This document shows positions 1 to 64,000 of a stretch of DNA of 64,000 bases, in pieces. This DNA comes from Terriglobia bacterium (GTDB lineage Bacteria; Acidobacteriota; Terriglobia; JAJPHL01): NCBI GenBank assembly GCA_021325275.1, contig JAJPHL010000023.1, positions 1-64,000 of the forward strand. The letters run 5' to 3'. Below the pieces are notes generated by a model that saw nothing but the letters and a program-made list of their open reading frames with translations, did no database searches and was not told the DNA's origin. A program made the translations under genes and the position numbers. Every line of letters begins with the position of its first letter. Positions within the stretch are counted from its first letter, which is position 1.

Positions 1-402
1 AGCCTCCTTGAGTTTGTTTCTGAATCAGCGTCCCGCTGAGTTCAGCTCTTTGTAAACCCTGGAGGCTCCTCGAGTTTGCGTACTTATACATTCAAACAGC
101 CTGATCTGCATATGCCTCTGGGAAAGGGAACCATAAATCAAGGCGATCTCTCGCACTGCGGTTTTTTTTGTCCGTTGAATCAGACGCTTAGTCTTCGCGG
201 AGACCGAACACGATACAGCACTGTGTCACAATGGTTTTGATGCGCGGCACCGTCACAGAAGAAGTAAGCTCCGCTGAAAAAGTAAAATTACAAAACGAAC
301 CTACCGAGGACCTAACTGGAATCGGTGCAATGCGTTAGGGGAGCGCGAGGCGACGGGACAACCTGGAGTGGGTAGCTGCTTCTCCTGACATAGCCGACGA
401 TA
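1..402. other. AT-richer intergenic stretch, no gene seen
   Basis: No reading frame here has a recognisable family, a ribosome site or codon use like the neighbouring genes. The stretch is visibly richer in A and T than the rest of the window, including a run of eight T near 163-170. It lies downstream of the decayed parE and may hold that operon's end or the control region of a gene left of the window. I see no tRNA and no clear terminator hairpin. Confidence 0.5.
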
Positions 403-729
403 TCATTCGGGCGCGCCTAAAAGCGTTTGCACGTCTCTGGACGCGTGGAGGATTCGAAGCATTTGCAGCGGACTGCTGCCGGAGCGGTAGATGATCAGAT
501 ACGGATGCACGAGATAGAAGCATGTCTCTTTATCCGCTTATCCGCGAGATCTTCGCGGTAATGCCCGATTCCAGGACGCGTTGCAATTCTACGAATCGCC
601 GTTTCAATCGCCGCCAGGAGCCGATCGGCCTTGCGGATGTTCTCGACGGCCACGTACTCCCAAATGTCATTGGCATCTTGCTCTGCTCGCGGCGTGAGTT
701 TGTAGACCTCATGGCGAGCCGCGTATCAC
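403..729 (-). pseudogene. parE: parE toxin remnant, frameshifted
   Basis: Reading the minus strand in pieces gives a near full-length ParE/RelE-family toxin, which as a family inhibits gyrase or cleaves mRNA. Segments include KLTPRAEQDANDIWEY, then RRIATRPGIGHYREDLADK, then FYLVHPYLIIYRSG, and LRILHASRDVQTLLG before a TGA at 403-405. The middle and end are in different frames because the 8-bp unit ttatccgc occurs twice in tandem at 530-545; removing one copy joins ADK directly to ETCFYLV. A second lesion, one extra base near 719-722, separates the body from a GTG at 727-729 that would overlap the parD stop in the usual GTGA arrangement. Taking out both lesions (9 bases) leaves a clean 105-codon gene. 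As it stands only a six-residue peptide would be made from that start. The duplication is seen directly; the one-base lesion and the start are inferred. Confidence 0.75.
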
Positions 730-1013
730 GATGTTCGCGAGCGCTTTCGTTGCTGGGTCCGCTTTCTGTGCGCGCTCTTGCGGCGGATGGCGGCAAACAC
801 CGCCGGCCCGTCGACCAACTCGCCTCGGTTCGCCTGGCTGCTACCCATGGCGATTGCGCGCCGAAGCCCTTCGACCGCCGAGCGCTTCAGGTCTTCCTGG
901 TTCTTCAAGAGTCGCAGCCCTTCCCTCAGGATTTCGCTTTGCGACTGATACAGACCGGTCTTGAGCATTTCCGCTACAAAGCGATCGAGCGTCGAACCGA
1001 GATTCACATTCAT
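726..1013 (-). CDS. parD: ParD-type antitoxin (CopG/ribbon-helix-helix)
   Basis: A 95-residue protein of the type II antitoxin ParD family. These dimerise through an N-terminal ribbon-helix-helix that binds their own operator and neutralise ParE with the C-terminal half. The N-terminus MNVNLGSTLDRFVAEMLKTG supplies the ribbon and first helix, and the SQSEILREGLRLLKNQED segment is the family signature. The C-terminus is unusually basic (RKRTQQRKRSRTS), which may be an altered end running into the decayed toxin gene. The partner parE immediately downstream is broken, so this antitoxin is probably orphaned; it may persist as a repressor or as neutral remains. A palindromic site just upstream is a plausible autoregulatory operator. 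Confidence 0.85.
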   Translation of the reverse strand: MNVNLGSTLDRFVAEMLKTGLYQSQSEILREGLRLLKNQEDLKRSAVEGLRRAIAMGSSQANRGELVDGPAVFAAIRRKSAHRKRTQQRKRSRTS

Positions 1014-1030
1014 ACGGTGAATCTACCGTG

Positions 1031-1062
1031 GTTGACAATTATGGTTAACAATTGTTGTCAAC
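1031..1062. promoter_or_regulatory. palindromic putative parD operator
   Basis: The segment begins with gttgacaa and ends with ttgtcaac, forming an imperfect 32-bp inverted repeat about 18 bp upstream of the parD ATG; an inner gttaac/attgttg core overlaps it. Ribbon-helix-helix antitoxins autoregulate from such sites. No binding data are available, so the role is inferred from position and symmetry. Confidence 0.5.
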
Positions 1063-1118
1063 TGCTGACAATGGCGCTCGCAGCGCCGGTAGGATCCTAA
1101 TCTGCAGGCGCCGGCGGC

Positions 1119-1281
1119 GTTGTCAGAACCATTTGCGGTAGCGAATGGGTTCGCTGGCGTCGGCCCACCGCAGACGACTCCCGTCGAACGCGGTATGGTC
1201 CGATTTTGCGTCGAGTAGAACCGTCGGTGCTTGGCGGAAGGGCGAGCGAGCCCATTCGCTACCGCGAATGGTTCTGACAAC
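1119..1281. repeat. 163-bp element with 31-bp terminal inverted repeats
   Basis: The left arm 1119-1149 and right arm 1251-1281 are reverse complements with one mismatch (atttgcggt against attcgcggt). The 100-bp interior has no recognisable gene. Size and structure fit a MITE or a transcribed hairpin repeat. A diverged relative of the right arm is present at 29804-29833, so this is a dispersed family and not a one-off terminator. No flanking target duplication is obvious. It separates the parDE remnant from the next gene and may act as a terminator for the latter. Confidence 0.75.
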
Positions 1282-1328
1282 GGCAACAGCGCGCAAATTT
1301 AGGACATGACCAAACAAATGGCAGTTTC

Positions 1329-2447
1329 TCAACGCGCTGGGACACTGGCGTACTTGCCGGACTTCGCGTACAGAAAATCGCCGCCCTCGCCGGGGTCGTT
1401 GGGATTTTTCAGCACGTAGTAGAGCATCGTGACAGGCGCAAAGCACTGGCGGTAGATGAGGGCCGAGCCGGCGCCGTGACCCGGCTGCACCACGTTGATA
1501 CTGAGGTTGAAATAGGCGGGCGGATTATCGATTCGCACCATGTCGTTGCGGATCTGGCTCGAGATCTCGTGCAGGCCGCCGCCGGAAAACGTCGCGGTGC
1601 CGTCGTTGCCCACGCCAAAGCTGTACGCTGGCGGCGAGTCGATGTTGTAAGTCGTGTCGATGGCGATCTGCCACCGGCGCGTGACGGCGGCCATGGTTTT
1701 GGCGGCGACGACTCGGACCACGATGGAGCAAGAGTTTTTCGAGCCGGGGCCCAAGATCGCGCTCACGAAATTGTCACCGCTGTCGCCGGTTTCGGCGGCG
1801 ATCACTTGGGCGGGTGTGAGTGGAGGCTTCACCGACGCGCATCCCGCCGGCAGCGCGAAAAGCGAAACAGGTGGCGGCGTGAAAGAAACTTTGCGGATGT
1901 CGACCAGAGTCATCGGAGCGGCGCCCGCGGCACTCATCGTCGCGCGGATCACCAAGCCGTCCTTTTCGTCGAACCAAGCTTTGACACTGGTCCCCTGGGT
2001 GACGCCGGCATAAACCTTGGTGGCGATTCCGTTCAGAGTCTCCGCACCGGCGGGCTTCAAATCTCCCTTGGCGATGCTCGCGGAAAGTTCGGCCGTCATG
2101 GCGAAGGGATTGCCCCAGTCACCGGAAAATGTGCCGGCACTGCAGGAGGCAGGCGTGACCGCAGGATCCGTCGCTGGGTTCCAGGAAAAAGAAGTCATCG
2201 CCTTCAGGTCGTACAGCGTCAGCGAACGGCTGGCCGCCGTGCCGTCGGGCTTCGCGGGACGGTTTATTTCGGTCAGCGCCATGGAGCCGCTGCGATACAC
2301 GGTCATCGTCCCTGGATCGGAACCCGGCAGCGCGGAGGTGATCGTGTAAGCAGTCGGCGGAGGGGTCTGCGCCAGCAAGAGCGAGGTGAAGGCCAGGATT
2401 CCGAAAGTACTCAGCATTCTTGCAGAGAGCATTCTTGTCGAGAGCAT
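1329..2447 (-). CDS. secreted hypothetical protein
   Basis: A 372-residue protein of unknown function. After a short basic start it has a hydrophobic segment (FGILAFTSLLLA) ending in a signal-peptidase-like AQTPPP, so export is likely. The body is rich in Ser, Thr, Ala and Gly and reads like an exported beta-rich protein; a middle part asking about metal or ion response (KVYAGVTQGTSVKAWFDEKDGLVIRA) resembles acidobacterial secreted proteins with DUF4412-like features, but I do not assign a domain. The start at 2447 is chosen because it follows GAGG and lies after the OmpA-like gene stop, while longer starts would overlap that gene. The first 15 codons contain a 15-bp repeat giving MLSTRMLSARMLST, so three in-frame ATGs are possible. 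It sits 34 bp downstream of the OmpA-like gene and is probably co-transcribed. Confidence 0.7.
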   Translation of the reverse strand: MLSTRMLSARMLSTFGILAFTSLLLAQTPPPTAYTITSALPGSDPGTMTVYRSGSMALTEINRPAKPDGTAASRSLTLYDLKAMTSFSWNPATDPAVTPASCSAGTFSGDWGNPFAMTAELSASIAKGDLKPAGAETLNGIATKVYAGVTQGTSVKAWFDEKDGLVIRATMSAAGAAPMTLVDIRKVSFTPPPVSLFALPAGCASVKPPLTPAQVIAAETGDSGDNFVSAILGPGSKNSCSIVVRVVAAKTMAAVTRRWQIAIDTTYNIDSPPAYSFGVGNDGTATFSGGGLHEISSQIRNDMVRIDNPPAYFNLSINVVQPGHGAGSALIYRQCFAPVTMLYYVLKNPNDPGEGGDFLYAKSGKYASVPAR

Positions 2448-2481
2448 TATGAAAATCCTCAGGCGAAATCTTTTTCGAGCG

Positions 2482-3750
2482 TTACTTCGCGTGTGCGGCA
2501 CAATTCGGATCGGCAATTTCCACGCGACGATTCTTCGCGCGGCCGACGTCGGTGGCGTTTTCTGCGATCGGCTTGGTCTTGCCAAAGCCTTTGTCGGTCA
2601 GGCGGTCGCCGGCGATCGCATGCTGCGTGAGCCAAGCGACAATCGCCTTGGCGCGCGCTTCCGACAGCGTCTGGTTGTAGGCATCGCCGCCCACATTGTC
2701 GGTGTGTCCCTGAATCTCGATCTTCTGCGTGGGATTCTTTTGCAACAGATCCAGAATCTGCTGCAACACCGGATCGCTGGCGGGTTGCAGCGTCGACTTG
2801 TTGAAGTCGAACAGGACCCCATAGATGGCGACATGGCAGTTGGTCTTCAAATCGCTGCACATGCCTTTGTTGACGGCCCCGGCGTCGGCGACACGAATGT
2901 CGTAGGTGTCATTCTTGTGCAGATACGCCCAAAGATTACGGCCATTCCCAGTGAAATGCGCCGAGATGGCGACATCTGCGCCCATGCTTTCATTGACGAT
3001 GGTCCAGCCCGCCGCGGTCAGGGCGTCGTGATACGCGATGCGGAAGAGCGAATTCGAGAGTCCATCGGGCGGTGGGTAGTAGGCCTTGATGATCGAGCCG
3101 GAAGCAACGAGCTCGGGTTCACTTGCGCCCTTGATCGAAACATTGAAGGGCGCGGTGTCCGGTGCGCTGCTTCTGAATTTGGAACCCGGCAAGGGGCCCA
3201 GCCAGGGAAAATCGCCCGCGGCAGGGTTCACCGGTTCGGGAGTTGCGGCGGGAGCCTTGAGCGCGAACTGGAAAGGCATGGGAGCGATCTCAACGATCTC
3301 GACGGAGGCGCGTTCCGGCTCGCCGGGGCTGGCATCGGCCCATGCCTCGACTCCGTCTTTCTGGTAGTGAAGCAACATTTGGATTCCGCCCCCTGACCAC
3401 TCATGCACGGCGGTCCATCCGTTGGCGAGGAAGGCCGGCTTGACAATCGCCCAAATGGCGTCTGCCGTCTTGGCGCCGGTAACGATGACGGGAAACTGCC
3501 AATGTTTTCCGCGCGCCACCTTGCCGACGCCGCCCATTCCGCGATTCCCCTGCGGGACCTGCAATTCGGTCCAGGGTTCGTAGGTGATGCGGTACGGCTT
3601 GCCAATCTTATTCAGGAAGGTGAGCTCGGCCGGGAGCGGCGGCTCCTGCGCCAGGAGCGGAAGAGTGGTGAAGGCAAGCAATGCGGGAATGGCCGCGAAA
3701 CGCAAGGGGAACGCGACTGCCCCAAAAAGCGTACCAACAAGTGGGCGCAT
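2482..3750 (-). CDS. OmpA-family peptidoglycan-associated outer membrane protein
   Basis: A 422-residue exported protein with a signal peptide (about residues 1-34, ending LLAQ). Residues ~35-300 are an uncharacterised region. The C-terminal ~115 residues are an OmpA-like domain: GVLFDFNKSTLQPAS, the diagnostic IEIQGHTDNVGG, NQTLSEARAKAIVAWL and AKNRRVEI. In the family this domain holds the meso-DAP of peptidoglycan through Asp and Arg residues, both of which are present (GHTD, NRRVE). The protein probably anchors or senses the cell wall from the outer membrane or periplasm. It ends in a Cys-containing tail. The following gene on the same strand is another secreted protein, suggesting a two-gene envelope operon. 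Confidence 0.88.
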   Translation of the reverse strand: MRPLVGTLFGAVAFPLRFAAIPALLAFTTLPLLAQEPPLPAELTFLNKIGKPYRITYEPWTELQVPQGNRGMGGVGKVARGKHWQFPVIVTGAKTADAIWAIVKPAFLANGWTAVHEWSGGGIQMLLHYQKDGVEAWADASPGEPERASVEIVEIAPMPFQFALKAPAATPEPVNPAAGDFPWLGPLPGSKFRSSAPDTAPFNVSIKGASEPELVASGSIIKAYYPPPDGLSNSLFRIAYHDALTAAGWTIVNESMGADVAISAHFTGNGRNLWAYLHKNDTYDIRVADAGAVNKGMCSDLKTNCHVAIYGVLFDFNKSTLQPASDPVLQQILDLLQKNPTQKIEIQGHTDNVGGDAYNQTLSEARAKAIVAWLTQHAIAGDRLTDKGFGKTKPIAENATDVGRAKNRRVEIADPNCAAHAK

Positions 3751-3817
3751 ATTTGCCTAGTGACGCTGGCAGCGTATCATACAATTCCTCCCGACTTGCC
3801 AGGCCTGCACAAGCTGG

Positions 3818-4066
3818 TAGTGTCCTAATGGTGCGTTGGTCTACGGGAGAGTCGCCAGCCCCGAAGGGCGATTCATTTCAGCCCAGGCTGAGCCGGAGCG
3901 TTTCTTGCTCCGGCGTAGGCCTGGGACCCATGTGTGAAGGAAAGAGCCCTGAAAGGGCGATCCAAGAAATTTCGATTCGCGATCGCCCGTGATTTCTTAG
4001 GCCGCACCTTCAGTGCTCGGTCACATTTTCGTTTCCTAACAGAGCAACGCCCTCTTAGGACACCAC
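3818..4066. repeat. possible MITE with short inverted ends and an internal hairpin
   Basis: This gene-free stretch (3751-4240) lies between divergent genes. It carries gtgtcctaa near 3820-3828 and the inverted ttaggacac at 4055-4063, bounding about 245 bp. Inside, 3954-4008 can fold into a long imperfect hairpin built on aagaaatttcgattcgc and gatcgcccgtgatttctta. No transposase is encoded. Matched ends plus an internal palindrome suggest a non-autonomous element, but the ends are only about 9-11 bp and could be chance. Confidence 0.45.
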
Positions 4067-4240
4067 TCACGAGCTGCTGCATCAGCATCTCAGCCCGGCA
4101 TGTGGTATACTTGAGTCTGCCTTTGAAGAAGTCGCCGCGGTTGCGGCAGTTCCCTCCGATTCGACTCCCTCAAATCGCTAGTCCAATACGAATGCCAGTG
4201 CCGCAAACGAGCATTGGCGCAGGGAGAGGTCCCACTCACT

Positions 4241-4576
4241 ATGCCAAGAATTTTTGTCGGAAACATGAGTTTCCAAACTTCGGAAGAAGATTTGAGCGCG
4301 TTGTTCCAACCGTACGGAAAAGTCGCCTCGGTTAGCATCCCCACCGACCGCGATACGGGCCGCGCGCGCGGATTCGCCTTCGTCGATATGGAAGATCCGA
4401 AGGAAGCGCTCGACGCGATGTCGGCGTTGAATGGAAAAGAAGTTAACGGCCGTCAATTGCGCGTCAATGAGGCGCAAGCGAAGACCGAACGTGGCGGTGG
4501 TGGCGGAAATCGCGGCGGCGGCGGTGGACGCGGCGGTCGTGGCGGCGGTGGCGGCGGATTTCGCAATCGCTACTAA
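4241..4576 (+). CDS. RRM-domain RNA-binding protein with Gly-rich tail
   Basis: A 111-residue protein made of one RNA recognition motif (residues ~1-80) and an RGG/Gly-rich tail (~85-111). RNP2 is seen as RIFVGNM and RNP1 as RGFAFVDM, the aromatic residues that stack on RNA bases. Small RRM proteins of this build occur in cyanobacteria and acidobacteria, where they bind single-stranded RNA and some are cold-responsive; the target here is unknown. The start at 4241 follows agggagagg at a usable distance; a start 27 bases earlier would add residues not expected in the fold. The tail of Gly with Arg and Asn resembles eukaryotic hnRNP-like proteins and is flexible. Confidence 0.92.
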   Translation: MPRIFVGNMSFQTSEEDLSALFQPYGKVASVSIPTDRDTGRARGFAFVDMEDPKEALDAMSALNGKEVNGRQLRVNEAQAKTERGGGGGNRGGGGGRGGRGGGGGGFRNRY

Positions 4577-4616
4577 GCTCAGCTTTTGACAAACGGCGCC
4601 GGCGCCGGGAGACTTC

Positions 4617-4856
4617 ATGGCTAGACGATCCAAAGCGACCGCCGAGAAACGGCGCAAGGAAATGGCGCGCAAAGAAAAACAGCGCGCCAAATTCGAGCGC
4701 CGCGCCCAACGAAAATTGGGTGACGGCACGCCAATTTCGGCGGACGGGTCAGCGGAAGGATTCTTGTCCGACGGATTCGGGCCTGAAGCAGGCGCGCCTG
4801 AAGCAGGCGTACTCGACGCCGGCATGCCGGAAGCAAGTGTGGAAGGCGGCCAATGA
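4617..4856 (+). CDS. small basic conserved protein
   Basis: A 79-residue protein. The first ~36 residues are strongly Lys/Arg-rich and probably helical (MARRSKATAEKRRKEMARKEK), while the tail is acidic and Gly/Ala-rich with repeated PEAG-type steps. A similar short basic helix is recalled from other acidobacterial genomes but no function is known to me. The charge pattern suggests nucleic-acid or ribosome contact; that is inference. The stop overlaps the next start (ATGA), so the two are translationally coupled. Confidence 0.7.
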   Translation: MARRSKATAEKRRKEMARKEKQRAKFERRAQRKLGDGTPISADGSAEGFLSDGFGPEAGAPEAGVLDAGMPEASVEGGQ

Positions 4857-5185
4857 CGCAGGACCAAGTGCGGTACGTTGGATTCTCTGTCGCGGCGGGC
4901 GCCCGGCACTATCAATTTGAAGTGCAGGCGAAAGATGCGGAGCGGATCATCCGCGTGTTTACGTTGTCGGTGGCCGCGCTACACTTTTCTTCCGGCAAGA
5001 TCCGTTTTCAGCAGGGGCCCGACATTGCCTGCCGGAAACTGCACACCATGCTGGCGCTGGAAGGATCGGGCGAACCGCTGGCGCTGCTTCAAAGCCTCTC
5101 CGATTCCGACATCGCGGAGTACGCCTCGCACGCTTCCCCTCCCCCTAAGCATTGGAGCGCCCCTCGAGGCGCGTCCCAAACCTAA
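4853..5185 (+). CDS. hypothetical protein coupled to the preceding small gene
   Basis: A 110-residue protein with no family I can name. Its central part (RVFTLSVAALHFSSGKIRFQQGPDI) has balanced composition and coding-like codon use. There is no signal peptide or membrane segment, so it is probably cytoplasmic. It overlaps the preceding gene by four bases, so both are probably made together, perhaps as partners of the RRM protein upstream. The Ser/Pro-rich C-terminus looks disordered. Confidence 0.65.
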   Translation: MTQDQVRYVGFSVAAGARHYQFEVQAKDAERIIRVFTLSVAALHFSSGKIRFQQGPDIACRKLHTMLALEGSGEPLALLQSLSDSDIAEYASHASPPPKHWSAPRGASQT

Positions 5186-5261
5186 CTTCGTTTTTCTCCG
5201 TGCCCGCGTGCTATGCCGGGCCACAACTCCTGGACCACAACAGTTGGACTAAGATAGCCGC

Positions 5262-6794
5262 ATGCGCTATCTTGCGTTTGCTCTAACGCTCGCGGCTTCC
5301 CTGCACGCGCCGTTGCCCGCTTCGCGGCCCGCACTGAACGATAAACCTGTAAGAGTAGAAGGCGGTCTCGTCTCAGGCGCTCCCGGGAAAGACGCATCCA
5401 TCATCGTCTTCAAGGGCATTCCATTCGCTGCACCTCCTGTCGGCGACCTCCGATGGCGCGAACCTAAGCCGGTAGTTCCGTGGCAAGGGACGCGCAAAGC
5501 CACCGAGTTCGGCGCGAGTTGCATGCAGAATATCGTCGACGTGCTCCCGCCGTGGACCCACGAGTTCATGACGCACACGGCCGTGAGCGAGGATTGCCTG
5601 TTCCTCAACGTTTGGACTCCCGCGAAGGCCGCGGGCGAGAAGCGCCCGGTCTATGTGTACATCTATGGCGGCGCGAACACATCGGGATCGGGCGCCGTGC
5701 CGATCTACGACGGCGAGGGCCTCGCGAAAAAGGGCATCGTGGCGGTGACGATGAACTATCGCGTGGGAATCTTCGGATTCTTCACGCATCCCGAGTTGTC
5801 CGCCGAGTCAGAGCATCATGTGTCGGGCAACTACGCGTTGCTCGATTTGATCGCCGGACTAAAGTGGGTCCACAACAACATCGCGGCGTTCGGCGGCGAT
5901 CCCGGACGTGTCGTGATTGGTGGACAATCGGCCGGTTCGTGGAATGTGCATAGCTTGATCGCCTCGCCGCTTGCGAAAGGATTGTTTCACGCCGCGATCG
6001 CCCAGAGCGGGTCGAGCGTCAGCCAGTCGTCGCGCACACTGGCGGAGCAGGAACAGGCCGGCGTGAAATTCGCGGAATCGAAAGGCGCGCACTCGCTCGC
6101 CGACTTGCGCAAGATGTCCTATCAGGATCTGGCGACTCGTTCCGCGGGCGCGACGGGCGTAGCTCAGGTGCGCTTTCCCGCGGCAACTGTCGTCGATGGA
6201 TATGTGCAGCCGGCGTTCCCCGCATTCGTCAGCGACGTGCCCACGTTGACCGGGTCCAACAAAGATGAAAGCGGCGCGAGCCCACATCCTTCGATCACGG
6301 AGGAAGCATATGCGCGCCAGGCACAGCGGTATGGTCCGATGGCGGCGGACTACGTAAGGCTGTATCCGCTGGCTGCTTCGAATGAAGGCGCACGGGACGC
6401 CGCGCGGATGTCCACTTACGTGTGGGCCGTGAATCGGGCGAAGGTCGCGAAGACGAAAGTGTTCACCTATTACTGGGACCACACGCTGCCGGGTCCGGAG
6501 TCGGACAAGTACGGCGCATTCCACAGCTCGGAAATCGGATACGTGATGAACACGCTGGACACGGCGGATCGTCCATTCACCGCGGAAGACCGGAAGATTG
6601 CGGAAATGATGTCGAACTACTGGGCGAACTTCATCCGCACCGGCGATCCCAATGGTCCCGGCCTGCCGAAGTGGCCGAGCGTCCAGGAACAGCCGGGGAT
6701 GACGATGGAATTGGGCGACAACACCGCCGTCATTCCGGCGGCCGCGGACCCGGCCAAGGTCGCCTTCTTTCAGAAGGCGTTTTCGCAATTCTGA
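5262..6794 (+). CDS. type B carboxylesterase
   Basis: A 510-residue alpha/beta-hydrolase of the carboxylesterase B family (para-nitrobenzyl esterase-like), which hydrolyses carboxylic esters. A signal peptide-like N-terminus (residues ~1-21) suggests a periplasmic or secreted enzyme. Family marks in order: FKGIPFAAPPVGDLRW, SEDCLFLNVWTP, the oxyanion-hole segment VYIYGGANTSGS, and the nucleophile elbow GGQSAGSWNV with Ser223. The acid probably lies in the NKDES segment and the base in FHSSEIGYV. Length is typical. It stands alone between small genes with no obvious operon partner, so the natural substrate cannot be named. Confidence 0.93.
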   Translation: MRYLAFALTLAASLHAPLPASRPALNDKPVRVEGGLVSGAPGKDASIIVFKGIPFAAPPVGDLRWREPKPVVPWQGTRKATEFGASCMQNIVDVLPPWTHEFMTHTAVSEDCLFLNVWTPAKAAGEKRPVYVYIYGGANTSGSGAVPIYDGEGLAKKGIVAVTMNYRVGIFGFFTHPELSAESEHHVSGNYALLDLIAGLKWVHNNIAAFGGDPGRVVIGGQSAGSWNVHSLIASPLAKGLFHAAIAQSGSSVSQSSRTLAEQEQAGVKFAESKGAHSLADLRKMSYQDLATRSAGATGVAQVRFPAATVVDGYVQPAFPAFVSDVPTLTGSNKDESGASPHPSITEEAYARQAQRYGPMAADYVRLYPLAASNEGARDAARMSTYVWAVNRAKVAKTKVFTYYWDHTLPGPESDKYGAFHSSEIGYVMNTLDTADRPFTAEDRKIAEMMSNYWANFIRTGDPNGPGLPKWPSVQEQPGMTMELGDNTAVIPAAADPAKVAFFQKAFSQF

Positions 6795-6821
6795 GGTAAT
6801 CGCGAAACATCCGAGAACGAG

Positions 6822-7295
6822 ATGACAATTAAATACGCATTGACCAGAACGGAAATCGTGCGGTCTTACTTTCGAAGTCTGGGCTCGTCTCGAAAGTTCC
6901 TCGTGATGATCTTGATCTACTCGGCGATCCCGGCCTTGGTCGCACTAGTTCTGAGCGGTGCATTCTCGCGTCGTCTTCAGGTTCATGATCTTATTGTCGC
7001 CGTAGCTTGGATGACCGGAGCGTTCGCCTTCCTGCCGATTTGGTTATTCCTCCGCGGCAAGACATCCGAACGAACGCTCACGGTGTCCCCAGACGGGATT
7101 TCAACGCAGATCGGCTCGCTGAAGGGCGACGTGCCTTGGAATAAGGTAAAGCTAGTCGCGGACGCGGGCAATCATGTTCTCATCGTGGGAGTAACGGGCA
7201 ATTCGTTCTTCATACCAGGGCGGGCGTTTCAGGGACCTGAGCAGAAGACACAGTTCATTAAACAGATCACGTCTTGGCGAAGCGGAGCACAGTAA
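6822..7295 (+). CDS. YcxB-like membrane protein
   Basis: A 157-residue inner-membrane protein. Two hydrophobic helices near residues 27-47 and 57-76 are followed by a cytoplasmic beta-rich domain with the family pattern TLTVSPDGI then VPWNKVK and FFIPGRAF, typical of YcxB-like C-terminal domains, whose function is unknown. The end overlaps the long upstream frame of the next gene but not its likely start. Confidence 0.78.
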   Translation: MTIKYALTRTEIVRSYFRSLGSSRKFLVMILIYSAIPALVALVLSGAFSRRLQVHDLIVAVAWMTGAFAFLPIWLFLRGKTSERTLTVSPDGISTQIGSLKGDVPWNKVKLVADAGNHVLIVGVTGNSFFIPGRAFQGPEQKTQFIKQITSWRSGAQ

Positions 7296-7336
7296 GCTCT
7301 CCGCCTTTCGAACCTAAGTGCTGTAATGTAGAAGGC

Positions 7337-10381
<3,045 letters not shown>

Positions 10382-10386
10382 AGGGC

Positions 10387-11777
10387 ATGAACAACATCGG
10401 CCGCCGTTGGTTCCTCGAACAATGCGGGGTGGGTCTCGGCAGCGTCGCGCTGCGTACGCTGCTCGCCGACTCGCTTCATGCGGCGACAACCGATCCTCTC
10501 GCGCCGAAATCGCCGCATTTCCCCGCGAAAGCGAAGAACGTGATCTTTTTGTTCATGGCCGGCGCGCCGAGTCATTTGGAATTGTTCGACAACAAACCGG
10601 TGCTGCGGAAATTCGACGGCACGCTGCCTCCACCGGAATTGCTGAAGGGCTATCGCGCGGCGTTCATCAATCCCAACTCGAAACTTCTTGGACCGAAGTT
10701 CGAATTTGCACGCTACGGAAAATCCGGCGCGGAACTCACGCCGCTGTTGCCGCATCTTTCCGAAATCGTCGACGACGTCGCGATCGTGAAAGGGATGGTC
10801 ACCGACGCTTTCAATCACGCGCCGGGCCAGCTTTTGATGAACACGGGCACCATGCAGTTCGGACGTCCGAGCATGGGCGCGTGGGTGACGTATGGACTCG
10901 GCAGCGAGTCGCGCGACTTACCGGCGTTCGTCGTTTTCAGCTCCGGCAAGAAAGGCCCGAGCGGCGGCTGCTCCTGCTGGGGTAGCGGTTTTCTGCCGAC
11001 GGTTTACCAAGGCGTGGAGTTCCGCACGTCCGGCGATCCGGTGCTCTATTTGTCGAATCCTCCGGGAGCGAATACGGATGTCCAGCGCGATTCACTCGAT
11101 GCAATGAAGCGTTTGAACGAAATGCATCTCACGTCGACCGGCGATCCCGAGATTGCCACGCGCATCAACTCGTACGAAATGGCGTTTCGCATGCAATCGA
11201 GCGCGCCGGAGTTGATGGACCTTTCCAAGGAATCAAAGGCCACGCTCGATATGTACGGCGCCGAGCCGGGCAAGCCGTCGTTTGCGAACAACTGTTTGCT
11301 CGCTCGCCGAATGGTGGAGCGTGGCGTGGGTTCGTGCAGCTTTATCACGAAGCGTGGGATCAGCACTCGGCGTTGGTGAAAGACATCAGCGCCAATTGCA
11401 AGGACACCGACCAAGCGAGTGCCGCACTGGTGAAAGACTTGAAGCAACGCGGATTGCTCGACTCCACGCTCGTCGTTTGGGGCGGCGAATTTGGACGCAC
11501 GCCCATGATGCAAGGCGGCTCCGATGGCCGCGATCATCATCCCAACGCGTTCACCATGTGGATGGCGGGCGGCGGCGTGAAACCGGGCATTACGCTGGGC
11601 GAAAGCGACGATCTCGGATTCAACGTCGTAAAAGACAAAGTACACGTGCACGACTTGCACGCGACTATGCTGCACTTGCTGGGATTCGATCACACGCGGC
11701 TGACATACAAATTCCAAGGACGGCCGTTCCGCCTGACCGACGTTCACGGAACAGTCGTGGAGAAACTACTGGCATGA
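10387..11777 (+). pseudogene. DUF1501 secreted protein, one-base frameshift
   Basis: A Tat-type signal opens the protein ([17 protein letters not shown]). The body matches DUF1501, a sulfatase-like fold family paired with DUF1549/DUF1553 proteins. The first frame runs to RRMVERGV and then goes into a short wrong tail. The family continuation [16 protein letters not shown] resumes in another frame around 11332. One missing base between about 11324 and 11333 explains both; restoring it gives 463 codons, the expected size. The later part is intact ([44 protein letters not shown]). It could be a true recent pseudogene or a draft sequence error. The stop overlaps the next ATG. Confidence 0.85.
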
Positions 11778-12187
11778 ACACATCCACCGGCGGAAAAGCC
11801 GTCTCGGAGCTGATCGAAGAGAAAATCAGCGGCCTTGGCGATTGGCGCGGCAAAACGCTCGCGGAAGCGCGCAAGATCATCCGCGCGGCCGATCCGAAAA
11901 TTGTCGAGGAATGGAAATGGGGAATTCCGGTTTGGTCGCGCGAGGGAATCATCACCACGGGCGAGACCTACAAGAAAGTCGTGAAGTTGACCTTTGCCAA
12001 AGGCGCCGCGCTGCGCGATCCATCGGGATTATTCAACTCGAGCATGGGCGGCAACATTCGGCGCGCGATCGATATTCACGAAGGCGAAAAAATCAACGCG
12101 GCGGCGTTGAAGGATTTGGTCCGTGAGGCGATCGCGCTGAATCTCGACGTGAAGACCACGGCGAAGGCCAAACGGGCGAAGCGTTAG
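11774..12187 (+). CDS. DUF1801 domain protein
   Basis: A 137-residue cytoplasmic protein. [14 protein letters not shown] and the following [13 protein letters not shown], with [15 protein letters not shown], are typical of DUF1801 (YdhG-like fold), whose biochemical role is unknown. The tail is Lys/Arg/Ala-rich. It overlaps the DUF1501 stop by four bases (ATGA), so it is translationally coupled to the PSD1/DUF1501 operon although it has no known link with those families. Its end overlaps the end of the convergent VOC gene by four bases. Confidence 0.85.
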
Positions 12188-12609
12188 ACGGCGTTTTCTC
12201 CAGCGTCGCGCGGCTTTCCAAAGCAAATCACGTATCCGCTGTTGTCGAGAATTTCGAAGGCTCGCAAGCCGTCGCTGGTGTCCGCCAGTTCCTTGTGGAT
12301 CGGAACGGTCTTGCCGGTGTACTCCGCATACAGCGCGTCGGGATCGGGAGTATTGACGTAGGCATCCCACCGCGCCCATTCGTGGCGCGTGTGATTCGGC
12401 TGCGGATGAATCTCGGGCGTGATCGCCTTCAGGAACAGCATGGCGGCATCGCGCTCCACCATTCCCCAGTAATCGTCCGAAGTTCCGTCGCCGCCGCCGG
12501 TGGCCGTTACTTGGAATCCCAGTTTCGCGCGGTAAAACTCGATACTCTTTTGCAGATCGTCAACGATGAAGAAAGGCGCCATACAGTTGAGTCTGGCCTC
12601 GGTGCTCAT
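12184..12609 (-). CDS. VOC-family (glyoxalase/bleomycin-resistance-like) protein
   Basis: A 141-residue protein of the vicinal-oxygen-chelate superfamily. It opens APFFIVDDLQKSIEFYRAKLGFQV, the standard first beta-alpha-beta motif, and ends EILDNSGYVICFGKP, the second. The family includes glyoxalase I, dioxygenases and antibiotic-binding proteins. The distribution of metal ligands is not clear enough to say whether this one is an enzyme. It is transcribed towards the DUF1801 gene. Confidence 0.88.
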   Translation of the reverse strand: MSTEARLNCMAPFFIVDDLQKSIEFYRAKLGFQVTATGGGDGTSDDYWGMVERDAAMLFLKAITPEIHPQPNHTRHEWARWDAYVNTPDPDALYAEYTGKTVPIHKELADTSDGLRAFEILDNSGYVICFGKPRDAGENAV

Positions 12610-12762
12610 GCTTGCATCCTACCACCGGCCCCATCGGTAAAAATCCTGCTTTTGAATGCGGAAAAATACCCCTCGCGATTGCCCGGCGAAGCGCGGCATA
12701 CTGGAATCAGCGCTCCTTCGTTCCACGACGCAAGTGAATCCAAACCAACTTCTGGAGGAGCA

Positions 12763-13134
12763 ATGTCCCGCAAACTATTTCGCACAGCGATTCTCACGGC
12801 CGCGTTGGTTCTCTGCGCCAGTTTCATTGGCGGCGCCTCCGCTGACGATAAAACCTGGACCGGCACCATCAGCGACAGCAAATGTGGCGCGAAACACATG
12901 ACCACCGCTGAACACCCCGGCGAAAAAATGCCCGCCGCCGAGTGCGCGGCCGCATGCGTGAAGGGCGGCGCTAAGTACGTGTTTGTGGCCGGCGAAAAAG
13001 TCTACGCCATCGACAATCAGGACTTCGGCGAGCTGGCCGCCAACATCGGCCGCTCAGTGAAACTGAGCGGAACCATGAACGGCGACACGATCACCGTAAC
13101 GAAGGTCGAGCCGGGCGGCGATTCCCAACACTGA
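12763..13134 (+). CDS. small Cys-containing secreted protein
   Basis: A 123-residue exported protein. The start at 12763 follows a strong ggaggag and gives a good signal peptide (residues ~1-27, cut near GASA). The mature part begins TWTGTISDSKCGAKHM, then has His and two further Cys (AECAAACVKGG), a YVFVAGEKVYAI strand, and a C-terminal GTMNGDTITVTKVEP. The same arrangement recurs in the protein at 27544-27906, so the two are probably members of one acidobacterial family. Conserved Cys/His suggest disulfide or metal binding. I know no experimentally defined function. Confidence 0.82.
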   Translation: MSRKLFRTAILTAALVLCASFIGGASADDKTWTGTISDSKCGAKHMTTAEHPGEKMPAAECAAACVKGGAKYVFVAGEKVYAIDNQDFGELAANIGRSVKLSGTMNGDTITVTKVEPGGDSQH

Positions 13135-13150
13135 TGGATTGAAACTCGAA

Positions 13151-13179
13151 GCGCGCCGTTTATTTCCCGGACGGCGCGC
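13151..13179. terminator. hairpin between convergent genes
   Basis: gcgcgccgt at 13151-13159 pairs exactly with acggcgcgc at 13171-13179 around an 11-base loop. It lies at the 3' ends of the small secreted protein gene and the VWFA gene and overlaps the latter's stop. No strong U-run follows on either strand, so termination is plausible but not certain. Confidence 0.5.
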
Positions 13180-14788
13180 CGAGCGGAACGTCGAGCGATC
13201 CCGTGGCGCCGGTGGCGACGTCGCGCACGACCACTCGGGCGCGTGCCGCGGTGGTGCACGCGGGAACGCCCGCTTCGAGGGGAACACCGTTCTGGCGCGC
13301 TTCGTCGTATTGCGCTTGGGTGAGCGTCAACTTGTAGGTGTGCGCCGACGCTTGACTGCAGGCGCGCCCCGACGCGTCGCGCGACAACAGGGCGACGTCG
13401 ATCATGCCGATCCAGATGCCGGCGCTGTCGCGCGACAAATTGAGTCCCGCGGGATTGATGCGCATTTGTACGATCGCCGGCGTGGCCGCCGGTTTGATTT
13501 GCGCGAAAATTCCTAACGCCGTACTCGGCAGCGGACTACCGGCGGCCGCTACTAATGCGGCTTGGCGCGAAGTTGCGTCGTCCGCCTTATCGGGCGTCGC
13601 GTAGTATCCCTTGCGATAGTGAACTTCCACGCCGGGGCGTTTCACGGTCAACTTGAGATCGCGAAACTCGCCGTTCCAATCGTTATGCGATGGCGAGTAG
13701 GCAATGGTATAGCTGACCGCTGAATCTTCCACGGCGTGACGGATCGCCGAGCCGAGATCGTTGTCGTTGGTGAAGGCCGTGCCGCCGGTGCCGTCGGCGA
13801 TTTCGCGCAATCCGCCCTGCGACTCCACGATTTCCGTTTGCGCCTGGTTGTCCATTCTGGCCGCGGCGCGCCGCGAGCGTGGAGGAGTGCGGCTTGGATC
13901 GGTGGACGGTTGCCAATCGAAGCTGCCGATCATTCCACGCGCATCTACCGGATAGATCACGACGCCGGCGTTGTCGAGCGTTCGAATCGCGCGCTGCTCC
14001 TCGTCGCCGAAGGTCTCGAAATTACGGCCGGGCATGCCGTTCGCGCGGCGGCCGACGACGAGCGGAAAACCGTCCGACAGCCACACCAAAGTCTTTCGTC
14101 CCGGGATGCCCGCCAACTGCGCGGCGATGGCGCGCAACGCCTGCATCGTTGTCGGCGTGCGCAATTGCGGGAAGTTCACAATCGTGGGACTCATCGATTC
14201 GCTCAGGAATCGATCGATCGCCGCTCCTTGGGCCGCGGCCTCGGCGCTGGGCGGCACGTCTTTGCGTTTGTGCGGCGCGAGCGCTTCCTGCAATGGAGCC
14301 AAGTCCGCCGCGAAATCGTGCAGCACGCGTAGTTCAGTGGTGAGCGTGTAAATCGCCACGCGATCGTTGTTCGTCAGCGTCGAGAGAAATTTGCGCAGAC
14401 CATCGCGCGCCAACGAGCGGTCGGCGAAGCGCGAGTTCAATCCGTCGAGGAGAATCACGGTCAGCGCATTGGGCAACGCCACGGAGCGTCCGTCGCCGGC
14501 CGCCAGCACGCGATTGGAAACGACGCCCGCCGGCAACGCGGCCATTTCGGCGTGCGGTTCTTCCTTTTCGAAATGGAAGTAGCGGATCTCCTGCGGCTGG
14601 CCGCCGTCGAGCAGCGTGAAATCGTCGCGCGTCAAATCGGCGACCGGTTGACCCTTCTTGTCGCGCGCCACCACGCTGATTTCTACTTGCCGCGTGGTTA
14701 TCTTGATCACAGGCTGCGGCGGCGCTTGCGGAGCCGCCGGCGCGGAGGCGGCAGCTTGAAGCCAGGCAAGGAAGATCGCGAGAAGCAT
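13160..14788 (-). CDS. VWFA-related acidobacterial secreted protein
   Basis: A 542-residue protein of the acidobacterial VWFA-related family (TIGR03436 type). It has an N-terminal signal (MLLAIFLAWLQAAA) and a Pro/Ala linker. Then comes the hallmark VEISVVARDKKGQPVADLTRDDFTLLD. A von Willebrand A-like domain runs from about residue 110, with the expected MIDAS-like VILLDGLNSRF, then KTLVWLSDGFPL. The C-terminal part has GLREIADGTGGTAFTNDNDL and YTIAYSP, followed by a beta-sandwich-like end. VWA domains bind partners through a metal site; the ligand here is unknown. The start at 14788 is chosen because the upstream frame carries no coding character and covers the peroxiredoxin's control region on the other strand. 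Confidence 0.9.
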   Translation of the reverse strand: MLLAIFLAWLQAAASAPAAPQAPPQPVIKITTRQVEISVVARDKKGQPVADLTRDDFTLLDGGQPQEIRYFHFEKEEPHAEMAALPAGVVSNRVLAAGDGRSVALPNALTVILLDGLNSRFADRSLARDGLRKFLSTLTNNDRVAIYTLTTELRVLHDFAADLAPLQEALAPHKRKDVPPSAEAAAQGAAIDRFLSESMSPTIVNFPQLRTPTTMQALRAIAAQLAGIPGRKTLVWLSDGFPLVVGRRANGMPGRNFETFGDEEQRAIRTLDNAGVVIYPVDARGMIGSFDWQPSTDPSRTPPRSRRAAARMDNQAQTEIVESQGGLREIADGTGGTAFTNDNDLGSAIRHAVEDSAVSYTIAYSPSHNDWNGEFRDLKLTVKRPGVEVHYRKGYYATPDKADDATSRQAALVAAAGSPLPSTALGIFAQIKPAATPAIVQMRINPAGLNLSRDSAGIWIGMIDVALLSRDASGRACSQASAHTYKLTLTQAQYDEARQNGVPLEAGVPACTTAARARVVVRDVATGATGSLDVPLGAPSGK

Positions 14789-14914
14789 GAGGGGATTATA
14801 TGACGCCGGAGCGCCGCTTGTATTTGAACTGTCGCTTGGGGCAAAATGAAACCGCGCACGCCGCAGGACAATCTGATGTAGGGGACACTTCCAAAAAGAG
14901 TCAGGAGAGAGAGT

Positions 14915-15571
14915 ATGTCGATTCGCATCAACGACGAAGCACCGAATTTCACCGCGGAAACCACGCAAGGCAATATCAACTTCCATGAATGGATCGGCGA
15001 CGGCTGGGCCGTTCTGTTCTCGCATCCCAAGGACTTCACGCCGGTTTGCACCACCGAACTCGGCTACATGGCCAAGTTGGCGCCGGAATTCGCGAAGCGC
15101 AACACCAAGATCATCGGCTTGAGCGTCGATCCCGTGTCGAGCCATGGAAAATGGGCCGTGGATATCGAGGAGACGCAAGGAGCGAAAGTTAACTACCCGA
15201 TGATCGGCGATCCGCAACTAAAAATCGCCAAGCTCTACGACATGTTGCCGGCCGACGCCGGCGATACATCGGAAGGCCGCACGCCCGCCACCAACGCCAC
15301 GGTGCGCACGGTGTTTGTGGTGGGGCCGGATAAGAAAGTGAAGCTGATGCTCACCTATCCCATGAGCACCGGGCGCAATTTCGATGAAGTGCTGCGCGTG
15401 CTCGATTCGTTGCAACTCACCGCGAAGCACAAAGTTGCGACGCCCGTGAACTGGAAGCCGGGCGAGGATGTGATCCTGACGGCGGCGGTATCGAACGATG
15501 AAGCGAAGGAAAAATACGGCACATGGAAAGAGCCGAAGCCGTACATCCGGATCGTCCCGCAACCGAAGTAA
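14915..15571 (+). CDS. 1-Cys peroxiredoxin (Prx6 type)
   Basis: A 218-residue cytoplasmic peroxidase that reduces hydrogen peroxide and organic peroxides. The catalytic Cys45 lies in FSHPKDFTPVCTTELGYM, and the Prx6-type C-terminal domain is present (VATPVNWKPGEDVIL, then the end YIRIVPQP). A strong ggagagag stands before the ATG. A SVDPVSSHGKWAVDIEE segment is typical of the family. It stands alone with its own promoter region upstream, as stress-induced peroxidases often do. Confidence 0.95.
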   Translation: MSIRINDEAPNFTAETTQGNINFHEWIGDGWAVLFSHPKDFTPVCTTELGYMAKLAPEFAKRNTKIIGLSVDPVSSHGKWAVDIEETQGAKVNYPMIGDPQLKIAKLYDMLPADAGDTSEGRTPATNATVRTVFVVGPDKKVKLMLTYPMSTGRNFDEVLRVLDSLQLTAKHKVATPVNWKPGEDVILTAAVSNDEAKEKYGTWKEPKPYIRIVPQPK

Positions 15572-15588
15572 TCGAGACCGCGCCCCTT

Positions 15589-15610
15589 ATGAGCCGCGCC
15601 GGCGGCTCAT
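15589..15610. terminator. hairpin terminator between convergent genes
   Basis: atgagccgc (15589-15597) pairs with gcggctcat (15602-15610) around a four-base loop, followed by a loosely T-rich stretch. It sits between the peroxiredoxin stop and the PAP2 stop and could serve both strands. Confidence 0.6.
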
Positions 15611-15616
15611 TTGCTC

Positions 15617-16381
15617 TCATTTCCCGCCCAGCACGGTGAAGCGGCTGATCGAATATCCCAGCGCGCCGCCGAGAAAAACGTCGGACGGAAAATGCGCCGA
15701 GCGCGTCACTCGCGAAAACGCGACGGTCGCGGCGAGACCGTACGCCACATACGGCACCCATCGGTGATGCGGATAACGGCGCGCAAAGACGGTCGCAACG
15801 GAAAACGCCGCGATCGAGTGGCCCGAAGTAAAACTTCCGCGGCCCAGCACGCTCCCCGGACTCTCAAACCACGTGTCGCCCATCGGTGTGTTCGGCGCAA
15901 ACGTCGATGGGCGCAGGCGCCGCGTCGACGTTTTGAATACCGTCGTGAGGATTTCGCTGTCGGCCACCGCTTCACCTACAAACAGCGCCGTGTGCTGCGC
16001 GTAGGTATCGTGACGCGCTAGTCCCACGGCGTAAAAAGCCGCGGGAACCACGGCTGTACCGATCGCCGTGGCGTTGCTCGTGAAAACGTTATTGAATCCG
16101 CTGAACGAATTGGTGCGCCGGAAATAGCGGCCGCTACTCGGATCGGACGCCACGAACGCAGCGGTGCCGCCGAGCACGATGGCAGTGGGCAGAATATCCT
16201 CGCCGCGGACCAGCTTCGCGGGGAAAGTCCAAATGTGCGCTTGATCCGCGACGATGTTGGGAAGCATCTGCTTCCAACTCACGTCGCGATCCAGCGTCTG
16301 TGGGGCCGCCGGTGCTTGCGCGGCGAGCGGCACGGCTGCGGCCGCGAGGGTTGCGAGCGTAAATACGACAACGGTCTTCAC
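15617..16381 (-). CDS. PAP2-superfamily phosphatase
   Basis: A 254-residue exported or membrane-associated phosphatase of the PAP2 (phosphatidic acid phosphatase/vanadium haloperoxidase) superfamily. The three signature motifs are present: KTSTRRLRP, GSFTSGHS (with the catalytic His) and SRVTRSAHFPSDVFLG. Members dephosphorylate lipid phosphates such as undecaprenyl pyrophosphate. The GTG at 16381 is preferred because it follows the stop of the upstream Yip1 gene and starts a clear signal peptide; a TTG ten codons earlier is also possible. It is the last gene of a four-gene minus-strand operon whose other members are a metallo-hydrolase and two Yip1 proteins, consistent with membrane lipid handling. 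Confidence 0.88.
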   Translation of the reverse strand: MKTVVVFTLATLAAAAVPLAAQAPAAPQTLDRDVSWKQMLPNIVADQAHIWTFPAKLVRGEDILPTAIVLGGTAAFVASDPSSGRYFRRTNSFSGFNNVFTSNATAIGTAVVPAAFYAVGLARHDTYAQHTALFVGEAVADSEILTTVFKTSTRRLRPSTFAPNTPMGDTWFESPGSVLGRGSFTSGHSIAAFSVATVFARRYPHHRWVPYVAYGLAATVAFSRVTRSAHFPSDVFLGGALGYSISRFTVLGGK

Positions 16382-16391
16382 AACTTCAATT

Positions 16392-17159
16392 CTATCCGAA
16401 CGCCGCCGCAAAGCCAGCCGAGACGAGCGCCAATATCAGCCACGGAATCGCGACGGCTGCGATTCCCTTGCCGCGGCTCATCTTGGCGCAAACCGCCGCG
16501 CCCGTTCCGAGCAAGAAAACCTGCCAGAGACTGAAGAGGTCGATCGACTGGAGAAGCCGATGCAGGAATTTGCTGGACTCCTGGGAAACCAGAAATGCCA
16601 GATTTGAGGCCACCGGGTTCTGCAAATCGAAGTCGCTGGGATCTTTCAGGAACACAATCGCCACAATGATGATGGCGTTCACCACGCCTATCACCTGGGC
16701 GTGAGCCGCCACCGCGAAGAGCTGGTTGAACGTGGCGCGTCCACCGAAAACGAAATTCACCATGAGCATCAGGACGCCGGCGATAATCAGCACGATCAGC
16801 GGCACGAAAATGGGCGGGGCAAACGCGAAGTATTTCGAGAACTTCGTCATTTGATCGACGGCCGCTTCCTTCTGCGCCGCGCTCATTTGCTCGGCGCGCG
16901 GACTCTTCTCCAATTGCTTCATCATGAAGTCGCGCATGTCCACGCGCTGCGTGATCACGGCGGCCGTCCCGAGGGAACAGAGAATCACCAAGATCAGGGG
17001 CGCGATGAATCCCGGCGCGCGTGCGATGTCTTCGAACGTGGCGGTCGGTTCAAAGAAGATTCCGAAGATGCGCCCGATCGCACTCACACGCTGCTCGGGC
17101 TGAGCAGCAGGCGGCGGGGGCGGCGGTGCGGGCGTTCCGGCGAGGTTTTCGTTTTCCAT
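16392..17159 (-). CDS. Yip1-family membrane protein
   Basis: A 255-residue multi-pass membrane protein. A short Pro/Ala-rich cytoplasmic start precedes ISAIGRIFGIFFEPTATFEDIARAP-type sequence, which is the Yip1 family entry motif. About five hydrophobic helices follow (roughly residues 50-70, 115-140, 155-180, 205-225 and 235-252). Bacterial Yip1-domain proteins have no settled function. It begins 7 bp after the stop of another Yip1 protein, a tandem paralogue pair. Confidence 0.85.
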   Translation of the reverse strand: MENENLAGTPAPPPPPPAAQPEQRVSAIGRIFGIFFEPTATFEDIARAPGFIAPLILVILCSLGTAAVITQRVDMRDFMMKQLEKSPRAEQMSAAQKEAAVDQMTKFSKYFAFAPPIFVPLIVLIIAGVLMLMVNFVFGGRATFNQLFAVAAHAQVIGVVNAIIIVAIVFLKDPSDFDLQNPVASNLAFLVSQESSKFLHRLLQSIDLFSLWQVFLLGTGAAVCAKMSRGKGIAAVAIPWLILALVSAGFAAAFG

Positions 17160-17166
17160 AGCGGGT

Positions 17167-17865
17167 TCATTGTAGCATCGACAAGACTGCGGCCACGATC
17201 CACGCAAAAACAATCAGGGGAAGTGCCAGCCACAAGAAAGTCCGGCGAAAGCTCACCCCCGCGGCCGCCGCGATGCCCTCCATCAGAAGGTATACGGACC
17301 ACATACTGAAAAATTCCATCGTCGACGCAATATTGTGCAGCACGCGGCTGAAACTCGCGGGAACCAGAATCCCTAAGTCAAAGGGCGTGAGGCTACCGAG
17401 GCTCAGCGTTTGGGGATCGCGCACGGCCAGCACGATCATCATGGTCACGCACATGCCGGCGGCCGGCAGAAGCGTGGCCCACGCGGTGACGGCCATCAGC
17501 GGACGGAACAGGGTACCGAGGCGCGTGCCGCGCGGCGTGCCGAGTGTCGGCAACATGGGAAGGATACAGGCGGCGGTCAACGGAATCGCCAACAGCGGCG
17601 TGATGATCACCAGGAAATCGAATAGATGCTCCACCGCTCCGTACAAAACTTCCTGTGGCTGATCGGCGAGCAGCGGGTTGATTTCAACCAGCGCGATCAC
17701 GTTGCCGAATAAACGCACCGAACCAATGCGCTGCACGGCGGCGATCATGGGAAACGCCAAGAGAAACGCCGACAAGAGCCACGGCGTGAGAAATTTCGGA
17801 TCGCGCGCAATTTCCCGGAAGGCGAGTTCCGGGCGAACGATCAGATCCCGTATGCGCTCGATCAT
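17167..17865 (-). CDS. Yip1-family membrane protein, second paralogue
   Basis: A 232-residue polytopic protein whose opening, RIRDLIVRPELAFREIARDPKFLTP, parallels that of the downstream Yip1 protein. It has about five membrane helices. The two proteins end alike (hydrophobic helix at the extreme C-terminus). It begins 21 bp after the MBL-hydrolase gene, with its ribosome site inside a duplicated 16-bp unit. The pair may form one heteromeric membrane assembly; this is inference from tandem arrangement. Confidence 0.83.
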   Translation of the reverse strand: MIERIRDLIVRPELAFREIARDPKFLTPWLLSAFLLAFPMIAAVQRIGSVRLFGNVIALVEINPLLADQPQEVLYGAVEHLFDFLVIITPLLAIPLTAACILPMLPTLGTPRGTRLGTLFRPLMAVTAWATLLPAAGMCVTMMIVLAVRDPQTLSLGSLTPFDLGILVPASFSRVLHNIASTMEFFSMWSVYLLMEGIAAAAGVSFRRTFLWLALPLIVFAWIVAAVLSMLQ

Positions 17866-17866
17866 T

Positions 17867-17898
17867 TTTCCTACTTAAAGCCTTTCCTACTTAAAGCC
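17867..17898. repeat. perfect 16-bp tandem duplication
   Basis: The unit tttcctacttaaagcc occurs twice without a mismatch. It covers the stop codon of the MBL-hydrolase gene and the ribosome site of the Yip1 gene (read on the minus strand as ggctttaagtaggaaa). One copy would have been enough for both signals, so the second is probably recent slippage or duplication. Confidence 0.85.
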
Positions 17899-18795
17899 GT
17901 GAATCATGACTTTCTGCTCGACCAAGTCGTCGATCACCTGGCCGTCGTGCCCGGGCACGATGGCGATTTGCGGTTCGGCCAGCGATAATCCATGCAGCGC
18001 GGCGAGTTCGCCCATCACTTCACTGCGATCCTCGCGCATCGCCATGGTCAGCAGGCGCGGGCGCTCGCGCACTTCCCGCACGTTGGCGATGTGCCACGCG
18101 ACGTCGCCGAGGAACAGCACTTCATTTCGATTGGCGGTACGCACAAATATGATTTGGCTCCCCGGGGTGTGTCCCGGCGAGCGAATCACCACGACGCCGG
18201 GCGCGACGGCCATCGCGCGATCGTACTCCAACGGCTGGTAGCCGGACAGTGCGGCTTTGGGAAATGTCACGGGATCGCTACGATCCAAATTGTCCACTTG
18301 CTGGCGCGTCAAGCGCAGTTGGGCGATTACTTGAGGTGCGATCGCGGCGGCGCCGCCCAGGTGATCGGGATGTTCGTGCGTAATCAAAATGAGCGACGCG
18401 GCGCGCAGCCCTTTGCTCATGCGCTCGTACGCCGCATCGTCGAAGCCGCTCGTAGTGCCCATCGCGTTCGCTTGTTCCTGGCTCATCGCGCTGTCGATGA
18501 CGATGGTGCGATCGGGAAAAACCAATTGATACGAATTCGCCGGCAAGGTCTGCTGCGTCCAGGAATCGCCGGCCATGATCGCGGCGGCGGGAAACGTGAA
18601 ACTGGCGATTCGCTCGACGCGAATCTCCGACGGCTTGTCGCCGGGCATCGAGTTGGCCAGGTGGCGAATCGCGGCGATGTCGAGCGAGAACGGCTTTTCG
18701 CCGAGCGGATCGCTCTCCATGACCAGCCAATAGAACGCGCCCCCAATGAAGACCAACGCGAGAATCAGAACATGGAACCAACGCCGCTTCCACAT
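17887..18795 (-). CDS. membrane-anchored MBL-fold metallo-hydrolase
   Basis: A 302-residue protein with one N-terminal membrane helix (residues ~8-26) and a metallo-beta-lactamase domain. Metal-site motifs are seen in order: THEHPDHLGG, SPGHTPGS, FLGDVAW and VPGHDG. A periplasm-facing zinc hydrolase is likely, but the superfamily is too broad to name a substrate. It heads an operon with two Yip1 proteins and a PAP2 phosphatase, which hints at a membrane or lipid-linked substrate. Confidence 0.87.
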   Translation of the reverse strand: MWKRRWFHVLILALVFIGGAFYWLVMESDPLGEKPFSLDIAAIRHLANSMPGDKPSEIRVERIASFTFPAAAIMAGDSWTQQTLPANSYQLVFPDRTIVIDSAMSQEQANAMGTTSGFDDAAYERMSKGLRAASLILITHEHPDHLGGAAAIAPQVIAQLRLTRQQVDNLDRSDPVTFPKAALSGYQPLEYDRAMAVAPGVVVIRSPGHTPGSQIIFVRTANRNEVLFLGDVAWHIANVREVRERPRLLTMAMREDRSEVMGELAALHGLSLAEPQIAIVPGHDGQVIDDLVEQKVMIHGFK

Positions 18796-18807
18796 GCGGC
18801 TATGATT

Positions 18808-18945
18808 CCACAGATTTCGTCCGCAGATTCAAAAACCGTCCACAGATTTCACGGATGACACAGATTGGGGACGAGTTCCGAGATCTTAATCTGTGCAATC
18901 TGTGTAATCTGTGGATGGTCTTATCCGTGGCCCTGAATCTGTGGA
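18808..18945. repeat. ATCTGTG/CACAGAT repeat cluster
   Basis: The region holds several copies of ccacagatt and its inverse aatctgtgg, spaced by 8-20 bases, arranged as an inverted cluster (ccacagattt ... cacagattgg ... aatctgtgcaatctgtgt ... aatctgtgg). It lies between the MBL-hydrolase start and the OppF-type gene and includes the last codons of the latter. A second cluster of the same family is at 61673-61823. Confidence 0.75.
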
Positions 18946-19682
18946 GTGGAATCGCGCAGGAGTTGCGTGTACGGATGCGCGGGATGCGCGAAAACCTCTT
19001 CGGCCGGGCCGATCTCCACAATTTTTCCAAGATACATCACCGCGACGCGCGTAGAGATGTGCCGGATCAACGGGAGTCCGTGCGAGATGAACAAATAGGT
19101 CAAGCCGAAGCGCTGCTGCAAGTCGGCGAGCAGGTTCACGATTTGCGCGCCGACGGAAACGTCGAGTGCGGAGACCGGTTCGTCCGCCACGATGAACTTG
19201 GGACGCAGCGCAATGGCGCGCGCGATACCGATGCGCTGGCGTTGGCCGCCGGAAAATTCGTGTGGGTAGCGCGTTCCCGAGTCGGGCGGAAGGCCGACGG
19301 CGTCGAGTAGCTCGCGCACGCGATCGCGCGTCTCGGCGGCGGAAAGGTTTTCGTGAATGTCGAACGGCTCGGCCAGGATTTTCTCTACGCGCATCCGTGG
19401 ATTCAAGCTGCCCATCGGATCTTGAAAGATGATCTGCATGTGGCGGCGCGTGCGGCGCAATTCTTCCTTTCCGAGCCCCGCGAGATCGCGTCCTTCAAAC
19501 AGGACTTCGCCCGAGGTCGGCGTTTCCAGCATCAACGCGCAGCGGCCCAGGGTGGTTTTTCCGCTGCCCGATTCGCCGACCAGCCCGAGCGTCTCGCCCT
19601 GCTTGACCTCGAGCGTGACGCCGTCGACGGCGGGCCGCGATTGTCCCGGGAAATGCTTCACAATATTGTTAAGCGTGATCAC
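18921..19682 (-). CDS. oligopeptide-type ABC transporter ATPase (OppF/DppF-like)
   Basis: A 253-residue ABC ATPase. Walker A is [12 protein letters not shown], the signature is [14 protein letters not shown] and Walker B is [14 protein letters not shown], followed by a conserved His in FISHGL. The [30 protein letters not shown] opening is typical of the OppF group that drives peptide or nickel import. Length is short because the usual C-terminal extension is replaced by a tail ([10 protein letters not shown]) encoded inside a CACAGATT repeat cluster. It overlaps the upstream OppD-like gene by four bases. No permease or binding-protein gene lies nearby, so its partners must be elsewhere. Confidence 0.92.
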
Positions 19683-20674
19683 GCCGCACCTGCCTGCACT
19701 TCATGCGATCGCACACAGCGGGCGGCGCGATTCTCAGCAACCACGGCGAGTTCCGGGACGCCTTCATGGCACGCCGGAATCCGCGCTTCGCAGCGTGGCT
19801 CAAACCAGCAGCCCGGGATTTTCTCGCTAGGATTCGGCGCAGCGCCGGGGATCACCGGAAGCTTTCCGCCGCGCGCGCCGTCGAGTGTGGGCGCGATGCG
19901 CAAGAGTCCGCGCGTGTAAGGATGCGCGGGCGAAGAAAACACGTCGCGCAGCGGACCGCACTCGACGATTCGTCCGGCGTACATCACCGCCACACGATCC
20001 GCGGTTTCGGCGACCACGCCGAGATCGTGCGTGATCAAGAGAATCGCCAGACCAAAGCGATCGCGCAGTGATTTCAGCAGATCGAGAATCTGCGCCTGAA
20101 TCGTGACGTCGAGCGCCGTGGTGGGCTCGTCCGCGATCAGCACGGCAGGGCGTTTCGCGTGCACCGGCGCGGCCAGCGCCATTGCGATCATCACGCGTTG
20201 CCGCATGCCGCCCGAGAGATGATGCGGATACTGGCGCATGCGCACTTCCGGCTCGCTGATCGCCACGGAACGCAGCATGTCGAGCGCGGCGGCGCGCGCT
20301 TCCGCCGTGGATATGCGATGATGGGCGCGCAATGCCTCGGTGATTTGGTCGCCGATGCGCATCACGGGATTGAGCGCGGTCATCGGTTCCTGAAAAACCA
20401 TGGAAAGTCCCGCGCCGCGGACCTGGCGCATCTCGTTTTCCGGCAGCGCCAGCAAGTCGCGTCCTTCGAAAATCACCTGTCCGGAAATTCGCGCCGTCGG
20501 ATCGAGGATCCGCATGAGAGCCAGCGACGTCGCGGACTTCCCGGATCCCGATTCGCCCACCAATCCCAAAATCTCGCCGGTCTTTAGTTCAAAGGCCACG
20601 TCGCGAACCGCGGGCACAAGGCCGCGCGGCGTATCGAATGTCACGGCGAGATTGCGAACATCGAGCAAAGACAT
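19679..20674 (-). CDS. oligopeptide-type ABC transporter ATPase (OppD/DppD-like)
   Basis: A 331-residue ATPase. Walker A is [15 protein letters not shown], the signature [15 protein letters not shown], and Walker [14 protein letters not shown], followed by [12 protein letters not shown]. The C-terminal region contains the oligopeptide-transporter tail, with a Cys-bearing GCWFEPRC segment and CHEGVP, which in the family may bind an iron-sulfur cluster. Together with the OppF-like gene it forms the ATPase pair of a Dpp/Opp importer. Divergent from the ADOP gene across about 60 bp, so promoters are shared in space. Confidence 0.93.
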
Positions 20675-20735
20675 ATTGATGGTGGCAGGTTAAGTGTAGG
20701 CTAACTTCGAACCGCGCGCGGCGTCAAACTAACTT

Positions 20736-23156
20736 ATGGTCGACGCCTTCCTGCAAGACTTGCGCTACACGTTCCGCACCCTTGGCCGCACGCCCAGCTT
20801 TACGGTTTTCGCGATTCTCATCGCGGGGCTCGGCATTGGCGCGAGTTCCACGGTGTTCAGCTTGGTGAATGCCGTTTTGCTGCGGCCGCTTCCGTTCCGC
20901 GATCCCGCGCGACTCGCTTGGATCGCCAATCACGATTCGAGCGGGCTTTCGGGACAAACCACGCAAGTGGGCGCGATGATCGATGTGCTGGCGCGGAACA
21001 AATCGTACGAAGACATCGCGGCGTATTTTGCGTTTTACGGCGTGGGCGACATCAATCTCACCGGGCAGGGCGAACCGGAACGCATGAGCGGCGTGCCGGT
21101 GTCGCAGAATTTTTTTCCGCTGCTCGGCGTGAGTCCGATGCTGGGACGAAACTTCACGCCCGAAGAATGCGTGTTCAACGGACCGCATGTGGTGATGCTC
21201 GGTTACGGCGTGTGGCAGCGCCGCTTCGCGTCCGACCCCTCGATCGTGGGACACACGCTCACGATGAACGACACGCCCACCACGGTCGTCGGCGTGCTGC
21301 CTCCGTGGTTCGATTTCGCGGGCGTCTTCGCGCCGGGTAGCCGCATCGACTTGTTCACGCCGTTTCCGCTGACGGCCGAAACGAATCGCTGGGGCAACAC
21401 GTTGGCGATGGTCGGCCGCTTGAAGCCGGGCGCGACCGCGGAATCCGCGCAGGCCGAGATGACGGTTCTCGGCCAGGAAATCACCGCCGCGCATCCCGAG
21501 CGCAATCAGTTTGAAGGACGCGTCAGCATGCTTTCCGAGCATATTGGCGGACGCATTCGTCCGGCGCTGTTCGTGCTGGCGGGCGCGGTGGGCGTGGTGA
21601 TGTTGATTGTCTGCGCGAATCTCTCGAATCTGCTGCTGGGCCGCACCGCCGCGCGGCAAAAGGAGATTGCGGTGCGCACGGCTTTGGGCGCGGGACGCGG
21701 CCGGCTGATCCGCCAACTTCTCACCGAAAGCGTGACGCTTTCGTTTTGCGGCGCGGCGTTTGGATTGCTCCTGGCCTTCGCGGGCACGCGCGCGCTTTCG
21801 CACCTGCAAGCATTCAACATTGCGCTGCTCGGCAACGTGCGCACCGACCCGATGAGTCTTGTGTTCACGGTGGGCATCGCGCTGGTCACGGGACTACTCT
21901 TCGGACTCGCGCCGGCGATCCAAGTGCCGGCGTCGGCGCTGCACGACGCGCTGAAGGAATCGGGACGCGGCACCTCCGGCTCGCGGAAAACCGGATGGAT
22001 GCGCAATTCGCTGGTCGTCTCCGAAATTGCGTTTGCCTTCGTACTGCTGGTGGGCGCGGGACTGTTGATGCGCAGCTTTCTTCGCGTGCTCGACGTGAAT
22101 TTGGGATTTCAGCCGGAGCGCGCCGCGGCGATGCGCGTGGACCCGAATCGCCGCGGCATGAAACGCGCAGAGCTGAACGCATATTTCGATCACATCTTGC
22201 GTCGCGCGAAGCAGGTTCCCGGCGTCACCGCCGCGGGACTAAGCGACGCGCTACCGCTGGGCCGAAATCGCTCGTGGTCGGTTTTTCCGAAGGGCAAGGT
22301 CTACGAGCGCGGACAGGCCCCCGGCGAGTTCATCCGCGTAGTGACCGACGGATACATCGGCGCCATGGGAATTCCGCTGGTCGCGGGACGCGATTTTTCC
22401 GAGCACGACACACCCGATACCGAAGGCGTGGCGATCATCAACGAGACGATGGCCAAAACGCTCTTCCCCGGCGAGAATCCCATCGGCCAGACGCTGCTGC
22501 GCGCGTGCAACGGCGGTCGCAAGATCGTCGGCGTGGTGGGCGACGTCCGCCATTTGACACTCGAAAAAGGCGCGGGCAATGAGTTGTACTTGCCGATGCG
22601 TCAATGCGGCGATTTCGCGTCGATCGACATGGTGGTGCGCACATCGCAGTCACCGGCGTCGCTCGGGAACTCGCTGCGCTCGGCCCTGCGCGAGATCGAG
22701 CCGTCGCTTTCGGGCAACGACTTTCGCGTGATCCAGGAATTGGTCGACAAATCGGTGTCGCCGCGCAAACTCGTGGTGTACTTACTGGGAGGATTCGCGC
22801 TGTTCGCGTTGTTGCTCGCGTCGCTCGGAATCTACGCCGTGATTTCCTATTCGGTGACGCAGCGCACGCAAGAAATCGGGATTCGCATGGCGCTTGGCGC
22901 CTCGGCGGGACATTTGCAATCGCGGATTCTCTCGGAAACGCTGGCGCTCGCCGGGATTGGCATGGCGATCGGCGCCGGGGCGTCGTGGATGCTGTCGCGA
23001 AGTCTCGAAAGTTTCCTGTACGGGGTGACGAAGACCGATCCCACGACGTATGTCGCGATGCTCACGGTGCTCGTCGCCGTCGCCGCGGCCGCCGGCTACA
23101 TTCCGGCGCGCCGCGCGTCACAGATTGATCCGATGACCGCGCTGCGCGCGGAATAA
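20736..23156 (+). CDS. ADOP-type ABC permease (MacB/FtsX-like)
   Basis: An 806-residue permease of the acidobacterial duplicated orphan permease group. Two repeats of FtsX-like domains are present. The N-terminal DLRYTFRTLGRTPSFTVFA and SSTVFSLVNAVLLRPLPF segments open a MacB-type periplasmic domain (about 50-270), followed by helices around 275-420 (AVGVVMLIVCANLSNLLLGR, KEIAVRTALGAGRGRLIRQL). A second MacB-type domain spans about 450-680, then helices with RTQEIGIRMALGASAGHLQ. No ATPase gene accompanies it, as is usual for orphans. Function is unproven; relatives export macrolides or lipoproteins. Confidence 0.94.
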   Translation: MVDAFLQDLRYTFRTLGRTPSFTVFAILIAGLGIGASSTVFSLVNAVLLRPLPFRDPARLAWIANHDSSGLSGQTTQVGAMIDVLARNKSYEDIAAYFAFYGVGDINLTGQGEPERMSGVPVSQNFFPLLGVSPMLGRNFTPEECVFNGPHVVMLGYGVWQRRFASDPSIVGHTLTMNDTPTTVVGVLPPWFDFAGVFAPGSRIDLFTPFPLTAETNRWGNTLAMVGRLKPGATAESAQAEMTVLGQEITAAHPERNQFEGRVSMLSEHIGGRIRPALFVLAGAVGVVMLIVCANLSNLLLGRTAARQKEIAVRTALGAGRGRLIRQLLTESVTLSFCGAAFGLLLAFAGTRALSHLQAFNIALLGNVRTDPMSLVFTVGIALVTGLLFGLAPAIQVPASALHDALKESGRGTSGSRKTGWMRNSLVVSEIAFAFVLLVGAGLLMRSFLRVLDVNLGFQPERAAAMRVDPNRRGMKRAELNAYFDHILRRAKQVPGVTAAGLSDALPLGRNRSWSVFPKGKVYERGQAPGEFIRVVTDGYIGAMGIPLVAGRDFSEHDTPDTEGVAIINETMAKTLFPGENPIGQTLLRACNGGRKIVGVVGDVRHLTLEKGAGNELYLPMRQCGDFASIDMVVRTSQSPASLGNSLRSALREIEPSLSGNDFRVIQELVDKSVSPRKLVVYLLGGFALFALLLASLGIYAVISYSVTQRTQEIGIRMALGASAGHLQSRILSETLALAGIGMAIGAGASWMLSRSLESFLYGVTKTDPTTYVAMLTVLVAVAAAAGYIPARRASQIDPMTALRAE

Positions 23157-23250
23157 ACAAAACCTTCACGCTTCCTTGATTCAGGTTTACTTTGACTCGC
23201 GCCCTGTGGCGCGATCAAAATGTAGGCTCACGACAATTCCTGGAGGCGAA

Positions 23251-26200
23251 ATGAAATCGCAATTACAAAGAATTGCTTTGTGCTTGGTGTGCCTTGGCTT
23301 TTTCACCGCGTTGGCCGCGGCGCAATTTGAATCCGCCGAAGTGCTCGGTTCCATCAGCGATCCTTCGGGCGGTCCTGTCGCGGGCGCCGCCGTCTCGCTG
23401 AAGAATCTGGGCACCGGTATCGAAGTGAAAACCACCACCGACGCCAACGGCAGCTACACGTTTTTCGACGTGAAGGTCGGCCGCTACACCGTGACCGTGG
23501 AGCACGCGGGATTCTCGAAAGCCGAAGCCACTGACTTCGCCGTGAACGTGGGCACGCGTCAACGCGTGGACCTGGCGTTGAAGCTTGGCGCGGTTTCCGA
23601 GGTCGTGGAAGTGAAGGGCGCGGCGGCGGAACTGATCACCGATTCGAGCGAGCATTCCCAAGTGATCAACTCGCGGCAAATTGTCGAGCTGCCGTTGAAC
23701 GGGCGCAACTACTCGGACTTGGCGCTGCTGGCCACCGGCACGCACAAATCGCCGATGTCGCTGACGGTGGGACCGACGTCGACGCCGCGCGAAGGCGCGA
23801 TCAACGTGAACGGCATGCGCAGCACGTACAACAATTTTCTCCTCGACGGCGTGGACAACAACGCGGATTCGACCAGCAACCAAGGATACTCGAATCAAGT
23901 CGCGCAGCCGTCGCCCGACGCGCTCGCGGAATTCTCCGTGGTGACGAACAATTTCAACGCCGAGTACGGACGCGCCGGCGGCGCGGTGATCAACGCGGTG
24001 CTGCGCTCCGGCACGAATCAGTTGCACGGCAGCGCGTATGATTTCCTGCGCAACACCGATCTGAACGCCATCGGATTCACATTCAGCCCCACGACGTTCG
24101 TGAAGCCACCGCTCCATCGAAATCAATTCGGCGCGACGATTGGCGGACCGTTCATCAAGAACAAACTGTTCTTCTTCGCCGACTACGAAGGCCAGCGCCA
24201 GTTGCAGAATTACTTGAATTTCGATTCCATCCCGGCGGCCAGCGATCGGCCCGCCGCGAACGGCAACGTCACGCTGCCGACTACGGTCGTGAACAATTAC
24301 ACAGGCGTGGTGTATCCCGCGGGCACGGCGATTCCCGCGAGCGTCACGACACCGTTCGCGCGCTCGGTGATGAGCCAACTCGCCGCGACGAACACCGGCT
24401 CGGGACGCTCCAACAATCTCGAGGAATTGCTGCTGATCCGCGACTACTACGACAAGTTCGACGCCAAGGTCGATTGGCAAATCAGCAACACGATGAACGC
24501 GTTCGCGCGCGTCAGCCAGCGCAAAGACGTCCAGTACTATCAGCCCGACATTCCGGTATTCTCCGGCGGCAACGGCAACGGATTCATTCACTCGATCGCG
24601 CAAAACGCGACCGTCGGCTATACGTGGACGATGTCGAGCGCATCGTTGTTGGAATTTCGCTTCGCGGTGAATCACATTGTCGCCGGGAAGGTTCCTGCCA
24701 CGCTGGGCGGCGCGAGTTTGCAACAACTCTTCGGCATTCAAGGATTGCCCACATCACCGGATCTCGTCGGCGGACTGAACTCGCAGGCCATCGGAAGCTT
24801 TAGCCAACTCGGCCGCCAGACCAGCAATCCGCAATTCCAAAATCCCACCACGTTCGATCCGAAACTGAATTACTCGCGGACTTCAGGCCGTCACGCGTTG
24901 AAAGCCGGCTACGAGTATCAGGTGATCCGCACTGAAATCCTCGACGTGAATCCGCTGTACGGCGCACTTACCTACTCGGGCGCATTCAGCAAGCCCACTT
25001 GCGCGCAACTGGGGCAGCCATCCACGTGCACGGTGCCCGCGGACTCCAACAGCGTGCTCAGCTACAACTTGGCAGACTTTTATTTCGGCACGCCATCGAC
25101 CATCGCGCTGGGCAGCGACACCGTGGTGAATCTGCGCCAGCACATTCAGTCGATGTATTTGCAGGACGATTATCGAGCGACCTCGAAACTGACGCTGAAT
25201 CTCGGCTTGCGCTGGGATTTCGCGACACCGCTGTTTGAGCGCGACAACAACTACAGCAACTTTGATCCCACCAAGGTCGCGATGGTGCGCGCGTCGGTGG
25301 GCGATCTCTACAATCGCAGCTTGGTGCATCCCGACTACAAGGACTTGGGACCGCGCATCGGACTCGCGTGGAGCGTGATGCCGAAGACCGTGCTTCGCGC
25401 CAGCTACGGCATCAGCTACGACTTTTTCAATCGCGTGGGCAGCGCGGCGGAAGGAATCAACGCGCCGCAAGCGCTATTCGGCGTGATCAGCCAATCGATT
25501 CCGCCGGGCGGGCCGGTGCCCGCGGCGTTTTTGAATCAATTGAACGCGTTCACCACAAACATCGCGAGTCCCGCGGCGTTCAATCCGGTGAATTCGAACG
25601 TGGTGTACACGCCGCCCGACTCGCGCTGGCCGTACATTCAAGCGTGGTTCTTCTCCGTGCAGCGCGAGCTGCCGTGGAGCACGATTCTTGAAGTTGGCTA
25701 CAACGGAACGCACAGCTTGCGGCTGCCGATCATCGCGGATTACAACGAAGCGAATCCGAATCCCGCGGGACAGACGATTGCCTTACAACAGCGCTTGCCG
25801 ATCCCGACGTTCGGCCCGATCACCTGGCTCGATCCCGCCGGCAACGATCACTACAACGGATTGTCGGTGCGCTTGGAGCATCGCTTCGGCGCGGGATTGT
25901 ACTTCCTGAACTCCTTCACGTGGTCGAGCGCCATCGGCGATTCCGAGCAGGCCCTCGAGACGGGACCGTCGCAGAGCGTGGCGAATCCGCAGAACATTCA
26001 CAATCTCGCGGCCGAAGCGGGACCATCGAGCTTCGAGCAGCGGGTGATGAATGTGTCGAGCCTGGTGTATGAACTGCCGTTCGGTCACGGGCGCAAGTAC
26101 GGCTCGCAGATGAATCCTGTGGTGGACGCGCTGGCGGGCGGGTGGGAAATCAACTCGATCGTCAGCTCGTACACCGGACTTCCGCTGAACGTTTACTACG

Positions 26201-26607
26201 GACCGTCGGCGGCGAATCAAGTAAGCGCGCTCTCGAACGACTATCGCGGATTGCCCTTCTTGCGCCCGAACGTTTCGGGCAGCGCGGCGAGCCAAACGAA
26301 GTCGCAGGAGATCAACACGTACTTCGCGGGCTACACGTTCACAACGCCGCCGCAAAACAATCCTTTCGGCAACCTGGGACGGAATGCCTTTGTATCGCCG
26401 GGCATGGAAACGTGGGATTTCGCAGCGAATAAGACGTTCCGGATCCGCGAAGGCATGGGATTGCAATTCCGTTCGGAGCTTTTCAACATTCTGAATCACA
26501 CCAACCTCGCGAATCCCACGGTGGTCACCACCAGTTCGGCCTTCGGCACGATTCGCTCCACGTATCCGGCGCGCCAGATTCAGTTTGGCTTGAAGCTGCT
26601 TTTCTAG
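23251..26607 (+). CDS. TonB-dependent receptor with N-terminal carboxypeptidase-regulatory (Cna-B-like) domain
   Basis: A 1118-residue outer membrane protein. The ATG at 23251 follows ggaggcg and gives a signal peptide ending AALAAAQF-like. Residues ~26-110 form a Cna-B-like beta-sandwich (GSISDPSGGPVAGAAVSLKN, VKVGRYTVTVEHAGF). A plug domain follows (INSRQIVELPLNGRNYSDL, NFNAEYGRAGGAVINAV, LHGSAYDFLRNTDLNA), then a long beta-barrel of about 800 residues ending in QFGLKLLF with the expected terminal Phe. Such OM proteins are very numerous in acidobacteria and are thought to take up glycans or peptides. The stop codon lies in the left arm of an inverted-repeat element. Confidence 0.95.
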   Translation: MKSQLQRIALCLVCLGFFTALAAAQFESAEVLGSISDPSGGPVAGAAVSLKNLGTGIEVKTTTDANGSYTFFDVKVGRYTVTVEHAGFSKAEATDFAVNVGTRQRVDLALKLGAVSEVVEVKGAAAELITDSSEHSQVINSRQIVELPLNGRNYSDLALLATGTHKSPMSLTVGPTSTPREGAINVNGMRSTYNNFLLDGVDNNADSTSNQGYSNQVAQPSPDALAEFSVVTNNFNAEYGRAGGAVINAVLRSGTNQLHGSAYDFLRNTDLNAIGFTFSPTTFVKPPLHRNQFGATIGGPFIKNKLFFFADYEGQRQLQNYLNFDSIPAASDRPAANGNVTLPTTVVNNYTGVVYPAGTAIPASVTTPFARSVMSQLAATNTGSGRSNNLEELLLIRDYYDKFDAKVDWQISNTMNAFARVSQRKDVQYYQPDIPVFSGGNGNGFIHSIAQNATVGYTWTMSSASLLEFRFAVNHIVAGKVPATLGGASLQQLFGIQGLPTSPDLVGGLNSQAIGSFSQLGRQTSNPQFQNPTTFDPKLNYSRTSGRHALKAGYEYQVIRTEILDVNPLYGALTYSGAFSKPTCAQLGQPSTCTVPADSNSVLSYNLADFYFGTPSTIALGSDTVVNLRQHIQSMYLQDDYRATSKLTLNLGLRWDFATPLFERDNNYSNFDPTKVAMVRASVGDLYNRSLVHPDYKDLGPRIGLAWSVMPKTVLRASYGISYDFFNRVGSAAEGINAPQALFGVISQSIPPGGPVPAAFLNQLNAFTTNIASPAAFNPVNSNVVYTPPDSRWPYIQAWFFSVQRELPWSTILEVGYNGTHSLRLPIIADYNEANPNPAGQTIALQQRLPIPTFGPITWLDPAGNDHYNGLSVRLEHRFGAGLYFLNSFTWSSAIGDSEQALETGPSQSVANPQNIHNLAAEAGPSSFEQRVMNVSSLVYELPFGHGRKYGSQMNPVVDALAGGWEINSIVSSYTGLPLNVYYGPSAANQVSALSNDYRGLPFLRPNVSGSAASQTKSQEINTYFAGYTFTTPPQNNPFGNLGRNAFVSPGMETWDFAANKTFRIREGMGLQFRSELFNILNHTNLANPTVVTTSSAFGTIRSTYPARQIQFGLKLLF

Positions 26608-26900
26608 TGGGTCCTCTGTGAGTTGTCTATAGCGCTTTCGGTCCGGGATGGATCGCGTTCGTTTTGTGGCGCTTTGTATCATCTTTGTATCAGGGCACGG
26701 CTTCAGCCGTGCCGACCGTCGCGCAAAAAAGAACTGGGCTTTAGCCCCTGCGATTCGCAGGGGCTAAAGCCATGAACTTGAGAGTCAGCGTGCGGCACGG
26801 CTGAAGCCGTGCCCTGATACGAACCAGGCGGGCGCCGGAACTTTCGATTCTTCACCTAAGGACCAAGGATGCTTTAGACAACTCGCCGACAACCCACTAG
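26604..26900. repeat. nested palindromic element with 29-bp imperfect terminal repeats
   Basis: The left arm (26604-26632, starting ctagtgggt and running to gagttgtctatag) and the right arm (26872-26900, ending acaacccactag) are imperfect inverse copies. Inside lies a perfect 27-bp inverted pair, gtatcagggcacggc... at 26687-26713 and its inverse at 26794-26820, and within that a third pair (ggctttagcccctgcg at 26737-26752 and its inverse at 26756-26771). Such concentric palindromes look like a composite of separate repeat families. No protein is coded. The stop of the preceding receptor gene falls in the left arm. Confidence 0.75.
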
Positions 26901-26960
26901 TTGCCGGTCGCCGGTTGTTTCGCGGTTGCCTTCGGGCGACCGGAAACCGGCGACCGGCAA
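26901..26960. repeat. 14-bp perfect inverted repeat
   Basis: ttgccggtcgccgg at 26901-26914 is mirrored by ccggcgaccggcaa at 26947-26960, with 32 bases between. It adjoins the right end of the nested palindromes and lies just before the thiol peroxidase promoter region. It could be a protein-binding or hairpin repeat. Confidence 0.7.
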
Positions 26961-27013
26961 CCTGTCATATAATCGAAAAGTAACCAAAACATCGATTTTT
27001 ACGAGGAGGAAGT

Positions 27014-27526
27014 ATGGCGATTGAACGCCCAGGCGGAACGACTATGCGCGGCAATCCACTGACCCTGGTGGGACCGGAATTGAAAGCCGGCGATCCGGCA
27101 CCCAATTTTACGGCGGTGGGAAACGATATGAAGCCGGTGTCCTTGAACGATTCCGCGGGCAAGGTTCGCATCATTTCCGCCGTTCCGTCGCTCGACACTC
27201 CGGTGTGTGACACCGAAACGCGCAAGTTCAATCAGGAAGCGGCCGGTTTGGGCGACGTTCTGGTCCTTACGGTTTCGGCCGATCTCCCGTTCGCGCAAAA
27301 GCGCTGGTGCGCCGCGGCGGGCATCGATAAGGTGGTGACGGTATCCGACCATCGCGACATGGCGTTCGGCACCGCGTATGGGACGTACATCAAGGAATTA
27401 CGGATCGAGTCGCGCGCCGTTTTTGTTGTGGATCAAAGCGGCACGTTGCGCTACGTTGAATATGTGAAGGAAGTGGCCAGTGAGCCGAATTACGAAGCGG
27501 TCTTGGCCGCCGCGAAGAAGCTTTAA
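27014..27526 (+). CDS. tpx: thiol peroxidase
   Basis: A 170-residue atypical 2-Cys peroxiredoxin that reduces alkyl and hydrogen peroxides, regenerated by thioredoxin. The peroxidatic Cys65 is in SLDTPVCDTETR and the resolving Cys99 in QKRWCAAAG. The opening matches the family (PLTLVGPELKAGDPAPNF). An excellent acgaggaggaag ribosome site precedes the ATG. It shares a transcription unit with the next small secreted protein (17 bp gap). A second, Prx6-type, peroxidase is at 14915. Confidence 0.95.
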   Translation: MAIERPGGTTMRGNPLTLVGPELKAGDPAPNFTAVGNDMKPVSLNDSAGKVRIISAVPSLDTPVCDTETRKFNQEAAGLGDVLVLTVSADLPFAQKRWCAAAGIDKVVTVSDHRDMAFGTAYGTYIKELRIESRAVFVVDQSGTLRYVEYVKEVASEPNYEAVLAAAKKL

Positions 27527-27543
27527 AGGAGCATAGGAATAAA

Positions 27544-27906
27544 ATGCGCAAATTTCAACTGTTGTTACTCACCGCGGCGCTGGTCGCCGTCATGTCGCCG
27601 TCGCAGGCAACCGCCGCGGGCGCGGATGAAAAAGTCACCGTCAGCGGAATTCTGATGGACAAGTCCTGCGCCGTGGACATGAAGATGGACGCCAAGAGCC
27701 ACGACAAAGACTGCGGCTTGATGGCCGACTGCATCAAGAGCGGCTACGGCATCGTTACCGAAGACGGCAAGTTCGTGCCGCTTGACGCCAAAGGCAACAA
27801 AGACGCTCAGGCGTGGCTGAAAGCCACCAAGATGAAGACGAACTTGAAGGTCACGGCGACCGGCACGATGGACAAAAACGTCCTGAAGGTCGACACGCTG
27901 AAGTAG
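27544..27906 (+). CDS. small Cys-containing secreted protein, paralogue
   Basis: A 120-residue exported protein. A signal peptide (about 1-24) precedes KVTVSGILMDKSCAVDMKMD, with later Cys in CGLMADCIKSGYG and a C-terminal KVTATGTMDKNVLKVD. The order Gly-x-Ile, Asp, Cys, His, Cys, Cys, Gly-Tyr/Val, Gly-Thr-Met matches the protein at 12763, so I treat the two as one family. It is co-transcribed with thiol peroxidase, which may hint at thiol or metal redox in the periplasm, but that is inference. It ends one base before the convergent dehydrogenase gene. Confidence 0.82.
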   Translation: MRKFQLLLLTAALVAVMSPSQATAAGADEKVTVSGILMDKSCAVDMKMDAKSHDKDCGLMADCIKSGYGIVTEDGKFVPLDAKGNKDAQAWLKATKMKTNLKVTATGTMDKNVLKVDTLK

Positions 27907-27907
27907 G

Positions 27908-28963
27908 CTAGCTCAATCGCGAGATCACGGCGGCGGTGCATTCCTGCATCGCCGCTTTCCCGCCTAAATCGCGCGTTAGTGAACGCGCCTCTTCCAATAC
28001 TCCGCGAACCGCCGATTGCACGCGCGCGGCCGCCTGTTTTTCTCCCAGGAAATCGAGCATCATCGCCGCCGAGAGAATGGCCGCCAGCGGATTGGCCACG
28101 CCTTTGCCCGCGATGTCGGGCGCCGAACCATGTACAGGCTCGAACATTGACGGGAACTTGCGCGACGGGTTGAGATTCGCGCTGGGCGCGAGGCCCAAGC
28201 TGCCAGTGATGATCGCCGCGAGGTCGGTGAGGATGTCGCCAAACAAATTCGACGCGACGATGACATCGAAGTGTTCCGGCCGGCGCACGAGGTCCATGCA
28301 CGCGGAGTCCACCAGCAGCGATTCGGTCGCGACGTCGGGAAACTCGTTGGACACTTCCTTGAACACGCGGTCCCAAAAGACCATCCCGTAGCCCTGCGCG
28401 TTGGACTTCGTCACGGAGGTGAGTTTTTTCCGCGGGCGTGTCCGCGCCAATTCGAAGGCGTAGCGGATCACGCGCTCCGTGCCGTGTCGCGTGAAGACCG
28501 CCGTCTGCACGGCGACCTCGTTTTCCATCGCGGCGTAGACGTGTCCGCCGATGTTGGCGTATTCGCCCTCGGTATTTTCGCGAATCACGATGAAGTCGAT
28601 CTCGCCCGCCCGCGGGCGCACCAGCGGCGACTTCGTGCCGGGATAATAAATCGCCGGACGCACGCACGCGTATTGATCGAATCCGCGGCGGATCGGCAAA
28701 AGCAGTCCGTTGAGAGTTTGGTGATCTTGGATTCGCGGATCACCGACGGCGCCCAGGAGAATCGCGTCGAACGCGCGCAATTCCTCAAGGGCGTCGGGGG
28801 GCATCATGTGTTGGTACGCGAGATAGAACTCCGATCCCCAGGGAAATTTCCGGAAATGGAGACCGGGCAGCACGTGGTCGAGCACGCGTTGGGCTTCGGG
28901 AAGGACCTCCTTGCCGATGCCGTCGCCCGGGATCAGCGCGATCTTGAACTTGGGTTCCGCCAT
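27908..28963 (-). CDS. tartrate/D-malate dehydrogenase family protein (isopropylmalate dehydrogenase-like)
   Basis: A 351-residue NAD-dependent beta-decarboxylating dehydrogenase of the isocitrate/isopropylmalate dehydrogenase superfamily. The opening [17 protein letters not shown], the substrate motif [13 protein letters not shown] and the [17 protein letters not shown] region fit. The VFWDRVF and VDSACMDL segments bear the catalytic Lys/Tyr and metal Asp. Closest character is the tartrate dehydrogenase/D-malate dehydrogenase group, which oxidises D-malate or tartrate. Leucine biosynthesis LeuB is less likely since no leu genes are near and the motif has the GEYANIGG form. Monocistronic-looking. 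Confidence 0.86.
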
Positions 28964-28999
28964 GTCACACAGACCACAAGGGCGCTCTAAAAGGACGAA

Positions 29000-29563
29000 T
29001 TAGCGGCTGCCATGACGCCGCAGGAGATTCGGCAAATTCTGCGAAAACGCCGAGCGCGCCAACACCATGTCGCAGCCGGCATCGTGCGCCTTTTGCTTCA
29101 GCTCGCCCTGTACGTGCGAGAGATACCCGATCACCGATGTCTTCTTCAGCTCTTTATCGGCTTTCAATTTAGCGATGGTGGGCAGCGGACGCATGGCCAC
29201 CGAATTCAAATCCACAATGATCAGCGACGGCTTTTCGCCCGACTCGGTAAGCGTGAGCAGTTCTTTGTCGGTCTTCACGAACTTCACCTGCGCGCCCACT
29301 TTGCGCGCCGTGTCGTTGATCTTCACCGAAAAGAACAAATCGTCGACGGCGGCGAAGATGACGGGTAGCGCGGCGATCTCGCCGTTGGGTCCCGCTTCGG
29401 GCGCCGAGATCGGTTCAAGATCTTCAGGGAGTCCCGCGACGAAGTGCCGCGGCTGGCCCATGGGGTTGCGATAAATACCGCCGTGCTGGTTGTGCTGCTG
29501 ATTGCCATTCGATGGACGGCGGCCACGATGGCGGCGATGCTGCCGGTTAGGCTTTTTGTGCAT
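29000..29563 (-). CDS. receiver-like hypothetical protein with basic N-terminal tail
   Basis: A 187-residue protein. The first ~35 residues are rich in His, Asn, Gln and Arg and look disordered. From about residue 65 the sequence reads like a CheY-type alpha/beta fold: PVIFAAVDDLFFSVKI, LIIVDLNSV, TSVIGYLSHV and GCDMVLARSAF, but several active-site acids of true receivers are not clear. It may be a degenerate or pseudo-receiver. A His/Asn-rich tail could bind metal or nucleic acid. I assign no function. Confidence 0.68.
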   Translation of the reverse strand: MHKKPNRQHRRHRGRRPSNGNQQHNQHGGIYRNPMGQPRHFVAGLPEDLEPISAPEAGPNGEIAALPVIFAAVDDLFFSVKINDTARKVGAQVKFVKTDKELLTLTESGEKPSLIIVDLNSVAMRPLPTIAKLKADKELKKTSVIGYLSHVQGELKQKAHDAGCDMVLARSAFSQNLPNLLRRHGSR

Positions 29564-29754
29564 AGATCCCCTCCAAAGGGGAGCCTGGATTCTCTTTAAC
29601 TTAGACTACAAACAGACTTTCTTACTCGACTGTCCCTGCTTGACTTTCCCTCTAACTGCGAAATTCACGACCGGGTCCGGTCATGGATGGGCTAGGAAAC
29701 CGTGGAATCTTCATCGTATGGCCGATTCAAGAGGAAGGCAAGTAAAAAATCACG

Positions 29755-29833
29755 CATCGGAGCCGGAACCGTGGGCAGTAGCAGACCGCGTAGGCGACAA
29801 ACACCCATTCCCTACCGCGAATGGCTCCGACAA
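29755..29833. repeat. diverged copy of the 1119-1281 repeat family
   Basis: Within a 370-bp gene-free stretch (29564-29934), 29804-29833 (cccattccctaccgcgaatg and then gctccgacaa) matches 1251-1280 at 27 of 30 positions. A partner arm (tcggagcc near 29758-29765) is the inverse of the ggctccga at 29823-29830. The rest of the stretch includes a short hairpin at 29872-29906 (agctccgcc/ggcggagct) that could terminate the SWIB transcript. I see no RNA gene there. Confidence 0.65.
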
Positions 29834-29934
29834 TATGGCACTGAAAGGATATAAAGACCGGATGGGGGGATAGCTCCGCCTTCTCGTGCTCAATTCGGGC
29901 GGAGCTGCCCAGCCTTCAATCTGACCCGCGACGC

Positions 29935-30192
29935 TTACTTGACGTGCTTGCTGACGGCGCTGGTCATCTTGAACATGTCCAGTTCGGACTTGCCGAAGAT
30001 CGGCTTCAGCGCTTCGTCGGCGTGAATCATGCGCTTGTTCTTCTTGTCCTGGAGCTTGTTCTTCTTGATGTAAGCCCACAACTTTTTGGTGACTTCCGTG
30101 CGCGGGAGCGGTTTCGATCCGACGATCTCGGCCAGAGCCGCGCTAGGAGTAACAGGTTTCATGAACGCTGCGTTCGGTTTTCTTTTTGCCAT
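29935..30192 (-). CDS. SWIB/MDM2-domain protein
   Basis: An 85-residue protein that is almost entirely a SWIB domain (KPVTPSAALAEIVGSKPLPRTEVTKKLWAYIKKNKLQ, then MIHADEALKPIFGK). The domain is best known from eukaryotic chromatin remodelling; bacterial versions occur in chlamydiae and others and their role is unsettled, though DNA topology has been suggested. The MAKRKPN start at 30192 follows a good site; an upstream frame extends without coding character. The basic N-terminus suits nucleic-acid binding. Confidence 0.88.
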   Translation of the reverse strand: MAKRKPNAAFMKPVTPSAALAEIVGSKPLPRTEVTKKLWAYIKKNKLQDKKNKRMIHADEALKPIFGKSELDMFKMTSAVSKHVK

Positions 30193-30410
30193 TTCTCTCC
30201 CCTTGTGAAAGGTGTTTTGTGTTCCCAAGCCTCGGCCGCCGGATGATCGCAACTAGAATCGAGCGCCTGGCGACTTACAGAATAGTAAAGGAATGTTTTG
30301 GTTAGCGGAAGTGCTCAGTTGGTAACATCCGCTCTGAAAATGGGCTGTTTCGGTTCACCCGAAAAGGGAGGTTGCTCTTGGCTCCGAGTCGGCTATAATG
30401 ATTTGCGCCC

Positions 30411-30941
30411 ATGGCTGCCGCCGCAAACGTCGAATTGAACCGCATTCTGGACGAAGCCGCCAAAAACGGCAAAGGTCTGGCCAACGAAGTTCTGGAGAAG
30501 GCCGCTGCGGAAATCTCCAAAGCCTTTTCCGTGAAATCGGATGAAGTGGCAATCTTCCAGTTGATCCAAAACGGCAACGTGCTCGCGTTTCTCTTTCCGA
30601 TCAAGCTGCAAAAGGTCGGCAGCATTCCGATGACGAACACGGTGTCGCTGGCGGTACGCACGGCGCGCGAAAAACGTCCCGAAGCGATCAACTCGTTTGC
30701 CACTCAGAAGCATCCCACCGTGTTTGAAGCCGTGGATCTCGGCGTGGAACACAACAAAGAAAAAAATCCCATCCAGAAAATCATGAGCGCGCCGCTGATC
30801 GCCGACGGCAAAGTGATGGGCGTGGTGCAGATTTCGCGCAAAGGAAAGAACGGCCCGGCCTCGGGTCCCGATTTCACCATCAAGGATCTCACGGCGTTGA
30901 TGGCCACGGCGGGGATTCTGGCGAAAGCGCTCAAGAAATAG
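30411..30941 (+). CDS. GAF-domain protein
   Basis: A 176-residue cytoplasmic protein that is a single GAF-like sensory fold: VLEKAAAEISKAF, then DEVAIFQLIQNGNVLAFLFPIKL, IMSAPLIADGKVMGVVQISRKG and LTALMATAGILAKAL. GAF domains bind cyclic nucleotides, haem, bilins or small molecules. No output domain is attached, so it may act in trans. The 5'-nucleotidase gene begins 6 bp after its stop, which suggests co-expression and possibly a nucleotide ligand; this is inference. Confidence 0.8.
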   Translation: MAAAANVELNRILDEAAKNGKGLANEVLEKAAAEISKAFSVKSDEVAIFQLIQNGNVLAFLFPIKLQKVGSIPMTNTVSLAVRTAREKRPEAINSFATQKHPTVFEAVDLGVEHNKEKNPIQKIMSAPLIADGKVMGVVQISRKGKNGPASGPDFTIKDLTALMATAGILAKALKK

Positions 30942-30947
30942 CTCCTC

Positions 30948-32777
30948 ATGCCGCGGCTTTCCACTATGCGGCGCAGATTCTTTCTCGCGGTTGCCGCCCT
31001 GGCGGCGGTGGTGTGCCTGGGCGCGGCAAGACATACAGCGACCGAGCGCGCGGCGGTCACCATCCTCGCGACCAGCGATCTGCACGGCTATCTCGCGCCC
31101 TTCGATTACTACGCGAATCGCCCCGCGAATCGCGGACTCGCCAAGGTCGCGACGATCGTGCGCGGCGTTCGCAAGGATCAACCCGATGCCATGCTGATCG
31201 ATTGCGGCGACACGATCCAAGGATCGCCGATGGAGGATCTGCATTCGCACGCCGTGCAGAAGTTCCTCGCGAAAAGGGCTGACGGACCGCAACCAGGACC
31301 GGAGCCGGCGCCCGATCCCATGATCGCGGCGATGAATGCGCTCGACTACGACGCGATGGTCGTGGGGAATCACGAATTCAACTTCGGTCTCGACACGATG
31401 CTGCGCGCCAAACGGGAATCGGAATTTCCGTGGCTCGGCGCGAACGTTACGGCCGCCGCGAACGCCGACGAAGCGCTGGCGATTCAGAAGCGCGACTTCA
31501 AGTCGGCGCACGACTCGCTTGAGGAACGCGTGATGATCCCGCTGATCGTGAATGAAGTGAACGGCGTGACGGTCGCGGTGATCGGATTGACGACGCCCGT
31601 AATTCCCAGCTTCGAGCTGCCCGAGAACGTTTCAGCATATCGCTTCGAAAACGCGTTGGCTTCCGCGAAAGAATGGGTGAAGTACGCGCGCGAACGCCGG
31701 CAAGCGGACATCGTGATCATCGCGGCGCATATGGGTCTGGAGCGCGGCCTCGACGATCCCACGCCGTTCCCGAGCCAGTTGCCGGGCGAGAATCAGATTT
31801 ACGAAATCGCGCAGAAAGTCCCGGGCATCGACGCGATCGTGTTCGGTCACACCCATCAGGAGCTCGCCGGGAAATCGGTGAACGGCGTCTTGCTCGCGCA
31901 GCCGAAATTCTGGGGACAATCGGTGGCGCGCCTAACCATCAACATGGAACGGCCCGAAGCCGCCGGTGCGGACGCACCCGGACCGTGGAAACTGGTCGAC
32001 AAGAAATCAGAAGTGATTCCGGTGACCGGCGTGACCGCGAGCGATAAGGAAATCGAGGAAATCGGCAAGCCGTATCACGACGCCGCGCAGAAATACTTGG
32101 ACACTCGGGCGGCCGAGACCCGCACGGCGCTCGATACGCGCTTAGGCCGCGTGATGGACACGGCGGCGCTTCACGCGATCCACGAAGTGCAGTTGGCTTC
32201 CGGACAAGGGTCGGGGCAAGCGGACGTTTCGATGTCGGCGGTTTTCGACACGCACGTGCAGATTGCCGCGGGTCCTGTGACGGTGCGCCAGTTGGCGGCG
32301 CTCTATCCGTACGAGAATTCCTTGGTCGTGGTGGACGGCGATGGACAAATGCTGAAGGACGCGCTCGAACACTCGGCGCGTTATTTCTTAACTTATAGCG
32401 GCCAAACGAGCAGTCTGACCGATCCGCAAGTTTTCGGGTACAACTACGACGGCGCAGCGGGCGCCGGTGGAAATTTGAGTTACAAAATTGATCTGAGCAA
32501 ACCTGCGGGCGAGCGGATCGTAGATTTGCAGTGGAAAGGCGCGCCGCTCGCGATGAAGCAAAAACTGAAGCTCGCGATCAACAGCTATCGCAAGGCGGGC
32601 GGCGGCGGTTATGCGATGTTCCGCGACGCGAAAGTCCTGTGGCGATCGCCGGCGGACGTGCGCCAACTGATGATCGATTACTACACGCAGCGCAAAACCA
32701 TCGATCCACCGCCGGGCGAGGTTTGGACAATCGTCCCCGACGCCGCGCGTAAGGCGCTGATCGCGCATCCGGAGTAA
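30948..32777 (+). CDS. 5'-nucleotidase / 2',3'-cyclic phosphodiesterase family protein
   Basis: A 609-residue exported phosphoesterase. A signal sequence (about 1-27) is followed by a calcineurin-like metallophosphatase domain: ILATSDLHGYL, LIDCGDTIQGSP, VVGNHEFNFGLD, IIAAHMG and VFGHTHQEL. The C-terminal 5'-nucleotidase domain follows (from about 400) with the typical substrate loop region near GQTSSLTDPQVFGYNYDGAAG and the NSYRKAGGGGYAMF stretch. Together they hydrolyse nucleotides in the periplasm to salvage nucleosides and phosphate. Confidence 0.93.
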   Translation: MPRLSTMRRRFFLAVAALAAVVCLGAARHTATERAAVTILATSDLHGYLAPFDYYANRPANRGLAKVATIVRGVRKDQPDAMLIDCGDTIQGSPMEDLHSHAVQKFLAKRADGPQPGPEPAPDPMIAAMNALDYDAMVVGNHEFNFGLDTMLRAKRESEFPWLGANVTAAANADEALAIQKRDFKSAHDSLEERVMIPLIVNEVNGVTVAVIGLTTPVIPSFELPENVSAYRFENALASAKEWVKYARERRQADIVIIAAHMGLERGLDDPTPFPSQLPGENQIYEIAQKVPGIDAIVFGHTHQELAGKSVNGVLLAQPKFWGQSVARLTINMERPEAAGADAPGPWKLVDKKSEVIPVTGVTASDKEIEEIGKPYHDAAQKYLDTRAAETRTALDTRLGRVMDTAALHAIHEVQLASGQGSGQADVSMSAVFDTHVQIAAGPVTVRQLAALYPYENSLVVVDGDGQMLKDALEHSARYFLTYSGQTSSLTDPQVFGYNYDGAAGAGGNLSYKIDLSKPAGERIVDLQWKGAPLAMKQKLKLAINSYRKAGGGGYAMFRDAKVLWRSPADVRQLMIDYYTQRKTIDPPPGEVWTIVPDAARKALIAHPE

Positions 32778-32793
32778 GTGGAGGGTAATAACA

Positions 32794-35382
32794 ATGCCTA
32801 AGATCGTCAAAATCGCGCTGCTCGCAGCGTTCGCGGTGGTGTCTGTTCGAGGCAATGCCGCCACAACAGGCAACTTGCTGACAAATCCCGGCGCGGAAAC
32901 CGGCACCATCGCCGGATGGACCCCGGGCGGACAGGCCACTCCCCAAGTCGACGATGGCTCGTTTGATCCGGGCATCAATCCGCACTCCGGTAAATACGAC
33001 TTTCTTGGGTACACGAGCGCGAGCGATTCGCTGTCGCAAACGCAGTCGATCATTGTGCAAGGCATCACCGCCGCGCAAGTCGATGCCGGAACGACGGTCG
33101 CCAATATCAGTTTCTGGGAGCAAGGACTCAATCAAGGTTCGCCCAGCGACGATGGCGCCGTTCGCCTGACGTTTCTCGACGCGAACGGCAACACGATCTC
33201 CACGGCGACGACGCCGACAATCGATTCGCACAATCTCACGTGGCAGAACTACTCCGGAACTTACGCGATCCCGGCGGGGACGCGGTCGATCACTTACACG
33301 ATGCTTTTCATGCGCAACGCCGGCAGCGATCTCGACGCGTTTTTCGACGACAACGTGCTCACGATCGGCCTTTCTTCGGGCGGCGCGCTCTCGGCGACAC
33401 CTGGAGCCTTGACGGCTCAAGTGCAAGCGGGCAGCGGGGCGTCGCAACAGAGCCTCAGTTTGAGCAACATCAGCACCGCTGCGCTGAGTTTTGCCGCGGC
33501 GGCGAGCACGTTCAATGGCGGCACTTGGCTGAGCGTTTCGCCCGCATCCGGCAGTGTGGCGGCGCTTTCGTCATCGCTGCTGGTGGTCACGTACAACGCA
33601 GCCGGACTGCAGGCCGGCGTGTACAGCGGTTCGATCAGCATCAACAATGGCGCGTTAACGATTCCGGTGCGTCTGTCGGTCACTCCTACCGGCGCCGCGA
33701 TGTTACTTGGTCAAAAGGGAGTCGTGTTTACCGCCATCGCGGGCGGCGCTTCACCCGCGCCGCAGAACGTAACCGTCGCCAACATCGGCAGCGGCACGAT
33801 GAACTGGACAGAGACGCTCGCGGGAGTGACCCAAAGCGGGTCGAGCGTGGCGCAATCGTCCGCGCCGCCCAGTTTCACCGTGACGGCCAACACAGCGGGA
33901 CTTGTTGCCGGCGCTTACTACAGCGTCGCGCAGGTGTCGGCTCCAGGCGCCGCGAACTCGCCGCAATCCTTGACGGTCGTGGTAAATCTGCTTCCCGCGG
34001 GATCGAACGCGCCCGTGCGGGTGTCACCGCAAGGCGTGATTCTGATTGCGGCGCAGGGTGGCTCTGCTTCGCAGCAAATAACTCTGCGGACGCCGTCGTC
34101 TCAGGCTGTCGTTTTGAATGCCGTGACAGGAACGCAGACCGGCGGCAGTTGGTTAGGAACGTCGGCGAGCTCGTTGTCGCTATCACCGAGCGCGACGCTC
34201 ACGATCACCGCCAGTTCTTCGGGACTCGCGGCCGGCGTATATCAAGGCTTCGTGACCATCACGTCGAGCGACGGTTCCGTTCAAGCAGTGATCTCCGTGT
34301 CGCTCGTGGTCACGCCGGGTTCCGCGATCACGGCCAACTCCGTTCGCGGATTTACCGCAACCGCGTGTACGCCCAGCAAACTCGTATTGGCAATGCGCCA
34401 ACTCGCGACCAATTTCCAATCCCCGGTGGGATGGCCGGTAAATCTCGAAGCGCAAGTAGTCGACGATTGCGGCAATCCCGCGCAGTCCGCGACGGTAACC
34501 GCGGCGTTCTCGAATGGCGATGCGCCCTTGACGCTCGCGTATGTCGGCGGCGGCGTCTATTCCGCGACGTGGAATCCGGCAACATCAAGCGCGACGAACG
34601 TCACGATTCAAGCGATTCAAGCGCCGCTCGCGGCTGCGTCGGCCACATTCAACGGACAGGTCGCGACGAATAGCGCGGCGCCGCCGGCGATCGGATCGGG
34701 TGGCGTGGTGAATGCCGCGAGTTTCGCACCAGGGACGGAACTCGCGCCGGGCAGCATTGTTTCGGTGTTTGGAACGAACCTCGCCGCATCGAATGGCAAT
34801 CAAGCGGGCTTCCCGTTGCCCACGACGCTCGGTGGAATCAAGTTGACGATCGGCGGGATCGACGCGCCGTTGTTCTACGCCGGCACGGGACAAGTGAACG
34901 CGCAGATCCCGATTGAGTTGACCCCCGGAACGCAGAGTTCGATCGTGGCTCAAGCGGGCAGCGTCACTGCGCCGATCGTATCGGTGCCGGAATCGGTGAC
35001 GATCGGCGCGGTGCGGCCTGGCATCTTCATCGCCAGCGGAACGCAAGGCGCGATCCTCAACGCGTCAAATCAACTGGTGGATGCGACGCACCCGGCGACG
35101 GCGGGCGATGTCATCGTGATTTTCTGCACCGGCCTCGGCGCGACGAGTCCGCCAACGCAAACGGGACAGGCGGCGAGCTCCGGCATCGCCGTCGTGACCC
35201 CGGCGGTCACAGTCGGCGGCATCGCGGCAGGTCTGCAATACGCCGGCGTCGCGCCGGGCTTTGTAGGACTGTATCAAGTGAACGCGGTGATCCCCAAGGG
35301 AGTGACGACGGGGCCGGCAGTTCCCGTGGTGATCACCCAGAGTGGCCTAGCGAGCAACGCGGGAACGATCGTGGTTAAGTAA
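32794..35382 (+). CDS. secreted TIGR03437-type repeat protein
   Basis: An 862-residue secreted protein. After a signal peptide (about 1-22) it has a carbohydrate-binding-like opening (NLLTNPGAETGTIAGWTPG, with LSLSNISTAALSFAAA). Repeated beta-sandwich units of 80-90 residues follow, low in charged residues, with LSVTPTGA- and TVVVNLLPAG-type joints. The C-terminal ~220 residues match the TIGR03437 family seen only in Acidobacteria and Solibacter-like bacteria: GVVNAASFAPGTELAPGSIVSV, VNAQIPIELT, VIVIFCTGLGATSPP and GLYQVNAVIPKGVT. Function is unknown; adhesion or glycan binding is likely. Confidence 0.92.
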   Translation: MPKIVKIALLAAFAVVSVRGNAATTGNLLTNPGAETGTIAGWTPGGQATPQVDDGSFDPGINPHSGKYDFLGYTSASDSLSQTQSIIVQGITAAQVDAGTTVANISFWEQGLNQGSPSDDGAVRLTFLDANGNTISTATTPTIDSHNLTWQNYSGTYAIPAGTRSITYTMLFMRNAGSDLDAFFDDNVLTIGLSSGGALSATPGALTAQVQAGSGASQQSLSLSNISTAALSFAAAASTFNGGTWLSVSPASGSVAALSSSLLVVTYNAAGLQAGVYSGSISINNGALTIPVRLSVTPTGAAMLLGQKGVVFTAIAGGASPAPQNVTVANIGSGTMNWTETLAGVTQSGSSVAQSSAPPSFTVTANTAGLVAGAYYSVAQVSAPGAANSPQSLTVVVNLLPAGSNAPVRVSPQGVILIAAQGGSASQQITLRTPSSQAVVLNAVTGTQTGGSWLGTSASSLSLSPSATLTITASSSGLAAGVYQGFVTITSSDGSVQAVISVSLVVTPGSAITANSVRGFTATACTPSKLVLAMRQLATNFQSPVGWPVNLEAQVVDDCGNPAQSATVTAAFSNGDAPLTLAYVGGGVYSATWNPATSSATNVTIQAIQAPLAAASATFNGQVATNSAAPPAIGSGGVVNAASFAPGTELAPGSIVSVFGTNLAASNGNQAGFPLPTTLGGIKLTIGGIDAPLFYAGTGQVNAQIPIELTPGTQSSIVAQAGSVTAPIVSVPESVTIGAVRPGIFIASGTQGAILNASNQLVDATHPATAGDVIVIFCTGLGATSPPTQTGQAASSGIAVVTPAVTVGGIAAGLQYAGVAPGFVGLYQVNAVIPKGVTTGPAVPVVITQSGLASNAGTIVVK

Positions 35383-35413
35383 AAAGCTGAGGCGCGTCTG
35401 CTAAGGTAAGTCC

Positions 35414-35548
35414 ATGGGAGCGATCAATCGAATCCGTGAGGCGGATCTCGCGAAAGATCTAGGCGCCATCCTGCACCGCGTGGAAGACGGCGCCGAGTTC
35501 GTCGTGGAGCGCGATAACCATGACGTCGCGGCTAATGAATTCGGTTAG
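35414..35548 (+). CDS. truncated Phd-like antitoxin remnant
   Basis: A 44-codon frame beginning ATGGGAGCG. Its product reads MGAINRIREADLAKDLGAIL, then HRVEDGAEFVVERDN, which resembles the N-terminal half of Phd/YefM antitoxins (LREVLERVEAGEEFVVTRDG type). It then ends at TAG without the C-terminal toxin-binding part, and no toxin gene follows. It lies at the left edge of the restriction island and is probably the remainder of a lost toxin-antitoxin pair. It could also be a short fully functional DNA-binding domain. Confidence 0.55.
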   Translation: MGAINRIREADLAKDLGAILHRVEDGAEFVVERDNHDVAANEFG

Positions 35549-35560
35549 TTCAGGCGCCGG

Positions 35561-35974
35561 CTAACGCGCGCGTAGGGCGGAACGGAGAGTTCGAAGAATT
35601 CGAGCGAGCGTGACGAGCCTTCGCACCTTGCATTCCCTTACACGCAGAACCGTCCAACCGCCTCGCCTGAGGGATCGCGTGACTCGCTTGTCCCGTCGCT
35701 TGTTATTCTCGATCTTTCGGCGCCAGAATTCTTTGTTGGTTCGTGGAAGGTACTTGCAGCTACATCCGTGCCAGAAACAACCGTCTACGAAAACGGCGAT
35801 TTTCTTGCCCGGCCAAGCGAAATCCGGTCTGCCCGCGACAGGCCAATGCTTGCGGTATCCCCTTAGTCCCGCCGACCAAAGGAGTTTACCTAACGGAACC
35901 TCGGTCGTCGTGTTACCACGTGAACGCACTGCGGCCATTATTCTCGACCGCACTTTTTTCGTTACGTGGTCCAC
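35561..35974 (-). CDS. vsr: Vsr DNA mismatch endonuclease
   Basis: A 137-residue very short patch repair nicking endonuclease, which cuts next to T-G mismatches created by deamination of 5-methylcytosine. Family positions are intact: Glu25, catalytic Asp51 in RPDFAWP, and the FVDGCFWHGCSCK segment with His69 and zinc-binding Cys66, Cys71 and Cys73; Cys117 also fits a zinc ligand. It lies 5 bp after the putative restriction enzyme and 3' to the C5 methylase, as Vsr usually pairs with a Dcm-type enzyme. The reading frame continues to a basic end. Codon and base use differ from neighbours. Confidence 0.92.
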   Translation of the reverse strand: MDHVTKKVRSRIMAAVRSRGNTTTEVPLGKLLWSAGLRGYRKHWPVAGRPDFAWPGKKIAVFVDGCFWHGCSCKYLPRTNKEFWRRKIENNKRRDKRVTRSLRRGGWTVLRVRECKVRRLVTLARILRTLRSALRAR

Positions 35975-35979
35975 TTGAT

Positions 35980-36765
35980 CTACCGTGAGTAGAGTTTCAG
36001 GTCTTCTTCGGTAATCTCGTCTCCGGGCACGAGGCGGTAATGCTTCTCCTCGAGTATCTTGACGTGGTCCCCGTGAAGCGCGAGTTCAAACATGGCGATT
36101 ACTTCATCGTCCATGAACTGAGCGGAAACAGGCCGACACCCAAGACTCGGAAATTTTTCTTTACAGCATGCAAGGTCCTGCCTTGTCTGAATGACTGCAA
36201 GTTGGTCCGCGCCGCCTTTCGCCTGAATTGGGATGACGAACTGCTGACCCTTCCTGTTGATGCCGACGTAGAGTTCGTCGATTTCAATTTGGCCCATTCC
36301 TTGGACCGTCGTCCTAAGGTGGTTCTGAAGCGAGTACGTGGTGATGCCCAAGAAAATGTCCACGAGTCTGTTGTACCTAACTTTAGCAAGTAGAGCCTGC
36401 TCGTCCGTGAATGCATTTCTTGTGATGATCTCTGGCGTAGCATCCGGCACCTTGATGGCCATCAGGTCCGCCCGCGGAAGGATGCGACTGATCCTCGAAA
36501 GGGCGAAGCGGTATCGTGCTCTCCCTGCTGGTTCGATAATCCATTCGTGTCCTTTTGTCTCGGTCTTCTTGATCTCGGCGGGGAGTGTAGTTCGGTATCG
36601 GAAGGAATAGATTAGGTCTCCAAGGTTCTTCGGCAGCTCAATGCGTAACTCTCGTGCTACGTCTTCCATTTCCGACCTTTCAAACTCGAAGGTCGTCGTT
36701 CTCCGCCTATAGTGCCTCTTGAAAATTTTGAGGATCACAGCCTGGTAACGATTCGGTTCATGCAT
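35980..36765 (-). CDS. putative type II restriction endonuclease
   Basis: A 261-residue protein in the position normally taken by the endonuclease of a type II restriction-modification system. It is not similar to any enzyme I can name. A central pattern GQIEIDELYVGINRKGQQFVIPIQAKGGADQL gives Asp163 and Gln181-Ala-Lys183 (counted from the chosen start), which fits a PD-(D/E)XK core in the QxK variant. The start at 36765 overlaps the methylase stop by 8 bp (ATGCATGA), with GGAA upstream; a start five codons earlier also exists. Recognition site unknown. The region's visibly lower GC suggests transfer. Alternative: a non-restriction nuclease of the same fold. Confidence 0.68.
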   Translation of the reverse strand: MHEPNRYQAVILKIFKRHYRRRTTTFEFERSEMEDVARELRIELPKNLGDLIYSFRYRTTLPAEIKKTETKGHEWIIEPAGRARYRFALSRISRILPRADLMAIKVPDATPEIITRNAFTDEQALLAKVRYNRLVDIFLGITTYSLQNHLRTTVQGMGQIEIDELYVGINRKGQQFVIPIQAKGGADQLAVIQTRQDLACCKEKFPSLGCRPVSAQFMDDEVIAMFELALHGDHVKILEEKHYRLVPGDEITEEDLKLYSR

Positions 36766-38068
36766 CGGCGTGATTTCCATTGAGACGGGTGCGCTTGGGG
36801 ATGACGTCAGCCCGTACGCCATACCTTCGCGCAGCCTGTGACATATCCATTTCGAGAAGCGAAGTGTCACCGAGATTGAGAGGTTCGGTCACGCGTCTCG
36901 GCTTCACGCCAAGGGCATCGATGACGCTTCCCGCGACGGCGCGCGCCAACAACGGCGGCACCGAGTTTCCAACCTGCCTAAAGCCGTGCCACTTCGTGAC
37001 GTGCATTCGAAACCAGTCTGGGTAGGAATGTAGTCGTGCCGCCTCGCGCACTGTGATGCAGCGTGGCGAGAAAGGGTGAATTGGCCGCGGAGATGTGAAT
37101 GCACCGTGATCGCTGGCGGTCCCGGCGCGTATTGTATTACAGACGCCATTGGGGTCTAGCTTATGGAAGCGGCTTACCGGCTCGATCTCGCCATGCTTTG
37201 TCTGCGCGAATCGTTTCATTGACAGCGGCGTGTGAACAGTCCGGAGACTGGAGGTCAACAGCTTGTTATCGAAAGCGCGTGGCACAGATAGGTCGCTGGC
37301 GTCTTCCGAGCCGTCTCGTAACGGCCTTGCATAGTCGGAGGGCTTTCGAAATGGCGCTTTGACCCAATCTCGCTCAAGCAGTTCGTCGTAATGGTCAGCC
37401 TCGGGCAGATCCGAAAGGGCGTCCATCACGGTTGGTGTTTTTTCATAGATCATCAACGTCGGTTGCTCTTTCTTGCGATTGGGAGCCAAGTGCGTTTGTG
37501 TTGGGTATTTCGGCAGCGCTAACCCACGCCGAGATCCAATCAGAAAGAGCCGCTGGCGGTCCTGAGGGACACCGAAACTGGTCGCGTTTAGAACCCTGTA
37601 GCTCTCGATGACGCTATAGCTGTTCTTGCGGAATTCTTCGATGATCTCCTCGAGAAAGCGACGGTGCCTGCCGACCGTAAGTCCACGGACGTTCTCGAAC
37701 ACAAAATACTTCGCCTTCAAGTCCACAACGAGTCTAACGAAGTGATGGACGAGGGAGTTGCGTGGATCGTCGAGGGCACGCTTCCCGATCATGCTGAAGC
37801 CTTGGCATGGGGCACCGCCAAAGACCACGTCAACGCTCGCGGCACCGATGCGGGACTCGCGACGGACGTACGCTGCGTCTATGTTCGCGACGCTTCGACA
37901 TATCGTGGCGCAGTTTGGGAAGTTAAACTCGTGTACCGCGGCATGAACCGGGTCGTATTCGACGGCGGCGGCAACGTCGAAGCCCGCTTGTTCAAAGCCG
38001 AGGCTCATTCCGCCTGCACCGGCGAATAAATCGACGCCGATAGGTCTCGATGTATGGTTCTTTTGCAC
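36758..38068 (-). CDS. DNA (cytosine-5-)-methyltransferase
   Basis: A 436-residue C5 methylase that transfers a methyl group from S-adenosylmethionine to cytosine. Motif I is VDLFAGAGGMSLGF, motif IV GGAPCQGFS with catalytic Cys88, motif VI FENVRG (Glu125), motif VIII PQDRQRLFLIG, then a target-recognition region, and motifs IX/X near ITVREAARLHSYPDWF and QVGNSVPPLLARAV. The C-terminal ~50 residues after the methylase fold are extra. Start is GTG at 38068. Downstream genes on the same strand overlap (endonuclease) or follow closely (Vsr), so this is one operon. Base composition is lower in GC than flanking genes. Confidence 0.95.
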   Translation of the reverse strand: MQKNHTSRPIGVDLFAGAGGMSLGFEQAGFDVAAAVEYDPVHAAVHEFNFPNCATICRSVANIDAAYVRRESRIGAASVDVVFGGAPCQGFSMIGKRALDDPRNSLVHHFVRLVVDLKAKYFVFENVRGLTVGRHRRFLEEIIEEFRKNSYSVIESYRVLNATSFGVPQDRQRLFLIGSRRGLALPKYPTQTHLAPNRKKEQPTLMIYEKTPTVMDALSDLPEADHYDELLERDWVKAPFRKPSDYARPLRDGSEDASDLSVPRAFDNKLLTSSLRTVHTPLSMKRFAQTKHGEIEPVSRFHKLDPNGVCNTIRAGTASDHGAFTSPRPIHPFSPRCITVREAARLHSYPDWFRMHVTKWHGFRQVGNSVPPLLARAVAGSVIDALGVKPRRVTEPLNLGDTSLLEMDMSQAARRYGVRADVIPKRTRLNGNHADA

Positions 38069-38076
38069 TCGATTCT

Positions 38077-38295
38077 CTAGCTTGGACGCATAGCTCGATT
38101 CGCTGAATAGTATACGCGGATTATTTCCTGTATCGTAGTCCCAAGAAAGTAACTGTCATTGTCAGCACCGTTAACCAGTCTTTGGTCGACAGATCCGACC
38201 GTCATGTCGTTCGCGGACAATGCGATTTGTACTGTGATGTAAAGCTTTCCATCCTCGCCATACTCGTGCCGCTCGTTGAAAGCAAGCCGATACAT
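38077..38295 (-). CDS. hypothetical protein coupled to DUF5678 gene
   Basis: A 72-residue protein of unknown function whose start overlaps the DUF5678 stop by one base (TAATG). The composition is balanced and hydrophilic, with an IALSANDMTVGSVD-like core and no membrane segment. In other genomes DUF5678 genes are often followed by a retropepsin-like protease; I do not see the DTGA motif here, so I do not assign that. It could be the degenerate or truncated partner. It is the last gene before the restriction methylase. Confidence 0.5.
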   Translation of the reverse strand: MYRLAFNERHEYGEDGKLYITVQIALSANDMTVGSVDQRLVNGADNDSYFLGTTIQEIIRVYYSANRAMRPS

Positions 38296-38576
38296 TAATC
38301 GAGAATCGCGAAGCCGCCCACGCTGGGACCGTGATCGTCCGGAAAATCAAGGAAGTGATGCAAGAACGGCGTTTTAACCTGCGCTCGGGCAGCGGCGAAC
38401 ACATTGTCTCCATCCGTCCCGTGGGCCAGGAGACGATCGCCATCTAACGCGACCCACTCGCCCTTATATTCGTCGCGGTGTTGGCCAATCCAGCGCAACT
38501 CAGCCTCGCAGTGGACCGCCTCTTCAGGCGGGAGACGCCTGATGGGAGGCAACGGTGGTCGCGTGGTTACCGGCAT
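38295..38576 (-). CDS. DUF5678 domain protein
   Basis: A 93-residue protein matching the small DUF5678 family: AELRWIGQHRDEYKGEWVALDGDRLLAHGTDGDNVFAAARA. The function is unknown. It is coupled by one overlapping base to the downstream 72-residue gene, which suggests a two-component module. Similar genes are frequent and multicopy in acidobacteria and cyanobacteria. Confidence 0.85.
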   Translation of the reverse strand: MPVTTRPPLPPIRRLPPEEAVHCEAELRWIGQHRDEYKGEWVALDGDRLLAHGTDGDNVFAAARAQVKTPFLHHFLDFPDDHGPSVGGFAILD

Positions 38577-38606
38577 GTTTCTCTGATTCAGAGTCTAACA
38601 CAAGCA

Positions 38607-39614
38607 CTACACACTCAACTCCCCCCGAAGATCACGGCCGATTTCGGCCTTCACGGCGGTAGGCGCGAGACCCAGTCCCAATAGGTAGTGCAGTTTCGCG
38701 AGCGCGGCTTCCGCCGTCATGTCGCCGCCGCCGACCACGCCGGCGCGCTCCAAGGCCGATCCTGTCGCGTAGCCGTGCATGTCCACCGATCCGGTGAGGC
38801 ATTGGGTGCAATTCACGATCACCACGCCGCGGCGCGCGGCTTGTTCGAGCGCGGTGAGCAATTCGGGGTCGCGGTCGGGAATGTTTCCCACTCCGTAGGT
38901 TTCCAGCACCAGTCCTTGCAACGGCGGTTGCAGAATGTTCGCCAAAACGCCGGCGCGAATGCCGGGAAAAACGCGCAAAGCGGCGACGAACGGTGCGGCG
39001 AGATCTTTCACCACCAGCGGACTTCCCAACGAAGCGCGTACGAACTTCCAGTCCACCTGAATGTCCACACCGCAGCGGCCGAGCGCCGGAAAATTCGGAG
39101 AATCGAAGGCGTCGAGACCGCCGGCGCTCACTTTTACCACGCGACATCCGCGAAGCAAGCGGCTACCGAAGCAGACGCAGACCTCCGGGATCGGCGCGAC
39201 AGCCACTTGCAACGCGGTAATTAGGTTCAATCGCGCGTCGTTGCGCACTTCGCCCAGTGGAATTTGCGATCCGGTGACGATCACCGGTTTCGCCAGACCG
39301 TCGAGCAGGAACGCCAGCGCGGATGCCGTGTAGGCCATCGTGTCGGTGCCGTGTAGCACGACGAATCCATCGAAGCCGGCGTAATGCGCCGCGATGTCGC
39401 GCGCGATGCGCAGCCATCCCGCGGGCGTCATGTTGGCGGAATCGAGCAGCGGGTCGTATTCCTCAAGCACATAGTCAGGCATTTCCGCCGTTTGCAATTC
39501 GGGCATCGCTTGCATTTGCGCGCGCAAGAATCCGGGACGCGGCACGTAACCGTCCGGGCCATTGCCCATGGCGATCGTGCCGCCGGTGGCGGCAATGTAC
39601 ACGCGCTTTTTCAT
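38607..39614 (-). CDS. L-asparaginase (type I-like)
   Basis: A 335-residue asparaginase/glutaminase-family enzyme that hydrolyses asparagine to aspartate and ammonia. The two catalytic Thr regions are present: ATGGTIAMG near residues 9-17 and LHGTDTMAYTASAL with Thr90 and Asp91. The absence of a signal peptide suggests the cytoplasmic type. The ATG at 39614 overlaps the MEMO gene stop by four bases, so both are probably translated together. Upstream frame extension has no coding character. Confidence 0.93.
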   Translation of the reverse strand: MKKRVYIAATGGTIAMGNGPDGYVPRPGFLRAQMQAMPELQTAEMPDYVLEEYDPLLDSANMTPAGWLRIARDIAAHYAGFDGFVVLHGTDTMAYTASALAFLLDGLAKPVIVTGSQIPLGEVRNDARLNLITALQVAVAPIPEVCVCFGSRLLRGCRVVKVSAGGLDAFDSPNFPALGRCGVDIQVDWKFVRASLGSPLVVKDLAAPFVAALRVFPGIRAGVLANILQPPLQGLVLETYGVGNIPDRDPELLTALEQAARRGVVIVNCTQCLTGSVDMHGYATGSALERAGVVGGGDMTAEAALAKLHYLLGLGLAPTAVKAEIGRDLRGELSV

Positions 39615-40408
39615 AGGAAGACCATTCCAGCATATCCGACGACGCGATCGCGGTCGCCGGCTTCGGCGTCGCCGCTGGTCGCGTAACGGACCAGTTGTCC
39701 GGCCTTCGCGCCGAGAATTCGCGCAGCGGTCATGGCCGCAATCGCCGGACCATAGCCGCACATACTGATGTTTTCGCGATGTAGCGTGGCATGCAATCGC
39801 GCAGGATCGAACGCCAGCATCGCGTCGATCGCGAACTGATCCTTTTGGCGCGTGCGACGGTCGTTTTCGTAGTGGTTCATGTCGCTCGACGCGATGATCA
39901 GCGCCGGATCCTTGGCCAACACAGTCGCGAGCGTTTCGCCGAGAGCCGTCAGCGAAGGCAAATCGCCGGCGCGAATCGAAATCGGCACGAAAGAAAACTC
40001 AGGCCGCAGGAATTGCAGGAAAGGAAGCTGGACTTCGAGCGAATGTTCGGCGTGACCGCGCTCGTCTTCCACACAATCGGGAAACGCCGTGCGGATTTTC
40101 GCGGAGAGCTCCGCATCCACCGCCGCGCGACCCAGCGGAGTCTCCCATTCGTCAGCGGGGTGTATGCCGAACGCCGGTCCGCGCCCGAAATGATCGGGCG
40201 CCAGGATCACGAAACGCCTCGGCAACTCGAGCGCCCCATAGACCGCGCCGGCCACGCCGCCTGAAAACATGTATCCGGCGTGCGGGACCAAGCACGCCAG
40301 CGCGGGTACGTTCGCCGGACGCGTCGCACAATAGTCGCCGACATCGCGCCAAAGAGTCTCGCGGCGCGAAGGATAGAAACGGCCGGCGACAAGCGGTGGC
40401 CGGATCAT
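39611..40408 (-). CDS. MEMO1-family protein (AmmeMemoRadiSam system protein B-like)
   Basis: A 265-residue protein of the MEMO family, structurally related to LigB-type dioxygenases. Characteristic stretches are VAGRFYPS, LVPHAGYMFSGGVAGAVYGAL, ILAPDHFGRG, GHAEHSLEVQLPFLQFL and IIASSDMNHYENDRRT with metal-site His residues. In bacteria it is usually linked with an AMMECR1-like and a radical SAM protein, whose combined role is unknown; neither partner lies here. The stop overlaps the asparaginase start. Confidence 0.9.
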   Translation of the reverse strand: MIRPPLVAGRFYPSRRETLWRDVGDYCATRPANVPALACLVPHAGYMFSGGVAGAVYGALELPRRFVILAPDHFGRGPAFGIHPADEWETPLGRAAVDAELSAKIRTAFPDCVEDERGHAEHSLEVQLPFLQFLRPEFSFVPISIRAGDLPSLTALGETLATVLAKDPALIIASSDMNHYENDRRTRQKDQFAIDAMLAFDPARLHATLHRENISMCGYGPAIAAMTAARILGAKAGQLVRYATSGDAEAGDRDRVVGYAGMVFL

Positions 40409-40430
40409 GAGCGTAGTGAGGAAGCGCGCG

Positions 40431-40796
40431 CTACTGCGTCGTGACGATCTTGCCCTTCAAATGCACGGCGGTGCTCGATCCACGAAGGTACTTCACCGTG
40501 ATCTTCACGCCCGGTTCCATGTGCCGGTTCTCGAGTTTCGCCGCCAGTTCCGGCGTAAAGTCGAACGTCCGGGTGTTGTACACGTTTTTGGGATCGCGCA
40601 CGGTCACGGCTTTCGGCGTGAAGTTGACGACGTTGCCGTGAAAATAATCGGACTTCGGCTTCGGCTGTTTGATGACGATGGTGGGAGCAGTGGTAACTTG
40701 CGCAGAGGCACGGACGGGAAGGGCGGCCAGCACCAACACGAACGCCGATCCCAACGCCCACGAAGTGAAAAGTCGACTACGGGTTGTCGTCATCAA
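40431..40796 (-). CDS. secreted hypothetical protein
   Basis: A 121-residue protein with a signal peptide (about 1-33, ending ASAQ). The mature part is beta-rich with repeated Val/Thr strands (HGNVVNFTPKAVTVRD, KITVKYLRGSSTAVHLKG) and many Lys, and no Cys. Unknown function. It overlaps the end of the upstream 95-residue gene by about 20 bp and ends before the MEMO gene, suggesting one transcript. Confidence 0.68.
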   Translation of the reverse strand: MMTTTRSRLFTSWALGSAFVLVLAALPVRASAQVTTAPTIVIKQPKPKSDYFHGNVVNFTPKAVTVRDPKNVYNTRTFDFTPELAAKLENRHMEPGVKITVKYLRGSSTAVHLKGKIVTTQ

Positions 40797-41064
40797 TGCT
40801 GATTTTCAGCGCTTTCAGGAATTTCGCATCCTGCGACGTGAACTTCACTTGCGTTTCAATCGACGCGCGCGCCGGTTCGGCGGATTCGATTTCATCCTCG
40901 CGCTTGTTGAATCCGATGGTCGCTTCCAACACCAGGAAAACGTCGTAGCCGGCGGTCTTGATATTGGAAATCGCATTGGCGATGCGATCCGATTCCGAAA
41001 GGGACTCGTTGATGGCGCCACCCAACTCCTTCATCAGTTGTTTCAAGCGGTCGTCCAATTTCAC
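40777..41064 (-). CDS. small conserved hypothetical protein
   Basis: A 95-residue acidic, helix-rich protein (MKLDDRLKQLMKELGGAIN, IANAISNIKTAGYDVFLVLEATIG). There is no membrane segment. The second half repeats a D/E-rich pattern ending SIDDDNP. The stop overlaps the start of the next small secreted protein. I know of no function. The 283 bp upstream hold only a short inverted repeat (gcactga/tcagtgc at 41091-41121). Confidence 0.68.
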   Translation of the reverse strand: MKLDDRLKQLMKELGGAINESLSESDRIANAISNIKTAGYDVFLVLEATIGFNKREDEIESAEPARASIETQVKFTSQDAKFLKALKISIDDDNP

Positions 41065-41347
41065 GATTCCCTCCTAGTCCCCTGCATCGAGCACTGAAAT
41101 GCGTTCTGATTCAGTCAGTGCCCTTCCTAACCCGATACTATGCTTCCGGGAAACCTCTGTCAAACTATTTGACGCCGGACAAGGCTCTCCTGTTTCAAGA
41201 TCGGCGAGACGCCGAAAAACTTGACGAAAAACAACAGAACGGGAATGGAAAGGCGCTATTTTGCCGATCCCGCGGAGCCGGATCTTAGCCTGTAGCCGGT
41301 AGTTGGGCGATTTTTGCGATACACGCGGAATAGGTAGTACCCGCGGG

Positions 41348-42085
41348 CTACTCGCGGAAGTAGAACTGCAACTTGATGCCGGCGACTTCGATCACGTCGC
41401 CTTCCTTCAAGTCGCGCGAGCCGGAGACGCCTTGGCCGTTGACTTTCGTTTCGGTGCCGGATGGTGAAATCGAATAACCGGTTTCCTTGCGATTCACCAC
41501 GGCGGCCACTTGCGGCGCGAACCAGCCTTTCAGCTTGATCGTGGCTTGGTCGCTCTTGCCGATCATGGAAAGGCGGCCGGTGAGGATGTATTCCTTCTGA
41601 TCCGTTTTCCCGTCGAGCACGGTGAGGCTGCCCACTTTTTCGGCGGCCGGCGCGGCGGACGCGCCTTCGGTCGCAACGACCGTTGCCTTCTGGAGCATTT
41701 CACGGCGCTTCTTGGTATCGAGCACCATGGTTTCTTCCAATTTCGCTACCGGCATCGTGCGATCGGCGTTGTCTTGCGGAGGCGGAGGCGGAGCACCGCC
41801 CTCGTCGACGTAAACCAGAGTGTGTTTGCCGATCAAAACCTCGTCGCCGTTTTTCAGAAAGCTTTTGCGAATGCGTTGATTGTTGACGAAAGTGCCGTTG
41901 AGGCTGTTGAGATCTTCCAAGACGAATTTGTCACCCTCGTAATAGACCTTGGCGTGATGGCCGCTGACGGCCAGGTTGTCGATCGTCAGATCGTTCTGCT
42001 GGGTGCGACCAATCGTGAGAGTGGTTCCCTTCAGGGGGATCTCTTTCAGCACCGCCGCCTCATACTTGAGGATCATCTTGGCCAT
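41348..42085 (-). CDS. protein with two FHA domains
   Basis: A 245-residue cytoplasmic phosphothreonine-binding adaptor. The N-terminal FHA (about 1-95) has TIGRTQQNDLTIDN, SGHHAKVYYEGDKFVLEDLNSLNGTFVNNQRI, the conserved Gly-Arg, Ser-His and Asn-Gly-Thr features. A linker rich in Ala and Pro (about 95-140) follows, then a second, more diverged FHA-like domain (LTGRLSMIGKSDQATIK, with KVNGQGV). It lies 20 bp after the PP2C gene, in one operon with a Ser/Thr kinase, so it probably docks the kinase's autophosphorylated Thr. Confidence 0.92.
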   Translation of the reverse strand: MAKMILKYEAAVLKEIPLKGTTLTIGRTQQNDLTIDNLAVSGHHAKVYYEGDKFVLEDLNSLNGTFVNNQRIRKSFLKNGDEVLIGKHTLVYVDEGGAPPPPPQDNADRTMPVAKLEETMVLDTKKRREMLQKATVVATEGASAAPAAEKVGSLTVLDGKTDQKEYILTGRLSMIGKSDQATIKLKGWFAPQVAAVVNRKETGYSISPSGTETKVNGQGVSGSRDLKEGDVIEVAGIKLQFYFRE

Positions 42086-42105
42086 TGTTCGTCTCCGTCT
42101 CGCTA

Positions 42106-42918
42106 TTATTCCACAAATAACCGCTTCAGCAGCGCCAGGAACCCCTTCGGTTTGGCTTGCTGGACGCGCACGACGATCACTGTGACGTTATCTTCGCCGC
42201 CGGCATCGTTGGCTGCTTCCACCAGGCGATCGGCGGCTTGCTGGGGGCTCGGTGATTCCGCGACGATCTGCGCGATCCCCTCGTTGTTCACCATCTTGGT
42301 AAGACCATCGGAGCATAGCACGACGTGATCGCCGGGAAGCAGCAGCACTTCGTCCACATCGACGTTGACCGATTCTTCCGCGCCCATCGCGCGCACAATG
42401 ATGTTCTGCATGTCGCTGTGCTCGGCTTCTTCCGCGGTGATCAAGCCGCGGCGCACTTGCTCCATCACCAGCGAGTGATCCTGCGTGAGCTGTTGTAGCG
42501 AGCCGTCGCGCAGCAAATAGATGCGGCTGTCGCCGACATGCGCGATCCCCATGATGGGATTGTGGAGCCAGGCCGCCACCACCGTCGCGCCCATGCCTTC
42601 GGTGTGAACGTGTTTGTGGCCGGCTTCCCAGACCGCGCGATTCGCGAGTCGCACGGCGCTGGCGAGTTGATTGGTGTACTCGGAAACCTGCGGATTCGGC
42701 TCGCCGAAGGAAAGTTTTTGGCCGTTGCTGCTTTCGCGCAAGCATCCCGCGACGGTGTCGACGGTCATTTTCGCGGCAACCTCACCGGCGTTTTGTCCGC
42801 CCATGCCGTCAGAGAGCACACACAAATTAATCTGCGGCACCAGCGCGAAGCAGTCTTCGTTGTTCGCCCGGCGCATGCCGACATCAGTCTTCGCGCCGAT
42901 CCCGTATTCCAGCTCCAT
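42106..42918 (-). CDS. PP2C-type Ser/Thr phosphatase (Stp-like)
   Basis: A 270-residue metal-dependent phosphatase. Active-site metal residues are in NNEDCFALVPQ, VLSDGMGGQNAGE, HVGDSRIYLL, VLCSDGLTK and GGEDNVTVIVV. The M6 start at 42918 is used because GGGAG precedes it by 8 bases; an ATG six bases earlier and a TTG are alternatives. It sits between the CHASE2-kinase gene and the FHA gene and probably reverses that kinase's phosphorylation. Family members are typical partners of PknB-type kinases. Confidence 0.92.
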   Translation of the reverse strand: MELEYGIGAKTDVGMRRANNEDCFALVPQINLCVLSDGMGGQNAGEVAAKMTVDTVAGCLRESSNGQKLSFGEPNPQVSEYTNQLASAVRLANRAVWEAGHKHVHTEGMGATVVAAWLHNPIMGIAHVGDSRIYLLRDGSLQQLTQDHSLVMEQVRRGLITAEEAEHSDMQNIIVRAMGAEESVNVDVDEVLLLPGDHVVLCSDGLTKMVNNEGIAQIVAESPSPQQAADRLVEAANDAGGEDNVTVIVVRVQQAKPKGFLALLKRLFVE

Positions 42919-42996
42919 CCCCATCGCTCCCAAACTACATTCGCGAGCGCTTTGATCGCAACGCCGGCGACACCCACCACACCCACTGCACCCTTA

Positions 42997-45621
42997 TCAA
43001 TTCGCTTTAGTCGCGATTGTCGCCTCGTAGCTTCCGCCCGATGCCGATGTCGACGTGGCCGATCCCGCCGCGGCCGCGGAAGCGCCGCCCGCGTCGGCCG
43101 GCAACGTCGCGAGCGCCGCGCGGAGATCGGCGGCCATCTCGCGTCCCCGTTGATAGCGCTCGTCCGGATTCTTGGCCAGTGCCTTGTCGACAACCTTCTC
43201 TACCGCCTGCGGCAATTCCGCTTTGTGGATGCGCACCGATTCGTGCGGTTCGTTGGCGATCTTGTACAGGAGCGTCGCCACCGTTTCGCCGGTGAACGGC
43301 TTTTCACCGGTCAACATCTCATATAGCGTAGCGCCGAGGCTAAACAGGTCACTTCGGCCGTCGACTTTCTTGCCGGCCAGTTGTTCGGGCGACATGTAGC
43401 TCGGCGTGCCCATCACGGTGCCGGTGGCCGTGCGCGAACTCGTGGTGATGCGCGCGATGCCGAAGTCGGTCACCTTGATGATGCCGTTCTTCAGCAGCAT
43501 GATGTTGGCCGGCTTGATGTCGCGATGCACGATGCCTTGCTCGTGCGCGTAGTCGAGCGACTCGGCGACCTTGGCGATCATCTCGAGAACGTCGCGCATC
43601 GGCATGAGCTTGTCTTTGCTCGACCAATCCTTCAGGTCGCGGCCGTCGAGCAGTTCCATGGCGATGTAGCACATGTCCTGATCCTCGCCGGTATCGTAAA
43701 TGGTCACAATATTGGGATGGCTCAAGCGTCCCGCCGATTCCGCCTCGCGGAAGAAGCGCTCCTTCAGCGCCTTCTGATCTTCGGCGTCGATGTCGTCCTC
43801 GAACTTCAGTGTCTTGATCGCGACCATGCGGTTGATCTTGGGATCCTTGCCCAAGAAGACCACGCCCATGGCGCCGCGGCCCAGTTCGCGCTCAATTTCG
43901 TAGCGACCGAGCGTCGGCTTGAGGTTCGCGCCGTCGACGAGCACGGTAGCGTCCGCGCCGCCCTTACGCAGTCCGGCGGTTCCGCTGATCATCGTTTCAC
44001 CCGCGGTGGTTAGGCGCGGGATACGCTCCTTGATGTCCTTGAACGCTTTGTCCTTGGTCTGAATGTGTTCGTAAACCGAGACCGCTTTATTGAATTGACG
44101 CTTGCGCTCGAAATCCAAACCTAGGTTGTAGAGCGCGTCCTTGACTTCGTCCACCGGGCACTTGCGCAATTTCTCGAACGCCAGATCGAGCATGCCCTGA
44201 CCTTGGAAGCTGAGCGCCAACATGCGGTTGGTTTCCACACTCTCGACTTCCAACACTTCCTTCTGTTGTTCTGTGAACAGGTACTTCTTCGAAACGACGG
44301 CGGCGTAGCCGATCGCCAGGGTCAACGCGGGATACAGAATCTTGATCCACAATCCCTTGGCGACGAACATCCAGAAACCGAATCCCAGGAAAACCAAGCC
44401 CAGCGCCAAGGCCACGATGGCCGACTTCCCCGCGCCCAAGCGCGGCAAGCCGAACGAGATGAACGCGCCGAACAACAACACCATGGCGAGTTCAACCTTG
44501 CTCGCCCACACCGGACGATCGACGAAATGATTGTGCAGAATGTTGTCCACCACGTTGGCGATCACTTCGGGCGACGGCAGCGAGCGCGCCGCCACGGGCG
44601 TGGCGATCTGCTCGCCCAGGCCGACGTGCGTGAGTCCTATGATAACGATCTTGTCCTTGAAGGCGCCCGCTTGCACCTTCTTGTTGATGATGTCGGACAT
44701 CGAAAAATACTTGAACGTTCCGAGCGGGCCGCCGTAATCGACGAGCATTTGGAAGCTCGGATCGGTGGGCACGGTGATGTTCTTCAGCTTCATGCCGCCG
44801 CCCAAGTGCACGCTGACTTCGCTAGGCTTCAGGTTCAGCGCCGTGGCGGCGAGTTGCGTGGCGAACGACGGGAAATATTGTCCGGCGTAATCCACCAGCA
44901 GCATGTGCGAGCGATAAATGCCGTCGCGGTCGGGATAGACGTTGATGTGGCCGATCGATTTCGCTTCCTTGGCGAATTTCTCGATCGGATACTTGATCGC
45001 GACCGCTTCGCGGACCGCAGCCGCGCCCTTGTCGCTGGGATTATCGATCGAGGTGACGAAATTCTTCAGGATCGGTTGCGGCAACTCACCCGCCGGATTT
45101 CCTTCCGGCGTGCCGATTTCAAAATACAGCGGGAGAACCACGTTGCCCGAGAGTCCAATGGATCCGGCGAGTTTCTCGTCGGTATCGAGTTGTCCTTCGG
45201 CGTTGCTGATGTTCTCGATGATGGGCTGAATGTCCGCGGCGTTCTTGCCTTGCGCCAGCGGCGTCAGTTGATCCTTCACTTGCTTCAGCACGGCGAGTCC
45301 CGGATTCGTCTCCGGTTCGGTGTAGAGCACGTTGAGTCCGATGACTTTGGCGCCGGCTTCGGAAATAATGTCGAGGGCATCGGCCATCACCGAGCGCGGC
45401 CACGGCCAGCGCCCGATGGTGTCGATAGAGTTTTCGTCGATCGCGGCGATCACGATATCCTGGCCGACTTGGCCGTTGGCACGCATGCGCGCACGGAGAT
45501 CGTAGAGCTTCATCTCCATCGTTTCAATGGGCCACCACGCGGTGAGCGCGGCGAGAAGCAGCGCAATGGTGACGACTCCTCCTAGTACCCAATCGGGTAT
45601 AACGATCTTCGGCTTCTTCAT
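42997..45621 (-). CDS. CHASE2-domain Ser/Thr protein kinase
   Basis: An 874-residue membrane kinase. A signal-anchor helix (about 12-31) is followed by an extracellular CHASE2 sensor (about 32-370; VIAAIDENSIDTIGRWPWPRS is the family opening). Then three membrane helices (about 375-445), a cytoplasmic region with TPR-like helices (about 470-530), and a C-terminal PknB-type kinase (about 573-835). The kinase has the Lys603 motif VAIKTL, HRDIKPANI with Asp701, DFGIAR with Asp719 and GTPSYMSPEQL. The ligand sensed is unknown. Its ribosome site is GGGAGGA. Downstream lie a PP2C phosphatase and an FHA protein, giving a complete phospho-switch. CHASE2 kinases are known from bacteria, but this exact three-gene order deserves note. 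Confidence 0.94.
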   Translation of the reverse strand: MKKPKIVIPDWVLGGVVTIALLLAALTAWWPIETMEMKLYDLRARMRANGQVGQDIVIAAIDENSIDTIGRWPWPRSVMADALDIISEAGAKVIGLNVLYTEPETNPGLAVLKQVKDQLTPLAQGKNAADIQPIIENISNAEGQLDTDEKLAGSIGLSGNVVLPLYFEIGTPEGNPAGELPQPILKNFVTSIDNPSDKGAAAVREAVAIKYPIEKFAKEAKSIGHINVYPDRDGIYRSHMLLVDYAGQYFPSFATQLAATALNLKPSEVSVHLGGGMKLKNITVPTDPSFQMLVDYGGPLGTFKYFSMSDIINKKVQAGAFKDKIVIIGLTHVGLGEQIATPVAARSLPSPEVIANVVDNILHNHFVDRPVWASKVELAMVLLFGAFISFGLPRLGAGKSAIVALALGLVFLGFGFWMFVAKGLWIKILYPALTLAIGYAAVVSKKYLFTEQQKEVLEVESVETNRMLALSFQGQGMLDLAFEKLRKCPVDEVKDALYNLGLDFERKRQFNKAVSVYEHIQTKDKAFKDIKERIPRLTTAGETMISGTAGLRKGGADATVLVDGANLKPTLGRYEIERELGRGAMGVVFLGKDPKINRMVAIKTLKFEDDIDAEDQKALKERFFREAESAGRLSHPNIVTIYDTGEDQDMCYIAMELLDGRDLKDWSSKDKLMPMRDVLEMIAKVAESLDYAHEQGIVHRDIKPANIMLLKNGIIKVTDFGIARITTSSRTATGTVMGTPSYMSPEQLAGKKVDGRSDLFSLGATLYEMLTGEKPFTGETVATLLYKIANEPHESVRIHKAELPQAVEKVVDKALAKNPDERYQRGREMAADLRAALATLPADAGGASAAAAGSATSTSASGGSYEATIATKAN

Positions 45622-45818
45622 AGCTAATTCCTCCCGGTGGATGCCCGGTTACCCGATCGAGCGCGCAAGTGCGTTTGATTCTGCGGCCCGGTGCCAATGC
45701 CACTATTATTGAGCAAGATAGCCGGATCATAGCAGAGCCGGAGTAGGGTTGCAATAAGAGTAACAGGCTGGCCGTGCCCCGTTTTGGGCCACGAGCCGCC
45801 TTTATCTAATGCGTTTTT

Positions 45819-46838
45819 TCAGCGGGAAACTGACTGCTGCGCGGACAAGTGTGCCAGGAATGCCCGCATGTGGCGCAGAACATCGGCTTCTTCGTTCTGA
45901 AACATGTAGTGATGCGCACCGGCAATCTCCACGACTTGCGCGAGCGAGTCGGCGGACTTGAGGTTGGATTCCCATCGGTGAATGAACTGCATCTCGAGCT
46001 CATAGAACCGCGCGGAGGCGCGACGTTCAGCTGTGTCCGGGGGCAGCTTCTCTTTATTTGGCTCGCCCGTGGGCGATTGTTCTTCGGGCGGACGCTGCAC
46101 CGCCATGAGAGCCAGCACCGGAACCGTGATTCCTACGTAGTCTCGTCGAATCGACCCGTCGTCGATGGCACGCGATACCGAACCGGGCGTGCGATACTTG
46201 CCAACCGAACCGTCGGCGTTCGTCTCATACATGCTGCGGATTTCGCCGGCGGGAAACGGAAAAATGCCGGCGCGCTTCTGGTACGCCTGATACGCCTCGA
46301 CCGAAGCGTTGTCTGCAGCGGTCCGCGGACCCGGCCCCGGCGCGGAATCGTTGTGTCTCATCGCCAGGGCGCGGTATTCCGCATTGCTCCATGGGAAATC
46401 CATGGGATCGGCCAGCGCGTCGAAGTAGATGAGCGCGCCGAGATCGGCGGAATGCTTCTGGCCGAGAAACGAAATCTCGGAACCGGCCATCGAGTGTCCG
46501 ACCACAATGGGCTTTTCAAGATGGAGTGCCTGAATCACGCGCCAAACATCGGTAGCCAGCTCGGGCACCGAGTAGCCGCGCTCGGGCTTGCTCGACAGCC
46601 CGTATCCTCGGCGCGTGATCCCGTAAACGTGGCAGATGTCCGTGAGCTTCGGCGCAAAGTCCTCAAAGATGTGCGCGGAGTTGCCGGACCCGGCAAGCAG
46701 AATCAGCGGCCGGCCGTTACCTCCCCAATCGAGCACCTCAAGTTTCACGCCATCGCCCACGTCGACGAAGGTTGTCGCGAGCTGCGTGGCGTGAATCGTC
46801 TGGGCCAGCAAGAACAGCGTCAAGATTCGCCACTTCAT
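45819..46838 (-). CDS. secreted alpha/beta-hydrolase
   Basis: A 339-residue alpha/beta-hydrolase with a signal sequence (about 1-17). Landmarks are LEVLDWGGNGRPLILLAGSGN (oxyanion region), TRRGYGLSSKPERGYSVPE, the nucleophile elbow VVGHSMAGSE and a C-terminal GAHHYMFQNEEADV with the likely catalytic His. Substrate unknown; esterase or epoxide hydrolase-like. It is transcribed away from the TIGR03435 gene, whose start is only 35 bp distant. Confidence 0.88.
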   Translation of the reverse strand: MKWRILTLFLLAQTIHATQLATTFVDVGDGVKLEVLDWGGNGRPLILLAGSGNSAHIFEDFAPKLTDICHVYGITRRGYGLSSKPERGYSVPELATDVWRVIQALHLEKPIVVGHSMAGSEISFLGQKHSADLGALIYFDALADPMDFPWSNAEYRALAMRHNDSAPGPGPRTAADNASVEAYQAYQKRAGIFPFPAGEIRSMYETNADGSVGKYRTPGSVSRAIDDGSIRRDYVGITVPVLALMAVQRPPEEQSPTGEPNKEKLPPDTAERRASARFYELEMQFIHRWESNLKSADSLAQVVEIAGAHHYMFQNEEADVLRHMRAFLAHLSAQQSVSR

Positions 46839-46873
46839 ATGTAGGAACTATAGCAGGATGGTATGCTTCGCAC

Positions 46874-47605
46874 ATGCTTCTCCTCTTACTCGCGAGCTTG
46901 TTCACGACGCAACAGACACGCGTGCTGTCGTTCGATGTGGCGTCGGTGAAAACATCGACCTTCGGCCAGTCGGGCCTGGAGGGAAGCAAGCGGTCAAGGG
47001 TCGATGTGACACCGAAGAGCGTCACGCTGCGCAACGTTACCGTCGGCGACTGTATCCAGTGGGCGTACAACGTGAAGCCGTATCAGATTGCGGGCGCGTC
47101 GCTCGGTGACGAACGCTACGACATTCGAGCGGTGGTGGACTCGGAAGTGTCAACGAGCCAGCTTCGCGCGATGATGCAAGACCTGCTGGCGAAGCGATTT
47201 CAAATGGCTCTGCATCGCGAAACTAAACCGATGCCCGTGCTAGAGTTGGTGATCGCCAAGGGTGGGCCGAAGCTGCCGCCACCTAAGCCGGGCGCGGTGA
47301 CGCATTCCGCCGAGTCGTTGCCACGCGTGGAAAACGGCGGATTCGTGTTTGCCGATACGACGATGGCGGAATTCGCAACGCAGCTCGGGATGCTCCGCAC
47401 TGTGGACATGCCGGTAGTCGACCGCACCGGCATCGCCGGAGTGTTTGATATAAGGCTCAAGGACGCGGCGGAAGCGAACCGCCGCGACGACGGCCCGCCG
47501 ATTTCAACTTTCCTCGAAGAGCAGCTTGGATTGAAGCTCGTCTCCGCGAAGTCGCCGATGGAAGTGCTCGTAGTCGATCGCGTCGGCAAGCCGACGGGAA
47601 ACTAA
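46874..47605 (+). CDS. TIGR03435-family secreted protein
   Basis: A 243-residue exported protein with a signal segment (MLLLLLASLF). It matches the acidobacterial TIGR03435 family: VLSFDVASVKTS, then SVTLRNVTVGDCIQWAYNVKPYQIAG, YDIRAVVDSE, LRAMMQDLLAKRFQMALHRETK and MPVVDRTGIAGVFDI. Members are numerous in Solibacter-like genomes and lie near regulators or peptidases; the role is unknown. The start at 46874 is preceded by a short divergent promoter region shared with the hydrolase gene. Confidence 0.93.
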   Translation: MLLLLLASLFTTQQTRVLSFDVASVKTSTFGQSGLEGSKRSRVDVTPKSVTLRNVTVGDCIQWAYNVKPYQIAGASLGDERYDIRAVVDSEVSTSQLRAMMQDLLAKRFQMALHRETKPMPVLELVIAKGGPKLPPPKPGAVTHSAESLPRVENGGFVFADTTMAEFATQLGMLRTVDMPVVDRTGIAGVFDIRLKDAAEANRRDDGPPISTFLEEQLGLKLVSAKSPMEVLVVDRVGKPTGN

Positions 47606-47606
47606 G

Positions 47607-47622
47607 ATTCTATTGACAGAAT
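47607..47622. promoter_or_regulatory. inverted repeat upstream of higBA, possible operator
   Basis: attct at 47607-47611 and agaat at 47618-47622 form a short inverted repeat, overlapping a ttgaca at 47613-47618. It lies 20 bp before the HigB-like start. XRE antitoxins of HigA type usually repress their own promoter, so this is a candidate site; the arms are short and no -10 element at the right distance is convincing. Confidence 0.4.
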
Positions 47623-47641
47623 ATATTCCTCATAGCACATA

Positions 47642-48010
47642 ATGAAAACTGTGAAGTGGACGGTCGAGTTCACGGACGAATTCGAACGATGGTGGCGGAC
47701 GCTCAGTGAGCGTCAACAGGACGACGTAGGCCTATCGATCGGGTTGCTTGAGGACCTTGGACCTGCGCTCGACCATCCCCACAGCACGAAAATCGTGACC
47801 TCGCGCTATGCACAGATGCGCGAATTGCGAACGCAAAGTGGCGGAAGGCCGCTTCGAACGCTCTATGCCTTCGATCCATTGCGTGTAGCCATCCTGCTGA
47901 TCGGCGGCGATAAAACGGGCGATCGTCGTTGGTATGAAAGGTTCGTCCCAATGGCCGACAAGATATACGACGCGCACTTAAAGCAGCTTCGCAAGGAAGG
48001 AAAACTCTAA
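47642..48010 (+). CDS. higB: RelE/HigB-type toxin
   Basis: A 122-residue RelE/ParE-superfamily toxin of the HigB kind. These cut mRNA on the ribosome. Typical features are VEFTDEFERWWRTLSERQQDDV, GPALDHPHSTKIVTSRYAQMRELRTQSGGRPLRTLYAFDP and AILLIGGDKTGDRRWYERFVPMADKIYD. The antitoxin gene starts at the base where it ends (TAATG overlap), as in higBA operons with the toxin first. The pair is complete, in contrast to the broken parDE of this window. Confidence 0.92.
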   Translation: MKTVKWTVEFTDEFERWWRTLSERQQDDVGLSIGLLEDLGPALDHPHSTKIVTSRYAQMRELRTQSGGRPLRTLYAFDPLRVAILLIGGDKTGDRRWYERFVPMADKIYDAHLKQLRKEGKL

Positions 48011-48327
48011 TGCCGACTCGGAAGTTTCAAGAACTGCTCGAAGAAATGCCCGCGGCGCGGCGAAAGCGGATCGCCAAGCGGGTTCAACAGGCGCTCGCCG
48101 CGATGCCGCTTGAGGAACTGCGCCGCGCGCGCCGGATGACCCAAGTAGAATTGGCTCAAACCTTGGGAGTGAATCAGGGTGAGGTGTCGAAGATCGAGCA
48201 TCGGACCGACGTTTACCTGAGTACACTGGCCGGATATGTCGAAGCGCTCGGCGGTCGTTTGGAGATTCGCGCGGTCTTCCCGGATCGCGAGATGCGCATC
48301 AACCAGTTCGAAGGGCTGGCGAGATAG
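48010..48327 (+). CDS. higA: XRE-family HigA antitoxin
   Basis: A 105-residue antitoxin. The first ~35 residues are a basic helix-rich region, and residues ~38-95 are an XRE helix-turn-helix (RRARRMTQVELAQTLGVNQGEVSKIEHRTDVYLSTLAGYVEALGG). It neutralises HigB and represses the operon. Stop lies 6 bp before the convergent carboxypeptidase-regulatory gene. Confidence 0.93.
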   Translation: MPTRKFQELLEEMPAARRKRIAKRVQQALAAMPLEELRRARRMTQVELAQTLGVNQGEVSKIEHRTDVYLSTLAGYVEALGGRLEIRAVFPDREMRINQFEGLAR

Positions 48328-48333
48328 CGTTCG

Positions 48334-50217
48334 CTACTGCGCGAACGTCTGCGCAATCACGCGGATCTCCGACGTCAGCTTCAAATCCTGCGACGCCGTG
48401 CCGCCGCGATCTACGGAAACCCGCGTGGCGTGCTTCTCGAGTTGCGTCAGCAGGTCGGGATCTTGCACCTGATACGGGTCCGATTCCGGCCACACGACGG
48501 CGATGTAGCTGCCGGGAATCACGCCTTTCAAAGTGTAGTTGCCGCTCGAGTCCGCGAACGTTGACTTGAAGTAGCGATCCATGAGGCGCTTCTTGGGATC
48601 GGAGCTGATCAACACCACAGGCACGCCGCCCATCGGGTTGCCGTCTTCATTCAACGCGTGACCCGTCACCGTGCCGCTGGCGAAATCGATGGTCGCGGCG
48701 ATTTGCACGGCGGCGCCGCCTTCCGGCACCACGATGCCGGTATCGAGAATGTCCGACCCGCCCGCGGAAAGCGCGCTCAAGAAAAATCCGCCGTTGCCGT
48801 TTCCACCACCAAGGTTGAGACCACCGCCGTAATTGATGTTCGCCGCCGGCGACCCGTTGCCCACGCGGCTCAACACTTGCAAATCGTAGGTGCCTGGCTG
48901 TACGTCGGCGATCTCAAAGGTACCGTCGGGATTCACTTGCGCTTGTCCCGTCATGCCGGGACCGCGGAATCCCACTTGATCGTTGCGCGGCGTCAGCGTG
49001 ACGCGCGAATTGTCGGGCACCGCGCCGCCTTCCGCTTCCAACTTGCCGCGAATCGTCGAGCCCGGCGTGATGACGATGGTGAGATTGTCGATGTTGCTCG
49101 ACTGCAGTTCCACTTCTTTCGTGAACGGCCGTGGAGCAGCTTGTCCACCACGTCCCTGGGCGTTCGGACCACCTGGTCCGCCTCGGCCGGCCGGGCCAAA
49201 CCCTCCGGGTCCGCCGAAACCTTGCTGGATCGTCAGACGATAGTGGCCGGGAAGCAATCCCTTCAGTTGGAACGATCCATCTTGCTTGATCTGCGATCCC
49301 GAGTTGCCGCCGCCCATCATCATGAAATCTTCGGCCATCGCGTTGATGTTTCCCGAGCTGAGCATGCGTCCCGACTGCGAATCCATCACGCGGCCGCTGA
49401 TGCTGAACGTGGACAGCGTGCGGAGCACCATGTCGATGCCGCCCATCTCCGCGCCCGGCAGCAACTGGATCGCTTGGGCGTCTTGCAGGCGCGTGGCGGT
49501 GGGATAGATCACGTTGCCATACGCGGTTTCGCGGCTGTTGGTCGGTCCGCTGCCGCGGCGCGACGCCTGCACATAGTAACGCCCGGGCGAGAGTCCGAAA
49601 ATGCGGTAGCGTCCGCGATCGTCGGTGTTGCCGTTGCCGGCGCTCGCTTGCAATGTCGGCTGACCGCGCCGGTACGTCTTGATCATCACCTGAACGTTGG
49701 CGTAAACCACCGGCTCGCCTTCGTCGTTCGTCACCACGCCGGTGATCACGCCGCCACGCTGCATGCGGCAATCGATGTCGCGAACTTCCTGGCCGTCCTT
49801 CACGGTGATGCGCGCGGGCGGCGCGTTCGACGATCGCGCGCCGTACGACGATCCCACGTAGCCGGTCTTGCTGCACGACAATGTGTAGTCGCCGGGCTCG
49901 ACGTTGCGAAATTCGAAGCCGCCTTGCGCGTCGCTAGTGGTTCCTTGCGGCTGAAAACGGCCGGTGGCTTGCAACGTGACGTCGGCGCGCTTGAGTCCCG
50001 CGCCGGTATCGTTGCCGTACACGTGTCCGCGCACCACGCCGGGCGTGGTGGGCGCCGCCGGCGTGGCCGGCGTCTGCCCGGGAGTGGTGGAAGATTGTCC
50101 CGCCTGTGAAGCTTGCGATTTGGCGCCTTGCTGCGGCGGAGATGCCTGCTGCGCTTGTTGCTGCGCGAAAGCGGGCATCAGGAAGAGTTGCGCAAGAAGC
50201 GCGACAATGGACAACAT
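48334..50217 (-). CDS. secreted carboxypeptidase-regulatory-like domain protein
   Basis: A 627-residue exported protein. A signal peptide (about 1-18) precedes a Gln/Ala/Thr/Pro-rich linker. Then tandem Cna-B/carboxypeptidase-regulatory-like beta-sandwich units follow: GVVRGHVYGNDTGAGLKRADVTL, GVITGVVTNDEGEPVVYANVQV, STFSISGRVMDSQSGRML and GTVTGHALNEDGNPMGGVP, each with a GSYxx or YTLSCS-type strand. There is a low-complexity Gly/Pro run (about 345-370). No enzyme domain is attached, so it probably has a scaffold or binding role. Confidence 0.9.
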   Translation of the reverse strand: MLSIVALLAQLFLMPAFAQQQAQQASPPQQGAKSQASQAGQSSTTPGQTPATPAAPTTPGVVRGHVYGNDTGAGLKRADVTLQATGRFQPQGTTSDAQGGFEFRNVEPGDYTLSCSKTGYVGSSYGARSSNAPPARITVKDGQEVRDIDCRMQRGGVITGVVTNDEGEPVVYANVQVMIKTYRRGQPTLQASAGNGNTDDRGRYRIFGLSPGRYYVQASRRGSGPTNSRETAYGNVIYPTATRLQDAQAIQLLPGAEMGGIDMVLRTLSTFSISGRVMDSQSGRMLSSGNINAMAEDFMMMGGGNSGSQIKQDGSFQLKGLLPGHYRLTIQQGFGGPGGFGPAGRGGPGGPNAQGRGGQAAPRPFTKEVELQSSNIDNLTIVITPGSTIRGKLEAEGGAVPDNSRVTLTPRNDQVGFRGPGMTGQAQVNPDGTFEIADVQPGTYDLQVLSRVGNGSPAANINYGGGLNLGGGNGNGGFFLSALSAGGSDILDTGIVVPEGGAAVQIAATIDFASGTVTGHALNEDGNPMGGVPVVLISSDPKKRLMDRYFKSTFADSSGNYTLKGVIPGSYIAVVWPESDPYQVQDPDLLTQLEKHATRVSVDRGGTASQDLKLTSEIRVIAQTFAQ

Positions 50218-50257
50218 ACAAACTTAAACCCCTCCTCCGGCCTGGAGTCTCGGAATC

Positions 50258-51213
50258 CTAATCGCTTAGACCCTTGAAATAGTCGATGGTTAGCTTCAAT
50301 CCCTCTTCCAGAGGCACCTTGGGCTTCCATCCCAGAAGTTGTCCGGCGCGCGTGATGTCGGGGCAGCGCTGCTTGGGATCATCCTTGGGCAGCGGCTTGT
50401 GCTCGATGCGCGCGTCCGTTGCGCCCATGAGCGCGATGATCACGTCGGCGAATCGCCGGATGCTGATCTCGTTGGGATTGCCGAGATTCACCGGATACTG
50501 GATTCCCGGCACAGGATCGGCCATGGCGAGACGCGCGATTCCATCGACTAAATCCGACACGTAGCAAAAGCTGCGGGTCTGTGATCCGTCGCCGAAAACC
50601 GTGAGCGGCTCGCCGCGCAGCGCTTGATCGACGAACGCCGGCACCACGCGGCCGTCCTTCAGTTTCATGCGTGGTCCATAGGTGTTGAAGATGCGCACGA
50701 TGCGCGTGTCGACGGCGCAAGTGCGATGGTAGGCCATGGTGATCGCTTCGGAAAATCGCTTGGCCTCGTCGTAAACCGAGCGCGGACCCACCGGATTTAC
50801 GTGGCCCCAATACGTTTCCACTTGGGGATGCTCGAGCGGATCGCCGTAGCACTCCGAGGTCGACGCCATGAGGAAGCGCGCTTTCTTGCGGCGCGCCAGT
50901 TCGAGACAGTGTCGCGTACCTTCCGATCCCACCGCGAGCGTCTCGAGCGGATACTTCAAGTAGTCGAAAGGGCTGGCGGGCGACGCGAGGTTGAACACGA
51001 TATCCACGGGACCATCGACGTCGAGGCCTTCGCTGACGTTCTGGTGCACGAACGCGAAACGCGAATTGCCTTGGTTGTGCGCCAGATTGCGCGTGGCGCC
51101 GGTGATGAGGTTATCGACCACGACGACAGAATCGCCGCGAGCTAGAAAATAATCGCAAAGGTGCGAGCCGACAAATCCCGCGCCGCCAGTACAATACGGA
51201 GTCCATTGGGCAT
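50258..51213 (-). pseudogene. UDP-glucuronate decarboxylase (UXS-like), one-base frameshift at the start
   Basis: An SDR enzyme that makes UDP-xylose from UDP-glucuronate, or a close epimerase relative. After the opening it has [11 protein letters not shown] (NAD-binding), [16 protein letters not shown], the YxxxK motif [13 protein letters not shown] and NLGNPNEIS, all typical of UXS. The expected start MPNGLRIV is encoded at 51213 but in a different frame from TGGAGFVG; one missing base near 51188-51192 (ATTGTACTGG) separates them. Restoring it gives a 318-codon gene of the normal length. Without it the only in-frame start is a TTG with no ribosome site, or the gene is dead. The pattern equally fits a sequencing error. 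Confidence 0.82.
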
Positions 51214-51278
51214 AAGGGCAATTCAATATTGTAACGCAGCCGATGCGGGCCGCGTATAATGCGTACAGGGTGCACCCG

Positions 51279-52724
51279 ATGCGTCTCCGTTCCCTCGCGC
51301 GAGTCGTGGTTATTTCCGCTTGCTTCGCGGCGTGTTTTGCGGACGCGCAAACGTATCCGGGACAATATCCGCCAACCACGTATCCGCCGGGCCAATATCC
51401 TCCCGGACAATATCCGCCGGGACAGTATCCAGGCGGCCAGTATCCGGGCACGGGCATTCAGATCCCAGGAATCTCGCTGCCGAAACGCAAACAGAAAGAC
51501 GATGCGACCAAGAGCGACTTAAAAACCACAGTCGCGACCATCGACGGCGCGTTGCGCAAGCTTGCTGAAAAAGATTTGCTGCTCGAGACGAAAAGCGCGA
51601 TCCTGCGCTTCCGCCTGCTGGCCAAGACGCAGTTCAAGAACAAGAACGGCGATCAGATTCGCGATTCCCTGCTGCATCCCGGGGACCAGTTGACGATTTT
51701 CGTGAGTCCCGACGATCCGGAAACGGCGCTACGTGTGACGCTGGTGCGCGAAGGCACCACCATCGAGCGCGCCGGCGGCGAGCAGACCGTCGACGAGGCG
51801 AGAGTACGCACGCCGACCGCCGCCGACTTGGGCAAATCGCAAAAAGTCGCGATGGGCGGAGGCGGTGGTTCCGACGCGGGCGGCCCTGGGGTGCATGTCG
51901 GCGATGCGACCGGTGGCGTTGAGTCGGGTGGCGATCGGCCGTCACTGAAACGCGACGGCGGCGAAGGAAACGCCCCAGGGCCGGCGGCGGACGCGCCCGT
52001 AGCCGCACCGGCGGCGGCCCGCGATGCGAATCTCATGTCCGACGCCGAAGTGATCAACGAAGCGCGCGCGGCGGCCGTGGCGTATTCGCAAGGTCTTCCG
52101 AATTTTCTCGCGCATCAAATCACCGACCGTTACTTCAGCCCGGGATTTCCGCCGGTCTGGCGACGCCTCGACGAAGTCGACGCCGAACTCGCCTACCTGA
52201 ACGGCCGCGAGGATTATCGCGATTTCAAGATCGACGGCGAACCGGCGATTCGTCCGCCGGAATCGAGCGGGTCATGGAGCACCGGCGATTTCGGAACCAC
52301 GCTCGACGACTTGATGTCGCCGGCCACGAACGCCACGTTTCGGCGCCGCGGCGAGGAACGCGTCGGCGTGCGTCAAGCGATTGTCTACAACTACACGGTC
52401 GAAGAATCCAATTCCCACTGGAAGCTGGTGTCGCCCGATGGACGCACGTTGAATCCCGCGTATGAAGGCGCGATTTGGGTGGACAAGGAATCGCTGCGCA
52501 TCCTGCGCATCGAGCAGCGCGCCACGAACTTGCCACGCGGCTATCCGTTCACGCGCGCCGAGTACACGCTGGTCTACGGCTGGGTGCGCATCGACGATCG
52601 CGCGTACCTGATGCCCATGTCCGGCGAGAATGTCGGCTGCATGAGCGGCGGAAGTTGCTCGCGAAACTCCACCGAGTTCAAGAATTATCGCAAGTTCGTG
52701 GCGGATTCGAAGATTGTGTATTGA
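51279..52724 (+). CDS. secreted protein with YPPGQ repeats
   Basis: A 481-residue exported protein of unknown function. After the signal peptide (about 1-24) a Tyr/Pro/Gly/Gln repeat region (steps of YPPGQ, residues ~26-55) forms an extended, collagen- or elastin-like stretch. A basic helical segment follows ([10 protein letters not shown]...), then a region with a Gly/Ala/Asp-rich linker (~200-250). The C-terminal half is a compact domain ([79 protein letters not shown]) that I cannot name, with two Cys near the end. The start at 51279 is used because the signal peptide then begins with [11 protein letters not shown]. Its N-terminal coding strand mirrors an unlikely long extension of the opposite-strand gene. 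Confidence 0.78.
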
Positions 52725-52727
52725 TCG

Positions 52728-53126
52728 TCAATAGAGGACGGAATACCCTTCGGCGCCTCGTAAGTCTCGATCGAACGTAACAGTATCGCGACAGCCGGCT
52801 TCGCGGCAGATTTCGCCAATCAGGTAGTCGGAGAAGTCGGCTCGTCCGCCGCGGAACAGTTCGAGCGCACGCCGCACCAGCGCTTCATGCTCGAACCGAA
52901 ACAACTCGAATTCTAAAACGCGGTCGAGCGCCTCGCAGATTTGGACGCGAGTCTGGCTGTATGTACTCTCCAAGATCCAGACTAGCTCGCAAACTACGAT
53001 CGAGGTTAGATAGAAAAGCTCTCCTTCATCGCGGGCCTGCTCGGAGATTCGCGTCACCGCCGCCAACTGAGTGAGATCGTCGGCCAGCAGAAGGCGCGCG
53101 ATCACATTTGTATCCGCTCCTCTCAT
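52728..53126 (-). CDS. vapC: VapC-type PIN-domain toxin
   Basis: A 132-residue PIN-domain ribonuclease toxin. Acidic active-site residues fit: Asp5 (GADTNV), Glu47 (VCELVW), Asp97 or Asp100 (RADFSDYLIGE) and Asp119 (TVTFDRDL). It overlaps its antitoxin gene by four bases, with the antitoxin first, as in vapBC operons. VapC toxins cleave tRNA or rRNA. It stops 4 bp before the end of the secreted YPPGQ-repeat gene on the other strand. Confidence 0.92.
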   Translation of the reverse strand: MRGADTNVIARLLLADDLTQLAAVTRISEQARDEGELFYLTSIVVCELVWILESTYSQTRVQICEALDRVLEFELFRFEHEALVRRALELFRGGRADFSDYLIGEICREAGCRDTVTFDRDLRGAEGYSVLY

Positions 53127-53365
53127 CGTTTTGCGAAGCGCTGCCGGACGGCTTCGTTCATTTGCCGCACCGTCACCGGCTTGCGGTGCGGCGACTTCAG
53201 GATCCCTATGATCGAGTTGATGTCCTGATTCCTAGGCGTCAAGATCAAACGGCCTCTGGTGTCGACGTCAAACCAAACCCGCTGGCCGGGTTTCAATTTA
53301 ACTTGGTCGCGGATTTCCTTGGGAATTGTGATCTGTCCCTTGCTCGTGAGTGTACCGATGCTCAT
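53123..53365 (-). CDS. vapB: AbrB/MazE-type antitoxin (VapB)
   Basis: An 80-residue SpoVT/AbrB-fold DNA-binding antitoxin. GTLTSKGQITIPKEIRDQVKLKPGQRVWFDVD is the domain signature; the C-terminal helix (HRKPVTVRQMNEAVRQRFAKR) should bind the toxin. It leads the vapBC operon and should repress its own promoter. Confidence 0.93.
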   Translation of the reverse strand: MSIGTLTSKGQITIPKEIRDQVKLKPGQRVWFDVDTRGRLILTPRNQDINSIIGILKSPHRKPVTVRQMNEAVRQRFAKR

Positions 53366-53445
53366 GGCTCCTTACCTTTCTCGTTTCCCCTTACTTCAGA
53401 GTATCACCCTTACTTGGCTGCATCGAGGCGTTTCGCGGAGGCTCG

Positions 53446-53802
53446 TCACGTGCCGCGATACGTTGCGACAAGTTCGATCAGTCCGATGATGTGCCGATTG
53501 AACTCGTCGAGCTCCTCGGCGGGAATCCAGTACTCTTGGTGAATGCTCGAGCCGACGGTTTTCACTTCGTACCGGCGAAGAAACGCGGCGTCAATCTGAA
53601 ATCGCAGGACGTAGCCGGTCCCTCGATCCCGAGTGTTCCAGTCGCTGGCAATCTGCGTGGCGTATTCTTCGTTCAAGACTGGATAGAAAATAGGCTGCTC
53701 GGGTAAGCGTGGAGGAAAAGCCCGCCAGCCGCTGGCGCGAATCAGATCTAATTCCGCTTCGCCAACAGGACGAAAGAGTACGATAGGGCCCGCAGCATTC
53801 AT
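53446..53802 (-). CDS. small conserved protein (ADP-ribosylation/crystallin J1-like annotation)
   Basis: A 118-residue protein. GPIVLFRPVGEAELDLIRASG, RAFPPRLPEQPIFYPVLNEEYA, IASDWNTRD, VLRFQIDAAFLRRYEV and HQEYWIPAEELDEFNRHIIG recall a widely distributed small family commonly annotated as ADP-ribosylation/crystallin J1. No catalytic mechanism is established for it. The start at 53802 lies 5 bp after the stop of the upstream thioredoxin-domain gene; extending it further would enter that gene in an implausible frame. Confidence 0.72.
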   Translation of the reverse strand: MNAAGPIVLFRPVGEAELDLIRASGWRAFPPRLPEQPIFYPVLNEEYATQIASDWNTRDRGTGYVLRFQIDAAFLRRYEVKTVGSSIHQEYWIPAEELDEFNRHIIGLIELVATYRGT

Positions 53803-53806
53803 CGGA

Positions 53807-56050
53807 CTATTTCGCGTCGAGCAATTTCGCGGCCTCCGAGGGATCGGTGGTCGGCGCCTGGCACGTAAAGTTCTCGCAGACGTACGCGGTCGCGCGGCCG
53901 TCCTTGCGCGACATCGGTTCGATGAACGGCAGCCACTTCGCCAAATGCTTTTGACCGTCGCCGCCGTCGGCCAACAACACAATCTTGTCCGGCAGGAAAC
54001 GCTCGTGGACCAGTCGCAACATCGCACGAGTGTCGGCCGCGCCGGGTGCGCCGGCGATCACAACCTGTTTCGGTTTCGCGAGACTCAATCCCAATGCCGC
54101 GGCCATCTGCGGCAATGTTTCAGGACCATGCTCCAGGCGCGGCGCAAAGATCCGCAAAATTTGCGCGGCGCGCTCGCGCCAGGCGTCGCGGCCGGCGATT
54201 TGCGACAGGCGCAGCAGATTCGCCACGGCAATCGAGTTCGGCGAGGGTTCGGCGCCGTCGTAGTCTTCGCGCATTTGCAGGAGGATCGACGGATCGCGGC
54301 CGCTCGTCGAAAAATATCCGCCGGTTTTCGCGTCCCAGAAAAAGTCGTCCTGTTTTTCCTGCAATCGAACGGCCCACTCCAGCCACGCGACGTTGAAATC
54401 CGCTTCGTACAAATCGAGCAAACCTTGAATGAGAAACGCGTAGTCGTCGACAAACGCCGGGATCGCCGCCTCGCCCGCGCGATAGCGCCGCAACAGCGCG
54501 CCGGTTTTCGGATCGTACAGGCGATCGTGAATGAATCCCGCGGATTTTTCGGCAGCCACCAGGTATTTGGGGTCATCCAGCGCCTGTGACGCGCGCGCCA
54601 GAGACGAAATCATCAAGCCGTTCCACGCGGTGAGCACTTTATCGTCGAGTCCCGGGCGTGGACGATGCGCGCGCACGGACAGCAGCTTCGCTCGCGCCGC
54701 GGCCATTGCGATCCGGTCGCTGTCCGGGATGTCGTGGCGCAAGATCAAAACATTCTGCCCGTGAAACTCACCTTGCTGGTCCGACTCCGGCGCGACATTG
54801 CCGTTCGGTTCGACGCCGTAGTACAGCCCGAACGCCCGCGCCTGATCCGCGCCCAACACTTGGGCGATTTCCGCGGCTGTCCAAACGTAGAACGCGCCTT
54901 CGCGTTTTTCTTTTCCTCCCGCGGTCACGAGACTGTCGGCGTCTTCGGCGGAATAGAAGCCGCCCTCAGGATCGTGCATGTCACGCAGGACGTAATCGAG
55001 AATGTCGCGCGCCACTCCGGAGAAAAACGCATCGTGCGTGATCTGGAACGCTTCGGTGTACGACGCGGCGAGCTGCGCCTGATCGTAGAGCATCTTCTCG
55101 AAATGCGGCACATGCCACTCGGCGTCGACGGAATAACGATGGAAGCCGCCGCCCAAGTGATCGTGCATGCCGCCCGCCGCCATGGCACGCAGCGTGTTCA
55201 ACGACATTTCGAGCGCCGGCTTTTTGCCGGTGCGCGCGTAATAGCGCAAAAGAAAATTCAGCACCGAAGGACGCGGGAATTTCGGGGCGCCGCCAAAACC
55301 GGCATGTTGATGATCGTAGGACGACGCGAAGCGCGAATAGGCATGATCCAAAACCGCGGCGCCCGGCGCGTCTTCGCCTTGCTCGAAGCCCTGATTCGCC
55401 ATGTCGCGCAGCGATCCCAGCACGCGGTCCGCCGACTTCAGCACGTCCTCGTGCTGCGTGGACCACGCCTGTTGCACGCTCATCAAAATCGTGCGAAATC
55501 CCGGGCGCCCGTAACGATCGGTGGGAGGAAAATACGTGCCGCCGAGAAATGGCTTGCGGTCGGGAGTGAGAAACACGGACATCGGCCATCCGCCGCCACC
55601 CGTCGTGGCCTGCACGAACGTCATGTAGACGCGATCGATATCCGGCCGCTCCTCGCGATCCACTTTGATCGCGACGAAGTATTGATTCAGGATTTGCGCC
55701 AGCGCTGGATCCTCGAACGATTCGTGTTCCATCACGTGGCACCAGTGGCACGTGGAGTATCCGATGGAGAGAAACACCGGCTTGTTTTCGCGGCGCGCTT
55801 TTTCGAAGGCTTCGTCGCCCCACGGATACCAGTCGACGGGGTTGGAGGCGTGCTGCAACAGGTACGGACTCTTTTCCTGAGCGAGACGATTCATATTCCT
55901 CTGGATGAATTGATGGCGGAACTGGTCGAGTTTGGGGCGCAGGCGGGCATTGAGCAGCGCCCCAGCCGGACGGCTGTAGAACATCAGCGCCAGAAGAACC
56001 AAGAAGCAGATTCCCGGCGCGATCAACAAAGCAATGACGCTTTTGCGCAA
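53807..56050 (-). CDS. membrane-anchored YyaL/SPATA20-type thioredoxin-domain protein
   Basis: A 747-residue protein of the DUF255 (YyaL/spermatogenesis-associated 20) family. It has an added N-terminal membrane helix (about 5-25), so it is anchored. A thioredoxin-like domain follows (about 50-175): [22 protein letters not shown], then [20 protein letters not shown] with a CHWC active site. The rest is an alpha/alpha-barrel-like domain with [32 protein letters not shown]-like and [15 protein letters not shown]. The C-terminus has another Cys (CENFTCQAP). In mammals and bacteria the role is unknown, but the sugar-hydrolase-like barrel with thioredoxin suggests redox-controlled binding. Confidence 0.93.
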
Positions 56051-56054
56051 ACGG

Positions 56055-56417
56055 CTACGCCGCTTTCAGCGTCCGCGCACCTAAAGTACGAATGCTGCGC
56101 GCGTCTTGCGGACGCGCGTGGCGATGCGTCACGCGCCAGCGCGATTTCTGCTTGAGCACTTGTTTCTCCAGGTGCTCCAGCGCGGCCCTCAACGACTCGC
56201 GGAGATTCCGCTTGCCGGCCGCGCCGACAATCGCGTGATCGTTGAGGTTTAGGGTAATTTCCACCAGGATCAAATGACGCTCTTGCGCCAGAATCACGTG
56301 CGTTTCAAGCGCGGGACGAGGCCCCAAAATCTTCGCCAGCTTCGTCAAGCGCGTCTCGACTTGTTTGCGCACGAAAGGAGTTACTTCCTGCTGCCTGCCC
56401 GTATAAGAAACGTTCAC
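56055..56417 (-). CDS. hpf: ribosome hibernation promoting factor
   Basis: A 120-residue HPF/RaiA-family protein that binds the 30S A- and P-site region and silences ribosomes in stationary phase. [30 protein letters not shown] and [27 protein letters not shown] fit. A GTG at 56417 is the likely start: it follows aaaggagg at ideal spacing, and a longer frame begins in unlikely sequence. The protein is a short form lacking the long C-terminal dimerising domain. It follows rpoN (42-bp repeat-filled gap), the usual position. Confidence 0.88.
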
Positions 56418-56458
56418 GGCATCCTCCTTTACAACGAGCCCTCGAACCTCTACTTCGT

Positions 56459-56506
56459 ACATCGAAACTTACATCGAAGCTTACATCGAAACTTACATCG
56501 AAACCT
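56459..56506. repeat. 12-bp tandem repeat, four units, covering rpoN stop
   Basis: The unit acatcgaaactt occurs four times at 56459-56470, 56471-56482, 56483-56494 and 56495-56506, with one or two changed bases in the second and fourth. On the minus strand it ends rpoN in KVSM and its stop TAA (56493-56495). All three frames are open or stop in the same way across units. Slippage could change the distance to hpf. Confidence 0.85.
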
Positions 56507-58136
56507 TGCGCGTCTTCACGCGGCGTTGATGCGTGGAAGGAATCCGCATGTCCTCGCGATATTTCGCCACCGTGCGGCGCGTCACTTGAATGCCTTGCGT
56601 CTGCAGCATCCGCGTAATCTGATCGTCGGTGAGCGGATGCGTGGAATCCTCTTCCTCGATGATCTTTTTCACTTTGCGTTTCAAAACCAGCAGCGACGTG
56701 TCTTGTCCCGACGGTCCCTGCACCGCTTCCGAGAAAAAGAAGCGTAATTCGTAGACGCCTTGCGGCGTATGCACGTATTTGTTGGCCACCGCGCGGCTCA
56801 CCGTGGAAGGATGCACGCCGACTTCTTCGGCGACTTCCTTGATCATCATGGGCTTCAGCTCGTCGATGCCGCGATCGAGAAAATCGCGCTGCCGCGCCAC
56901 CACCGTTTGGCACACGCGCAAGATCGTCTGCTTGCGCTGCTCGATGTTCTTCATCAATTGGATCGCCGAACTGTAGCGATCTTTGATGTACGTCCGCACG
57001 TCTTTGTCCGATTCCCCGCGATTCAGCAGGCGGCGATAGGAAAGATTCAGCCGTAACTGCGGAACGTCTTCCTCGTTCATGATGATCTGGTATTCGTCGC
57101 CGTTCTTTACGATGAACACGTCGGGCTCGATCAAACGCGCTTCCGGTTTGTTGTAACGCTGCCCCGGCCGCGGATCCAGGCGCTTGAGATACTCGACCGC
57201 ATCCTCCACCACCGGGATCGGCCGTCCCAAGGCTTTGGCGATTTCCTTGAATTGCTTGTTCTGCACGTGCGGCAGGAAATCGTGGACCACTTGCCACGCG
57301 CAACTTCTCTCCATGCCGATGGTCCGAAGCTGGATCAACAAACATTCGCGCAAATCGCGCGCCGCCACGCCGGAGGGATCGAATTGCTGCACCAGCTTCA
57401 GGGCGGCCTCGGCCAGTTCGAGCGAATGTCCTCCCGCTTCGGCGATATCCTCGATCGTGGTGGTAGTGAGATAACCGTCTTCGCTCAAATTACCGATGAT
57501 CGCTTCGGCAGCCACCACCACTTCCGGCGCGGCCGCCGACAAACTAAGCTGCCACATCAAGTGGTCGGTGAGATTGGTGGGAGTGGCGAGAAAATTTTCG
57601 AAGGACGGCTTCTCCACGTCCTCGCTCGCGGGACTGCGAAAGCCGGGATCGAGATAATCGTCGAAGAAGCTGCCGAAATCGATTTCGTCGAACGCGTCTT
57701 TCTCTTTGGCGGGCGTGAAGTCCACCACTTCCAGCGGTCCTTCCAGGGTTGAGGATGTATGCTCGATGGCGGGACCATCGCCGTTGCCGTCAGTGGACAA
57801 CCGCGACGGCGCTTCGTATTCCTCGAACGCCGCTTGCGCCGCATCGTGCGCCTCGCTATGCGCCTCGGTGACTTCGCGGTCGGCAGCCTGCTCGCCGCGC
57901 GTTTCGGCCGCGACAATTTCTTCGATGCGCGCGATTTCCTCGGTGTCGGTTTCCACCTCGCCGTCGGCGAGTTCCTCGAGGACCGGGTTCTCCACCATTT
58001 CAGCGGTGATCATGTCGCGCAGTTCCAGCTTGTTCAGCGCCAATACGCTGACCATTTGCACCAAGCCGGGCGTGAGCACCTGTTTCTGCGCCACGCGCAG
58101 GTTCAGGTTGATCCGCTGTTGCATTCCGTCAGCCAC
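56493..58136 (-). CDS. rpoN: RNA polymerase sigma-54 factor
   Basis: A 547-residue sigma-54. Region I is Gln/Leu-rich (INLNLRVAQKQVLTPGLVQMVSVLALNKLELRDM). An acidic stretch follows (about 60-160), then the core-binding region (LMWQLSLSA and FDPSGVAARDLRECLL). The HTH region (MIKEVAEEVGVHPSTVSRAVANKYV) follows, and the RpoN box is VTRRTVAKYREDMRIP. It directs transcription from -24/-12 promoters with enhancer-binding proteins. It stands between lptB and hpf, the conserved order in many bacteria. The end is inside a 12-bp tandem repeat. Confidence 0.96.
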   Translation of the reverse strand: MADGMQQRINLNLRVAQKQVLTPGLVQMVSVLALNKLELRDMITAEMVENPVLEELADGEVETDTEEIARIEEIVAAETRGEQAADREVTEAHSEAHDAAQAAFEEYEAPSRLSTDGNGDGPAIEHTSSTLEGPLEVVDFTPAKEKDAFDEIDFGSFFDDYLDPGFRSPASEDVEKPSFENFLATPTNLTDHLMWQLSLSAAAPEVVVAAEAIIGNLSEDGYLTTTTIEDIAEAGGHSLELAEAALKLVQQFDPSGVAARDLRECLLIQLRTIGMERSCAWQVVHDFLPHVQNKQFKEIAKALGRPIPVVEDAVEYLKRLDPRPGQRYNKPEARLIEPDVFIVKNGDEYQIIMNEEDVPQLRLNLSYRRLLNRGESDKDVRTYIKDRYSSAIQLMKNIEQRKQTILRVCQTVVARQRDFLDRGIDELKPMMIKEVAEEVGVHPSTVSRAVANKYVHTPQGVYELRFFFSEAVQGPSGQDTSLLVLKRKVKKIIEEEDSTHPLTDDQITRMLQTQGIQVTRRTVAKYREDMRIPSTHQRRVKTRKVSM

Positions 58137-58175
58137 TTAAGATTCCCAGACCTTTCAGAGTACTCCCACGAAACT

Positions 58176-58913
58176 CTACGTATACCATTTAGAATCGGGC
58201 AAAGAAAAGGATTCGCCTAAATAGACACGCCGAACCTCGGGATCGTTACCGAGCGCCTCCGGCGTGCCCGCGCGGAAAATCGTACCGTTGTTGATGATGT
58301 ACGCGCGGTCGGTCACCATCAGGGTCTCACGAACGTTGTGATCCGTCACCAGAATACCAATTCCCGACCGTTTCAAATCGTTAATGATTCGTTGAATATC
58401 GAGTACCGCGATGGGATCGATTCCCGAAAAGGGTTCGTCCAGCAGAATATACGCCGGTTGAATCACCAGGGCCCGCGCGATTTCCACGCGCCGACGCTCA
58501 CCGCCGGAAAGCATGTAGCCTTGGCTACGCCGCACTGTCTCCAGGCCGAATTGCTCCAGCAACTCCTCCACGCGGCGGCGGCGTTCCTGCTGTGTCATGC
58601 CGCGCGTTTCGAGAATCGCCAGGAGATTCTCTTCCACGGTCAGTTTCCGGAAGATCGACGGCTCCTGAGGAAGATAGCTGATGCCCGCCAGCGCCCGCTG
58701 ATACATCGGCATCGATGTGATGTCCTCCGAGCCGAGCATCACGCGACCGCTATCGGGCGCGATCAAGCCCACGACAATGTGAAATGTCGTGGTTTTCCCC
58801 GCGCCGTTCGGTCCCAGCAATCCCACAACTTCGCCGGGCAAAACTTCCAGGCACACGTTGTCCACGACACATCTGCCGCGGTAGCTTTTCTTGAGATCCT
58901 CGGAGCGAAGCGT
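58176..58913 (-). CDS. lptB: LptB, LPS export ABC ATPase, apparent ACG start
   Basis: A 245-residue ATPase that powers lipopolysaccharide transport with LptFG. Walker A is [15 protein letters not shown], the signature [17 protein letters not shown], Walker [17 protein letters not shown], then [12 protein letters not shown]. The family N-terminus needs [14 protein letters not shown], which is encoded here. No ATG, GTG or TTG lies in frame between an upstream TAG and that segment; the only good initiation signal is GGGAGG seven bases before an ACG at 58913. The next conventional start, a GTG at 58865, would remove the A-loop Tyr. ACG initiation, or an ATG to ACG mutation or sequencing error, is inferred. 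It lies between lptCA and rpoN. Confidence 0.9.
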
Positions 58914-59017
58914 GGCCGGCCTCCCGTTGAAGAACGAAGCTTCTAAATCAACCTAACGGGGCGGCCTTGGGCCTTCCGGAGCACTGCGGGAGCCGCGTTC
59001 GCGTCCGCCGGCTTCCT

Positions 59018-61453
59018 CTACGGTTGGGGCTGCTTCTTGGTCATGCGGTGCGTACTTTGCGTGCGCATGTCCGGGCCGCCATCCACGAAAATCTTATCAT
59101 CCGAGGTAAGCCAAGTCAATTCACGGCCCGTGGTGATCCCGCGCACTTCGTCGCGCACGATCGGTTGTCCGCCGGAGAGGACGATTTTGTCGTCGTCGGA
59201 CGTGTAGACGCCATGCTCGGACTCGGAACGCCGCGCGGCGTGCGCCTTTTTCTTGCCCTCGGCCGTGGCGGCCGGCTGGGAGTATCGCACTTTGCCGTCC
59301 GCGACGGCCCGCTCCAGGCGCGATTCGCCCGGCGCGAGCGCATCGGGATCGCGCAGAAAGGCGTCGACGGTATACGCGCTCGTCGTGAGGTCCTGGGAAC
59401 GCATCACGACGTTGCCTTCGTAGCGGGCGTGACGTTGCTCGTCGTTGTAGTTGAGGCGATCCGCGGTGACGCGCAACGGATCTTTGCCTTCTTCCACCAT
59501 GTAATCGTAGACGTCGTTCAGCGCGGTGAGCCGCTTGCCGGCGCGGTCCATGTCGACGATGCGGGCTTCCAGAAAATCCTGACCTTGCCACACGCGGACT
59601 TTGCCCGAAGGCCCGCCGTCGTAGTGCGCCACGCCGGTCGAGCGATCCCAACGCATGGTGTTGGAGAGCGCATACGTCGGATCATTGTTTTCTTTCGAGC
59701 TGGAGTCTTTCTTCTTGCTGCCCGCGATGAGCGAATTGCGCTTCGAATCTTTCTGCGGATACTGCGTCGACCGCACTTCACCTTCGGCCAGCGTTTCGCC
59801 TTTATCCGGCATTGTGAACTTGTGCGCGATCACGCGGCCGGTGGGATCCCACACCACGGGATCGGCGGCTTTTCCGGTAAGTACGGTGGTTCCACTCTGT
59901 GGCGTGGTTCCCGGCGTTATCGTGTACACGGCTTGCTCGGCGGTCGCCTGGCGATCGCCTTCGTGATACTGAAATGCGCCCGCCTGGGTCATCGACTCCA
60001 GCTGCTGCTGGGCGTTGAACGAGGCATCGAGGCGATCCGACGTGGTGATCCGTTTCGGCGCCGGTTCGCCTGAAGGCAGCGGCTTGGCGGTGGCCGGCGG
60101 ATCGCTTTCCGTGCGCACCGCGCCTTGCGCGTGCATCTCGCGCATGATGTCGCGATCGCCGAAGCGAGCGTCGATGCGTTGCGCCGTCATCACGCGCTTG
60201 GGTTCGCCTCCGCCGGTCATTTCCACGCGCCCCGGCGTGACGGTACGCGCGTTGGCCAGTTCCTTGCCGTCCGGTTTCATGTTCATTTCAATTTGATCGG
60301 CGGTGATCACCCGCGTTTGACCCTTGGTGGCGTTGGGCAGCGGCAGAAACGTGATCTTCGCGCCTTCTTTCCAGCGCGCTTGCTGCAAAGTGCTCTTGGG
60401 ACCCTTCACGTCCATCTCCAGGCGCGCGGCTTGCGCCTGCGTGCGCCCCGAAGGACCCACCGAATCCAGGCGCACGCCACCCGTGGCGACCACGAACTGT
60501 ACCCGTTGCTTGTCGTCGAGCCCAATATCCATGCGCGTGGTCCAAATTTCACTGTGACGCCCCTTGCCGTCGGCCACGCCGTGAATATTGTTCTCAAGCA
60601 GCGCGTGATTCACTTGCTGCTTGTCGTCGAGATACAGCGTGCCGTGATCGCCGGTGACCACCTGCGACGCCTGCGCGTCCTTGCGGATCATCACCGGCTT
60701 CACGAAATGGATTTGCCGCTCCTTTTGCATGTAGTTCATTTCTTCCGCGTGAATATCCACAGGATGGCCTTTGCGAATGTGGATGATTACGTCGTGCTTT
60801 AGCAACAGCGTCTGCGCGGCGGAGTCGTAGACGGCGCCGGTGCCTTGACCGTCGCCGTTGCGGAACTGAAACGTCATCGGCTTCTCGGTGGAAGCGATGT
60901 TTTTCTTCTGGTCGTAGAGGAAGCCGGACGTTTGGATGTCGATGGGCTGCGAATTTTCCGGTGCCTTATCTTCCGAAGCGTCGGCCGCCACGGGTTTGAC
61001 GGCGGGCTGCGGGGTGGCTTGGGTCGCATTGGGATTGGCCGTCACACCCGGCATGTTCGACAGGTGGATGAAAACCTGGCCTTCGGAATAAAACGTCCCG
61101 GCGTTCGCGTCGTACTCGCACTCTTTGCTGGAAATGTGATCGTGCCGGCCGCCTTGCTTGCCGAAAATATCGATCTCCACTTCTTCCAGGTGCGACTTGC
61201 CGCCTTCCTTGTTCTCGATGGCGTTCTTCGCGGTGGCCTGAAACGTGGTGCGATCGCCCTCGCTGTGCGACATGCGGAAGATCTTGGCTTTTTGGTTGAG
61301 CGTGTCGGGCAGTTTCTCGAGCGGCTTCCGTCCCTTTTGTACCTGCACTAAAACGCGCTGCTTCGACCGATAAACGCCGTACGTCGCGACGCCCGTGACG
61401 ACGATCCCCACCAGGAGTACGAACCGGAGATAACGGACGGAGCGGGTAGCCAT
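59018..61453 (-). CDS. fused LptC/LptA-like LPS export protein
   Basis: An 811-residue periplasmic bridge protein. An N-terminal membrane helix (about 9-27; FVLLVGIVVTGVATYG) and KGRKPLEKLP precede an LptC-like stretch (FRMSHSEGDRTTFQATAKNAIE, EEVEIDIFGKQGG). Several OstA/LptA-like beta-jellyroll units follow (for example RDIMREMHAQGAVRTES, KAADPVVWDPTGRV, YEGNVVMRSQDL, and ISGGQ-type joints). Length far exceeds the roughly 190 residues of single LptA or LptC, so it is a fusion or a multi-domain extension that could span the periplasm. Its start at 61453 gives the membrane helix. It is upstream of lptB, as expected. Confidence 0.88.
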   Translation of the reverse strand: MATRSVRYLRFVLLVGIVVTGVATYGVYRSKQRVLVQVQKGRKPLEKLPDTLNQKAKIFRMSHSEGDRTTFQATAKNAIENKEGGKSHLEEVEIDIFGKQGGRHDHISSKECEYDANAGTFYSEGQVFIHLSNMPGVTANPNATQATPQPAVKPVAADASEDKAPENSQPIDIQTSGFLYDQKKNIASTEKPMTFQFRNGDGQGTGAVYDSAAQTLLLKHDVIIHIRKGHPVDIHAEEMNYMQKERQIHFVKPVMIRKDAQASQVVTGDHGTLYLDDKQQVNHALLENNIHGVADGKGRHSEIWTTRMDIGLDDKQRVQFVVATGGVRLDSVGPSGRTQAQAARLEMDVKGPKSTLQQARWKEGAKITFLPLPNATKGQTRVITADQIEMNMKPDGKELANARTVTPGRVEMTGGGEPKRVMTAQRIDARFGDRDIMREMHAQGAVRTESDPPATAKPLPSGEPAPKRITTSDRLDASFNAQQQLESMTQAGAFQYHEGDRQATAEQAVYTITPGTTPQSGTTVLTGKAADPVVWDPTGRVIAHKFTMPDKGETLAEGEVRSTQYPQKDSKRNSLIAGSKKKDSSSKENNDPTYALSNTMRWDRSTGVAHYDGGPSGKVRVWQGQDFLEARIVDMDRAGKRLTALNDVYDYMVEEGKDPLRVTADRLNYNDEQRHARYEGNVVMRSQDLTTSAYTVDAFLRDPDALAPGESRLERAVADGKVRYSQPAATAEGKKKAHAARRSESEHGVYTSDDDKIVLSGGQPIVRDEVRGITTGRELTWLTSDDKIFVDGGPDMRTQSTHRMTKKQPQP

Positions 61454-61494
61454 ATTTGGTGGGAGCGGGGCGCCTATCAATAGTACGAAAAAAA

Positions 61495-61520
61495 TGGCCC
61501 TCGCGAAAGCGCGAGGGCCA
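61495..61520 (-). terminator. rho-independent terminator upstream of lptCA
   Basis: tggccctcgcg pairs with cgcgagggcca around a four-base aaag loop, an 11-bp stem. On the minus strand it is followed by seven T (61488-61494 as A on the plus strand). It ends transcription coming from the DUF1624 direction just before lptCA, or acts as an attenuator in the lptCA leader. The stem and U-run are clear. Confidence 0.85.
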
Positions 61521-61672
61521 ATGAGTGGGGTAGGCTTTTCAAAACCTGAGTCAAGTGACTCGTCCTAGGTAAGAGCAAATCCGGGGCCAAAATATTCCCA
61601 TTTAGAATCAATGTTTTGCGGTGGGCCTGAGACGTTATTACCGTGCAAAAGTTACACAGGAGGCGTGCAAGT

Positions 61673-61823
61673 CCACAGATAGCCCACTAAATCTATCCAC
61701 AGATTGCACAGATTACACAGATTCCGGACTGGGAGGACTGGCAGACACTAGCCTCTCGCGAGCCTCAATCTTAATCTGTGTGAATCTGTGCAATCTGTGG
61801 ATTGTTTTTTCGAATCTGTGGAC
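61673..61823. repeat. second ATCTGTG/CACAGAT repeat cluster
   Basis: Two arms are inverse copies: 61696-61723 (tccacagattgcacagatta and then cacagatt) and 61773-61801, differing by one inserted G. Further copies of ccacagat and atctgtgga stand at both ends. It ends the DUF1624 gene's coding sequence (its last residues NPQIAQIHTD and stop are inside). The same family is at 18808-18945. The gap 61521-61672 before it contains no recognisable gene. Confidence 0.8.
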
Positions 61824-62868
61824 TCAGTCTAACCTTGAGGACCGATAACAGCGTCATCGTCACCGCGATGCCCGCCAAACCCCAGGACGCCGTCGCGAAA
61901 TCGACGCGATGCTTCGGCAGAATCGACAGTCGCCCGTAGACCAACTCGATGTGCACCCAGTAGACCAGCAGCGACGTGGACCCGAGTTGTTCCACAGGAC
62001 TCCACCAACCACCCGGCTTGATGGCGCACCAAGCGTAGCAGCCCCCCAGAATCACCAGCAACAATCCGCATCGCGCCAGAAAAAAGTTGGGACTGGTGAG
62101 CCAATAGTTATACACCGCGTAGAATTGCCCCGGCCCGTGGTCGAGCCACCGCGAAATCGGCACGGCGATCGCGCCCACGGCGGCGAGCGCGGCGATGGCG
62201 CGCCATTCCCGACCATCGCGCCGGGCCCACATCACGATCACGCCCGCGGCGACGCCGAGGAACACGAATCCGCTCCACGGGAAAATCGGAAAAAACCAGC
62301 CGCGCGGCGTGCGATCCACGTGACCGCCGTTGAAGTAGCTGGCGATCCACCACGGCAGCACGCGCAGTTTGTCCGTCGCCCACACCGGAGGCGTGAGCAG
62401 CGCGAACGCCGCGGCGATGCCTGACGCCACCGCGGCGCGCCGCCACACGCCGCGCGCCGCCAGCGGTACGATCGCGGCCATGGCCAGCGACAAGCCGATC
62501 GTGTTCAGGATGTCGACGCGCAACAAGTCGGTCCACGGCGACCATCCCCAACCCATCAGGAACTGCTGCAACCGAAACAGCATGGCCAGCCCGAAAATCT
62601 CCGCGCCGCGCTTGATGAATGCGATCGCAACTTCGCGCTGCGTGGCCCCCTTCGCTTCCATGCGATCGATTCCCAGCGCCACCGCGAATCCCGCGAGAAA
62701 AAGAAAAAGCGGCGCGGGAAATGTCCCGAGAAGCTGCGAGTACATGAACGGCGTGGAACGGCGCGCCTCCTCGGAAAGCCAGGAGTCGTAGGCGTGCGTC
62801 TGAAACATCAAAAGACACGCCAAGCCGCGCATCCAATCGACGTAGGCGAGTCGCGGACGCGCGGGCAC
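61771..62868 (-). CDS. DUF1624/heparan-alpha-glucosaminide acetyltransferase-like membrane protein
   Basis: A 365-residue polytopic membrane protein. The opening, LAYVDWMRGLACLLMFQTHAYDSWL, is the DUF1624/acyltransferase-like entry with a conserved His. There are about ten helices (including LFLFLAGFAVALGI, GFVFLGVAAGVIVMWA and LLVYWVHIELVYG). The family may transfer acyl groups across the membrane, with the His as catalytic residue; that is not shown here. Its last ~15 residues (SPQIRKNNPQIAQIHTD) are encoded by a genomic repeat. It starts 1 bp after the propeller gene's stop. Confidence 0.85.
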   Translation of the reverse strand: MPARPRLAYVDWMRGLACLLMFQTHAYDSWLSEEARRSTPFMYSQLLGTFPAPLFLFLAGFAVALGIDRMEAKGATQREVAIAFIKRGAEIFGLAMLFRLQQFLMGWGWSPWTDLLRVDILNTIGLSLAMAAIVPLAARGVWRRAAVASGIAAAFALLTPPVWATDKLRVLPWWIASYFNGGHVDRTPRGWFFPIFPWSGFVFLGVAAGVIVMWARRDGREWRAIAALAAVGAIAVPISRWLDHGPGQFYAVYNYWLTSPNFFLARCGLLLVILGGCYAWCAIKPGGWWSPVEQLGSTSLLVYWVHIELVYGRLSILPKHRVDFATASWGLAGIAVTMTLLSVLKVRLSPQIRKNNPQIAQIHTD

Positions 62869-62869
62869 G

Positions 62870-64000
62870 TTACGGCAAACCTAAGCTGCCAAATGACGCG
62901 GGATAGGTGACGATGCCCCACGGCAGTTTCAATCCCTCGATCGTGCCGAGCGGCTGGTAGGAATTGGCGTCGATGATCACCACGTTGTTCGAGCGTCCAC
63001 ACGCCAGCAGGACCTTCGAATCGTCCGGCGTAAATGTGAAATGCCAGCAGCGCTGGCCGGTGGGAACTTCCGCGAGCAATTTCAACGTGTCCGCCGCGAA
63101 GACTTGCAGTTTGCGCGCCGCCGCCGCGGAAACGAAAATGCGTTTGCCCGCGCGATCGAACGCCACGCCGTACGGTTTCTCCGCCGTCGGGACGCTTTTC
63201 GTAACGGTCAAGTTCAGGTCGAGCAGCAACAACGTGCCCGTCGCTTCCATCGTGAGCGCGTACCCGCTGCCCAACGGCGACTTCTTGATGCCGCGTGGAC
63301 GAATGCCGTAAGGCTTCAGGTCGAAGTCGCGGATATGCGCGTGCGACGCGCGGTCGAAAATGCCCAGCGAATCCTGCGCTTCGTTGGCCACGAGCATCAA
63401 ATTGCCGTCGGGCGAAAACTCCAGGCCCTCGGTTTCCTTGCCGGCCGTCATCACGGGACCGGGCGTCCAATCGCCGACGTGAAAGGTAGCAATCTGCGCG
63501 GGCGGCGCGTTGGCGTCATCGTCATCGTCGGCTTTGTCCGCCTGGCCACCGGCTGCCGCGCCGCTGCGTCCACCACGCCCGGCTTGTTTCGTCTGCGCGT
63601 CGAGCGACTTCGGCGGACCTCCCGAACTGCCCGGCTCAAACGTCGCGAAGATGGTGTCGCCGGTGGGCCCCATCTTGAGAAACTCAGGATTCGCTCCGAC
63701 ATGAAATCGCTGGAGCAAATGCAAACGCGGCGTGCTGAAAACCGCGAGGTCCGCCGTGTTCTTGTTCGAGGTGACGAGATACTCTCCGTCGCGCGTCAAC
63801 GCCAGTCCCCGAGGATTCAATTTCGCCAAGCGAATCCGGTGCGCGATCTGCATCGTCGCGAGATCGACCATGGTGATGCCGCCGTCTTCTTCGGTGATGT
63901 AGGCGACGTTCGAGGGTGCGCGCACGTAACGCAAATACCAAAACGCGGCGCCGCCCGCGGCGGCGATTAGGACAAAGAGGAGCAAAACGGTGAGCAAGCC
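62870..64000 (-). CDS. YncE-like beta-propeller protein, cut by the window edge
   Basis: At least 375 residues. A hydrophobic helix (LTVLLLFVLIAAAGGAAFWYLRYV) anchors it, and repeated seven-fold-like blades follow: ITEEDGGITMVDLATMQIAHRIRLAKLNPRGLALTRDGEYLVTSN, GLEFSPDGNLMLVANEAQDSLGIFD, KPYGVAFDRAGKRIFVSAAAARKLQVFA and CWHFTFTPDDSKVLLACGRSNNVVIIDA. An acidic DDDDDAN insert lies between blades. Such YVTN/cytochrome-d1-like propellers bind partners in the periplasm. The TTG start three bases from the edge may not be real; coding may continue beyond 64000. Confidence 0.85.
   Translation of the reverse strand, partial: GLLTVLLLFVLIAAAGGAAFWYLRYVRAPSNVAYITEEDGGITMVDLATMQIAHRIRLAKLNPRGLALTRDGEYLVTSNKNTADLAVFSTPRLHLLQRFHVGANPEFLKMGPTGDTIFATFEPGSSGGPPKSLDAQTKQAGRGGRSGAAAGGQADKADDDDDANAPPAQIATFHVGDWTPGPVMTAGKETEGLEFSPDGNLMLVANEAQDSLGIFDRASHAHIRDFDLKPYGIRPRGIKKSPLGSGYALTMEATGTLLLLDLNLTVTKSVPTAEKPYGVAFDRAGKRIFVSAAAARKLQVFAADTLKLLAEVPTGQRCWHFTFTPDDSKVLLACGRSNNVVIIDANSYQPLGTIEGLKLPWGIVTYPASFGSLGLP

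Follow-up and report, generated by a model that had tools for sequence, protein, structure and literature searches.

Within a 64,000-nucleotide stretch of a contig from a Terriglobia bacterium (the window, meaning the whole stretch that was analysed), two genes end inside copies of one ATCTGTG-rich repeat. A sequence-only reading of the window had proposed that this repeat is a mobile hairpin that either settles at the 3' ends of genes or gives rise to them, and that may also terminate transcription. The locus therefore raises the question of what kind of element supplies these gene ends, how it is placed among genes, and what might move it.

Anatomy of the repeat and the gene ends inside it

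The window contains 18 copies of ATCTGTG, compared with 4.2 expected and at most 11 in 100 shuffles, and 15 of the 18 fall in two clusters (18809-18943 and 61674-61820) that are separated by 42.7 kb. An uptake sequence was rejected because the unit is not scattered singly. Both clusters go beyond tandem repetition alone and are inverted repeats, the second forming a palindrome at 61672-61822 of the form TCCACAGATTnCACAGATTnCACAGATT...inverted (Table 1). The general plan consists of an outer box TCCACAGAT(T/A), a spacer of about 10-20 bases, a three-unit arm ATCCACAGATTnCACAGATTnCACAGATT built of 9-bp units, a loop, the inverted arm, and the inverted outer box, and the aligned ends of the elements read TCCACAG...CTGTGGA. 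Folded as RNA, the 61672-61822 element reaches -73.5 kcal/mol (z = -8.45 against shuffles), and the outer boxes pair with each other. A reading of the outer box as a DnaA box or a ribosome-binding site was unsupported on inspection, and Rfam gave zero matches in the window and at six loci. The window also holds strong inverted repeats outside the ATCTGTG family at 1108-1292 and 26684-26823 (51 nt at 86% and 31 nt at 97% complementary, respectively).

Table 1. Positions in the window of the parts of the palindrome, its second copy, and the neighboring features
Feature	Position	Strand	Remark
Left outer box, TCCACAGATA	61672-61681		Partner is the right outer box
Left arm, ATCCACAGATTGCACAGATTACACAGATT	61695-61723		Three 9-bp units
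Loop, partly self-complementary	61724-61772		Without an ORF; the full-length copy L038 has a GxxExxY gene of ~350 nt at the loop position
Right arm, AATCTGTGTGAATCTGTGCAATCTGTGGAT	61773-61802		Left arm inverted
Right outer box, AATCTGTGGA	61813-61822		
Second window copy of the element	18807-18945		First cluster of the sequence-only reading; contains the stop of the minus-strand ABC ATPase gene
DUF1624 gene	61771-62868	-	Right arm supplies the last ten codons (NPQIAQIHTD) and the stop
Ordinary intrinsic terminator	61495-61520	-	Downstream of both DUF1624 and the element

As the sequence-only reading had stated, the DUF1624 ORF (62868-61771, minus strand) ends within the repeat, reading ...RKNNPQIAQIHTD* with its TAA in the right arm, and a second gene end more than 40 kb away is made by the same repeat, where the minus-strand ABC-transporter ATPase ORF ends in ...STPQIQGHG*. 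Homologues of DUF1624 in the class align to about residue 345-355, beyond which their tails are unrelated and variable, and those examined carry no ATCTGTG-type array within 80 bases of the stop. Because the conserved part ends near residue 350, the homologue tails vary, and such an array is missing after their stops, we regard the DUF1624 tail as a local consequence of the repeat. The element would have landed at the 3' junction of the gene, where its mostly stop-free arm would extend the frame to the TAA of the element, and the altered end of DUF1624 would be a by-product of this landing. That stops fall within the element follows from the tightness of the junctions and from arms largely free of in-frame stops.

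The proposed role in terminating transcription did not hold up. An intrinsic terminator was taken as a GC-rich stem with a U-run behind it on the upstream gene's strand, and the element does not have this combination: no U-run stands behind the 61672-61822 hairpin on the minus strand, and positions 61520-61495, further downstream, form a standard terminator. Element copies are dispensable as terminators, and DUF1624 has an ordinary one. A related explanation is that the palindrome is a regulatory hairpin held in place by selection, either as a bidirectional terminator or as an mRNA-processing site, and is not mobile. Its strong RNA hairpin and the T-run that follows the + strand arm in some genome copies would fit such a role, but the separate terminator of DUF1624 speaks against it, as do the placement and distribution of the copies described below.

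Placement and distribution of the palindrome

The source genome, a 6.86-Mb draft, contains approximately 27 gene-free miniature copies of the element with one shared architecture. All 26 copies analysed lie between protein genes, at 15 tandem, 7 divergent, and 4 convergent junctions, while all junctions of the genome are 65% tandem, 16% divergent, and 18% convergent (genes were called in the source genome with a simple codon-usage gene caller and in other genomes as long ORFs only). With the element removed, the intergenic DNA at these sites has a median of 35 bp. A model that gives every junction an equal chance fits the placement (16% of resamples were as low), and one in which longer intergenic DNA receives proportionally more insertions is excluded (0/5000 resamples). 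A preference for gene 3' ends is not supported by the adjoining gene ends, which number 86 3' versus 73 5' for 87 complete elements from many genomes and 19 3' versus 24 5' in the source genome, together with the 7 of 26 copies between divergent genes. The element favors gene junctions, without a particular liking for 3' ends. The idea that it settles at gene ends is thus retained for junctions in general, where placement is independent of intergenic length, but the claim that it creates or settles at 3' ends in particular is not supported. Random placement relative to gene ends, which the sequence-only reading had named as the outcome that would count against it, was found only in part, as placement is non-random with respect to junctions but indifferent to which gene end adjoins.

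The motif is rare among relatives, with just three of the 299 class genomes containing it, and a scan of named genomes recovered the same palindrome in at least 10 phyla with a patchy distribution. Hosts include Planctomycetota, Verrucomicrobiota, Alphaproteobacteria (Asticcacaulis isolates), Chloroflexota, Holophagae, Bacteroidota, Nitrospira, Gammaproteobacteria, FCPU426, and others. Asticcacaulis AC402 carries two copies between two genes of what we take, by recognition of the sequences, to be the prp operon, and the A. benevestitus junction there is empty and about 20 bp long; A. benevestitus in turn carries a copy one junction further on, where AC402 has an overlapping TAATG. Related elements of AC402 and A. 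biprosthecium that contain a GxxExxY gene (see below) are alike only from TCCACAG to CTGTGGA, and their flanks are unrelated. Inspection of the copies and of the empty prp sites found no constant target-site duplication.

The patchy presence across phyla, the occupied and empty junctions, and the related elements in unrelated flanks argue that the hairpin is probably mobile, as the sequence-only reading had suspected. A non-mobile regulatory hairpin would gain some support from two acidobacterial MAGs whose hairpins at two shared operon junctions belong to different unit families, but empty junctions in a related species, patchiness across phyla, and copies between divergent genes make this explanation very unlikely. 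The junctions in question (L151:1690-2210 and 3650-3900, with their orthologues in L155) pair CACAAAG with CACAGATT and CACAGATT with CACGGAG, suggesting either junction hotspots or the replacement of one family by another.

Other loci, several of which are MAG sequence at contig edges, show further arrangements of these repeats. At L108:2800-3400 in Asticcacaulis AC402, two CACAGATT hairpins are each nested in a larger palindrome built of GTTCGTG units, which form the arms of a different GxxExxY clade. In two Holophagae-like MAGs, TCCACAGATT stands directly 3' of the stop in orthologous thiolase genes (L139:2200-2290 and L164:1592-2068), one copy being a miniature and the other containing GxxExxY. 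A search of open-licence PMC papers found none that contains the repeat string, and a broader string yielded no relevant paper.

A predicted nuclease gene between the arms

When the ORFs close to the repeats were compared all against all, one small ORF family proved to lie exactly between the arms, GxxExxY (TIGR04256, E about 1e-39; PF13366 PDDEXK_3), which occupies this position in Verrucomicrobiales (L122), Holophagaceae (L164), and the source genome (L038). The last of these, at about 20,850-21,390 of G000:C17, is an intact full-length copy whose arms, spacer letters (A,G), and outer boxes are those of the miniatures, and its A,G spacer pair occurs in 17 of 29 miniatures versus 8 of 173 cases elsewhere. 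GxxExxY scored above the cut-off in 25 of 27 element-bearing genomes, 117 of 299 class genomes (39%), and 0 of 14 controls, a comparison that is supporting only because the sets differ in taxonomy. One element-bearing genome, that of A. benevestitus, has no GxxExxY, and one further genome has a weak match only. The D, E, and K of the PD-(D/E)XK motif (D, E-x-K) are invariant in the family, and a search for solved structural relatives found none. GxxExxY is assigned to the PD-(D/E)XK nuclease superfamily, and the prediction of nuclease activity rests on this assignment and on the conserved residues. To our knowledge, neither GxxExxY nor the "four helix bundle protein", both of them common families annotated as hypothetical, has been given a role. 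Among open-licence PMC papers we found none on GxxExxY/PF13366 elements, and an earlier description elsewhere is possible.

Inverted arms were found at 22 of 23 GxxExxY loci in element-bearing genomes, 17 of 23 in the class, and 6 of 7 in the source genome. Pooled, with one duplicate removed, 44 of 52 loci have inverted three-unit arms, compared with 0 of 90 mock genes set at displaced positions in those loci (Fisher p = 7e-29); the remaining 8 loci have no arms at the threshold used, and inverted unit arms were seen at none of 24 DUF1624 genes. Unit spacing is 8-11 bp (mode 9) in 43 of the 44 armed loci, and the window element falls within this range, with three tandem 9-bp units in each of its inverted arms. 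The units themselves vary in sequence (CACAGATTn, CACAAAGn, CACGGAGn, CACCGAGn, CGCCGATnn, CACGAACnn, and others). Because every armed GxxExxY copy in the source genome has its own distinct unit, the arms belong to the protein and not to the host.

Phylogenetic comparison agrees with this. All 12 nucleases with CACAGATT arms, whose hosts belong to many phyla, fall within one group of 16 (support 97/97). On a protein tree built on few columns, arm labels change 4 times compared with 10.6 when shuffled (0/500), and with 17 further proteins they change 3 times compared with 13.5 (0/500), where the label of one added protein, L367, was set less strictly and should probably be grouped with the CGCnGAT units. 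The correlation between arm and protein was reached in 0 of 2000 permutations. These comparisons of arms and proteins show that arm sequence tracks the nuclease clade across phyla, not the host. GxxExxY with CACAGATT arms is carried by A. taihuensis and A. biprosthecium, among others. Pairing each element with a single nuclease is sometimes ambiguous in Asticcacaulis, where the flanking units are not alike or several families lie one inside another.

We consider it likely that the ATCTGTG cluster is an ORF-less miniature of a palindromic mobile element, the full-length form of which carries GxxExxY between inverted three-unit arms. The predicted nuclease would read the tandem units of its own arms, either in double-stranded DNA or in an extruded hairpin or cruciform, and would cut there, leading to copying of the element into gene junctions, and the miniatures would be moved in trans by the same nuclease. 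One alternative is that GxxExxY is mere cargo, with some other enzyme spreading tandem-unit palindromes in whose loops small genes such as GxxExxY and S23p gather. This would explain why the unrelated four-helix S23p is found in loops of this type and why one element-bearing genome has no GxxExxY, and the case for mobility is itself a comparative one. Against it, arm units track the nuclease clade across hosts and unit spacing differs with the cargo (8-11 for GxxExxY versus 7 for S23p), and we regard this alternative as unlikely.

Short interspersed intergenic hairpins would also be expected if a REP-associated tyrosine (Y1, HUH) transposase were mobilizing a repeat of the REP/BIME type, and the source genome has five Y1_Tnp genes. 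None of these loci, however, has the repeat array (AATCTGTG arms), their flanks being other palindromes, one of them GTAG-like, and Y1_Tnp is absent from 4 of 10 element-bearing genomes. A Y1/RAYT partner is mostly refuted by these observations, and we hold such an origin to be extremely improbable. The source genome seems to harbor an independent REP-like system as well, with other palindromes flanking the Y1_Tnp genes at L031, L033, and L034 and a GTAG-like repeat, GTAGCCCACAGCGTnAGCTGTGGG, at L031.

S23p elements and comparison with known systems

A four-helix S23p/IVP gene (TIGR02436) was seen next to a GxxExxY element, and inverted arms were found at 16 of 26 S23p loci versus 0 of 52 displaced controls, the period being strictly 7 bp in 14 of the 16. 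At L363 (region G000:C14:78349-78657), an S23p gene has the 7-bp unit GTTCCGA on its flanks, and the string GAGTTCCGAG also occurs in the loops or flanks of several ATCTGTG elements, for example at window positions 18870-18887, hinting at nesting of both families. A matching layout is known from the intervening sequence of the Coxiella burnetii 23S rRNA, which combines a 28-bp inverted-repeat stem with an S23p ORF preceded by tandem GACAGAT heptamers (PMC4990558). S23p elements would work in a way parallel to that of GxxExxY elements. More tentatively, and with slightly less than even confidence, we propose a pan-bacterial set of selfish palindromes in which the loop protein would read its own arms (8-11-bp units for GxxExxY and 7-bp units for S23p), each nuclease lineage would have its own unit, many ORF-less repeats would be miniatures, and 23S intervening sequences would be a special rRNA case.

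If GxxExxY and S23p are proteins of self-spreading palindromes, both families would gain a testable function. Many interspersed repeats, and odd protein tails such as NPQIAQIHTD, would have a source, and the 23S rRNA intervening sequences would be placed in a larger family. The matched nuclease and unit pairs across phyla would offer a ready set for the study of DNA recognition.

Among known systems, the 23S rRNA intervening sequence of C. burnetii is similarly a small selfish palindrome with a terminal-inverted-repeat stem, a loop ORF, and tandem short repeats (PMC4990558), and its stem and small loop ORF are matched by L038, L164, and L122. Unlike it, the window element lies between protein genes and has 9-bp units, the 26 analysed copies are outside rRNA genes, and the cognate loop ORF is TIGR04256/PF13366 instead of S23p (TIGR02436/PF05635). 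REP/BIME repeats with RAYT, and TIRYT/TIRtrons (PMC3733652, PMC6006769), also pair non-autonomous intergenic hairpins with a full-length form that carries an enzyme gene and the same inverted repeat; the present elements differ from REP/RAYT in having no Y1 transposase and no GTAG/CGTC foot, and instead have tandem-unit arms and a PD-(D/E)XK-family protein. With MITEs they share intergenic insertion and terminal inverted repeats held in common with an ORF-bearing, presumably autonomous relative, but unlike MITEs of DNA transposons, the ORF-bearing copy has no DDE/HUH transposase and no constant target duplication was seen.
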